38,679 nt of DNA from Syntrophobacterales bacterium (GTDB lineage Bacteria > Desulfobacterota > Syntrophia > Syntrophales > UBA2192). The notes under the pieces are model-generated. The model saw only the letters and a list, made by a program, of their open reading frames with translations. It was not told where the DNA came from and ran no database searches. The position numbers and the translations under genes are program-made. Every line of letters begins with the position of its first letter. Position 1 is the stretch's first letter. This document shows positions 1-38,679 of this stretch, piece after piece. Location: contig JAGPKU010000017.1 in assembly GCA_018053845.1 (NCBI GenBank), positions 1 to 38,679 of the forward strand, in the 5' to 3' direction.

Positions 1-208
1 ACAGCCGCAGATCGCCGCCCGAGCAGAAGGCCTTCCCCTCCCCTGTGAGGGCGACGACCCGGATGCCGTCGTCGTCGTGGCAGATCTCCAGGGCCCGCGC
101 CAGGTCGTTCCCCAGGCCGAAATCGATGGCGTTGAAGTTCTTCGGCCGGTTGAGCCGGATCGTGGCCACCCCGTCCTTGCGCTCGAAAAGAATACTCTGG
201 AAGTCCAT
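1..208 (-). CDS. Enoyl-CoA hydratase/isomerase family protein, partial (N-terminal part only)
   Basis: The reading frame starts at ATG 208 behind a strong ribosome binding site (GGAGGTAAT) and runs off the left edge, leaving about 69 residues. They show the start of the crotonase fold: a first strand like MDFQSILFERKDGVATIRL, the family signature LNRPKNFNAI, and the oxyanion-hole segment ending in AFCSGGDLR. Members add water to, isomerise or otherwise process acyl-CoA thioesters in the cytoplasm. The catalytic acid region lies outside the window, so the exact reaction cannot be called. Neighbouring acyl-CoA ligase and CoA-transferase genes fit a role in carboxylic-acid degradation. Confidence 0.9.
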   Translation of the reverse strand, partial: MDFQSILFERKDGVATIRLNRPKNFNAIDFGLGNDLARALEICHDDDGIRVVALTGEGKAFCSGGDLRL

Positions 209-262
209 TATTACCTCCGCCATGCTTTATACTTTGTATCTGCTCTCCTCCCATCGACGCTC

Positions 263-350
263 ACAGGTGGCAGGTGACAGGTAGCAGGTAAACGTCTTTG
301 GTAACTGGAAACCTGTTACCTGTTACCTGTTACCTGTTACCTGTTACCTT
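263..350. repeat. Paired inverted heptad-repeat arrays
   Basis: Positions 263-290 hold four 7-bp units of the form RCAGGTR. Positions 311-348 hold five near-perfect ACCTGTT units, the inverse complement of the first set. In RNA the two arrays could form a stem of about 28 pairs with a few G-U wobbles around a 20-nt loop. They lie in the gap after the alpha/beta hydrolase stop codon and before the enoyl-CoA hydratase start. Confidence 0.9.
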
Positions 351-356
351 GCTCAC

Positions 357-1133
357 CTACGGCAATCCCCGCACGAATTCCGCCAGGACGCGGTTGAACG
401 CCTCGGGTTTCTCCCTCATCACGTAGTGGCCGGCTCCCTCGATGAGGGCCAGCTTCGCCCCGGGCACGGCGCCGGCGATGAACCGTGAGAGATCCGGCGG
501 CGTCATCTTGTCGTCGTCCCCGCAGACGACGAGGGTCGGGATCGCGATCTTCGCGACCTCCGACGTGATGTCCATCCTGTCGCAGGCAAAGAGGTCGCCG
601 TACAGGATATCGGGATTCCCCTTTTCGAGCCCTTCCTGCAGCCAGGTGCCCACGAGATCGCGGTTCGGCTTGGAGACGGCAAATTTCACCACCATCGCAA
701 TCACGGCGGGCAGATCGCTGCGGATCTTCTCGAGGATCGCGGGATTGACGGGCATCTTCACGCCGCCCCCGACGGGGACGATCGCCGAGAGCATCGCCCC
801 TTCATGGATGGCGAAGTTCAGGCTGATCGCCGCCCCCAGGGAATGCCCCACCAGGACCGGTCCCCTGAGTCCCAGAGCGCCGATCGTCTTCTTCACCCAT
901 GTCACGTAGCGCATGACGTCGCGCTCGCCCGCTCCGCCGGAGAGCCCGTGTCCCGGCAGGTTGACGGCGGCCACATTGAACTCGCCCTGCAGGGCCCTGT
1001 ACTGGTTCTCCCACAGGGTGTGGTCGCCGCCCGAACCGGGCACGAAGACGATGCCCTTGCGTCCCTCGGCGAACCCGCCGTCGTTCACCCAGCAGGCGAT
1101 GGGCGTCCCGTCGATCAAGTATTCCCGAATCAT
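357..1133 (-). CDS. Alpha/beta hydrolase
   Basis: This is a 258-residue soluble alpha/beta-hydrolase. Visible features are the oxyanion motif FVPGSGGD near residue 33, NLPGHGLS near 58-65, the nucleophile elbow GHSLG with Ser98, an acidic residue in CGDDDK (206-208) and the catalytic His236 in EGAGHYV. Length and layout are typical of small esterase/thioesterase-like hydrolases. The substrate cannot be read from the sequence. ATG 1133 is preceded by AGGGAGG. The stop codon is followed within 10 bases by the heptad arrays. It is on the same strand as the enoyl-CoA hydratase downstream, which hints at a role in acyl-ester or acyl-CoA metabolism, but this is inference. Confidence 0.88.
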   Translation of the reverse strand: MIREYLIDGTPIACWVNDGGFAEGRKGIVFVPGSGGDHTLWENQYRALQGEFNVAAVNLPGHGLSGGAGERDVMRYVTWVKKTIGALGLRGPVLVGHSLGAAISLNFAIHEGAMLSAIVPVGGGVKMPVNPAILEKIRSDLPAVIAMVVKFAVSKPNRDLVGTWLQEGLEKGNPDILYGDLFACDRMDITSEVAKIAIPTLVVCGDDDKMTPPDLSRFIAGAVPGAKLALIEGAGHYVMREKPEAFNRVLAEFVRGLP

Positions 1134-1148
1134 GGTGCCTCCCTTCGG

Positions 1149-1178
1149 TCTGTCCAGATCTGTCTCAGTCTGTCCGAG
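1149..1178. repeat. Three imperfect 10-bp direct repeats
   Basis: Three tandem decamers (TCTGTCCAGA, TCTGTCTCAG, TCTGTCCGAG) lie 16-45 bp upstream of the alpha/beta hydrolase start. Spacing of one helical turn would suit a protein-binding site, but the copies are imperfect and short. Confidence 0.4.
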
Positions 1179-1204
1179 TCCATCAGGTGCGACAATCTAA
1201 TCTA

Positions 1205-1225
1205 GAGTTACGAATTTTGAGTCTT
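1205..1225. repeat. Degenerate heptad repeat over a stop codon
   Basis: Three degenerate 7-bp units (GAGTTAC, GAATTTT, GAGTCTT) cover the stop codon and the last codons of the B12-binding radical SAM gene. They belong to the same word family as the arrays at 4682-4716 and 25566-25600. Confidence 0.6.
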
Positions 1226-2707
1226 TGGTTCTGGGACAGTCGTGAGGCCCCCCGGTCGAGTCTGCCCATCCGGACCGATCAGGCGCAGAATCTCGCTGTG
1301 AAGCCGCTCGGCCTCCCGTCTTCCCGGAGACCCTTCGACCAACCCCGCAAGGAATTCGACGAGGCCCTCGGGGACCTTTCCCGCGAGCAGTTCGTCCAGG
1401 AAACCGAATTCCCGGTAGACCCTCCTGTCCTGCGCGAAGGGCTCGTTGCGGTACAGAAGCGCCGCCGTCCGGCGCGCCAGGGAGAACAGGCCGAGAACCT
1501 CATCCGTGACAAGTCCGCAGTAGGATTCGAAATAGTAGGCGCCGCCCTTTTGCCTGAATTTCCCCTCCTGCTGCAATCGGGCCTGGATCGGCGTCCCGGG
1601 ATAGGGAATCAGCATCTCCGTGTAGGCGATCTCGGCGCCGTTTTCGAAGATGCGCCTCGCCAGCGCAAGGGTCTCCCGCATGGTCGCCGCCGTGTCCCGG
1701 GGCCCGTAGAGGATGAAGCTGACCACGGGCGTCAGGTTCTGCTCCACGCAGAGCGAAACGCATCGCTCGACGTCCGAGGGCGTGATCCCCTTGCGGTAGT
1801 AATCCAGTATGTCCTGCGACCCCGATTCCGCCCCGAGGTACAGGGCCCCGAACCCGGCATCGGCCAGGATGCCGGGCAGCATGGGGTTGTCGCAGATGTC
1901 GTCGATGCGCCCCTCGGCAAAGAAGCGGATGCGCCGGTGAAACCCCTCCCCGACGATCCGGCGGCACAGGGCGGAGACCCGTCGGGGGTCTGCGGTGAAG
2001 TTGTCGTCGGAGAAAAAGATCCTGCGCGCCCCCGCCGAGCCGAGGCCGCGGATTTCTTCGATCACCCTCTCGGGGTGCCGGTAGCGGACGGTCCCCCCGT
2101 AGAGGCTGCGGATCGAGCAGAATGTGCACCGGCGCGGGCAGCCCCGGCTCGAGGCGATCACACGAGCCCAGTAACGGCCCCCGTCGATCAGGTGATGCGC
2201 CGGGTCCGGGACGTCATCCAGGTTCCCCGGCTCCCTGGGGCCGTTGCAGACGACCTTCCCGTCCTGCCTGAACGACACGCCCGCGACACCGTCGAGCGTG
2301 CGCCCCGCCGCCCTCTCGCGCAGGATCTCGCAGAGCGCGGTCTCACCCTCCCCCCGCACGACGATGTCGACCTCCCCGTGCTCCTGCAGGATCCGGTCGT
2401 GGAGGATCGTGGCATGGATACCGCCGAGAACCGTCAGGGATCGGGGCATCCGTGATCTCACCCCGGCACAGACTGCAAGCGCCGCAAAAAAGCTGTCCGA
2501 CATGGCCGTGACGCCCACGACGGCCGGCTGCAGGCGCTCGAGGGCCTCGTCGAGCCTGGCCGCCGGGTCCGCCGGTGCGCGCAGGTCGAGATCGAGGATC
2601 TCGACCGGCACGCCTTCCCGTAACAGGGCCCCGGCCAGGCTCAGCAGCCCCAGCGGGGGCAGATCCGTGCGGCCCCCGAAGGGGGGATTGACCAGGAGGA
2701 CGTTCAC
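1208..2707 (-). CDS. B12-binding domain radical SAM protein
   Basis: A 499-residue protein with the order cobalamin-binding domain then radical SAM domain. The N-terminus MNVLLVNPPFGG and LPPLGLLSLA, followed by VVGVTAMS and LGGIHAT, is the Rossmann-like B12-binding part (about 1-140). The radical SAM cluster motif is CPRRCTFC (Cys190, 194, 197), followed by FSDDNF and GAESGS elements. This family performs methylations and rearrangements in lipids, cofactors and natural products; the substrate here is unknown. The start is GTG 2707, chosen because the protein begins exactly at the family's canonical first strand; its ribosome binding site is weak. The last residues (PEPKTQNS) are encoded by degenerate heptad repeats and look non-native. 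Confidence 0.9.
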   Translation of the reverse strand: MNVLLVNPPFGGRTDLPPLGLLSLAGALLREGVPVEILDLDLRAPADPAARLDEALERLQPAVVGVTAMSDSFFAALAVCAGVRSRMPRSLTVLGGIHATILHDRILQEHGEVDIVVRGEGETALCEILRERAAGRTLDGVAGVSFRQDGKVVCNGPREPGNLDDVPDPAHHLIDGGRYWARVIASSRGCPRRCTFCSIRSLYGGTVRYRHPERVIEEIRGLGSAGARRIFFSDDNFTADPRRVSALCRRIVGEGFHRRIRFFAEGRIDDICDNPMLPGILADAGFGALYLGAESGSQDILDYYRKGITPSDVERCVSLCVEQNLTPVVSFILYGPRDTAATMRETLALARRIFENGAEIAYTEMLIPYPGTPIQARLQQEGKFRQKGGAYYFESYCGLVTDEVLGLFSLARRTAALLYRNEPFAQDRRVYREFGFLDELLAGKVPEGLVEFLAGLVEGSPGRREAERLHSEILRLIGPDGQTRPGGLTTVPEPKTQNS

Positions 2708-2772
2708 GTATGCGTTTGTTCGCTCTTTTCGTCGGTCGGGTCGAAATCCCCCCTTCCCCCCTTTGGAGACGG

Positions 2773-2900
2773 TGTCGCACTTCCGATGTTGTCATTCCGC
2801 ACAGGCGCAGCGCGATGCGGAATCCAGTCTTTTCAATGACTTCTGGATTCCCGCTTCCGCGGGAATGACATGATTTCGGCGTTTTTCAATATTGCGACAC
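2773..2900. repeat. REP/MITE-like nested inverted repeat
   Basis: An outer pair (GTGTCGCA at 2773 and TGCGACAC at 2893) encloses an inner inverted pair. The inner pair starts GTCATTCCGC at 2791 and ends GCGGGAATGAC at 2869, with GGAATCCAG and CTGGATTCC facing each other. C-rich and G-rich tracts flank it further out. Elements with GTCATTCC...GGAATGAC ends are common non-coding dispersed repeats in bacterial genomes. It fills most of the 279-bp gap between two genes. Confidence 0.75.
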
Positions 2901-2933
2901 AGCCCCCTGAAAAAGGGGGGTGACAGGGGAATC

Positions 2934-2996
2934 TGCCTTCTGCCTTCTGCCTTCTGCCTTCTGCCTTCTGCCTTCTGCCTTCTGCCTTACGCCTTT
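2934..2996. repeat. Nine-copy heptad repeat array overlapping a stop codon
   Basis: Seven perfect copies of TGCCTTC (2934-2982) are followed by two degenerate ones. Read on the minus strand this is a GGCAGAA array. The stop codon (TAA) and last two codons of the acyl-CoA synthetase lie inside the degenerate copies. It is the longest and most regular array in the window. Confidence 0.95.
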
Positions 2997-4648
2997 TCTT
3001 TCTCAAACATGTCCTTGTACGTCACGCGCATGTCGCGCTTGAGGATCTTGCCCGTCGGGGTCTTGGGCAGGGCCTGCACGAAGACGATGCCTTTCGGGAC
3101 CTTGAAGCCCGCCAGCTCCTTGCGGCACAGCTCGATGATCTCCTTCTCGGTGATCGTCTGCCCCGCCTTGGGCACGATGACGGCCGTGACGGCCTCGACC
3201 CACTTCGGGTGCGGCACCCCGATGACGGCCACCTCCTGGACGCGCGGGTCCTTGTAGATGGCCTCCTCCACCTCTCGGGTGGGCACGTTCTCGCCGCCCG
3301 TCTTGATCATGTCCTTCTTGCGGTCCGCCACCGTGATGTAGCGGTCCTCGTCCATGATGCCCACGTCGCCCGAGTGGAACCAGCCGCCCTTCATGGCCTC
3401 CTCGGTCTTCTCGGGGTCCTTGAAGTACATCATGAGGGCGTGGGGCCCCTTGCCGCAGATCTCGCCCGGCACGCCGGGCTGCGTGATGGGGTTGAAGCTG
3501 TCGTCCTCGAGCCTCGTCTCCATGTTGAGGCCGCCCATGCCGGCCGATCCCAGCTTGCGCATGGCGTCCTTGGCCTTGAGCACCGTGTGATAGGGCGCCA
3601 GCTCCGTCTGGCCGTAGTAGTTCCAGATCCCCGAGCCCGGGAACTTCTCCATGATCTCCTTGAGGATCTCCACGGGCATGATGGAGGCCCCGTAGTAGCA
3701 CTTCTTGAGGCTCTTGAGGTCGTACTTGCCGAAATCCGGGTGCCGCAGCAGCCCGATCCAGACCGTGGGCGGCGCGAAGAACATGGTCGCCTTGTAGTCG
3801 GCGATGTTCTTCAGGATCTGGCCGATGTCGGGCGCGATGAGGATGTTCGTGCCCCCCACCCAGAAGACGGGGTTCATGAAGACATCGCGCTGGGCGCAGT
3901 GGTAGATGGGCAGCGCGTTGACCTGCACGTCGTCCTCGTCGTACTGTCCGTCGACGATACAGCCCATGTACTGGGCCATGAGGGCCTGGTTGGAGATGAT
4001 GACCCCCTTCGGGAGCGACTCGGTGCCGCTCGTGTAGGTCATCTGCACGGGGTCCTCGATGCGCAGGATCGTGTCGGGCTCCGTCGCGGGGTAGGCCCGG
4101 TACCAGGGCTCGAAGTCCTTGAACTTCTCGCTCACGGGCGGCTTGCCCGCGCCCTGGCGGGACCAGATCCAGGTCTTCACGGTGGGCATCTCGTCGAGGA
4201 CGTCCTTCACGAGATCGTAGAGCGCGTCCTCCACGATGAAGAGCCTGCTCTCGGAGTGGTTGATGCAGTAGGCGATGTCCTTGCCCCGCAGCAGGTAATT
4301 GATGGCCAGGTACACGGCGCCCGCCTTGCAGCAGCCGAACCAGGTCAGCACGTGGTCGATCGTGTTGTGCGCCAGGATCGCCACGCGGTCGTACTTCTTG
4401 ACCCCGAGGTCGATGAGCGCGTTGGCCACGCGGTTGCATTCCCCCTCCATCTCGGCGTAGGTCATCTTCCGGTCGGCGAAGATCATGGCCGTCTTGTCGG
4501 GGAAGTGGTAGGCGCTGCGGCGGATCATGTCGGCGATGACCCAGCGGTTGACCCTGTTGTAGCGGATCATCAAGTACTCGACGGTGTCCTTGTCGAGGGT
4601 GTTGAACTTTGCCTTTTCCGCGTCCGTCAGGGGAATGCCTAGAGACAT
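2987..4648 (-). CDS. AMP-forming acyl-CoA synthetase (long-chain/aromatic acid CoA ligase family)
   Basis: A 553-residue member of the ANL superfamily, activating a carboxylic acid with ATP and CoA through an acyl-adenylate in the cytoplasm. Signatures in order are the phosphate-binding loop TYTSGTESLPKGV, the adenine-site motif NYYGQTELA, the hinge region GWFHSGDVG...DRKKDMIKTGGENV, and the C-terminal catalytic lysine K534 in PKTPTGKILKRD. Length fits the FadD/medium-chain and aryl-CoA ligases; the acid cannot be assigned. The upstream gap of 366 bp holds repeats, so it may be transcribed separately from the CoA-transferase genes. With those genes it offers two routes to the same kind of CoA thioester. 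The final codons KA and the stop are contributed by a heptad array. Confidence 0.93.
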   Translation of the reverse strand: MSLGIPLTDAEKAKFNTLDKDTVEYLMIRYNRVNRWVIADMIRRSAYHFPDKTAMIFADRKMTYAEMEGECNRVANALIDLGVKKYDRVAILAHNTIDHVLTWFGCCKAGAVYLAINYLLRGKDIAYCINHSESRLFIVEDALYDLVKDVLDEMPTVKTWIWSRQGAGKPPVSEKFKDFEPWYRAYPATEPDTILRIEDPVQMTYTSGTESLPKGVIISNQALMAQYMGCIVDGQYDEDDVQVNALPIYHCAQRDVFMNPVFWVGGTNILIAPDIGQILKNIADYKATMFFAPPTVWIGLLRHPDFGKYDLKSLKKCYYGASIMPVEILKEIMEKFPGSGIWNYYGQTELAPYHTVLKAKDAMRKLGSAGMGGLNMETRLEDDSFNPITQPGVPGEICGKGPHALMMYFKDPEKTEEAMKGGWFHSGDVGIMDEDRYITVADRKKDMIKTGGENVPTREVEEAIYKDPRVQEVAVIGVPHPKWVEAVTAVIVPKAGQTITEKEIIELCRKELAGFKVPKGIVFVQALPKTPTGKILKRDMRVTYKDMFEKEKA

Positions 4649-4681
4649 GAAACTGTACCTCCCTCCCAGGAATTAGGTTAC

Positions 4682-4716
4682 ACAGTTGTGAGTTTTGAGT
4701 TACGAGTTATGAGTTT
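4682..4716. repeat. Five-copy degenerate heptad array
   Basis: Units of the form YGAGTTW (TGAGTTT, TGAGTTA, CGAGTTA, TGAGTTT, preceded by a weaker CAGTTG unit) lie in tandem 34-68 bp upstream of the acyl-CoA synthetase start codon. The word is shared with the array at 25566-25600. Confidence 0.8.
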
Positions 4717-4823
4717 TCAAGGGGCACGGGGCCGGGGCGACCCTTTTTTCGATCAGACCCCCATGGCCCCGGTGGCCCGTACCCCCGATGTGTTCACCCC
4801 TTGTTTCGTTGGTTCGTCTATTT

Positions 4824-4903
4824 CGTCATTGCGAGCGAAGCGAAGCAATCTCAATGAATTCAAGGGATTGCCGCGTCGGGCTCACGCCCTCCTCGCAATG
4901 ACG
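4824..4903. repeat. REP-like inverted repeat
   Basis: An 80-bp element begins CGTCATTGCGAGCG and ends CTCGCAATGACG, with AGCAATCTC and GGGATTGC facing each other inside. This end sequence is a familiar dispersed intergenic palindrome in many bacterial genomes. It probably spreads or is maintained as a non-autonomous element; no transposase is nearby. Confidence 0.8.
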
Positions 4904-5014
4904 GATCGGCGCTGTTTCTTCCATCGATAACCCCGAGCGAAGTCGGGGTCTGTTGCTCGCAATGACTGTTCTTATATCTTCACTTCTCCAACTTCCTTCG
5001 CTTCCGCCACTTCT

Positions 5015-6364
5015 TCAGATGATCCCCTTGCCCTCGAGCTCCTTGAGCTTCGCGGGCCCGTAGCCGAGGTACTTCAGGTAGACGTGGCCGTTGTCGTAGC
5101 CGACGGGCCGGCAGGCCCACTTCGTCCGCGGGGGCGTCTCCGTGGCCTTCCACTGGGACTGCGCGCACAGGACGGAGCCGTAGACGGGGTCCTGGACCGG
5201 GGTGAAGATCCCTCGGTCCTGCCAGTTCTCGTCGTGCATGGCCTTCCAGGGAGAGACGATCTCGGCCACCACCGGCGTGATCGGGGCCAGGCGCCCGCTC
5301 TTGGCGTACTCGACGGACTTCTGGGTCAGCTCCTCGCTCGTGTACTTTCTCGTCTCCGGGTCGATCATGGACTGGTACTTGAGCTGCCAGTCCTTCTTCA
5401 TGAAGGGCGCCAGGGTCGTCCACTCCCCGGCCTTCCACTCGTCGTACTTGCCGATGATGTCGACGAAGGCCTTCCACATCTCGAGCCGCAGGCCGCCCAG
5501 GAAGACACCGCCGTCCTTGGTGGGGAAGAACCCGTAGAGCCACAGCGCCGTGTCGAGGCTGCCGAAGCGCTCGGCGATCACGCCGGCGTGGGCGTACCAC
5601 ATGAGCTGGTAGTCCGCGAGGCGGCTGTAGGCCTCGGGCGTGCAGACGTCGATGGCCTGACCCTCACCGGTCTTGCCGCGGTGGTAGAGGGCCGATAGGA
5701 TCCCCATGGCGCCGAAGGTTCCCGACACGGCCCAGGCGATGTGGGGCCCCGCCTTGGTGGGAACGGCCCAGGGCATGTCCTTCACGGTCTTGCCCTCGGG
5801 CAGCACCTCGCCCGTGCAGTACTGGATCCCGGAGCGGGCCTGGGAGACGTTGTCGTAGTCGTAGAGCTTGCGCTCGCTGTCGGGCCCGAACTGGCCGTAG
5901 CCCGTGATGGAGCACATGATGAGGCGCGGGTTGAGCTTCTCGAGTTCCGCGTAGCCCAGCCCCCAGTTGTCCATCGTCCCGGCGGGGTAGGTCTCGATGA
6001 GGACATCGGCGCCCCCGACGAGGGACTTGAAGATCTCGCGGCCTTCGGCGCTCTCCATGTTCAGGGTGACGTGGTGCTTGTTGCGCCCCTCCTGCAGGTA
6101 GGCGAGCCCCGTGTCCTTCACCATGATGCCGCCGGGGGAGTAGGTCCGGATCAGGTCGCCGCCCGGTGGCTCGATGCGGATCGTCTCGGCGCCCAGCTCG
6201 GCCAAAAGCGACGAGCAGAAGCAGCCCGCCATACTGCGGGAGCTCAGGTCGATCACGACGAGGTCATCAAGGGCCTCGGGCTTCTCGAAACTCTTTGCAG
6301 GGTCGTCCAGGGAGCGGATGTGGTCCGCCCAGGCCGCCCATTTCGCTCTCTTGTAGTCTGCCAT
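5015..6364 (-). CDS. CaiB/BaiF (class III) CoA-transferase subunit lacking the catalytic Asp
   Basis: A 449-residue class III CoA-transferase homologue with the Rossmann start VVIDLSSRSMAG (about 36-47), LLAELGAETIRIEPPGGD (53-70) and the segment GILSALYHRGKTGEGQ (221-236). In formyl-CoA transferase the acyl-carrying Asp lies ten residues before the matching GLLAALLH segment. Here that position is Trp211, and no Asp is close. The partner encoded just upstream keeps an Asp there. Start ATG 6364 is preceded by GGAGGTGA, which overlaps the partner's stop codon (6-nt gap), so the two are translationally coupled. Paired subunits of this type form the heteromeric benzylsuccinate CoA-transferase BbsEF. 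A similar heteromer is inferred; the substrate is unknown. Confidence 0.88.
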   Translation of the reverse strand: MADYKRAKWAAWADHIRSLDDPAKSFEKPEALDDLVVIDLSSRSMAGCFCSSLLAELGAETIRIEPPGGDLIRTYSPGGIMVKDTGLAYLQEGRNKHHVTLNMESAEGREIFKSLVGGADVLIETYPAGTMDNWGLGYAELEKLNPRLIMCSITGYGQFGPDSERKLYDYDNVSQARSGIQYCTGEVLPEGKTVKDMPWAVPTKAGPHIAWAVSGTFGAMGILSALYHRGKTGEGQAIDVCTPEAYSRLADYQLMWYAHAGVIAERFGSLDTALWLYGFFPTKDGGVFLGGLRLEMWKAFVDIIGKYDEWKAGEWTTLAPFMKKDWQLKYQSMIDPETRKYTSEELTQKSVEYAKSGRLAPITPVVAEIVSPWKAMHDENWQDRGIFTPVQDPVYGSVLCAQSQWKATETPPRTKWACRPVGYDNGHVYLKYLGYGPAKLKELEGKGII

Positions 6365-6370
6365 GGCTGA

Positions 6371-7696
6371 TCACCTCCTCAAGATGGCGCCGGACTGGCC
6401 GTCCCAGTCGGACGGCGGCCTGCGGCCCTGCTGGTCCTTCCACTTCCCGAGCACCCCGTGGCCGTAGAGCTCCTTGAGCTGCTGCTCGCTGCGGCCGAGG
6501 ATCCTCGTCATGATGTAGTCGTTGTCGAACCCGACGGGCCGGACCGACCAGCGGTGCTTGGGCGGAGTCTTGGACATGTTGATGGGGATCTCGTGGTCGA
6601 TGTACTGCCCGTACATCGGGTCGTCGATCTCCTTGACGGCGCCCCGGGCCCGGCGGTGCGGGTCCTCGCACTCGTCCTTGGCCGAGAAGACCCGGGAGGC
6701 CGCAAAGCCGTGCTTGACCCCTAGCCGCTCGACCTCGTCGGCCGTCCTGCCGGCGGCCCAGTCGGCGATGATCTTGAGGATGGCCAGGGCGTTTTCGTCC
6801 TTGAGGCGAGTCTCGTGGTCCTTGAAGCGCGGGTCGGCGGCCAGCTCGGGCTTGCCCATGGCCGCGCAGAGGCCCTTGAACTCGTCGGGCGCCGGTGCGG
6901 CGAGGGCCACGAACTGCCCGTCCTTGCAGTAGAAGGTGTCGGCGGGGCAGATGCACTGGTCCCGGTTGCCCGAGGGCTCGGCGTGCTTCTGCGTCACCTG
7001 CTGGTAGGGCCACACCCAGGTCATGGCCCGCATGATGTTCTCGCTCTGGGACATTTCGATGTACTGGCCCTTGCCCGTGCGCCTGCGGTAATGCAGGGCG
7101 GAGAGCACGGCCACCTCGCCCATCATGGCCCCAAAGACGTCGCAGATCCAGATGCTCTGCTTCAGGGGCGGCTGGCCGGCGAAGCTCGACAGCCAGGCGT
7201 AGCCCGACAGGGCCTGGGCGGCCCCGTCGTTGGAAGGCCGGTCCTCCTCGGCGTAGCGGCCCCACTGGCCGAATCCGTTCTTCTCGATGTAGATGATGCC
7301 GGGGTTGACTTTCTTGATCTCCTCGTAGCCGATGTTCCAGCGGTTGGTGACGGCGGGCCTGAGGTTGAACTCGACCACGTCGGACTTGGCGCAGAGCTCC
7401 TTGAAGATCTGCTGGGCCATGTCGATGTGCAGGTCCAGGGCCATGTAGTACTTGTCAGGGTTGATGTGGATGAACATGGGCCCCTGCTCCTTGTAGAACC
7501 AGCCGAAGGGGTTGAGCGAGCGGGTCACGTCCCCCACGGGGGGCAGCTCGATCTTGATGACCTCGGCGCCCAGCTCGGCCAGGAACGACGGACCCGCGGG
7601 CCCGAAGAGCAGCGTGCAGACTTCGAGGACCCGAATCCCATTGAGCGGGCCGGGCCTCCTGTTCTTGGTCTCGGCGTAATTCCTGAAAACAGTCAT
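6371..7696 (-). CDS. CaiB/BaiF (class III) CoA-transferase subunit with catalytic Asp
   Basis: A 441-residue class III CoA-transferase, which moves CoA between carboxylic acids in the cytoplasm. It shows GIRVLEVCTLLFGPAG (20-35), FLAELGAEVIKIELP (38-52) and AVLSALHYRRRTGKGQ (196-211). Asp186 in WICDVFGAMMGE occupies the position of the acyl-aspartate nucleophile of formyl-CoA transferase. The frame stays open to 8395, but ATG 7696 is chosen because it has an excellent ribosome binding site (AAAGGAGGG) and the family's normal N-terminus starts there; the extension does not look like protein. It is first in a two-gene operon with the Asp-less homologue downstream. The nearest known functional analogue is BbsE/BbsF; the substrate is not determinable. 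Confidence 0.9.
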   Translation of the reverse strand: MTVFRNYAETKNRRPGPLNGIRVLEVCTLLFGPAGPSFLAELGAEVIKIELPPVGDVTRSLNPFGWFYKEQGPMFIHINPDKYYMALDLHIDMAQQIFKELCAKSDVVEFNLRPAVTNRWNIGYEEIKKVNPGIIYIEKNGFGQWGRYAEEDRPSNDGAAQALSGYAWLSSFAGQPPLKQSIWICDVFGAMMGEVAVLSALHYRRRTGKGQYIEMSQSENIMRAMTWVWPYQQVTQKHAEPSGNRDQCICPADTFYCKDGQFVALAAPAPDEFKGLCAAMGKPELAADPRFKDHETRLKDENALAILKIIADWAAGRTADEVERLGVKHGFAASRVFSAKDECEDPHRRARGAVKEIDDPMYGQYIDHEIPINMSKTPPKHRWSVRPVGFDNDYIMTRILGRSEQQLKELYGHGVLGKWKDQQGRRPPSDWDGQSGAILRR

Positions 7697-7875
7697 AACC
7701 GTCCCTCCTTTGAAGACCGCAACGATTGAATGCAGGACTCGGATCATTCCCGTCGAGGACCTGGATTGGGGCACGTTCCACTCTGTGGCCCCGGGTTCAC
7801 CCGCTTTCAGGTTATCGTTGATGTCCGGACACTTCTTGCGCTGAATTTCGTCTCTTCCGGGCACACCGTCAAGTG

Positions 7876-7903
7876 AAGCTCCCCGCCCGCAGGGGCGGGG
7901 CTT
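7876..7903. repeat. GC-rich hairpin
   Basis: CCCCGCCC (7881-7888) and GGGCGGGG (7893-7900) form an 8-bp perfect stem with a 4-nt loop, extended by AAG and CTT. On the minus strand it reads AGCCCCGCCCC then GGGCGGGGAGCTTCAC. This recalls right-end hairpins of IS200/IS605-type elements, but no tnpB is recognisable beside it. It lies in the possible leader of the CoA-transferase operon. Confidence 0.5.
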
Positions 7904-8269
7904 TGCGGCAAGGAAGGTACCAAGCATGATTGTGCGCCCCAAACCGGCCTGCAAGGCGGGGCCTGTGGGACGCGCCCCGTTCAGGCATTGGGCGCAGGGG
8001 ATCACTCCCGAAGGGCCACCCGGCACGATCAGCACCACGGGTGTTCCGAAAGTTCGAAAGGGGGTCGCGGCTCGCCCCAAGGCACTGCAAACCGGTACAG
8101 GTCTGCCCCGCGCAGATGGCGCCAAGGAGGCGTGATCCGCCGTCATGTGCCAACCCTGGAAAAGTCCAAAGAAAGAAACGCTGGAGGTTGCCCGGGTCCT
8201 GACGCTGCCGCTTTTGGAATCGATTGGTTGGTTGCCGCTGACCGATGGACGGGGTAAAATGCAGGTTTT

Positions 8270-8298
8270 CTGATAGCATTCCGGGCTTCCAAAAGCAA
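8270..8298 (-). promoter_or_regulatory. Candidate sigma-70 promoter for the CoA-transferase operon
   Basis: On the minus strand TTGCTT (8298-8293) is followed after 17 bp by TATCAG (8275-8270), with an upstream TG making an extended -10 (TGCTATCAG). It points at the CoA-transferase genes. Confidence 0.35.
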
Positions 8299-8666
8299 GA
8301 AAAATCCCGCAGGATCCCCTTGTAGAGACTGTGTCTGATCCCCGAATCCAGCGATAAGAAGCAGCGACGCCGCTTGAACGGGTCGTTGCGAGCATCTGAC
8401 CTCGCAGAGGTCAGGGGTGAGGCATCCCCACCCGTCGAGGGAGGGGATGCGAGACAGCGGTTTCTCGGGAGCGCCTGCAGGGGCACGGCAATCGCATGGA
8501 GACGGCAAGATCGCCGCGTTTGACACGCGGCGACAGGGTCTCTCGCCGGATTCTGGAAGAAAGTGGAATCGACAGGCCCTCGTCTTATCGGAACGGTATG
8601 GCGGAGAGAGGCCATGGAGAATCCGGCAGGTGTCAGGCGACAGAACATACGAGGACAGGGAAGGTT

Positions 8667-9764
8667 TTACCGGTTCCCCGACACCTGTGCCCGTTGTCCC
8701 CCCGGTGCCGGCTGAGCACGCCGCTCTTGGAAGACCCCGGCGATGCGGGTGCCGCAGCGCGGGCACTGTCCGTCGCGCAGATCATTTCGCTCCAGCCAGA
8801 AGCCCCGGCGCCGGATCACGGGGCTCGAGCAGCCGGGGCAGAGGGTTTCGGCCGCCTCTCCCACCACGTTTCCGAGGTAGATGTAACGGAGCCCGGTCTT
8901 CCTGCCGATCGCAACGGCGCTCCGCAGCGTCTCGAGGGGGGTCGCGCCGACGCCCATCATCCGGTAATCGGGGTGAAAGCGGCTGATGTGCCAAGGGATG
9001 TCCCGGTCCACCTCGGCGATGAAACGGGCGATGTCCGAAAGCTCCTCCTCGCTGTCGTTGGAGCCGGCGATGACCAGGGTGGTGATCTCGATCCAGATGC
9101 CCAGCTTCTTCATGAAGCGGATGGACTCCAGTACGGGCATGAGCCGGCCCTTGCAGACCTTCCTGTAGAAATCCTCCCGGAAGGATTTCAGGTCCACGTT
9201 TGCGGCATCCAGGAAAGGGGCGATGACCTCGAGGGCCTCCGTGGTCATGAAGCCGTTCGTGACGAAGACGTTGGCCAGCCCCTCGAGCCGGGCCAGGCGG
9301 GAGATGTCGTAGGCATACTCGAAAAAGATCGTCGGCTCCGTGTAGGTGTAGGAGATGCTCCGGCAGTGCTGCGCGAGGGCGGTCTCCACGACATCCTTCG
9401 GCCGCATCCGGAACCCCTCGGCCGCCGAACCGTCGCGGACCGAGATCTGAGAGATCCGCCAGTTCTGGCAGAAAGAACATTTGAAGTTGCAGCCCATGAC
9501 GGCGACGGAAAACGAGGCGGTACCGGGCAGGAAATGGTACAGAGGTTTTTTCTCGATGGGGTCCACGTGGGCGGCGATCAGCTCACCGTAGGCATGGGTC
9601 CAGAGCTTCCCGTCCCGATTCTCGCGCATGCCGCAGACGCCGTACCCCCCGACCGCAACCCTGCAGTGATGATTGCAGAGGTAGCATTCGACGCCGCCTT
9701 CATCGCCCCGGGGACGCCAGAGCACGGCCTCCCTGGGCGTGATGTTGTTCATGCGATTCCTCAT
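8667..9764 (-). CDS. amrS: AmmeMemoRadiSam-type radical SAM enzyme (AmrS)
   Basis: A 365-residue radical SAM protein. An N-terminal cysteine cluster (Cys27, 30, 34, 44) precedes the family signature AHVDPIEKKPLYHFLPG. The cluster motif GCNFKCSFCQNW (Cys92, 96, 99) and YTYTEPTIF follow. A C-terminal zinc ribbon carries two CxxC pairs (CPGC, CPRC) and ends in GTRIAGVF. This matches the radical SAM member of the conserved AMMECR1/Memo/radical SAM trio, whose reaction is not established; the other two genes are not in the window. Two starts are possible, ATG 9764 (AGGGAC upstream) and ATG 9752 (TGAGGA upstream); the longer is given. It is last in a row with a PAS protein and a 65-residue gene behind a likely sigma-54 promoter. 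Confidence 0.92.
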   Translation of the reverse strand: MRNRMNNITPREAVLWRPRGDEGGVECYLCNHHCRVAVGGYGVCGMRENRDGKLWTHAYGELIAAHVDPIEKKPLYHFLPGTASFSVAVMGCNFKCSFCQNWRISQISVRDGSAAEGFRMRPKDVVETALAQHCRSISYTYTEPTIFFEYAYDISRLARLEGLANVFVTNGFMTTEALEVIAPFLDAANVDLKSFREDFYRKVCKGRLMPVLESIRFMKKLGIWIEITTLVIAGSNDSEEELSDIARFIAEVDRDIPWHISRFHPDYRMMGVGATPLETLRSAVAIGRKTGLRYIYLGNVVGEAAETLCPGCSSPVIRRRGFWLERNDLRDGQCPRCGTRIAGVFQERRAQPAPGGQRAQVSGNR

Positions 9765-9929
9765 GACGTCCCTGCACCCTTCTGTCCTGACCCTGCGGCC
9801 CCTCGAGGCGCCGGGGCTTGTTGCGCGCCGTCAGAAAAGGGTCGGATGCAGATTGTTCCGCTCGGCCTTCGGTCATGCTGCGGGCGGCTGACAATCCGGG
9901 TGAGGCAGGGTGAACGGACCGATCCGGTC

Positions 9930-10907
9930 TCAAGCCGATGCGGAAAAGCCGCAGCGGGCGGATGCAGCCCTGTGCTCGCCGGCCCCCCCGCGGCTCTGCG
10001 AGGGCTGTTCCCTGGCGGGCATGAAGACAAGGGTTCCGAGGAGGGCCTTCTCCCCCCGGTACGTCACGGGTCGGACCCTGGTGCGGACCCAACGCACGCG
10101 CCCATCTCTCGTGACGATCCGGAAATCGCAGGAGGAACCCGGCTCTCCCTTCAACAGGCCGATGTTGTTCCGGCGGACCCGGGACCGGTCGGCGGGGTGG
10201 ATGATCTGCATCGGGTCAAGGGACGAAAGCTCGTCCCGGCCGTAACCGCAGTTCTCCGCGAAGCGGGGATTGACGTACAGCATCGCCCCCTTGCGGAAGA
10301 CGTAGACGCACGAGCCCTGTCGGACGGCGTCCCTTCGCACAGGCGAGGTTCGCCCGGGCTGGGTCCTGAGCACGCCGCGCACCTGCTCGATCGCCCCGGC
10401 CCGGACGACGGGGTGCAGGTCCATTCGGGCCGGCACCAGGAAGCCGTCGGCCCTTCGCAGGAGGACCCTGAGACCGGCAACGCTCTCTCCGCGCAGAACG
10501 CGGATGAATGCCTCGATCACGGGGGGCACGTCCTTTTCCAGCAGGAAGCGGCTGAACAGGGTCCCGATGACGGACTCGCGGTCCGACCCCAGCAGTCTCT
10601 CGGCCCCCTGGGGGATATCGACCAGGCGGCCCTGGGTGTCGAAGCGGTACTCCGCGGTATCCCTTCGGTCGCCGCACGGGCCCCTGCGCCCCGCACAACC
10701 CGCCTGCCGCGGCTCGTGGGCATTTCCACCGATCCGGAACAGGCAAAGGGCATAACGACGCCACACCCCGAACAGCAGCGCCAGAAGCAGGCCCAGGGCC
10801 GTGATCGTTGGGCTGTCCTCATTGTCCAGGATCGCGGATTCGCTCCAGGCCTCGATCCGGTCGAGAGCATCCAGAATAGACATTGCGAGGAAATTGAGGA
10901 GAATCAT
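9930..10907 (-). CDS. Membrane-anchored PAS-domain protein without an output domain
   Basis: A 325-residue protein with one hydrophobic segment near the N-terminus (about 36-50, ITALGLLLALLFGVW). A first PAS-like region (about 86-185, YRFDTQGRLVDIPQGAERLLG) and a second clearer PAS/PAC (about 200-300) follow; the latter has YVNPRFAENCGYGRDELSSL, IHPADRSRVRRNN and the PAC motif RDGRVRWVRTRVRPV. No kinase, GGDEF, EAL or DNA-binding domain follows. The last 25 residues are low complexity. Such proteins usually sense a small ligand or redox state and act through a partner. It lies between the 65-residue gene and amrS. ATG 10907 has only a weak ribosome binding site; ATG 10883 is an alternative. 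Confidence 0.8.
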   Translation of the reverse strand: MILLNFLAMSILDALDRIEAWSESAILDNEDSPTITALGLLLALLFGVWRRYALCLFRIGGNAHEPRQAGCAGRRGPCGDRRDTAEYRFDTQGRLVDIPQGAERLLGSDRESVIGTLFSRFLLEKDVPPVIEAFIRVLRGESVAGLRVLLRRADGFLVPARMDLHPVVRAGAIEQVRGVLRTQPGRTSPVRRDAVRQGSCVYVFRKGAMLYVNPRFAENCGYGRDELSSLDPMQIIHPADRSRVRRNNIGLLKGEPGSSCDFRIVTRDGRVRWVRTRVRPVTYRGEKALLGTLVFMPAREQPSQSRGGAGEHRAASARCGFSASA

Positions 10908-10946
10908 GATTCCGTCCGGGTGAAACGCCCGTTTTGCCTCTTCGGG

Positions 10947-11144
10947 CTACCTGACTTTTCCCAGAGGCTTGCCCTCGAAGTAACGTTTCACGGAGTTGAG
11001 GATCGCGAACTCCAGGTCCCTCTTCGATTTTCCCCCGTCGCTCTGGAAATATCGGCGCATGGTATCAACGATATTGGACTCCATGTCGGTCTGCCTGCCC
11101 GGCCTGATCTCCCTCCGCCCGCCGGTTGCCGCCAGCAATTTCAT
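10947..11144 (-). CDS. Small hypothetical protein, 65 residues
   Basis: I do not recognise this protein. It is called because ATG 11144 has a good ribosome binding site (GGAAGGAG, 8 nt away), the stop is 39 bp from the next start, and it is the first frame behind a sigma-54 promoter match. The sequence is hydrophilic. Its C-terminal half (DTMRRYFQSDGG, AILNSVKRYFEG) looks helical, with two spaced RYF motifs, and there are no cysteines or membrane segments. It could be a small partner of the PAS protein downstream. No function is assigned. Confidence 0.65.
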   Translation of the reverse strand: MKLLAATGGRREIRPGRQTDMESNIVDTMRRYFQSDGGKSKRDLEFAILNSVKRYFEGKPLGKVR

Positions 11145-11293
11145 CTCTTGGCTCCTTCCATCCAGGACCCGCGCGGCTGAAGCCTCACGGGGCTGCTTCG
11201 TTGATCGAACCGGCCGACCCGCGTCGTGGGCCGTGCCGGAACCACGAACAGATCGGAATGCGGAATCATTTTCTGAATTCCGTACTCTGATTT

Positions 11294-11309
11294 AGCAAGT
11301 GCGATGCCA
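11294..11309 (-). promoter_or_regulatory. Sigma-54 (-24/-12) promoter
   Basis: Read on the minus strand the site is TGGCATCGCACTTGCT. It has the invariant GG and GC dinucleotides at the correct spacing and matches the TGGCAC-N5-TTGCW consensus except at two positions. It lies 150 bp upstream of the 65-residue gene and reads into that gene, the PAS gene and amrS. The gene directly upstream encodes a sigma-54 activator. Confidence 0.7.
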
Positions 11310-11459
11310 CGAAACCGCGGGGGTGAAAAGATTGTCAAGTGCTCGTGGGAAAAGATCAAATCGCCGGGGGCGGTCAGCCGGTGGGCGGGAAGCCGGGTAT
11401 CAAAACATACCATTTTGCGGAAAGCGGGAGGTCAGCAGTCTCCCCGCTACGCCATAAAC

Positions 11460-11473
11460 CATTGAAATCAATG
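11460..11473. promoter_or_regulatory. Candidate activator binding site
   Basis: A perfect 6-bp inverted repeat (CATTGA, 2-bp spacer, TCAATG) lies about 150 bp upstream of the sigma-54 promoter. This is the usual distance for an NtrC-type enhancer site. The role is inferred from position only. Confidence 0.35.
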
Positions 11474-11486
11474 ATGGTATTTCGAA

Positions 11487-11521
11487 GTGACCTTTATGTC
11501 CCCTTTCGTGACCTAAAGGTC
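11487..11521. repeat. Direct GTGACCT repeats with an overlapping inverted repeat
   Basis: GTGACCT occurs at 11487-11493 and 11508-11514, 21 bp apart (two helical turns). GACCTTTA (11489) and TAAAGGTC (11514) form an 8-bp inverted pair. It overlaps the stop codon of the sigma-54 regulator gene and could be a second binding site or a weak RNA hairpin. Confidence 0.35.
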
Positions 11522-12880
11522 GCCCAGGAGCATTTTCCAGCGGGGGTTCCGGCGCATCTCCACGAGCTTTCTCTGGAGCTGCCTGACCGTGATCCCCAGG
11601 ATCTGGGCCGCCTGCTTGCGGTCGCCCCGGGTGTGATGGAGCACGTACAGGACGTGGGTCTCGTAGTTCTCCTTGAGACTGCAGAGGCTGCGGGCATACA
11701 GGGGCGGGGCGGCGATCTCCTCCCCCAGGTGCCGCGGCATGACGGTGGCCGTGTCGGCCAGCAGGACCGCGTTCTCGACGACCTGCGCCAGTTCCCGCAC
11801 GTTGCCGGGGTAATCTCGGCGCATCAGGATGTCCATCGCCTCGGGGCTGAACCCGTGCAGCGGCTTGGCGTGTTTCTCTGCCGCCAGCTTGAGGAAATGG
11901 TGTGCCAGCACGGGGATGTCATCCTTGCGCTCCCTCAGCGGCGGAAGGTGGATCTGGGCCGAGCGCAGGCGGTACATGAGATCGAGCCTGAACTTCCCTT
12001 CCTGGCAGGCCTTGTCGAGATCCTTGTTGGTCGCAGAGATGATCCTCACGTCGACCCGGATGGGCTTCGTCTCGCCCAAGCGCGTGAAAGTCTTCTCCTC
12101 CAGCACGCGCAGGAGTTTCGACTGCATCTGCTGCGGGAATTCCCCGATCTCGTCGAGGAAGAGCGTGCCCCCGTCGGCCTGCTCGAAGAATCCCTCGTAA
12201 TCCCTCAGGGCCCCCGTGAAGGCCCCCTTGATGTGCCCGAAAAACTGGCTTTCGAAAAGCGTCTCCGGGATGGAGGAGATGTTGACGGCCACGAAGGGCC
12301 CCGACGGCGAGGGACCCTCGAGGTGGATTCCCCGCGCCAGGAGCTCCTTGCCCGTCCCCGACTCCCCCGTGATCAGGATGGGGTTTCCCCCCTTGGCCAT
12401 GATCTGGGCGTAGGAGAGCAGCGCCCGGATCTGCGGGGATGCGGTCACAATCGCCGCGAAGCCGTCGGGCTGGCGGGTATCGCGGGCCTGCCGGGCGAGG
12501 TTCATCCCCGCCAGGAGCCCCTTGCGCTCGTAGGCCCGCTCGAGGACCCTCATGAGGTGCTCGTTGTCCACGGGTTTGACGAGATAATCGTACGCGCCGA
12601 GGCGTATCGCCTTCACGGCCTGCGCAACGACATCGACGGCCGTGATGATGATGAACTCCGTGCCGGGCTTGAAGGGCTTGGCGGCCTCGAGTACCTGGAT
12701 GCCGTCGACCTCCGGCATCAGGAGGTCCAGCAGCACGAGATCGTAATCGCCCTCCTTGATCCGCCGGATGGCCTCCTTGCCGCTGTCGCAGGTCTCCACG
12801 TCCCTGATGCCCTGCCAGCGCAGGAGCCTCTTCATGGACGACAGGGTCACGGCCTCGTCGTCGACGACCAGGATCTTCAT
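11513..12880 (-). CDS. NtrC-family sigma-54-dependent response regulator
   Basis: A 455-residue regulator with all three standard parts. The receiver domain (1-120) has acidic Asp7/Asp8, phospho-acceptor Asp52 in LVLLDLLMP, and Lys102 in VKPVD. The AAA+ domain has Walker A GESGTGKE (172-179), the sigma-54 contact loop GAFTGA (219-224), Walker B GGTLFLDEIGE and the arginine-finger region. A C-terminal Fis-type helix-turn-helix reads RKQAAQILGITVRQLQRKL. ATG 12880 is chosen because the receiver's first strand MKILVVDDE begins there. It lies 107 bp downstream of the histidine kinase gene on the same strand, so the two are probably a pair, and a sigma-54 promoter match lies about 200 bp beyond its end. 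Confidence 0.95.
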   Translation of the reverse strand: MKILVVDDEAVTLSSMKRLLRWQGIRDVETCDSGKEAIRRIKEGDYDLVLLDLLMPEVDGIQVLEAAKPFKPGTEFIIITAVDVVAQAVKAIRLGAYDYLVKPVDNEHLMRVLERAYERKGLLAGMNLARQARDTRQPDGFAAIVTASPQIRALLSYAQIMAKGGNPILITGESGTGKELLARGIHLEGPSPSGPFVAVNISSIPETLFESQFFGHIKGAFTGALRDYEGFFEQADGGTLFLDEIGEFPQQMQSKLLRVLEEKTFTRLGETKPIRVDVRIISATNKDLDKACQEGKFRLDLMYRLRSAQIHLPPLRERKDDIPVLAHHFLKLAAEKHAKPLHGFSPEAMDILMRRDYPGNVRELAQVVENAVLLADTATVMPRHLGEEIAAPPLYARSLCSLKENYETHVLYVLHHTRGDRKQAAQILGITVRQLQRKLVEMRRNPRWKMLLGDL

Positions 12881-12987
12881 ACCGCACCCGTCCGTTTCGT
12901 TTCTTTGGTTCTTTTCGTTTCCCCGGCTTTCAGGCCACACGGGGCGATGGGAGAGGGAACAGACCGTTTTCCCCTCTGCGCTCTGCC

Positions 12988-15900
12988 CTAGAATCTCTGC
13001 CGCGTCAGCCCGTCGAGGGCCTCCTTGAGTTTCCCGATGTCGGGCGGGCCCTCAAGGTGGATATCGGGCTTCTCCCCGCCCGGCCCCATGAAGTCCTTCT
13101 CTTCGCCTCCCCACGCGATCGTGGTGATGAGCGGGTGCCTTTCGCGCAGGACGTTCAAATACGCCGCCGGATCGCCTCCCGTCGCGGGGTGGAACAGCAG
13201 GGCGACGTCCACCTCCGGGTGCTGTTCCAGGTATTCCGTCAGTCGGTCCGCCGACGGTCCGCCTCGACCGGACCCATCGGGGAATTCTTCGTCGATGCCG
13301 CTGATCTGCATCTGGAGTTCCTCCACCTTCCCGGCATCGCTCCCGAGGGGCAGAATCAGCGGCCGCAGGTTCAGCGGGACGTCCTGCCTGAGGGGCAGAA
13401 ACACGGTGAAGCGGCTCCCGATGCCCGGGCGGGAAAGGACGCCGATCACCCCCTGGTGCTCCCGGATGAGGCCGTAGGAGACGGAGAGCCCCAGGCCGGT
13501 GCCGCCCGTGTCCCGGCGCGTCGTGAAAAAGGGCTCGAAGAGCCGGTCGAGGACGGACCGCGTCATGCCGCGGCCGTTGTCCTCGACGGACACGATCACG
13601 GCCCCGAGCCGCCGGATGTGGCGCGTCACGATGCGGATACGCCCCTTTTCCTTGTCCGGGATCGACTGATGCGCGTTCACGAGCAGGTTGGCCAGCACCT
13701 GCTCGAGCTTCTGGAAGTGGCCGTGGACCTGCGGCAGGCCTGCGCCCAGGTCCAGGTCCAGCTTGGAGACGGAGCGACGGATCTGCCCGCCCACGATCAT
13801 GAGCGTGTTTTCCACCACGTCGTTCACCGAGAGGGGCCTTGCCCGGTACCCCTCGTCGATGCGGGCGAAATCCTTCAGGTTCGACACGACCCGGTTGATC
13901 CGGTCCGAGCCGATCCGGAAGGCATGGATGATCTCGGCCATGTCGTTGCGCAGCTCCTCGTAACGCACGCCGCGACTTCCCCACCCGGGGTTGGCGGCGG
14001 CATGCTCGGCCAGGACCGGCTCGCAGAGCTTCCAGATCTCCTCCAGAAGCGGGATGTTGTAGGCGATGAAGCTGTTGGGGTTGTTGATCTCGTGGACGAC
14101 CCCCGCCACGATCTCCCCCAGGGAGGCCAGCTTGTGCGCCTGGATCACCTGCTGCAGGCGGGTGTTGGACTCCTGGAGAATCCGCTTTTCCTCCGTCACG
14201 TCCTGCCACATCCCCACGATGTGGCCCACCGAGCCCCCGGGGCCGCGGACGAGGCGGCAGAACTCGGAGAACCATCGGTATGAACCGTCGGCGGTTCGGA
14301 ACCGGAACTCGCATCGGCACATCCCCTTCGCGCCGATGGCCTGGTGGCAGACACGCACGGCGTGCCGGTCGTCGGGGTGGACATGCTCCAGGAAGAAGCC
14401 CGCATCTGCCAGAAACTCCGTTGGCCGGAAGCCCGTGAGCTCCTCCACGGTCCCGCTGATGTAGGTGATCTCCTCCGCCGTCCCGCCCGAGGAGGTGAAG
14501 GTCACGATCGGCAGCGACTCCAGGACGACGGAGAGCCGCTCGGAGGTCTGCATCAGCCTCGTCTCCGCGTGCTTCCGCGACAGGGCCGCGCTCAGCGTGC
14601 TGGCCACGACGCTCAGGGCCTCGATCTCCACGTCGGTCCACTGCCTCTCCTCGGCGCAGTCATCGAACCCGATGAAGCCCCACCACCGGTCGCCCAGATA
14701 CAACGGCACGACGGCGAGGGAAAGGATATCCTGGGATTCCAGAAGCCCGCGCTCGCTTTCGGGGAATTCCCGGACGGGGCCGAAGAGGTGGCCGCCCTGC
14801 CGCATCGTTTCGACCCAGCGGCCGAAGCCCTCCCTCTCCATGGCAAAATCCTGGAGCGCGGGATTGCCGATCTGAGGGGCAATGCCGTCCGCAACCCACT
14901 CGTAGCGCTGGCTCGTGAGAAGGACCCCCTCTTCCGACAACCGGTTCTCGAAGAGGTAGACGCGGCTCGCGCCGGTGACCGTGCCCAGCCGGGCCAGGAC
15001 CTCCCGGATGTCCGTCTCCCAGGAAGGCGACTTCAGGAACCGCTCGGCCGCGAAGCTGGCGACCTCGAGGATGGCGTCTCGGTAGCGCAGCTCCTCCTCG
15101 GCGCGCTTTCGCTCCGTGATGTCCCGGATGGATTCGATGGCGCCGACGAGATTTCCCTGCGAGTCGTAGAGCGGCGCCGCAGTGCCGGAAAGATAGATCC
15201 TCTGCTTGCCGCGCACGGTGATGTAGCTTTCGCCGAACAGCATCTCCCCGCACCGCAGCACTTTCGCGTAACGGGCCTCGAGGGACTCGTCGGGCGCATG
15301 GACCTGGTCGATGAGCAGCGGCCTTCGCTCCCCGTAGAACGGCAGGGCGTATTCGTAATTCCCCTTGCCGAGCATGTCCTTCGCCGCGACCCCCGTCATC
15401 TGCTCCATGGATCGGTTCCAAGCGATCACCCGGCCGTCGCGGTCGATGACGAAGGTCGGGTCCGGCAGAAAGGCAATGATGTCCGAAAGACGTCGCTCGG
15501 AATCCCGCAGGGCCGTTTCGGCCCGGGTGCGGTCCTCGATTTCCAGGATGAGGGCCTGGTTGGCCGCCATCAGTTCCGAGGTGCGCTCCATCACCCGCTG
15601 CTCGAGCTCGTCCTGGTAGCGCTGCAGAGCCTCCTCGTTGCGCTTCCGGTCCGTGATGTCCAGGGCCGTGAAGACGACCCCTGCGGAGAGGTTCCGGGGG
15701 TCTATGGCCCTCGAGCTCAGCAGGACATCCAGCATCCTGCCGTCCCTGCGCCGCCACCGGGTCTCGATCACGCCCGTGCCGCCCTTCCGGATCTCGACGT
15801 ATTTCTCGCGTCCGACACGCTCGAACTCCTCGTCGCTGTCGTACAATATGCGGGCGCTCTTCTCGGCCAGTTCCTCCGCGGCGTAGCCCAGCATGGCCGC

Positions 15901-16866
15901 CATCTGGTCGTTGGTCCAGCCGAGCACCCGGTCGTAGACGATGCCGATCCCGATCGGGGCGGCCTGGAAGATGCTTCTCAGGAGCGCCTCGCTCTGCTTC
16001 AGGGCCTCTTCCGAGCGCCTCCGGTCGGTGATGTCCTGCGCGTAGAGGACCAGCCGGCCGACCCGGCCCCGGGAATCGAAGATGGGGTAGATGCTGTGTT
16101 CCAGCCAGCGGCCTTCCCGCTCGTCGGTGAAGCGGATCGGGTGCCCGTAGCGGATCACTTCCGCGAGGCGCTCCCTGCGGTGATCCTCCAGGTCCTTGCC
16201 CAGATACCGGTGGACGGACGTCCCGATCGCGGCGTCCGGCGTCGTGCCGAGCCTCCGGGCGAAGGTCTCGTTTGCCGCCAGCACGAGCCCCTCCGTGTCG
16301 ATGAGGGCGAAGGACTCCGTCACGGCATTGAGCATGGCCCCTGCCGTCTCGAGGCTGTCGCGGAGGGCCTCATCGGCCCGCCTGCGTTCCGTCACATCGC
16401 GGATGATGGAATAGAGGAGCTTTCTGCCCCCGAGGAGGATCGGGCCGCTGGCGACCTCGACGTCGCGAATCTCGCCGTCGGCGAGCCGGTGCCGGAACCG
16501 GAAATGCCGCTTCTTCCGCCCGGCGGCATGCTGCATCTCCCCGTTGAGCGGCCCCTCGTCGAGCAGGTTGATCTCGCCGATCCGCATGGCCTTGAGCTTT
16601 CGGGCCGTGTAGCCGTAGAATTGCACGGCGGCCCGGTTGGCGTCCACGATCCTGCCGTCCCGGGGATCGATGATCAGCATGACGGTGTGGCTGTCCCGAA
16701 AGAGGCTCGCATACACCCCGTCGCCGTTGCGCGGGGACGCGGGCCGCCCGGGACCGCGCTTCGCACCCGCCGGCCCGCTGACGCGTTGTCGCGGCTTCGC
16801 GCCGGGGATCGCACCGGCAGCCTTCTTTCTCCCGGCTGACGGCTTATGGGGTCGCTTTGCAGGCAT
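12988..16866 (-). CDS. Multi-PAS/GAF sensor histidine kinase with a degenerate receiver tail
   Basis: A 1292-residue cytoplasmic sensor kinase with no membrane segment. The order is a Lys/Arg/Pro-rich tail (1-48), PAS 1 (50-165), PAS 2 (170-285), PAS 3 (292-410), a short coiled coil (410-460), PAS 4 (460-590), GAF (595-765), PAS 5 (775-895), the dimerisation domain with phospho-acceptor His925 in [11 protein letters not shown], and the ATPase domain with Asn1065, DNGRGM and GGTGLGLS. Residues 1168-1289 look like a receiver fold, but the expected Asp position in [10 protein letters not shown] is not Asp and the conserved Lys is missing. ATG 16866 has AAGAGG upstream; an ATG at 16977 gives a non-protein-like extension. 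The regulator gene follows directly. The signals sensed are unknown. Confidence 0.93.
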
Positions 16867-16998
16867 CGCAAGCCTCTTGGGTCTGCAGCACGATGACGAC
16901 TTCAACGCCGGCGGCTGACGGGCGGTCCGCGGGATCCCGGTGCGGGGCGGCCTCGAAGGGCGCGGTCGAACAGTCAAACCGCCGCCGCAATGCTTCCT

Positions 16999-17026
16999 TC
17001 TATCGGATGGGTTCCGGGAATGTCAA
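16999..17026 (-). promoter_or_regulatory. Candidate sigma-70 promoter for the histidine kinase operon
   Basis: Minus-strand TTGACA (17026-17021) is followed after 16 bp by GATAGA (17004-16999). It lies 133 bp upstream of the kinase start codon. The -35 is perfect; the -10 is weak. Confidence 0.45.
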
Positions 17027-17075
17027 GAATTAGTAGAGCACCGTCATCCGAGCCGTTTCACCGACGGAGCCGTTC

Positions 17076-17104
17076 TTGACGCGCGCCGGTCCCCGTGTTA
17101 TCGT
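17076..17104 (+). promoter_or_regulatory. Sigma-70 promoter of the HPF/cold-shock gene
   Basis: TTGACG (17076-17081) and TATCGT (17099-17104) are separated by 17 bp, giving a leader of about 20 nt before ATG 17132. Confidence 0.6.
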
Positions 17105-17131
17105 GAAATCACTTCACCCGGAGGGAACCCC

Positions 17132-17665
17132 ATGGCATGCATCCCTCTCCAGATCACCTCCCGCAACTGCGAGATCCCCGGCGACATCGAGCGGCTCATC
17201 CTGAAAAAATCCGAGAAACTCGACAAGTTCCATCGCGACATGATGAGCTGCCGGGTGCTGATCGAGGTCCCGCACCGCAACCGCAACTCCGGCACGGTCT
17301 ACAACGCCAGGATCGACCTGGCCATGCCCGGCAAGGACATCGTCATCCGGCGCGAGGCCCACGAGGACCTCCACCGGGCGATCCACCTCGCCTTCGAAGC
17401 GGCCCTGCGGAGGCTCCAGGCCCATGCGCGCAGGAGACGGGGGGAGGTCAAGCGCCACGAGGAGCCGCCTCGCGGGCGGGTGGCGTCGCTCTACCGGGAG
17501 GCGGGCTACGGCTTCATCACCGCTGCGGACGGAAGAAGCGTCTACTTCCACCGCAACAGCGTCCGAGACGAACAGTTCGAGGACATGCAGGTGGGAACGG
17601 CCGTGGTGTTCGTCGAGGAGCAGGGCCTGCGTGGCCCGCAGGCGAGCAGCGTCAGGCTGCGTTAG
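17132..17665 (+). CDS. Ribosome hibernation factor (HPF/RaiA domain) fused to a cold-shock domain
   Basis: A 177-residue fusion. Residues 1-104 are an HPF/RaiA/sigma-54-modulation domain (start IPLQITSRNCEIP, then LDKFHRDMMSCRVLIE, ARIDLAMPGKDIVI, and a helical region with a basic end RRLQAHARRRR). Residues 113-177 form a cold-shock/OB domain with RGRVASLYREAGYGFI and VYFHRNSV, the two RNA-binding motifs. The first domain binds the decoding centre of idle 70S ribosomes; the second binds single-stranded RNA or DNA. The combined role is inferred to be ribosome protection under stress. The gene is divergent from the histidine kinase operon, has ribosome binding site GGAGGG and its own promoter, and converges on the Na/Pi symporter gene. 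The usual HPF dimerisation tail is absent. Confidence 0.9.
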   Translation: MACIPLQITSRNCEIPGDIERLILKKSEKLDKFHRDMMSCRVLIEVPHRNRNSGTVYNARIDLAMPGKDIVIRREAHEDLHRAIHLAFEAALRRLQAHARRRRGEVKRHEEPPRGRVASLYREAGYGFITAADGRSVYFHRNSVRDEQFEDMQVGTAVVFVEEQGLRGPQASSVRLR

Positions 17666-17673
17666 GAGCGGGG

Positions 17674-17734
17674 ATCGAGGATCAAGGCTCGAGGACTTCT
17701 TTTGTCCCTCGGTCCGCGCACCTCGACCCTTTAT
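17674..17734. repeat. Convergent heptad arrays at the ends of two convergent genes
   Basis: Three units on the plus strand (ATCGAGG, ATCAAGG, CTCGAGG; 17674-17694) start 9 nt after the HPF stop codon. Four units of the complementary form (CCTCGGT, CCGCGCA, CCTCGAC, CCTTTAT; 17707-17734) start on the symporter's stop codon read from the other strand. Each gene thus has its own array in its own orientation, and together they are an inverted pair. Confidence 0.65.
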
Positions 17735-19335
17735 TTGAGGTCCCGTGCATACTCCGCGATGTTCTCGCAGTGATCGGACATGCGCTCGAGACGGATGAGC
17801 ATCTCGATGTAGATGGGCCCGGCCTCGGGCTGGCAGATACAGGACAGGTAGCGCTCCTGGTGCCGCCTGCGGGCCTCCCGCACGAGACGGTCGATGCGGT
17901 CCTCCCGGGCGAAGATCCTCGTGATCAGCTCGGTGTCGGCCCCGTCCAGCAGGGAGACGGCATCTGCCATGTTTCGGTTGATCAGATCGGCGATCTCCTC
18001 GACCTCCGCGAAGGCCCACCGCGTGAATTCGATGTTGCCCCGGTGGCGCTCCCGGGCCAGATCCACGACGTAGACGGCGTGGTTGCCGATCCGCTCGATG
18101 TCGTCGGAAATCCCGGAATAGGCAAAGAGCTTCCGGGAAAGCTCCGCGCTCAGCCCGCCCCTGGAGATCTTCATCAGGTATCGGTTCAATTCCCGTCTCA
18201 GGTTGTCCACGACCAGCTCGATATAGCGGATGTCGCGCGCCCGACCCTCGCCGAAATGGGGGATGAGGTTCATGCTCGCCGCGCACATCCGCTGGACGAG
18301 GTACATCTGGCGGCGCAGCTCCTTGCGGACCTGCTCGAGGGCCGTAGCCGGGTCCTGGAGGGAGCGGTCGTCGAGATACTCGGGCCAGATGGGCAGCGTC
18401 TCGACCCTGCCGGGGACGATCCTCTCCACGAGATAGGAGAAGGGCTGCAGGAAGAAAAAGAAGAACGCCACGATGAACACGTTGAACAGCAGGTGCCCGT
18501 ATGCGATCTGCTGGGCCACGTCGGGGGAGAGAACCGCCACGATCCGCATGAACAGCGGGAAGGCCAGCAGGCAGAACACGGCGCCGAAGAGCTTGAAGAG
18601 GAAGTGCGCCAGGGCGGTGCGCTTGCCGTTGACGTTGGCCACGAGGCTGGCCAGCAGGGCCGTGATCGCCGTGCCGATGTTGGCGCCGAAGACGATCGGC
18701 AGGGCGTGGTACAGGGTGATGACACCGTTTTGCGCCAGGATGACGAGGATCGTGATCGGGATGGCCGAGGAGTGGATGACCGAGGCCGCGACGATGCCCA
18801 TCGCCAGGCCCAGCAGGGGGTTGTCCGCCCATCGGAACACCTCGCGCAGGGCCGCGCTGTCCTTGAAGGGCGCCGTGGCGATGGAGACGAGCTCGAGGCC
18901 GAAGAAGATGAGGCCGAAATAGAAGACCCCCTCGCCGATCTTCTTCCAGCGCTGCTGCCCGAAGAACCAGAGCATGCCCCCGCAGAACACGATCAAGGGG
19001 GAGATCTCGGTGACCTTCCAGACGACGAGCTGGACGGTGACGGTGGTGCCCACGTCGGCCCCGAGGATGATCGCCAGGGACCGGTAGAAGCTCATGAGGC
19101 CGGCGCTCACCATGCCGACGACGAGCACGGAGGTGGCCGTGCTGCTCTGGAAGAGAACCGTCGTGACGATGCCCGTGACCAGGCCGTACAGGGGTCTCTC
19201 GACGGCCAGCCGGAAATATTGGCGGATCCGGACGTTGCTGAGGTATCTCTGGACCTCTTCGCTCAGGCGCATCATCCCGAAGAGAAAGAGGGTGATGCCC
19301 GCCGCGAAGAGAAGGGTTTCACGGACCCACGTCAT
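17731..19335 (-). CDS. Na/Pi cotransporter family protein (NptA-like) with PhoU-like tail
   Basis: A 534-residue inner-membrane protein. The N-terminal 300 residues carry the duplicated Na/Pi symporter domain, with the signature QSSTATS in the first half and HSSAIP in the second, among about eight hydrophobic helices (for example FVIVAFFFFFLQPF-like segments near the end). Residues from about 320 on are hydrophilic, helical and PhoU-like. Family members take up phosphate with sodium. ATG 19335 overlaps the stop codon of the upstream lipoprotein gene (ATGA), so the two are translationally coupled. The stop codon lies in a heptad array. Confidence 0.92.
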   Translation of the reverse strand: MTWVRETLLFAAGITLFLFGMMRLSEEVQRYLSNVRIRQYFRLAVERPLYGLVTGIVTTVLFQSSTATSVLVVGMVSAGLMSFYRSLAIILGADVGTTVTVQLVVWKVTEISPLIVFCGGMLWFFGQQRWKKIGEGVFYFGLIFFGLELVSIATAPFKDSAALREVFRWADNPLLGLAMGIVAASVIHSSAIPITILVILAQNGVITLYHALPIVFGANIGTAITALLASLVANVNGKRTALAHFLFKLFGAVFCLLAFPLFMRIVAVLSPDVAQQIAYGHLLFNVFIVAFFFFFLQPFSYLVERIVPGRVETLPIWPEYLDDRSLQDPATALEQVRKELRRQMYLVQRMCAASMNLIPHFGEGRARDIRYIELVVDNLRRELNRYLMKISRGGLSAELSRKLFAYSGISDDIERIGNHAVYVVDLARERHRGNIEFTRWAFAEVEEIADLINRNMADAVSLLDGADTELITRIFAREDRIDRLVREARRRHQERYLSCICQPEAGPIYIEMLIRLERMSDHCENIAEYARDLK

Positions 19336-19904
19336 GGCCTTCCGTCCGTCCCGCGGCCCCAGCCGGCCCGCACCTTCCACTGCCCGTTTTCCCGGACGAT
19401 CAGAATGGTCTCCCGGAGCGTCCGTTTCGGGATGCCCCGGCTCTGGTACTTCTGCTCGAAGGCCCCCACGTTGCGGCGCACGAAGGACACGTTCTCGAGG
19501 GCGCCGACGGGCCACGAGGCCGTCTCCATGGCGTCGGATACCTCTCCGACGACGGCGCGGAAATCGGGGATCCGAACCTCCACGGTCGCGCGGGCGCTGT
19601 TCTCATCGACCCGGATGACGTCCAGGACGTCGTGGCCGACGAGACGGTGCAGGTTTCTGGCAAGGAAGGTCCCCGAGTCCTTCCTCTCCTCGATATAGGC
19701 CTCGAGGCTCTTCGTCTCCCGGTCTTCCGAGCTGAGGCACTGCCAGGCCTCCTCGTAGCGTCCCTCCAGGTAGGCGGACACATACCGGGACAGCGCCTCC
19801 TCGGGCCGTAAGTCGGCGCTGCTCTGCACACAGGCCGCCGCAGCGGCGCACAGCATCCCCAGCAGGACGGATTGGCGAAGGTTCCGGCGCACACAAATCT
19901 CCAT
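19332..19904 (-). CDS. Predicted lipoprotein of unknown function
   Basis: A 190-residue secreted protein with a basic N-terminus, a hydrophobic stretch and a lipobox ending LCAAAAAC, putting the lipidated cysteine at residue 25. The mature part starts with EEALSRYVSAYLEGRYEEAWQC, a pattern seen in small NTF2-like or DUF4878-type exported proteins, and ends with a strand-rich region (ETILIVRENGQWKVRAGW) typical of that fold. The function is unknown. ATG 19904 is chosen because the signal peptide begins there, though its ribosome binding site is weak. Its stop overlaps the start of the Na/Pi symporter gene, suggesting linked expression and perhaps a shared envelope role. Confidence 0.8.
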   Translation of the reverse strand: MEICVRRNLRQSVLLGMLCAAAAACVQSSADLRPEEALSRYVSAYLEGRYEEAWQCLSSEDRETKSLEAYIEERKDSGTFLARNLHRLVGHDVLDVIRVDENSARATVEVRIPDFRAVVGEVSDAMETASWPVGALENVSFVRRNVGAFEQKYQSRGIPKRTLRETILIVRENGQWKVRAGWGRGTDGRP

Positions 19905-19920
19905 CAATTTCGGGATTTGC

Positions 19921-19942
19921 AAAAAGCGCGCCCCGGGCGCGC
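19921..19942 (-). terminator. Rho-independent terminator of the ADP-forming acyl-CoA synthetase gene
   Basis: On the minus strand GCGCGCC and GGCGCGC pair around a 3-nt loop (19942-19926) and are followed by five T (19925-19921). It lies 57 bp after the synthetase stop codon and just before the lipoprotein start. Confidence 0.75.
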
Positions 19943-19999
19943 CTGCAAGGTCCGGCAAGGCGTAAAAGACAGGCGGATCTGAGACCCTCGACCCCCTTT

Positions 20000-22039
20000 T
20001 CAGGAGACCTCGATCTTCGCGTCCACGGCGAGGCAGCCCTGCGCCTTACCGTAAAGGATGAGCGGGTTGATGTCAATGCCGGCGATCTCGGGGTGATCGG
20101 CCAGGAGTTTGGAAACACCCGCGATGCAGCGCCCCAAGGCCTTCACGTCGAGGGGCCCCCTGCCCCTGAACCCGTTGAGAACGCCTGCCGACCGGATGTC
20201 CCGCACCATGGACTCGGCTTCCTTCGCCGTCAGCGGCGCGACCCGCATGGCCGTGTCCTTGAGCAGCTCGACGAAGATGCCGCCGAGGCCGAAGAGGACC
20301 ACGTGGCCGAACTCGCTGTCCCTGCGGGCCCCGATGATGACCTCGGTGCCCTCCGGGGCCATCTTCTGGATGAGGCAGCGACCGGCCTTCATGGCCTTGA
20401 AGGCCTTCCGGAGCTCCGCCTCGGACCGGATGCCCAGGGCCACTCCGCCCCTCTCCGTCTTGTGCAGCACGCCGGGATCGGCCGTCTTGAGGGCGACGGG
20501 GTACCGCAGGCGACGCGCCGCCCTGGCGGCCTCGTCGGCGGTGAGGACCACGGCGGCATCCGCGTGCGGAACGCCGTAGGAGCCCAGGAGGGCAAAGGCC
20601 TCGTCGGGACCCATGAACCCCTTCGCCAGGGCGGCCTTCCCACGGGTGCGCCTTGCCGCCTTCGGCGCCTGCGCCTTCCCTGCGGAATGGAACCGATGAT
20701 GCCACAGCGACCGCGAGAGGGCCTTCATGGCCATGTCCACGTCCTCGAAGAGGAAGGCGCCCGCTTCCTCCCTCACGGAGAACCAGGTGTGCTTGTCGGG
20801 GATGATGCAGGGGATGACGGGCTTGCCGTACCGATGGGACAGCGACAGCGAGGCCTCGAGCAGGCGTTTCGACGGCGCGACCTCGAGGCTCGCCACGTAG
20901 GCGTGGCTGAAGACGACCCCGTCGACGCCGTCCTCGGCAAGGGCCTTCTCCACGATGCCCGCGTAGGCGTCGATGTCGAAGATGTCGCCCATGTCCAGAG
21001 GGTTCGACATGCGGATCACCCCGGCCCGGATGTGCTGCCGCACGTGGCTGTAGAAATCGTCGGAGAGCGCTGCGAGCTCGAAGCCGTAGCGGTGCACCGC
21101 GTCGGCCAGCAGAACGGCCTGCCCGCCCGAGCGGCCGAGCACGGCCAGCCGCGGCCCACGGATGACGGGCAGCGAGAAGACCTTGAAAGACGTCATCATC
21201 TCGGAGAGGTTCTGGACCCGGTGAATCCCGGCCTGGCGGAAGGCCGCCGTGACGACCTCGTCGTCCCCGGCGAGGGCCGCCGTGTGGAAGCGCGCCGCGT
21301 GATGGCTCACGGGGTTCGTGTTGGCCTTGAGGACAACGAGGGGCTTTTCCGTCGATCGTGCCAGCTGCATCAGCCTGCCGCCGTCGGCCACGTTCTCCAG
21401 GTAGAAGCCGATGACCCGCGTGTCGGGGTCGGCCAGCAGGAATTCGAGGAAGTCGTTCTCGTTGACGTCGATCTTGTTGCCCATGCTGATGAGCTTGCTC
21501 GCGCCGAGGTTTTCGTAGGACAGCAGCCGCATGCAGTCCAGTGCGATGCCGCCGCTCTGGGCCACGATCGAGATGTTGCCCTTTTTCACCTCCCGGTCCT
21601 CCAGGGGAACGAAGGGCAGGACGAGACCGTTTTCCAGGTTCACGATGCTGATGCAGTTGGGCCCCACGACGCGCATCCCCCAGCGCCGCGCAATGTCCAG
21701 CACCTCGCGCTCGAGGTCGCGGCCCTGGTCCGCGAATTCGCTGAACCCGCCCGACTCGATGATGGCGCGGCGGATGCCCTTGCGCCCGCAGGCCTCGAGG
21801 GCTTCCGGCACGTGCCGGGCCGGAAGGAGAAAGACGGCCAGATCGGGCACCCCGGGCAGCTCCTCGACGGCCGGGCGGATCGGCACGCCGCCGACATCCC
21901 CGCCGCCCTTGCCCACGGCGTGGATTTCCCCCTTGAAGCCGAACCGCTGGAGATTCAGGACGATGTTTCTCCCCAGGTTGGTGGGCGCGGCAGAAACCCC
22001 GAGCACGACGACACCGACCGGATAAAAAATCCTCTCCAT
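20000..22039 (-). CDS. ADP-forming acyl-CoA synthetase (acetate-CoA ligase, ADP-forming, fused subunits)
   Basis: A 679-residue fused alpha-beta enzyme that interconverts an acyl-CoA, ADP and phosphate with acid, CoA and ATP, conserving energy by substrate-level phosphorylation or activating acids cheaply. The CoA-binding domain (about 1-130, VVVLGVSAAPTNLGRN, VVGPNCISI) is followed by a succinyl-CoA-ligase-like domain (153-285, SIVAQSGGIALD). The phospho-histidine is His252 in FHTAALAGDDEV. An ATP-grasp domain (about 455-679) carries FGLGGIFVELLKD and IAGIDINPLI. ATG 22039 has a near-perfect ribosome binding site (AGGAGGAGG). The family accepts acetate, propionate, aryl-acetates and others; the substrate is not evident. 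A terminator follows. Confidence 0.93.
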   Translation of the reverse strand: MERIFYPVGVVVLGVSAAPTNLGRNIVLNLQRFGFKGEIHAVGKGGGDVGGVPIRPAVEELPGVPDLAVFLLPARHVPEALEACGRKGIRRAIIESGGFSEFADQGRDLEREVLDIARRWGMRVVGPNCISIVNLENGLVLPFVPLEDREVKKGNISIVAQSGGIALDCMRLLSYENLGASKLISMGNKIDVNENDFLEFLLADPDTRVIGFYLENVADGGRLMQLARSTEKPLVVLKANTNPVSHHAARFHTAALAGDDEVVTAAFRQAGIHRVQNLSEMMTSFKVFSLPVIRGPRLAVLGRSGGQAVLLADAVHRYGFELAALSDDFYSHVRQHIRAGVIRMSNPLDMGDIFDIDAYAGIVEKALAEDGVDGVVFSHAYVASLEVAPSKRLLEASLSLSHRYGKPVIPCIIPDKHTWFSVREEAGAFLFEDVDMAMKALSRSLWHHRFHSAGKAQAPKAARRTRGKAALAKGFMGPDEAFALLGSYGVPHADAAVVLTADEAARAARRLRYPVALKTADPGVLHKTERGGVALGIRSEAELRKAFKAMKAGRCLIQKMAPEGTEVIIGARRDSEFGHVVLFGLGGIFVELLKDTAMRVAPLTAKEAESMVRDIRSAGVLNGFRGRGPLDVKALGRCIAGVSKLLADHPEIAGIDINPLILYGKAQGCLAVDAKIEVS

Positions 22040-22180
22040 CGACCTCCTCCTGAACGAACACGAACTCGAAGTGAAGCGTGACCTGCCTGTTTCTCTGCGG
22101 ACCATCACTCTCGGGACATCGAGGCCCGGGTATCGCGAAGCAAGCAGCCTCCGCGCATCACGAGACCCCGCCCCGCATCT

Positions 22181-22600
22181 CTACTCTCCGATCATTTTGA
22201 CCAGCACGCGCTTCTTTCGCCTGCCGTCGAATTCCCCGTAAAAGATCTGCTCCCAGGGGCCGAAATCCAGACGTCCCCCCGTCACGGCCACGACCACCTC
22301 CCGGCCCATGACCTGGCGCTTCAGGTGGGCGTCGCCGTTGTCCTCGCCCGTCCGGTTATGCCGGTAGCGCGAGACCGGTTCATGCGGGGCCAGCTTCTCC
22401 AGCCACTCCTCGTAATCCCTGTGCAGCCCCGGCTCGTCGTCGTTGATGAACACCGAGGCCGTGATGTGCATGGCGTTGACGAGGACGAGCCCCTCCCGGA
22501 TGCCGCTCTCGGCAAGGCAGGACTCGACCTGGGGCGTGATGTTCACGAAGGCCGTCCGGGCCGGCACGTTGAACCACAGCTCCTTGCGGTAGGATTTCAT
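22181..22600 (-). CDS. yjbQ: YjbQ family protein (UPF0047)
   Basis: A 139-residue member of the UPF0047/YjbQ family, full length for the family. It shows the conserved metal-ligand-like motifs [45 protein letters not shown] and the C-terminal [14 protein letters not shown]. Members are homotrimers, and some have weak thiamine-phosphate synthase activity; the physiological role is not settled. ATG 22600 is preceded by GGGGGAG. It lies on the minus strand between a metallo-hydrolase and the ADP-forming acyl-CoA synthetase. Confidence 0.92.
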
Positions 22601-22826
22601 GGATGCTCCCCCTGTTCTGCACTCAAACGGGTCCTTTTCTACACCCAACGACAGGTATTGAAAAGGTTTTTTTTCGGAAGGGGTCGACGGGCCCCGAGGA
22701 GACGATCCGCCGAACCGTTTTTGAGGGACTCCGGAGAGTCGGGGGGAAAAGCGGGTGCGGGCGGGCAAGCCGGAATCTGCAAAGATGCAGGGCCGAGGGG
22801 GTGATGGATGCGGGAAGGGGGCAAAG

Positions 22827-22849
22827 AGGGTCCTGCGGCTCCGGACCCT
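22827..22849 (-). terminator. Possible terminator after the metallo-hydrolase gene
   Basis: AGGGTCC (22827-22833) and GGACCCT (22843-22849) form a 7-bp stem, 28 bp after the stop codon. On the minus strand it is followed only by CTCTTTG, so the T-tract is poor. Confidence 0.4.
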
Positions 22850-22876
22850 GTGCTCTCGCCTTTGCGCTCGTCCCTT

Positions 22877-23560
22877 CTATGCGTATTGCCTGAGGTAGTT
22901 CCGGATGTACTTGCTCACCTGTTCCTTCGTCCGGAAGATCCCGAAGTGGCCTTCGCAGAGGATGTCGGCGTCGAGCGCGAGCAGCTTCTCCATGGACTTG
23001 CGCCACCGGCTCACGTCGGACCCGAAGCCGGGCAGGAACGGGCCGTGGATGTCCTGGCCGAAGAGCACCCGCTTGCCCTCGCGGTCAAGGTAGAGGCACA
23101 GGGAGCCCGGCGTGTGACCGGGCGTGTGCAGCACGTGCAGCTCCTCGCCGCCGCAATTCAGGATCTCGTGATCGCCCCGGATGCGGATGTCGATCGGGGT
23201 GGGGGGGAACTCCGTCTCGTACCAGTTGGCGGCCGTCATGACCGGGTCGCCTTCCTCGATGGCGCGGGTGTCCAGTTCGTGGGCGGCCAGCCTGCAGCCG
23301 AAGGCCTCGCGGAAGTAGGGCGCCGCCCCGATGTGATCGATGTGGCAGTGCGTGAGGATCAGCGTGGAGATCTTCGCCGGGTCGAGGCCCGCCGCCTCGA
23401 TGTTCCGCACCAGCGTGCGGGCGCTTCGGCCGGCGCCCGCGTCGATCATGACGAGTTCGCCGGAGAAGTCGATGACGAAGACCGTGGCGTCCTCGGACAG
23501 GGAAATGTTCGGCCCGCCCACCAGCCAGACACCTTCGACGATCCGCTCCGGCTTGCCCAT
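22877..23560 (-). CDS. Metallo-beta-lactamase-fold hydrolase
   Basis: A 227-residue soluble MBL-fold protein. The first metal motif is LTHCHIDHIG (His71, His73, Asp75, His76), followed by HTPGHTPGSL, the bridging aspartate in LFGQDIHG and the last histidine in CEGHFG. This is the glyoxalase II-like arrangement typical of thioesterases and lactonases; the substrate cannot be called. ATG 23560 has GGAG 8 nt upstream. It lies 81 bp after pyrD on the same strand. Confidence 0.9.
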   Translation of the reverse strand: MGKPERIVEGVWLVGGPNISLSEDATVFVIDFSGELVMIDAGAGRSARTLVRNIEAAGLDPAKISTLILTHCHIDHIGAAPYFREAFGCRLAAHELDTRAIEEGDPVMTAANWYETEFPPTPIDIRIRGDHEILNCGGEELHVLHTPGHTPGSLCLYLDREGKRVLFGQDIHGPFLPGFGSDVSRWRKSMEKLLALDADILCEGHFGIFRTKEQVSKYIRNYLRQYA

Positions 23561-23605
23561 CCTCTTTTCTCCATGTTGTGATCTGAACTCTGCTCGGCGT
23601 CAAGG

Positions 23606-23644
23606 CCACAGGAAACAGGCTACAGGCGGCAGGAAGAGCCTTTA
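23606..23644. repeat. Heptad array starting at the pyrD stop codon
   Basis: Four units ending in CAGG (CCACAGG, AAACAGG, CTACAGG, CGGCAGG; 23606-23633) are followed by GAGCCTT and TAGCCCG-like units that reach the pyrD stop codon. On the coding strand it reads as CCTGNNN heptads. Confidence 0.75.
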
Positions 23645-24562
23645 GCCCGTTCTCAACGACCCGATCAGCTCGTTCACATCCCCGATGCCGTGCCGGACGA
23701 GGTAGGCCTCGATTCCCTCGACGATGTCCATGGTGGCCCGCGGGTTCACGAAGTTGGCCGTCCCCACCTGGACGGCCCCGGCCCCGGCGATGAGAAACTC
23801 CAGGGCATCGTCGGTCTCCATGATCCCCCCGATCCCGATGACGGGGATGGAGACGGCTCTCGCGGCGTTCCAGACCATGCGGAGAGCCACGGGCTTGACG
23901 ACGGGGCCCGAGAGGCCTCCGGTGACGTTCCGAAGGTGCGGGATGCGCTTCTCGACGTCGACGGACATGCCCAGGAGCGTGTTGATGAGCGACAGCGCGT
24001 CGGCCCCCGCGTCCTCGCAGGCGCGGGCGATCTCCGTGACGTCGGACACGTTGGGCGAGAGCTTCACGATGACGGGAAGATCCGTGGCCGACCGGACGAC
24101 CCGCGTGACCTCCCCGGACACCCCGGGGTCGCACCCGAAGACGTGGCCGCCCCTCTGCACGTTGGGGCAGGAGATGTTGACCTCCAGGGCGTGGATCCCG
24201 GGCACTCCGGTCAGCGCGGCGGCCACCCTGCCGTACTCGTCCACCGTTTCGCCGAAGATGTTCACGATCACCTTCGTGTCGAATTGCCGCAGCCAGGGCA
24301 GCTTGTCGGCGATGAAGGCCTTGACGCCGACGTTCTGAAGCCCGATGGCATTGAGCATCCCGCCCGTCGTCTCCATGATCCGCGGCGGCGGGTTCCCCCT
24401 GCGGGGCTCCAGCGAGATGCCCTTGACCACCACCGCCCCGAGACGGTTCAGATCGACGTAGGGGGAATACTCCTCGCCGTACCCGAAGGTCCCCGATGCG
24501 GTCATGACGGGGTTCCTCAGGACCAGGGTGCCGATCTTAACTTCAGTGCGGGGCTTCGACAA
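23642..24562 (-). CDS. pyrD: Dihydroorotate dehydrogenase B, catalytic subunit
   Basis: Class 1B dihydroorotate dehydrogenase, which oxidises dihydroorotate to orotate in pyrimidine synthesis and passes electrons to PyrK. Signatures are [40 protein letters not shown], the active-site Cys132 in EVNISCPNV (Cys marks class 1), and the FMN phosphate site IGIGGI...[11 protein letters not shown] chose TTG 24562: it has a strong ribosome binding site (AAGAGG) and gives the normal N-terminus [10 protein letters not shown]. An upstream ATG at 24601 would add 13 low-complexity residues, lacks a good ribosome binding site and abuts a repeat array. It is 306 residues from the TTG. pyrK lies just upstream. 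Confidence 0.95.
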
Positions 24563-24604
24563 CGCAATCCTCTTCTTTTCTTCCTTCTTCCCTGCATACA
24601 TTCC

Positions 24605-24694
24605 CAGGCTACAGGATACAGGCTGCAGGCAAAAACCCGGGCGGGCATTTACTGCCTCCAGCCTCTAGCCTTCAGCCTGGAGCCTGTGGCCTTT
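24605..24694. repeat. Paired inverted heptad arrays between pyrK and pyrD
   Basis: Four CAGGNNN units (24605-24632) face six AGCCTNN-type units (24653-24694), the inverse complement, across a 20-bp spacer. RNA from this region could fold into a long stem. It fills the gap between the pyrK stop and the pyrD start within one presumed operon. Confidence 0.85.
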
Positions 24695-24712
24695 ATCCCG
24701 ACGCCACCGGCG

Positions 24713-25525
24713 TCATCGCCACACGATCTGCCTGAGATCGAACACCGGGCCGTCCGAGCAGACCTGGCGGTATTCCACGCCCGCGGGGGTTCGCACCTCG
24801 ATGGTGCACCCCAGGCAGGCCCCCATGCCGCAGGCCATGCGCTCCTCCATGAGCACCTGGCACGAAACGGGGTGATCGGCGACGATCTCGCTCATGCGCT
24901 TGAGCATCGGCGCGGGGCCGCACACGAAGACCCCCGTCCGCGCCGGATCGAAAGAACCCAGCTCCTTCCGGAAAAGGTCCGTCACGGGTCCCCGGTAGCC
25001 TGCGCTTCCGTCGTCCGTGCTCAGTCGCATCTCGGCGCCGCAGGCCTTCAAGCGGTCCACGCCCAGCAGGGTCGCCGCATCGCGGGCCCCGAGGTAGACC
25101 ACCACCCGCACCCCCGTCGATCGGCGGCTCAACTGTTCGGCGAGAAACACGAGGGGCGCAATCCCGATCCCCCCCGCCACGAGGACGGCCGTGTCCATCC
25201 CGGGGAGAACGTCGAACCGGTTCCCGAGGGGGCCCAGGATCTCGACGCGATCGCCCGCGCAGAGCGTCGCGATGACTCTCGTCCCCTTGCCCGCAGCGCG
25301 GTAGAGAATCTCGATCCGGGCCCCGTCACCGTGATCGGCGAGGCTGTAGATCCCGAGCGGCCGGCCGAGGAAGGGAGCCCCCCGGCCCGCCGGGCGAAGC
25401 ATCACGAACTGCCCCGGCAGGGCATCCCGGAATACGCGGCTCACGGCCAGCGCCATGAGGCAATGGCCGGGGGCCGCCTCGTCGTTGGACAGAATCGTCG
25501 CCGTCATGTCTTCCCTGGTAAACAT
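24713..25525 (-). CDS. pyrK: Dihydroorotate dehydrogenase B, electron-transfer subunit
   Basis: A 270-residue FAD/[2Fe-2S] protein that accepts electrons from PyrD and passes them to NAD. The FAD-binding part shows PGQFVMLRP and RPLGIYSL, the NAD-binding part VLVAGGIGIAPLVFLAE and VFVCGPAPML. The iron-sulfur cysteines are in EERMACGMGACLGCTIEV and QVCSDGPVF. ATG 25525 is used; ATG 25507 (AGGGA upstream) is an equally reasonable start. The frame is open to 25603, but that extension is translated from a heptad array and is rejected. It is followed by pyrD after a repeat-filled gap and preceded by rimI. Confidence 0.93.
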   Translation of the reverse strand: MFTREDMTATILSNDEAAPGHCLMALAVSRVFRDALPGQFVMLRPAGRGAPFLGRPLGIYSLADHGDGARIEILYRAAGKGTRVIATLCAGDRVEILGPLGNRFDVLPGMDTAVLVAGGIGIAPLVFLAEQLSRRSTGVRVVVYLGARDAATLLGVDRLKACGAEMRLSTDDGSAGYRGPVTDLFRKELGSFDPARTGVFVCGPAPMLKRMSEIVADHPVSCQVLMEERMACGMGACLGCTIEVRTPAGVEYRQVCSDGPVFDLRQIVWR

Positions 25526-25565
25526 CGTCTGTCCGGTCGTTCGGTCCGGTCGGACCGGGGAGTCC

Positions 25566-25600
25566 TGAGTGGTGAATGACGAGTTTTGAGTTATGAGTTT
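25566..25600. repeat. Five-copy heptad array after rimI
   Basis: Units TGAGTGG, TGAATGA, CGAGTTT, TGAGTTA and TGAGTTT lie in tandem 35 nt beyond the rimI stop codon and upstream of pyrK. On the coding strand they read as AAACTCA-type words, as at 4682-4716. Confidence 0.8.
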
Positions 25601-25634
25601 CACGTTTTTCGTGATGCGTTTGCCGCGCTGCCGC

Positions 25635-26111
25635 TCAGAGCTCCAATCCCATGATCACGGCGTCCTCGTTGTTGTCGGAGTAGTAGCGGGGCCGGATGCC
25701 CCGGGGCTCGAAACCGAGCTTCCGATAAAGCCCCTTGGCCGCCTCGTTGGAACGCCGGACCTCGAGGGTGCAGGTCTGCATCCGGCTCTCGCGGGCCAGG
25801 CCCAGCGCCTCCTCGACGAGACGGGCGGCGATCCCCCGCCGGCGCTGATCCCGTCTGACCGCGATGTTCGTGATGTGCACCTCGTCCGCGACGAACCAGC
25901 AGATGAGGTAGCCGGCCAGCCGCCTCTCCCCGGCCTCGGGGCACCATGCCGCCAGGCAGCGGGCAAGAGGGAAGTGCAGGTCCTGCCTGAACATGCCGAT
26001 CGACCACGGGACGGAAAAGGAGGTCCGCTCGATCTGCATGACCTCTTCGAGATCGCGTTCCCTCAGCGGCCCGATCTCGAGGCCCCCTGTCTTGTCGATA
26101 TCGACTGCCAT
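25635..26111 (-). CDS. rimI: GNAT acetyltransferase, RimI-like
   Basis: A 158-residue GNAT-fold protein most like ribosomal-protein-S18 alanine N-acetyltransferase. It shows GPLRERDLEEVMQIERTSFSVPWS, ADEVHITNIAVRRDQRRRGIAARL with the acetyl-CoA loop (RRDQRRRGIA), and the RimI hallmark TLEVRRSNEAAKGLYRKLGF followed by RPRYYSDNNEDAVIM. It acetylates the N-terminus of a protein, classically S18, in the cytoplasm. ATG 26111 has a poor ribosome binding site; the frame is open further upstream but the extension is not protein-like. It lies between the PTS EIIC gene and pyrK. Confidence 0.88.
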   Translation of the reverse strand: MAVDIDKTGGLEIGPLRERDLEEVMQIERTSFSVPWSIGMFRQDLHFPLARCLAAWCPEAGERRLAGYLICWFVADEVHITNIAVRRDQRRRGIAARLVEEALGLARESRMQTCTLEVRRSNEAAKGLYRKLGFEPRGIRPRYYSDNNEDAVIMGLEL

Positions 26112-26226
26112 CCTTCGAGCGCCGTGCCCCACGTGACCGGCGCCGGGCCCCGGCGCGGTCCCCTGCGGACCCGGGGCCATGCCTGCCGCCCGTCCAGCCG
26201 TGCGGGCTCCTCTTCCCTGTCGGTGT

Positions 26227-26913
26227 TTAAAGGAATTCCGAGGCAAGCGCAAGCAGTAAAAACACGCCGCAAAAGACGGGAACGGCGCCCCGGAGCTTGA
26301 CCGCGTGGAGCGCGACCCCGATCCCGACCAGCGGCAGCAGGAGATAGGCAAGCGCCAGGACCTGCAGAATCGCGGGCGGCAGGACGGGGTAAAGGGCCTT
26401 GAGCAGCGGGACGCCGCAGAGCATCGCCGCGCCGAGGCAGAGCAAGGATGCCGCGAAATAGCCTGCCAGGGCCGTGAGATGGCGGCGCGAGAGCATCACG
26501 GGATCGCCGGCCTTCGCATCCTCGAGGGCCCTGTGCACCCACCGCTCGTTCCATTGACGAAGGATGGTCTCCATTCTCTGCCCGAGCCAGGCGGCAGGGG
26601 CAAAGAGGAGAATGGACAGCGCGATCAGCTCTCGCGGGGGGGCCGCCCCGGTCGGGGCCGCAAGGATGGAGCCGGCCGTGGCCAGGATCGAAACGAAGGT
26701 CTCGTGGGGCGGCACGTAGGGCCCGATCGGCGCCCGGTCGATCCAGAGCAGCTCCAGGAGGGCCCCCGTGAGGATCCCCGTCAGCGCGTCCCCGAGGACC
26801 AAGCCGATCAGCGGACCCGCCGCCACGGGCCTGGAAATCATGACCTGCACGGCCACCCGGTCGAGGCAGATCAGCGCGCCCAGTCCTGCCGTGACGGCTG
26901 TCTCGATCAGCAT
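26227..26913 (-). CDS. PTS system, mannose/sorbose family, EIIC component
   Basis: A 228-residue polytopic membrane protein. Hydrophobic helices run throughout, and family motifs include LDRVAVQVMISRPVAAGPLIGLVLGD near residue 25, LLELLWIDRAPIGPYVPPHETF and a C-terminal AVPVFCGVFLLLAL. EIIC forms the sugar channel, normally together with EIID. ATG 26913 is chosen because of GGGGA upstream; an in-frame TTG at 26931 is possible. The EIIB and EIIA genes lie immediately upstream. No EIID gene follows; rimI does. A regulatory rather than sugar-transport role is possible. Confidence 0.85.
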   Translation of the reverse strand: MLIETAVTAGLGALICLDRVAVQVMISRPVAAGPLIGLVLGDALTGILTGALLELLWIDRAPIGPYVPPHETFVSILATAGSILAAPTGAAPPRELIALSILLFAPAAWLGQRMETILRQWNERWVHRALEDAKAGDPVMLSRRHLTALAGYFAASLLCLGAAMLCGVPLLKALYPVLPPAILQVLALAYLLLPLVGIGVALHAVKLRGAVPVFCGVFLLLALASEFL

Positions 26914-26959
26914 GCTCGCTTCCCCGGTCAACGCGGTTTGTTCCTCGGGGCACCCGGGC

Positions 26960-27454
26960 TCAGCGCCTCTTCCCTTCGTCGGCCAGCAGTCCGCGGAAAT
27001 CCACCGGTTTGTCGCTCGGCACGGACCTCAGCTCCACCGCGACGCCCGACTCGAGCAGGTGACGGATGTGGCCGATGTCGGCGTCGTCCAGGCTGACGGA
27101 GGGGGAACACTGAAGCCGGGAATGGTCGCTGTAGAGGTTCCCGACGTTGAGTGCATGACACCGGAACCCCTCCTCGAAGGCCCGTGCGACGTCGCCGACC
27201 CCGCTGAACAGGACGATGGTCCTCTTCTCGTCTCCCCGTCGGGCGATCTCGCTGTGGCTGAATTCCTCGATCCCGTAGATCAGGACCTCCACCTCCCGCG
27301 GCACGGCCATGCGGATCACGGTCTCGCGGAAGATGCTGCCGGCCACCTCGTCGCTGACGACGACGATGCGGGTCGCCTTGAGGAAAGGGAGCCACGTCTC
27401 GATGATCTGTCCGTGGACCAAACGGCAATCGACTCTGACGAGGGAGAAATCCAT
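26960..27454 (-). CDS. PTS system, mannose/sorbose family, EIIB component
   Basis: A 164-residue cytoplasmic phospho-carrier. The start MDFSLVRVDCRLVHGQIIE is the family signature, with phospho-acceptor His14. RIVVVSDEVAG and LNVGNLY follow as in typical EIIB of the mannose class. It passes phosphate from EIIA to the sugar or to a regulatory target. ATG 27454 is chosen by homology; its ribosome binding site is weak. It lies 73 bp after the EIIA gene and 46 bp before the EIIC gene. Confidence 0.92.
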   Translation of the reverse strand: MDFSLVRVDCRLVHGQIIETWLPFLKATRIVVVSDEVAGSIFRETVIRMAVPREVEVLIYGIEEFSHSEIARRGDEKRTIVLFSGVGDVARAFEEGFRCHALNVGNLYSDHSRLQCSPSVSLDDADIGHIRHLLESGVAVELRSVPSDKPVDFRGLLADEGKRR

Positions 27455-27527
27455 CGGGCTTTCGCAGCTCGCGTGCAGGGGATAAGAAAAAGCCGGAATT
27501 CCGTCGGGGCGGGTTTCCGGCGCGGTT

Positions 27528-27944
27528 TCAATCGTCACCGATCTTCTTCTTGAGGACCTCGCTGGCGAGGTAGATGTTCTTTTTGCCGTAGTCCCGGATC
27601 TCGGCGGCAAATTTCGCGAGGTCGTTTTCCTTTTCTCTCACGTCCGGGACCTTGAGAAGCATGGGCAGGTTCACCCCCGTGACGACCTCGACCTTCCCCT
27701 CCTTCAGGAAGGCCAGGGAGACATTGGATGGCGTCCCGCCGAAGAGATCCGTCAGGACGAGCACGCCGGAGCCCGAATCCACTTTCCGGATGGACGCCGT
27801 GATTTCCTTTCTCAGGTCATCGAGGCCCCTCGAGGCGTCCACCGATATGGAGAGGATCCCCTGCTGGGGCCCCTTGATCAGTTCCGCCACCTTGATCAAC
27901 TCGTTGCCGAGGTTGCCGTGTGTGACGACCAGGACTCCGATCAT
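27528..27944 (-). CDS. PTS system, mannose/fructose family, EIIA component
   Basis: A 138-residue EIIA with phospho-acceptor His9 in VLVVTHGNLG and the family loop LVLTDLFGGTPSN. It takes phosphate from HPr and hands it to EIIB. ATG 27944 has GAGGGA at good spacing; an upstream in-frame ATG gives a non-homologous leader. This is the first gene of the EIIA-EIIB-EIIC group. No ptsH, ptsI or EIID gene is visible in the window. Confidence 0.92.
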   Translation of the reverse strand: MIGVLVVTHGNLGNELIKVAELIKGPQQGILSISVDASRGLDDLRKEITASIRKVDSGSGVLVLTDLFGGTPSNVSLAFLKEGKVEVVTGVNLPMLLKVPDVREKENDLAKFAAEIRDYGKKNIYLASEVLKKKIGDD

Positions 27945-28151
27945 GATTCCCTCGCCCGAGCCGGAGTTCGGACTGCCCGCGCGCGCATGCCCTGAAAGGC
28001 GCACGGCAGCCTGTTTCGCGATGGGTAACGCTAATGCATTCACCCTGAATTGTCAAGACGAATCGGCCCGCCGGCCGAAGGCGGCATCAGGCGGGAAGTT
28101 CCAGAGAGCAAGGATTTCAGCCCCCCCTGCCCCGGACGGGTGCCTTGTCGC

Positions 28152-28180
28152 TTGCGGCTCGAGGCCTGTTGCTCTATCAT
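28152..28180 (+). promoter_or_regulatory. Candidate sigma-70 promoter for the Nudix gene
   Basis: TTGCGG (28152-28157) and TATCAT (28175-28180) are separated by 17 bp and lie 48 bp before the start codon. Confidence 0.4.
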
Positions 28181-28227
28181 CCGATCCTGGATGGAATGCA
28201 GAACCCGAGGAGGCGAGGTGAACAGCG

Positions 28228-28680
28228 ATGACCCGGATCAAGAGGACCTGTCCCCGATGCGGACACGAGAGCGAAGAGTTTCGGAACCCCGTCCCGACGG
28301 TGGACGTCATCATCGAAGTGGGCGATCTCGGCATCGTGCTGATCCGGAGAAAGAACCCGCCCGTCGGCTGGGCCCTGCCGGGGGGATTCGTCGACTACGG
28401 GGAGTCCCTCGAAGAGGCCGCCGTGCGCGAAGCCCTGGAAGAGACGGCGCTCCCGATCACCCTGACCGGTCAACTGCACACCTACTCCAATCCGGATCGG
28501 GACCCCCGGCGGCACACCATCACCACCGTCTTCACCGCCAGGGCGGACGGCACGCCCCGCGCAGGCGACGATGCGGCGATGGCGGGCATTTTCAGGGAAG
28601 GGGCGCTCCCCTCCCCGATCGTGTTCGACCACGCCGATATCCTTGCCGACTATTTTCGCGGGCGCCGAAAGAAGGCCTGA
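28228..28680 (+). CDS. Nudix hydrolase
   Basis: A 150-residue Nudix protein with the complete Nudix box at residues 52-74 ([21 protein letters not shown], with the REALEE core) and a short N-terminal CPRCGHE segment as in NUDIX proteins with a half zinc ribbon. It hydrolyses a nucleoside diphosphate linked to another group; W48 and LPGGF are like the ADP-ribose/NADH class, but the substrate is not certain. ATG 28228 is preceded by GAGGTG. It is divergent from the PTS genes and stands alone. Confidence 0.92.
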
Positions 28681-29194
28681 ACGTCAAAAAGGCAGACATC
28701 CGTGATGCGCTGGCCGACGAGATTTTCATCACGCTTGTGCCTTCAACCCCCCGGATAAAATGTAACCAATTGAAATCATGCCCATAATTGCTGTGACACC
28801 AAAGCGTGCAATCCGGTAAAACTTCTTTTATCGCCTTGACTTACCTGAGAGCTTAACAAGTTTATCCACAGATACCCCACAGGGCTTGTGAATTGCCCCA
28901 TTTTCACATATTAACTAATGATTTCAAACATATAACAAACAGCCGCGCCGTCAAGAAAATGTCGGGGCCCGCCGCTTCCAGGTGCAACCTCTGCAACTAA
29001 AGTATCGGTTGTCGCTGCCACAAAAGGGATTTGCCCGGCGGGGATCTCACCTGCCCGAGGGTCACTTTCGACCGAGAGCTCTCACTCATGATCACGAAAC
29101 GGGGCAGAGCCGGTCGGATGCACGGCGGCGGAACTGAAAAATGTGAGAATAACAGGTCCTTTGGCGTTGACAAAATCAAAAGGGGGATTACTAT
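28681..29194. other. 514-bp gap with an AT-rich islet and one DnaA-box match
   Basis: There is no credible gene. From about 28760 to 28947 the sequence is markedly AT-rich compared with the rest of the window. It contains TTATCCACA (28862-28870), a perfect DnaA-box match. The remainder (28948-29160) is GC-rich without recognised motifs. TTGACA at 29166 is close to the next start codon and has no well-placed -10 ahead of it. Confidence 0.5.
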
Positions 29195-29506
29195 ATGGGC
29201 AATTCCTCACCGCAGGAGACCGCAGAGCGCATGTACAAGTGCAAGAAGAAAGCGATCCTGATCACCGAACCGTGCCAGGACACGGTTTGCGAATGGTGGC
29301 TGAAAAATGAGATGTTCTGCAACTGCACCTGGGTTGCCTGCAACTACGGTCCCTTCACGCTCGAGGAAGTCGGGGAGATGATGGGTGTCACCCGGGAGCG
29401 AATCCGCCAGATCGAGGCCAAGGCGCTCAGAAAGCTGCAGCACAAGAAGCGAAGGGATCAGCTCAAGGACTTCGCCTCGCCCGACTACGACAAGGATTAC
29501 CGGTAA
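29195..29506 (+). CDS. Cysteine-rich protein with a lone sigma-70 region 4 domain
   Basis: A 103-residue protein. The N-terminal half has six cysteines (16, 27, 32, 42, 44, 49), enough for a zinc or iron-sulfur site. Residues 55-90 are a sigma-70 region 4 helix-turn-helix, [21 protein letters not shown], followed by KALRKL, nearly identical to the -35-recognition part of primary sigma factors. Regions 1-3 are absent, so it cannot act alone as a sigma factor; it may bind -35 elements or RNA polymerase as an accessory or redox-responsive regulator. ATG 29195 is preceded by GGGGGA. A strong terminator follows. The gene is monocistronic. Confidence 0.85.
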
Positions 29507-29541
29507 AGACAGGGTCAGGCCGCGCAGGAGAATACAAGACA

Positions 29542-29593
29542 GGAAAATCCCCCTTTCCTCCCCGTTGCAAAAGGGGAAAAGAGGGGGATTTCC
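29542..29593. repeat. REP-like inverted repeat
   Basis: GGAAAATCCCCCTTTCC and GAGGGGGATTTCC face each other across a short loop (GTTGC), with further pairing of CCCC and GGGG. It lies 36 bp after the region 4 gene and before its terminator. Confidence 0.7.
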
Positions 29594-29605
29594 GTTTCAC
29601 ACGCC

Positions 29606-29642
29606 AAGCCCCGGAACTCGACCGAGTCCGGGGCTTTCTTTT
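29606..29642 (+). terminator. Rho-independent terminator of the region 4 gene
   Basis: AAGCCCCGGA (29606) pairs with TCCGGGGCTT, extended by CTCG/GAG, and is followed by a T-rich tail (TTTCTTTT). The stem is long and nearly perfect. Confidence 0.85.
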
Positions 29643-29744
29643 CCTCATGGTGTTATCGAGGTTCTTCCGGCTCCCTGACCCCTCTCCTCACACTTCTTTC
29701 ACTTCTTCCGCTCCCTTGACTCCCCCAACTGCGCCGCCGCCGCA

Positions 29745-30512
29745 TCACTTCTTTTTCTTCTGCCTCAGTGCCTCGAGAAAACGCCGCATGCACTCCTTGC
29801 GCTCGGCGCGCGAGAACAGCAGGGCCGACATCTCGAACTCGTAGCCTAGGGCGGAGCTCTTGTCCAGGAAAGGGGCCACCTCGGAGATCCGCTTCACCGC
29901 TTCGATGGCCTTGGGCGGCCTTGCCGCCAGCTCCCTGGCCATGACCCGGGCTTCCTCCATGAACCGGTCCGGGGGCGCCACCTTGTTGACCAGGCCGATC
30001 CGGAGGGCCTCCATGGCCCCGATCGGTTCCCCCAGCATCGTGATCTCCTTGGCCTTGGCCGTGCCGACGAGACGGTTGATCGGGTTGAACAGGGGATTGA
30101 GCCCGAACTTCAGCTCCGGGTGGCCGAAGATGGCGCTTTCCGAGGCCACGATGAGATCGCAGACCGTTGCCAGGTTGAACCCCCCGCCCAGGGCGATCCC
30201 CCCGACGGCCGCGATGACGGGCTTGCGGAAGGCGAAGATCTTCTGGAGGTAACGCGCGATGAGGCCGAAGTAATCATCGATCTCCTCGTCCCGGATCGCC
30301 TCCATCTCCTTGAGGTCCATCCCGGCGGAAAAGATGTAGTCGCCGCCCGTCAGGATCACCGCGCGGACCGAGTCATCGTCCTCGAGGGCCGTGAAGCAAT
30401 CGACCAGCTCGGTCTTCATCTCCCTCGAAAGGGCGTTCATCTCGTGCGGCCGGTTGAGCGTGACAACGGCGTAGCCGTCCTCTCTTGTGACCCGAATGGT
30501 CTTGTAGTCCAT
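29745..30512 (-). CDS. Enoyl-CoA hydratase/isomerase family protein with one catalytic Glu replaced
   Basis: A 255-residue crotonase-fold protein. It shows VVTLNRPHEMNAL, the oxyanion hole IFSAGMDLKEM, GGIALGGGFNLATVCD and FGHPELKFGL. In the rat hydratase two glutamates do the chemistry. The one in the FGHPE motif is kept (Glu133); the one in the GGGxE position is Asn113. That pattern argues against a simple 2-enoyl-CoA hydratase and for an isomerase, a special hydratase or a hydrolase of the family. The C-terminus is a lysine run. ATG 30512 has only a weak ribosome binding site. It stands apart from the first enoyl-CoA hydratase and may be transcribed alone. Confidence 0.9.
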   Translation of the reverse strand: MDYKTIRVTREDGYAVVTLNRPHEMNALSREMKTELVDCFTALEDDDSVRAVILTGGDYIFSAGMDLKEMEAIRDEEIDDYFGLIARYLQKIFAFRKPVIAAVGGIALGGGFNLATVCDLIVASESAIFGHPELKFGLNPLFNPINRLVGTAKAKEITMLGEPIGAMEALRIGLVNKVAPPDRFMEEARVMARELAARPPKAIEAVKRISEVAPFLDKSSALGYEFEMSALLFSRAERKECMRRFLEALRQKKKK

Positions 30513-30649
30513 AATCGGCTGACCTTGAAAGCAGGGCGGATCGTTTCGGTCGATTGGAACCTTCTGGAAAGGCGGGGCGCGGCGTCAAGTGTCGGCCAGG
30601 GGATCGCAGGGGGCACCGATTCGCGACCGGAACCCCCCTTTTTCCCGTT

Positions 30650-30670
30650 TCCTGTTACCTGTCGCCTGTT
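30650..30670. repeat. Short heptad array containing the ihfB stop codon
   Basis: Three units (TCCTGTT, ACCTGTC, GCCTGTT) contain the TAA of ihfB and encode its last residues (TGDR). The words match the array at 311-348. Confidence 0.7.
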
Positions 30671-30948
30671 TTCGCGTCGACCCTCTCCTTGAGTTCCTTC
30701 CCCACCTTGAAGAAGGGAAAGCGCCTCGGCGGGACCTCCACGGAAGCCCCCGTCATGGGGTTGCGCCCGCGCCGGGGCTCCCTCTTGCGCACGGTGAAGT
30801 TGCCGAACCCCCGGATCTCGATCCGCTCCTCCCTCGTCATGGCCTCGACCATCGAATCGAAGACGATCTCGACGGCGCGCGCCACGTCCTTGCGGGGATA
30901 CTCCGTGTGCAGATCCTGGATCTTCGCGATCAAGTCCCTTTTCGTCAT
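30655..30948 (-). CDS. ihfB: Integration host factor beta-like / HU family DNA-binding protein
   Basis: A 97-residue HU/IHF fold protein, closest by eye to IHF beta: MTKRDLIAKIQ start, REERIEIRGFGNFTVRKREPRRGRNPMTG (the DNA-intercalating arm) and FFKVGKELKERV. It bends DNA and supports nucleoid structure, sigma-54 activation and recombination. It lies at the end of cmk-rpsA-sppA, the same place ihfB holds after cmk-rpsA in E. coli. ATG 30948 is chosen because AAGGTGA is at the right spacing; the longer frame starts in sppA. The last four residues and the stop come from heptad repeats. Confidence 0.92.
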   Translation of the reverse strand: MTKRDLIAKIQDLHTEYPRKDVARAVEIVFDSMVEAMTREERIEIRGFGNFTVRKREPRRGRNPMTGASVEVPPRRFPFFKVGKELKERVDAKTGDR

Positions 30949-30955
30949 GGAAACG

Positions 30956-31861
30956 TCACCTTCCCTGGCCCAGATAAACAAAGCTCAAGCCCGGTCCCGT
31001 CTCCGCCACCGTGTCTGCCATCTCCCGCTTGAGGACCGAAACCATCTCTTCCATCACATACCGCCAGACGGACCGCTTTTCTTCCTTCGGGAAGAACAGC
31101 TCCGGCTTGCCATCGAGCTGCGCGAGCCTTGCAGCGACCTCCGCCGCATGGTCCAGATCGCCCAGCTCGTCGATGAGCTTGAACTTCAGCGCCTGCCGGC
31201 CCGTGAAGACCCGGCCGTCGGCCACCTCGATCACCCGGCCCTTGTCCAGGCCGCGGCTCTCGGAGACGGCCTCGACGAATTGCTCGTGCACGTCGTCGAT
31301 CAGCGCCTGCAGCAGTTCCCGCTCCTCCTTGGTCATGTCCCGAAAGGGCGAGCCGGCATCCTTGTAGCGGCCGCTCTTGATGACGGAAGCGCGCAGACCC
31401 ACCTTCTTGAAGAGATCTTCCATGTTGGTGAAGTGCATGATGACGCCGATGCTTCCCGTCAGCGACCCCGGGTTGGCGACGATCTTTTCGGCCGCGCAGG
31501 CCACGTAGTAGCCGCCCGAAGTGGCCATGGACCCCATGGAGGCGACGACGGTCTTCTTCTTGCGCACCGAGCGGACCTTCTCGAAAATCTCCTGCGACGG
31601 CCCTACCCCGCCGCCCGGCGTGTCGATGCGCAGGACGATCGCCTTGATGCTGTCGTCCTTGCTGAATTTCTCCAGCACGTCGACCACGGGCTTCGCATCG
31701 GTGATGACCCCCTTGAGGGGCACCACGCCGATCCGCTCCTTCGCGATGAAGGAGGCCTTCTCCCCGGTCATGGAACTCATGCTGTAGACGAGCAGAAAGA
31801 ACCCCGCCCCGATCACGAGGAGCAGGAGAAGACCGAAGAGAACGGGATGACGCTTGCGCAT
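30956..31861 (-). CDS. sppA: Signal peptide peptidase SppA
   Basis: A 301-residue short-form SppA, a membrane-anchored serine protease that degrades leftover signal peptides. It has an N-terminal anchor (7-27), the catalytic serine Ser115 in SMATSGGYYVAC with NPGSLTGSIGV following, and the catalytic lysine Lys167 in SGRYKDAGSP. This is the half-length type that assembles as a larger ring. ATG 31861 has GGAGGA. It lies between rpsA and ihfB, 7 bp from the latter. Confidence 0.95.
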   Translation of the reverse strand: MRKRHPVLFGLLLLLVIGAGFFLLVYSMSSMTGEKASFIAKERIGVVPLKGVITDAKPVVDVLEKFSKDDSIKAIVLRIDTPGGGVGPSQEIFEKVRSVRKKKTVVASMGSMATSGGYYVACAAEKIVANPGSLTGSIGVIMHFTNMEDLFKKVGLRASVIKSGRYKDAGSPFRDMTKEERELLQALIDDVHEQFVEAVSESRGLDKGRVIEVADGRVFTGRQALKFKLIDELGDLDHAAEVAARLAQLDGKPELFFPKEEKRSVWRYVMEEMVSVLKREMADTVAETGPGLSFVYLGQGR

Positions 31862-31894
31862 GGATTATCCTCCGCCCGCCGGAGAAGCGGGCGA

Positions 31895-31943
31895 AAGGCA
31901 AGGAGATGCCCCTTCTTGCCTTTAGCCTTTAGCCTTTAGCCTG
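31895..31943. repeat. Heptad array with inverted partner after rpsA
   Basis: Four units TTGCCTT, TAGCCTT, TAGCCTT, TAGCCTG (31916-31943) begin 5 nt past the rpsA stop on its coding strand. AAAGGCAAGG (31895-31904) pairs with the far end, so a hairpin can form between rpsA and sppA. Confidence 0.8.
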
Positions 31944-31947
31944 TCTT

Positions 31948-33696
31948 TCAGGAGTCCAGCTTGATGTCCGCCAGCGCCTTGCCGAGGCTCGACCCGAGAT
32001 TCTCCTTGTTGTTGATGTACTGCCGGGCCGGGGAGGACTGCTGCACCGTTGCCTCGTGGTCCTTGATGCTCAGGCGGATCTTGCGGTTCCGCGGGTCGAT
32101 GCTCTTGACCACGGCCGTCACCGTGTCGCCGACGCTGTAGAGGTCGGAGGCCGCCTTGACCCGTTTCTGGCTCAACTCGGAGATGTGGACAAGCCCCTCG
32201 ATGCCCTCCTCGATCTCCACGAAGATGCCGAAGTCGGTGATGTTGGTCACCTTGCCCGTGATGACGGCGCCGGGGCTGTAGCGATCGCAGAACTCCTCCC
32301 AGGGGTTTTTCTCCAGCTGCTTGATGCCCAGGGAGAACTTCTCGTTCTCCACGTCCACGTTGAGCACCACGGCGTCGATCTCCTGGCCCTTCTTGTAGAG
32401 CTCCGAGGGGTGCTTCACGCGGTGTTTCCACGAGATGTCCGAGACATGCACGAGCCCGTCGATGCCCTCCTCGACGCCCACGAAGATCCCGAAGTCGGTG
32501 ATGTTTCGAATCCGGCCCCGGATGACGGTGCCCTCGGGGTACTTCTCCCGCAGGGCGAGCCAGGGGTTCGGCGTCGTCTGCTTGAGGCCCAGCGAGATCC
32601 GCTTGCTCTCGGCGTTGACCTCGAGCACCATGACCTTCAGCACCTGGCCGACGGAGAGCACCTTGGAGGGATGGCGGATCTCCCTCGTCCAGAACATCTC
32701 CGAGACGTGGATGAGACCCTCGACACCCGGTTCGAGCTCGACGAAGGCGCCGTAGTCGACGATGCTGACCACCTTGCCCTCCAGGATGGAGCCCACGGGG
32801 TACTTCTCGGTGATGCGCTCCCAGGGGTTCGGCGTGAGCTGCTTGAGGCCCAGCGAGACGCGCTCCTTCTCGCGGTCGAAGGAGAGCACCTTCACCCGGA
32901 TCTTGTCGCCCTTGCTGAAGCTGTCCGAGGGCTTCGGCACCTTGCCCCAGGAGATGTCGGTGACGTGCAGCAGGCCGTCGATGCCGCCCAGGTCGATGAA
33001 GAGGCCGTAATCGGTGATGTTCTTGATGACGCCCTCGATGATCTTCCCCTCCTCGATCGTCTCGAGAAGCTGCTTGCGGTCCGCCTCGCGCTCCTTCTCC
33101 ATGATGGCCCGCCGCGACAGGACGACGTTGTTGCGGTCGCGGTCGTACTTCAGGATGTTGAACTGCAGGGTCTGCCCGACGAACCGGTCGAGGTCCCGGA
33201 CGGGCCGGATGTCCACCTGCGAGCCGGGCAGGAACGCCGGGATCCCGATGTCCACCGTCAGGCCGCCCTTGACCCGCTGGACGATCGTTCCCTGGATGGG
33301 CTCGCCGTTTTCGAATTTCTCCTTGATGGCCCCCCAGGTCTTGATCCTGGCCGCCTTGTCCCGCGAGAGGATCAGGCTGTCGTCCTCGCCTCTCCGTTCC
33401 ACGAGGACCTCGATCTCGTCGCCCACGTTGACGGTGATGTTGCCGTTCGCGTCGCGCAGCTCCCGCGCGGGGATCATCCCCTCCGTCTTGGAGCCCACGT
33501 CCACCATGACCAGGTCGGCGCTGACCTGCACGACCCTGCCGATCACGATCTCGCCGGAACGGAGTTCCTGCAGGCTCTGCTCGTACAGGGCCGAGAAGCC
33601 CACCTCGTCCTCCTTTTTCGCCGCCGCCTGATCCTCAGCCGCCCCCTTGTTGTCCGTTTTTTGCTCTTCGGCCTTCACGCTCTCTTCCGTAACCAT
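31948..33696 (-). CDS. rpsA: 30S ribosomal protein S1
   Basis: A 582-residue S1 with six S1 (OB) domains after an acidic/lysine-rich N-terminal tail (1-33). The motif pattern is regular: EGMIPAREL in domain 1, then GLFIDLGGIDGLLHVTDISW, GAFVELEPGVEGLIHVSEMFW, GIFVGVEEGIDGLVHVSDISW and GIFVEIEEGIEGLVHISEL. S1 binds mRNA and brings it to the 30S subunit. ATG 33696 is used; a longer frame to 33777 has no support. It sits 85 bp after cmk, a widely conserved order. Confidence 0.97.
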   Translation of the reverse strand: MVTEESVKAEEQKTDNKGAAEDQAAAKKEDEVGFSALYEQSLQELRSGEIVIGRVVQVSADLVMVDVGSKTEGMIPARELRDANGNITVNVGDEIEVLVERRGEDDSLILSRDKAARIKTWGAIKEKFENGEPIQGTIVQRVKGGLTVDIGIPAFLPGSQVDIRPVRDLDRFVGQTLQFNILKYDRDRNNVVLSRRAIMEKEREADRKQLLETIEEGKIIEGVIKNITDYGLFIDLGGIDGLLHVTDISWGKVPKPSDSFSKGDKIRVKVLSFDREKERVSLGLKQLTPNPWERITEKYPVGSILEGKVVSIVDYGAFVELEPGVEGLIHVSEMFWTREIRHPSKVLSVGQVLKVMVLEVNAESKRISLGLKQTTPNPWLALREKYPEGTVIRGRIRNITDFGIFVGVEEGIDGLVHVSDISWKHRVKHPSELYKKGQEIDAVVLNVDVENEKFSLGIKQLEKNPWEEFCDRYSPGAVITGKVTNITDFGIFVEIEEGIEGLVHISELSQKRVKAASDLYSVGDTVTAVVKSIDPRNRKIRLSIKDHEATVQQSSPARQYINNKENLGSSLGKALADIKLDS

Positions 33697-33781
33697 TACC
33701 CGCTCTACCCCCCGTTGAGATTTCACACGACGCCCGACAAACGGTCGAGACGTAGCACACTGATTCCAAAAGATCAAGGGC

Positions 33782-34465
33782 TTAGAACACGCGGTTCCCT
33801 TTGCCTTTGATGACCCGCAGCATCTCCTGAACGACCTCTTCCACGCTCTTGCCCGTCGAGTCGACGAGGACCGCGTCCCCCGAGGGGCGAAGCGGGGCGA
33901 TCTCCCGCCCGCTGTCCTGGCGGTCCCGCCGCGCGACGTCCCGGATCACCTCGGCAAGCTCCACCTCGTGGCCCCGCTGCTTCAGTTCGAGCCAGCGCCT
34001 GCGGCCCCGCTCCTCGGGACCCGCCGTGAGGAAGAACTTGACGTCGGCCCCGGGGAAGACGACGGTCCCCATGTCGCGCCCCTCGGCGACGATGCCGCCG
34101 GCCGGTGCGGCCTCGCGCTGCACCGCCAGCAGTCTCTGCCTGACCTCGGGCAAGGCCGACACCGTCGAGGCCAGCATGCTGATGGCCGGCGTGCGGATCT
34201 CCTCCGTCACGTCCTGCCCGTCCAGGAGCACCCGAGTGGCCCCCTCGCGCACGGCAAGGGCGACGGCCGTCTTGGCGCAGAGGGCGGCGATGCCCGCCCG
34301 GTCGTCGGGGGCAAGGCCCGCACGGCTGACCTTCAGCGCCACGGCGCGGTACAGGGCCCCCGTGTCGAGGTACACGCAGGAGAGCTCCCGCGCGAGCAGC
34401 CGGCTGACGGTGCTCTTTCCCGACCCGGCCGGCCCGTCGACGGTCACCACGTATCGCTTCGTCAA
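33782..34465 (-). CDS. cmk: Cytidylate kinase
   Basis: A 227-residue (d)CMP kinase, which phosphorylates CMP and dCMP in pyrimidine salvage. It shows VDGPAGSGKSTVSRLLA (Walker A at 11-18), YLDTGALYRAVAL, GRDMGTVVFPGADVKFFL and RDRQDSGREIAPLRP. The start is TTG 34465, with GAGGT about 9 nt upstream; it overlaps the vanZ-like gene's stop (TTGA), so translation is coupled. The gene order cmk-rpsA is conserved widely. Confidence 0.95.
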   Translation of the reverse strand: MTKRYVVTVDGPAGSGKSTVSRLLARELSCVYLDTGALYRAVALKVSRAGLAPDDRAGIAALCAKTAVALAVREGATRVLLDGQDVTEEIRTPAISMLASTVSALPEVRQRLLAVQREAAPAGGIVAEGRDMGTVVFPGADVKFFLTAGPEERGRRRWLELKQRGHEVELAEVIRDVARRDRQDSGREIAPLRPSGDAVLVDSTGKSVEEVVQEMLRVIKGKGNRVF

Positions 34466-34914
34466 CGCCGGCTTACCTCTGCCTCGATCCGATTCTCCAG
34501 GGCCCTGACAGGCCCGAGCCGATAGCGGACATACGGGTACGTGAGGGCCGCGAGCGAAACCCCCGCCGCATCGAAGAGCAAATCCATCAGGCTGGCCACC
34601 CGGCCGGGCACGAAGGCCTGGTGGATCTCGTCGGAGAGCCCGTAGACGCTCCCGGCGAGGATCGTTGCCGCCATAGGACTCGCGGCCAGCGCGGGGACGC
34701 CGGATGTCGCGAACGCCCTCATGAGCAGATACCCGAGGATGCAGTATTCCGCCAGGTGCAGAAGTTTATCGAAGGCCAGGACGGGCCCCAGTTCCTCCAT
34801 GTCCAGGGTTATGGAGGACACGGCGAAAATCAGGGCCGCATACCCGGCAGCAGGCAGGAAATAAAAGAGAGCGCGTTTTCGGTTGAGAACTTCCCGTTTT
34901 GGATTCGTTGCCAT
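34462..34914 (-). CDS. VanZ family membrane protein
   Basis: A 150-residue inner-membrane protein with about four hydrophobic segments and the VanZ signatures FDKLLHLAEYCILGYLL and YGLSDEIHQAFVPGRVASLMDLLFDAAGV. The biochemical role of non-vancomycin VanZ proteins is poorly known. ATG 34914 is used; 22 bp separate it from the DUF2889 gene, and its stop overlaps the cmk start. Confidence 0.9.
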   Translation of the reverse strand: MATNPKREVLNRKRALFYFLPAAGYAALIFAVSSITLDMEELGPVLAFDKLLHLAEYCILGYLLMRAFATSGVPALAASPMAATILAGSVYGLSDEIHQAFVPGRVASLMDLLFDAAGVSLAALTYPYVRYRLGPVRALENRIEAEVSRR

Positions 34915-34936
34915 GTGAACGCGTCAAGAGGACCGT

Positions 34937-35494
34937 CTACGCTTTCTTCTCTCTTTCCCCCCGCAGGCGTTTTACCTTCTCGAAGAAGGGCCCGTCTTCC
35001 CGCCACAGCCAGCAGCTGTTCTTCAGGATGTCCGGGTCGTAGTCGAGCGCCCTGGTGCCGCCGCCCTCCCGCTTCCGGCTCAGGGCGGCCCACATCCCCT
35101 GCACGGCCGCCGCCCCCATCTGGTAGATCAGCGTCGTCATGTGCAGGCACCCCGCCGTGCCGCCGAGCCTCTCTTTCAGGGCCCGGGAGAAGCCGGGCCT
35201 GATTCTCAGGCCGACGATCTTCGCCGCGCTCGACTCGACGCCGAGGCACTCCCCGATGGGGACCTGCCGCATCCGGGCGCGGGCCTCGAGGACCTCGAGG
35301 GCCGGCAGGGCCACTTTCATCTCGACCCGGATGTCATGGACAATCCCCGGGTCCAGGAACTCGCTTCTGCTGTAGTAAAAAGAGGGAAAGAAACGCTCGT
35401 CCAGCAATCGGCCTTCGACCAGCAGGGACGAGTCGTCGATCTCGTAGGAATTGACGGTAATGGTTCTCGAGTGGATCCGTTCTTTTCTCTGCAA
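34937..35494 (-). CDS. DUF2889 family protein
   Basis: A 185-residue protein matching the DUF2889 pattern by eye: RTITVNSYEIDDSSLLVEGRLLDERF, IVHDIRVEMKVALPALEVLEARARMRQVPIGEC, then GLRIRPGFSRALKERLGG and the conserved TAGCLHMTTLIYQMG. The function is unknown; there is no membrane segment. The only available start is TTG 35494, with a weak ribosome binding site, and the family start falls close to it. It is first in the run to vanZ, cmk, rpsA, sppA and ihfB. Confidence 0.8.
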   Translation of the reverse strand: MQRKERIHSRTITVNSYEIDDSSLLVEGRLLDERFFPSFYYSRSEFLDPGIVHDIRVEMKVALPALEVLEARARMRQVPIGECLGVESSAAKIVGLRIRPGFSRALKERLGGTAGCLHMTTLIYQMGAAAVQGMWAALSRKREGGGTRALDYDPDILKNSCWLWREDGPFFEKVKRLRGEREKKA

Positions 35495-35596
35495 TGGCCA
35501 CCAGGACCGTCACCGGGCGGCCACGGCCTCCGGCGCTTCTTCGGGATCTCGGCAAGATGGGCTCCCGCCCGTGCTTCGCCCCCTGCCGTGTTATTC

Positions 35597-35623
35597 TCTA
35601 TACCACCGGGCGGCACTTGTCAA
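35597..35623 (-). promoter_or_regulatory. Candidate promoter for the DUF2889-to-ihfB operon
   Basis: Minus-strand TTGACA (35623-35618) is followed after a short 15-bp spacer by TATAGA (35602-35597), about 100 bp upstream of the DUF2889 start. Confidence 0.4.
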
Positions 35624-35658
35624 CAGCAATCCTCCGGCCCCGCCGCCGGAACATCCGC

Positions 35659-35686
35659 TTGATTCTCCTCGAAAAGCGGCTATAAT
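35659..35686 (+). promoter_or_regulatory. Sigma-70 promoter of the M48 protease gene
   Basis: TTGATT (35659-35664) and a consensus TATAAT (35681-35686) are separated by 16 bp. The predicted leader is about 90 nt. Confidence 0.65.
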
Positions 35687-35781
35687 ACCCGATAAATTTC
35701 CTGCCCGGCGGACCCCGCCGGTCAGGGCAGCAAGGAGCATGGCCTCGATCCCGGCCCGACGGGTCGGGGTCCCGGATCGTC

Positions 35782-37251
35782 ATGACCCATCACCGCAAGA
35801 CAACCCGGCACGCCTGCCTGGCCCTCGTTCTCGCAGCCATCCTGTTCCTGACTGCAATCCCCCTGCCGGCGCACGCAGCGGGCCTCACGATCGAAGAGGA
35901 GAAGAAGCTCGGCCGCGAGATCTACGAGAAACTGGAGAAGGCCAACGCCCTCTCCAAGAACCAGAAGGCCGTCGACTACATCCGCAAGATCGGCGCGCAG
36001 ATCCTGGCCCAGCAGCAGAGAGTCCCCTTCGATTTCACCTTCAACGTGATCAACAGCTCGGCGATCAACGCCTTCGCCACGCCGGGGGGGTACATCTATA
36101 TCTTCCGGGGCCTCATCACCCTGGCGGAAAACGAAAGCGAGCTGGCCGGCGTGATGGCACACGAAATCGCCCACGCCAACGCGCGCCACATCAACGCCAT
36201 GATGGAGAAGTCCCAGAAGCTCAACATGGCGGCCCTGGCGGGCGTCATCGCGGGGGCCCTGCTGGGCGGCGCGGGCGGTGCCGGCGCCGCGGTGGCCATG
36301 GGCACGATGGCGGGGGCCCAGACGCTGGCCCTCCAGTACAGCCGAGAGCACGAGGAGGAGGCGGACCGCTACGGGATGGCCTACCTCGCGGCGGCCGGGT
36401 ACGACCCGAAGAGCATGGTGGACTTCATGAAGCTCATGCGGCGCCACGAGTACTACTCCAACCTCGTCCCCTCCTACTTTCTCACCCACCCGGGCACGAG
36501 CGACCGCATCCGATACCTCGACAATCTCCTGGAGGCCCGCTACACCGCCAGGGGTAAGGAGAGCATCGTGGGCGGGTTCAGGCGGATCCAGGTCGAGATG
36601 CTGATGGAGGAGAGGAATCTCGAGCCCGTGCTTGCCCGCTTCCGGGGCGAACTGGAGAAAAACCCCTCCGATGTGAACGCCCTCTACGGGCTTGCCGTCG
36701 TGCAGGCCAAGCTCGGGCAGACGAAGGACGCCGAGGCGAACATCCGCTCGGCGCTCCGACTCGCCCCGGAAGACCCCGACATCCTGCGGGACGCCGGCAT
36801 CATCGCCTACCTGGCCGGCCGCTATCCCGATGCGGCGCAGTTCCTCCGGAAAGCCTACCAGGTGAACGACGCCGACGCGGAGACGGTCCTCTACTTGGGG
36901 AAGGCCTACGAGCAGACGGGCGACCATTTCACGGCGCTCGAGCTGTACCGCAAGGCCCAGTCGGCCGGGATCGCCGACGACCAGATCATCTACGGCCTCG
37001 CCACGGCCTACGGGCAGCTGAACAACCCCGGCGAATCGCACTACTGGTTCGGGACCTACTTCAAGAAAAAGAACAAGAAGGACAGCGCCCTGTTCCATTA
37101 CCGGGCGGCGCTCGGCCGGTTCCCGGCCGACAGCGACCGGGCCCGGGAGATCCGGCAAGAGATCGAGACCCTCCAGAAACCGCCCCAGAAACCGGGAACG
37201 GCGCAGAACGACCCCCGCGCCCCGAGCCGCACGAGAAGGGTTCCCTACTGA
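35782..37251 (+). CDS. M48 family zinc metalloprotease with TPR repeats (BepA/YfgC-like)
   Basis: A 489-residue periplasmic protease. A signal peptide (about 1-32, cleavage near PAHA-A) is followed by the M48 domain with the zinc site HEIAH (His127, Glu128, His131) and the third-ligand region EHEEEADRYG. A glycine/alanine-rich hydrophobic loop (about 149-180) lies between them. From about 280 to 460 the sequence forms TPR helices (NALYGLAVVQAKLGQ, VLYLGKAYEQTGDHFTALELY). This is the layout of BepA, which assists and degrades outer-membrane proteins such as LptD. The gene is single, with its own promoter and a terminator behind it. The ribosome binding site at ATG 35782 is weak. Confidence 0.93.
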   Translation: MTHHRKTTRHACLALVLAAILFLTAIPLPAHAAGLTIEEEKKLGREIYEKLEKANALSKNQKAVDYIRKIGAQILAQQQRVPFDFTFNVINSSAINAFATPGGYIYIFRGLITLAENESELAGVMAHEIAHANARHINAMMEKSQKLNMAALAGVIAGALLGGAGGAGAAVAMGTMAGAQTLALQYSREHEEEADRYGMAYLAAAGYDPKSMVDFMKLMRRHEYYSNLVPSYFLTHPGTSDRIRYLDNLLEARYTARGKESIVGGFRRIQVEMLMEERNLEPVLARFRGELEKNPSDVNALYGLAVVQAKLGQTKDAEANIRSALRLAPEDPDILRDAGIIAYLAGRYPDAAQFLRKAYQVNDADAETVLYLGKAYEQTGDHFTALELYRKAQSAGIADDQIIYGLATAYGQLNNPGESHYWFGTYFKKKNKKDSALFHYRAALGRFPADSDRAREIRQEIETLQKPPQKPGTAQNDPRAPSRTRRVPY

Positions 37252-37323
37252 GAGCGCCCGGTCGGAACCCGGCCGAAGGAGCACCCGCCGGGTTTCGGCA
37301 GGCGGAGACGGCCGGAACAGAAA

Positions 37324-37347
37324 GGGGCTGCACCGTCGTGCAGCCCC
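37324..37347. terminator. Bidirectional terminator between the M48 gene and the tRNA pair
   Basis: GGGGCTGCAC and GTGCAGCCCC form a perfect 10-bp stem with a 4-nt loop. It lies 73 bp after the M48 stop (plus strand) and 13 bp after tRNA-Cys (minus strand). On the minus strand it is followed by TTTCTGTT; on the plus strand by a weaker TGCATCCTTTAT. Confidence 0.75.
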
Positions 37348-37360
37348 TGCATCCTTTATC

Positions 37361-37436
37361 TGGAGGCGGCAACCGGATTCGAACCGGTGAATAACGGTTT
37401 TGCAGACCGCTGCCTTAGCCACTTGGCTATGCCGCC
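37361..37436 (-). tRNA. tRNA-Cys (anticodon GCA)
   Basis: A complete 76-nt cloverleaf with encoded CCA. Acceptor GGCGGCA pairs with TGCCGCC, the discriminator is U as in tRNA-Cys, the anticodon loop CTGCAAA gives GCA and the T-loop is TTCGAAT. It lies 9 bp after tRNA-Gly on the same strand. Confidence 0.97.
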
Positions 37437-37445
37437 GCTATGGAC

Positions 37446-37520
37446 TGGAGCGGGCGAACGGATTTGAACCGTCGACGTCTACCTTGGCAAGGTAGCACTC
37501 TACCGCTGAGTTACGCCCGC
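37446..37520 (-). tRNA. tRNA-Gly (anticodon GCC)
   Basis: A complete 75-nt cloverleaf with encoded CCA. Acceptor GCGGGCG pairs with CGCCCGC, the anticodon loop TTGCCAA gives GCC and the T-loop is TTCAAAT. It is the first gene of a Gly-Cys tRNA pair. Confidence 0.97.
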
Positions 37521-37540
37521 TCGTTCTCAAAGAGAGGAGA

Positions 37541-37569
37541 AATATGAACAAAAGATCGCCGCTTGTCAA
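37541..37569 (-). promoter_or_regulatory. Promoter of the tRNA-Gly/tRNA-Cys operon
   Basis: Minus-strand TTGACA (37569-37564) is followed after 17 bp by CATATT (37546-37541), 21 bp from the first base of tRNA-Gly. Confidence 0.75.
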
Positions 37570-37594
37570 CAAAAAATTGCAGAGCTTTTTCCCC

Positions 37595-37623
37595 TTGAAA
37601 AACGAATTCCTTTGCGCTATAGG
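37595..37623 (+). promoter_or_regulatory. Promoter of tRNA-Val
   Basis: TTGAAA (37595-37600) and TATAGG (37618-37623) are 17 bp apart, 10 bp from the first base of the tRNA. Confidence 0.7.
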
Positions 37624-37633
37624 ATGGCCACAC

Positions 37634-37708
37634 GGGCGGTTAACTCAGCGGGAGAGTGCTACCTTCACACGGTAGAAGTCACTGGTTCAAATCCAGTACC
37701 GCCTACCA
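37634..37708 (+). tRNA. tRNA-Val (anticodon CAC)
   Basis: A complete 75-nt cloverleaf with encoded CCA. Acceptor GGGCGGT pairs with ACCGCCT (one G-U), the anticodon stem CTACC/GGTAG encloses the loop TTCACAC giving CAC (codon GUG), and the T-loop is TTCAAAT. Confidence 0.93.
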
Positions 37709-37719
37709 TTCGATCCATC

Positions 37720-37748
37720 GGGCAGCGCGTGAGGGCTGCCCTTTTTTT
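37720..37748 (+). terminator. Rho-independent terminator of tRNA-Val
   Basis: GGGCAGC (37720-37726) and GCTGCCC (37735-37741) form a 7-bp stem followed by seven T (37742-37748), 11 bp after the tRNA. Confidence 0.9.
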
Positions 37749-37821
37749 CCTCCATCGGCCGGACGTCCCCCGCTTCCACATTACGCTTGACACGTGCCGC
37801 GCGACGCATGACACTGGCCCC

Positions 37822-38679
37822 ATGATCTCCCGGCGCGAATTCATGCAGTCCCTGGCCCGGCTGGCGCCGGTGCTCGGCGTCTCGGGGCTCGTCCTGTCGG
37901 AGCCCGCCGCGCTCCGGGCCCTCCTGGACACCCTGGGAGGGACCGCCCTGGCGTGGGGAACGGCGGATGAGCTGATCCGCGAGGCGCCGCGCGCCCGTTT
38001 CTGGTCCTCCGCCCCGAAGGGCCGCGTCCAGTGCCGCCTGTGCGCCCGCGAGTGCCTGCTGGCCGACGGGCAGCGGGGCCTGTGCCGCTCGAGGATCAAC
38101 GTGGGCGGCGAGATGCGGAGCCTCGTCTACGGGCGGCCGGTCTCCGTGCACGTGGACCCCATCGAGAAGAAGCCCTTCTACCACTTCCTGCCCGGCTCGC
38201 AGGCCTATTCCATCGGCACGACGGGCTGCCCGCTGCGCTGCAAATTCTGCCAGAACTGGCAGACCTCCCAGGCCTCGCCGGAGGACTTTCACGTCCGGTT
38301 CACCCCGCCCGGAACGATCGTCGAATCGGTGCGCTCCCGCAAGGTTCCCGTCATCGCCTACACCTACAACGAGCCGCTGGTCTTCACGGAGTACCTGCTC
38401 GACATCGCGGGCGCCGCCCGCCTGCGCGGCATCCGCTCGACGATGGTGACCTGCGGGTACATGGCCCCCGGTGCCCTCTCGGAGGTCTGCAAGGCGCTCG
38501 ACGCCGTGAAGGTCGATTTGAAGGGCTCCAGCGAGGGCTTCTACCGCGACGTCTGCGGCGGCGAGCTCAAGCCCGTGCTCCGGACGATCCGGCAGATCGC
38601 GAAGAGCCGCGTGCACCTGGAGATCGTCAACCTCGTCGTCCCGACCCTCAACGATTCCGACCGGATGATCGCCGACCTC
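37822..38679 (+). CDS. AmrS-like radical SAM protein with a twin-arginine N-terminus, partial
   Basis: The frame from ATG 37822 stays open to the window edge (286 residues). It is homologous to the AmrS protein at 8667-9764: cysteines 71, 74, 78 and 88, VHVDPIEKKPFYHFLPG, the radical SAM motif GCPLRCKFCQNW (Cys136, 140, 143) and YTYNEPLVF. Unlike that copy it begins with MISRREFMQSLARLAP followed by a hydrophobic stretch, a twin-arginine (Tat) signal pattern, and about 65 extra residues precede the cysteines. Export of a folded [4Fe-4S] radical SAM enzyme would be unusual. There is no clear ribosome binding site at this ATG; ATG 37843 inside the signal would remove the RR motif. The C-terminus is outside the window. 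Confidence 0.88.
   Translation, partial: MISRREFMQSLARLAPVLGVSGLVLSEPAALRALLDTLGGTALAWGTADELIREAPRARFWSSAPKGRVQCRLCARECLLADGQRGLCRSRINVGGEMRSLVYGRPVSVHVDPIEKKPFYHFLPGSQAYSIGTTGCPLRCKFCQNWQTSQASPEDFHVRFTPPGTIVESVRSRKVPVIAYTYNEPLVFTEYLLDIAGAARLRGIRSTMVTCGYMAPGALSEVCKALDAVKVDLKGSSEGFYRDVCGGELKPVLRTIRQIAKSRVHLEIVNLVVPTLNDSDRMIADL

Follow-up and report, generated by a model that had tools for sequence, protein, structure and literature searches.

A probable extracytoplasmic AmmeMemoRadiSam module with a twin-arginine AmrS in a Syntrophobacterales bacterium

The right-hand end of the DNA analysed here (the window; 38,679 nucleotides from a Syntrophobacterales bacterium) lies within a gene for a radical SAM protein of the AmrS type, the product of which begins with a twin-arginine motif. 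We consider it probable (roughly 0.75, as judged from sequence comparisons) that this AmrS is the radical SAM part of an AmmeMemoRadiSam module situated outside the cytoplasm, exported by the Tat pathway and provided, in many of its members, with a haem-c electron inlet.

The AmrS gene and its N-terminus

The window is the whole of contig C18 of a 2.65 Mb genome in 162 contigs, and the end of this contig falls inside the AmrS gene. No stop codon interrupts the forward frame at 37822-38679 before the window ends; its 286 residues, reading MISRREFMQSLARLAPVLGVSGLVLSEP... and beginning with MISRREFM, correspond to the 5' part of an RR-type gene of 389 codons read across C18 and contig C23, the end of which encodes a 42-residue identical piece and overlaps the window exactly over 126 bases. 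The partial window protein scores 240 bits against TIGR04337 (cut-off 220; the complete orthologue at locus L043 reaches 377 bits), contains the CX3CX2C motif and is encoded together with Memo and AMMECR1. A second AmrS gene, of the cytoplasmic type and devoid of an N-terminal extension, lies at 8667-9764 on the reverse strand and scores 347 bits, so that both exceed the cut-off, in agreement with the initial annotation, which had counted two AmrS homologues in the window. The two copies are 43% identical over their aligned part; a third AmrS of the genome lies on contig C127, and TatC, of the Tat translocase, is encoded on contig C17. Directly 5' of the AmrS gene, at 37361-37708, there are genes for tRNA-Cys and tRNA-Gly (reverse strand) and tRNA-Val (forward strand), preceded by a forward frame at 35782-37251 in which inspection by eye showed a metallopeptidase-like HExxH motif (HEIAHANARH) and, in the C-terminal half, a repeat-like character.

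Codons 1-26 (37822-37899, forward strand) form a Tat-type signal, in which the n-region MISRREFMQ is followed by a moderately hydrophobic stretch. When 60 genomes, that of the window included, were searched with the window protein, a match was obtained in 57 and a full-length orthologue in 18, that is its own and 17 others, which are 57-89% identical. M1, R4 and R5 are kept in all 18, down to 57% identity. Comparison with the three nearest orthologues gave 3, 3 and 5 amino-acid changes among the 26 codons of the signal, and 7, 9 and 11 among the 31 of the linker (codons 27-57). The invariance of these three residues and the better preservation of codons 1-26 than of the linker make it very probable that translation starts at ATG 37822. 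A wrongly assigned start, with translation from ATG 37843 or later and the arginine pair outside the protein, would agree with the failure to see a clear Shine-Dalgarno sequence before 37822 by eye, but the same invariance and conservation contradict it, and we find it highly improbable; the initial annotation had itself named such a start as refuting the signal. The twin-arginine pattern with its hydrophobic stretch, noticed at that time, was borne out by a survey of orthologue N-termini, then suggested as a check, in which none lacked the pair. A chance occurrence of RR was rejected on account of its presence in 18 of 18 orthologues and its absence from 54 of 55 other AmrS genes read in relatives.

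With SRREFM and a hydrophobic stretch near its start, the window protein passes a home-made rule for Tat substrates. This rule is a rough aid: of the 80 rows with the label tat or tatH it accepts 61 (of two failing tat rows, L102 and L131, one is cut and one mislabelled), but it also accepts two of the 16 with the label none (L068 and L072, where RR lies further inside) and two of the 8 with the label sec. The genome has 34 radical SAM places, three of which are on the window contig. Of the remaining 31, three of them truncated upstream, two pass, both inside the protein and far from a plausible start, which makes chance a poor explanation for the RR of the window protein. Curated Tat models, which are very short, gave no match for the window protein. 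When seven N-termini were compared with NCBIfam, that of the window and four others were without a Tat match and two stayed below the cut-off, and the Pfam model PF10518 matched only 7 of 65 aligned proteins even with E values as high as 10 admitted, the best E value being 0.0011. No clear AxA cleavage site is seen in the window protein, and its hydrophobic stretch is short.

The twin-arginine form among relatives and its neighbouring genes

On the evidence of the sequences compared, AmrS in these genomes is of two clear kinds. A further 58 AmrS places were retrieved from the 60 genomes, contig-edge matches in G059 and G051 being left out; four of the 58 coincide with loci L031, L032, L033 and L035. 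The core was readable in 55 and not recognisable in three. In 54 of the 55 the start codon stands 11-26 residues before the core, with no credible RR by eye, and the 55th is an RR protein. A second, more distant RR-AmrS form occurs in 8 of the 60 genomes.

A scan of named genomes confirmed at least 566 relatives. Of these, the best 80, ranked by their similarity to the RR orthologues, were retained, which biases the sample towards the RR kind. Sorted by hand, these best 80 of at least 566 comprise 59 RR loci, 2 with KR or RK, 8 with a Sec-like or membrane-type N-terminus and no RR, 7 without an extension, 2 cut by contig ends and 2 that are doubtful. Within the same best 80, 57 of the 59 RR loci have S or T immediately in front of RR, and 57 have F or L at the second position behind it. 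According to record titles, the RR loci among these best 80 of at least 566 span about ten phyla, and include Deltaproteobacteria/Desulfobacterota lines, Acidobacteria, Latescibacterota, Calditrichaeota, Ignavibacteriales, KSB1, Eisenbacteria, Aminicenantes, Chloroflexi, Myxococcales and Omnitrophota. AmrS of loci L142, L145, L149, L151, L123, L127, L144 and L147 has a Sec-like or membrane helix in place of the Tat motif; the hosts of such AmrS in the best 80 of at least 566 are Omnitrophota, Elusimicrobia and Auribacterota. These sequences suggest that AmrS may be exported by other routes too, the helix possibly giving AmrS an independent means of leaving the cytoplasm.

The partner proteins of the twin-arginine AmrS carry apparent signals as well. 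On C23, a Memo-AMMECR1 fusion of 514 residues begins 87 bases after the amrS stop and exceeds the cut-offs of both TIGR04336 and TIGR04335; its N-terminus, MAMKKPRIWLWLLMPLLLSPAGCEAADKADSS, is by eye a lipoprotein-type signal. The initial annotation had pointed to the genes after 38679 as a place to look for AMMECR1 and Memo, and it is the very next gene that encodes both, with a signal-like start. A hydrophobic N-terminal signal on the downstream Memo-AMMECR1 was seen by eye in all 17 readable orthologues (L056 reads N there), many of these signals having a lipobox-like cysteine. The fusion gene is followed by one for a protein of 720 residues, in which many hydrophobic segments surround a Spermine_synth domain. 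This spermidine-synthase-like membrane gene stands beside or near 16 of the 18 orthologues, the distance in L055 being one gene, and was not found at L052 and L058. It is also present at all seven fetched loci of the second RR form and, on the same strand, at 36 of the 59 RR loci among the best 80 of at least 566.

For the named loci (best 80 of at least 566), Memo lies just downstream in 46 of the 59 RR loci, including L116 and L120, the frames of which open far upstream. None was found just downstream in the other 13 RR loci of these 80, of which two end with the contig and 11, that of Desulfonema magnum (L079) among them, had 3.8 to 6.7 kb of downstream sequence. A Memo N-terminus was counted as hydrophobic when the mean hydropathy reached a limit of 1.6 across 13 residues, the measure being applied to the in-frame residues before the Memo motif (45 in controls and further Memos, 50 in named loci) with the start codon not fixed. 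By this measure, a hydrophobic N-terminus is found in 42 of the 43 readable Memos from the 46 RR-AmrS loci (in the exception, L124, the hydrophobic part is further upstream) and in 48 of 49 Memos of named loci whatever their AmrS, both counts referring to the best 80 of at least 566. The limit was reached by 5 of 30 control Memos, four of the five coming from genomes with the second RR form.

Eighteen further Memos were fetched; 15 were readable and 14 of these belong to genomes with no detected RR-AmrS. Six of the 14 (G008, G043, G055, G019, G035 and G047) have a hydrophobic N-terminus by the same measure. In some of them translation may begin at an inner start, after an apparent ribosome-binding site that would otherwise seem to be translated, in which case the hydrophobic part would not be real. 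At L157, L162, L164, L165, L242 and L247, a hydrophobic in-frame stretch lies 5' of an inner Memo start preceded by a ribosome-binding-site-like sequence; two starts could possibly give an exported and a cytoplasmic form of Memo there. In the Nitrospirota loci L131 (AmrS at 6854-7987) and L135 (7001-7990), AmrS has no extension and the Memo-AMMECR1 fusion encoded after it bears a lipoprotein-type signal, an arrangement which, if the signals are read at face value, would place the two proteins on opposite sides of the membrane. A strict rule that RR-AmrS occurs if and only if Memo bears a signal was not upheld, given these six Memos, the two Nitrospirota loci and the 11 RR loci lacking Memo; as far as the sequences tell, the two signals are not strictly tied. 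A third type of Memo, extended at its N-terminus by an additional unassigned domain, is encoded at L070 (8142-9431), with relatives in L060, L065 and L066; in three loci it lies downstream of the second RR-AmrS.

These data bear on the reading in which the N-terminus is a membrane anchor, AmrS staying on the cytoplasmic face with cytoplasmic SAM and reductants, and the arginines serving as a positive flank only. The lack of a clear cleavage site in the window protein, the presence of SAM and low-potential reductants inside the cell, the pairing of an extension-less AmrS with a signal-bearing Memo in L131 and L135, and the 11 RR loci (best 80 of at least 566) without Memo in sufficient downstream DNA would all be compatible with it. 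However, a single N-terminal helix with a positive N-side would put the enzyme outside, and an arginine pair that is invariant among the 18 orthologues and that, in nearly all RR loci (best 80 of at least 566), has S or T in front and F or L behind, exceeds what an anchor needs. Moreover, the neighbouring Memo-AMMECR1, where present, has its own signal, and the CxxCH motif with a distal His, described below, is kept across phyla, haem c being attached outside the inner membrane. An anchor on the cytoplasmic face seems to us quite unlikely. Export is the preferred reading: an exported or membrane-held AmrS, raised when the window was first annotated, finds support at the sequence level in the conserved RR and in the signal-like start of the next gene's product.

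The catalytic domain and the CxxCH loop

The RR form of AmrS looks like a working radical SAM enzyme, both in its predicted sequence motifs and in its modelled fold. The window protein has a four-cysteine motif, C71-x2-C74-x3-C78-x9-C88 (38032-38085), which is invariant also in the aligned cytoplasmic-type AmrS, the CX3CX2C radical SAM cluster motif CPLRCKFC (C136, C140 and C143; 38227-38250) and a DLK motif (38515-38523), all on the forward strand. In a profile search, the last is aligned with DLK of pyruvate formate-lyase (PFL) activating enzyme, where it contacts SAM. Alignment of 65 proteins showed no variation in the cluster cysteines or in the D and K of DLK. An AlphaFold2 model of the loop-bearing AmrS from L051 has a mean pLDDT of 91.6, and its nearest solved fold is that of the PFL activating enzyme (PDB 3cb8), with a TM-score of 0.81 by target length and 0.49 by query length. 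SAM chemistry is probably retained, because the putative SAM-contact residues are kept. An exported AmrS which had given up radical SAM chemistry, to act as an iron-sulfur electron carrier or as a structural partner of the Memo-AMMECR1 lipoprotein, would be spared the need for SAM outside the cell, for which we know of no supply; the invariance of the cluster and DLK residues in all 65 proteins and the match to the PFL activating enzyme fold nevertheless make this an unlikely reading, and a catalytic AmrS is preferred.

The linker between the signal and the four-cysteine motif (37900-38031, forward strand) is variable. In 9 of the 18 orthologues, and in 42 of the 59 RR loci among the best 80 of at least 566, it contains a CxxCH loop with a distal His just before the four-cysteine motif; CxxCH is absent from the window protein. 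The loop alignment holds 43 CxxCH-bearing rows out of 65, in which C, C and H reach 100% by selection. The distal His, 13 residues on and outside the selection, is conserved at 98% in these 43 rows, the positions between being at 16-51%. CxxCH is the haem-c signature, and from this pattern CxxCH with the distal His is likely to be a haem-c site, one that fits a single bis-His haem c. ResB, a cytochrome c maturation protein, is encoded in 9 of 9 loop-bearing related genomes (as a fragment in G012), in 6 of 9 loop-less RR genomes and in 45 of the 60 genomes overall, so that its presence, although required for haem attachment, does not prove it.

It could be argued that the loop binds zinc or an iron-sulfur cluster in place of haem, AmrS then being exported without such an electron inlet. 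AmrS proteins do have other cysteine sites, the loop was modelled with low confidence in L051 (block pLDDT about 64-70), no Pfam cytochrome family exceeded its cut-off in the six proteins compared (best NrfB-like, E 0.085, in one protein), and ResB, as stated, is not confined to loop-bearing genomes. On the other side stand the haem-c signature itself, the second His conserved at its fixed distance, and the occurrence of ResB in every loop-bearing genome. A metal site of this other sort is in our opinion improbable, and haem c is the preferred ligand.

That the window protein lacks the loop is probably secondary, the loop having been lost in descent from an exported ancestor that had it. In a quick tree of 108 catalytic cores, from which the signal and loop columns were left out, the orthologues fall inside a 63-row group (SH-aLRT 100), and the window gene lies in a 30-row subgroup (SH-aLRT 96). 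All of the remaining 33 rows have CxxCH. A careful tree of 43 rows needs three changes of the loop trait, and the placement of 17 loop-less rows in one clade was rejected (p-AU 0.00015, with the unlabelled row L114 left out; counting L114 among the loop-less rows gave 1.7e-07, an unfair test, so the former value is used). The loop-bearing state of the 33 outer rows and the rejection of a single loop-less clade are the grounds for assuming loss, and the direction of change follows from the rooting of the tree and from the neighbouring Chloroflexi rows, 7 of 8 of which have the loop. Apparent remnants of the loop (LHKD, SHEH) are seen in several loop-less relatives.

Proposed mechanism and its significance

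One plausible sequence of events would begin in the cytoplasm, where AmrS would fold and take up its 4Fe-4S cluster. The folded protein would then cross the inner membrane by Tat, in accordance with the signal seen, to be either held in the membrane or released into the periplasm, and the Memo-AMMECR1 fusion, judging from its own signal, would leave as a lipoprotein or a Sec substrate. The polytopic protein with the spermidine-synthase-like domain would reside in the membrane, as its sequence predicts. In many members, a single c-type haem might sit on the loop beside the catalytic domain and pass electrons from a periplasmic or quinone chain, replacing cytoplasmic flavodoxin; in the lineage of the window, from which the loop was probably lost, another electron donor would have to be assumed. 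SAM would be used outside the cytoplasm, where we know of no SAM pool. The spermidine-synthase-like fold binds a SAM relative, and the membrane protein bearing it is a candidate for the supplier of SAM on the outer side. Put most broadly, this would amount to a radical SAM system outside the cytoplasm in about ten phyla, with AmrS typically being a radical SAM and haem-c protein in one, drawing on periplasmic electrons and receiving SAM delivered across the membrane, perhaps by the spermidine-synthase-like protein; we put forward this extended version tentatively, considering the odds to be somewhat against it.

The proposed module can be set against three known systems. It belongs to AmmeMemoRadiSam (AmrS, TIGR04337; AmrB, TIGR04336; AmrA, TIGR04335), all three models of which are matched here, with radical SAM, Memo and AMMECR1 side by side. 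It differs from that system in the signal-type N-termini of AmrS and of the Memo-AMMECR1 fusion and in the attached membrane gene, although a separate Memo and AMMECR1 pair, with a Memo devoid of a signal, is also encoded in this genome, on contig C106 (a third Memo lies on C159). With the PFL activating enzyme, its best solved fold match, AmrS shares the aligned cluster and DLK motifs at about 19% identity; that enzyme, however, is cytoplasmic, and nothing in its chain of 244 residues corresponds to the Tat signal, the N-terminal four-cysteine region or the haem loop. Finally, the S/T-R-R-x-F/L N-terminus is shared with Tat-exported iron-sulfur and haem proteins, which would be paralleled in the export of a folded cofactor protein, but to our knowledge none of them is a radical SAM enzyme.

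The AmmeMemoRadiSam family is already known. PMC7159879 refers to Burroughs et al. 2019 for Memo-Ammecr1 systems. The passages of the literature consulted contain no statement on a Tat-exported radical SAM enzyme, nor any description of an exported, haem-bearing AmrS. Within those bounds, the exported, haem-bearing form appears to be new.

Since the cytoplasm is where SAM and strong reductants are found, radical SAM enzymes are assumed to work there. If our reading is correct, a conserved exported AmrS, often with a haem-c inlet of its own, would break this rule, and the question of how SAM is supplied outside the inner membrane would be raised. Memo and AMMECR1 have both been linked to human disease, and the exported set would offer a route to their function, because its substrate would have to lie in the envelope.
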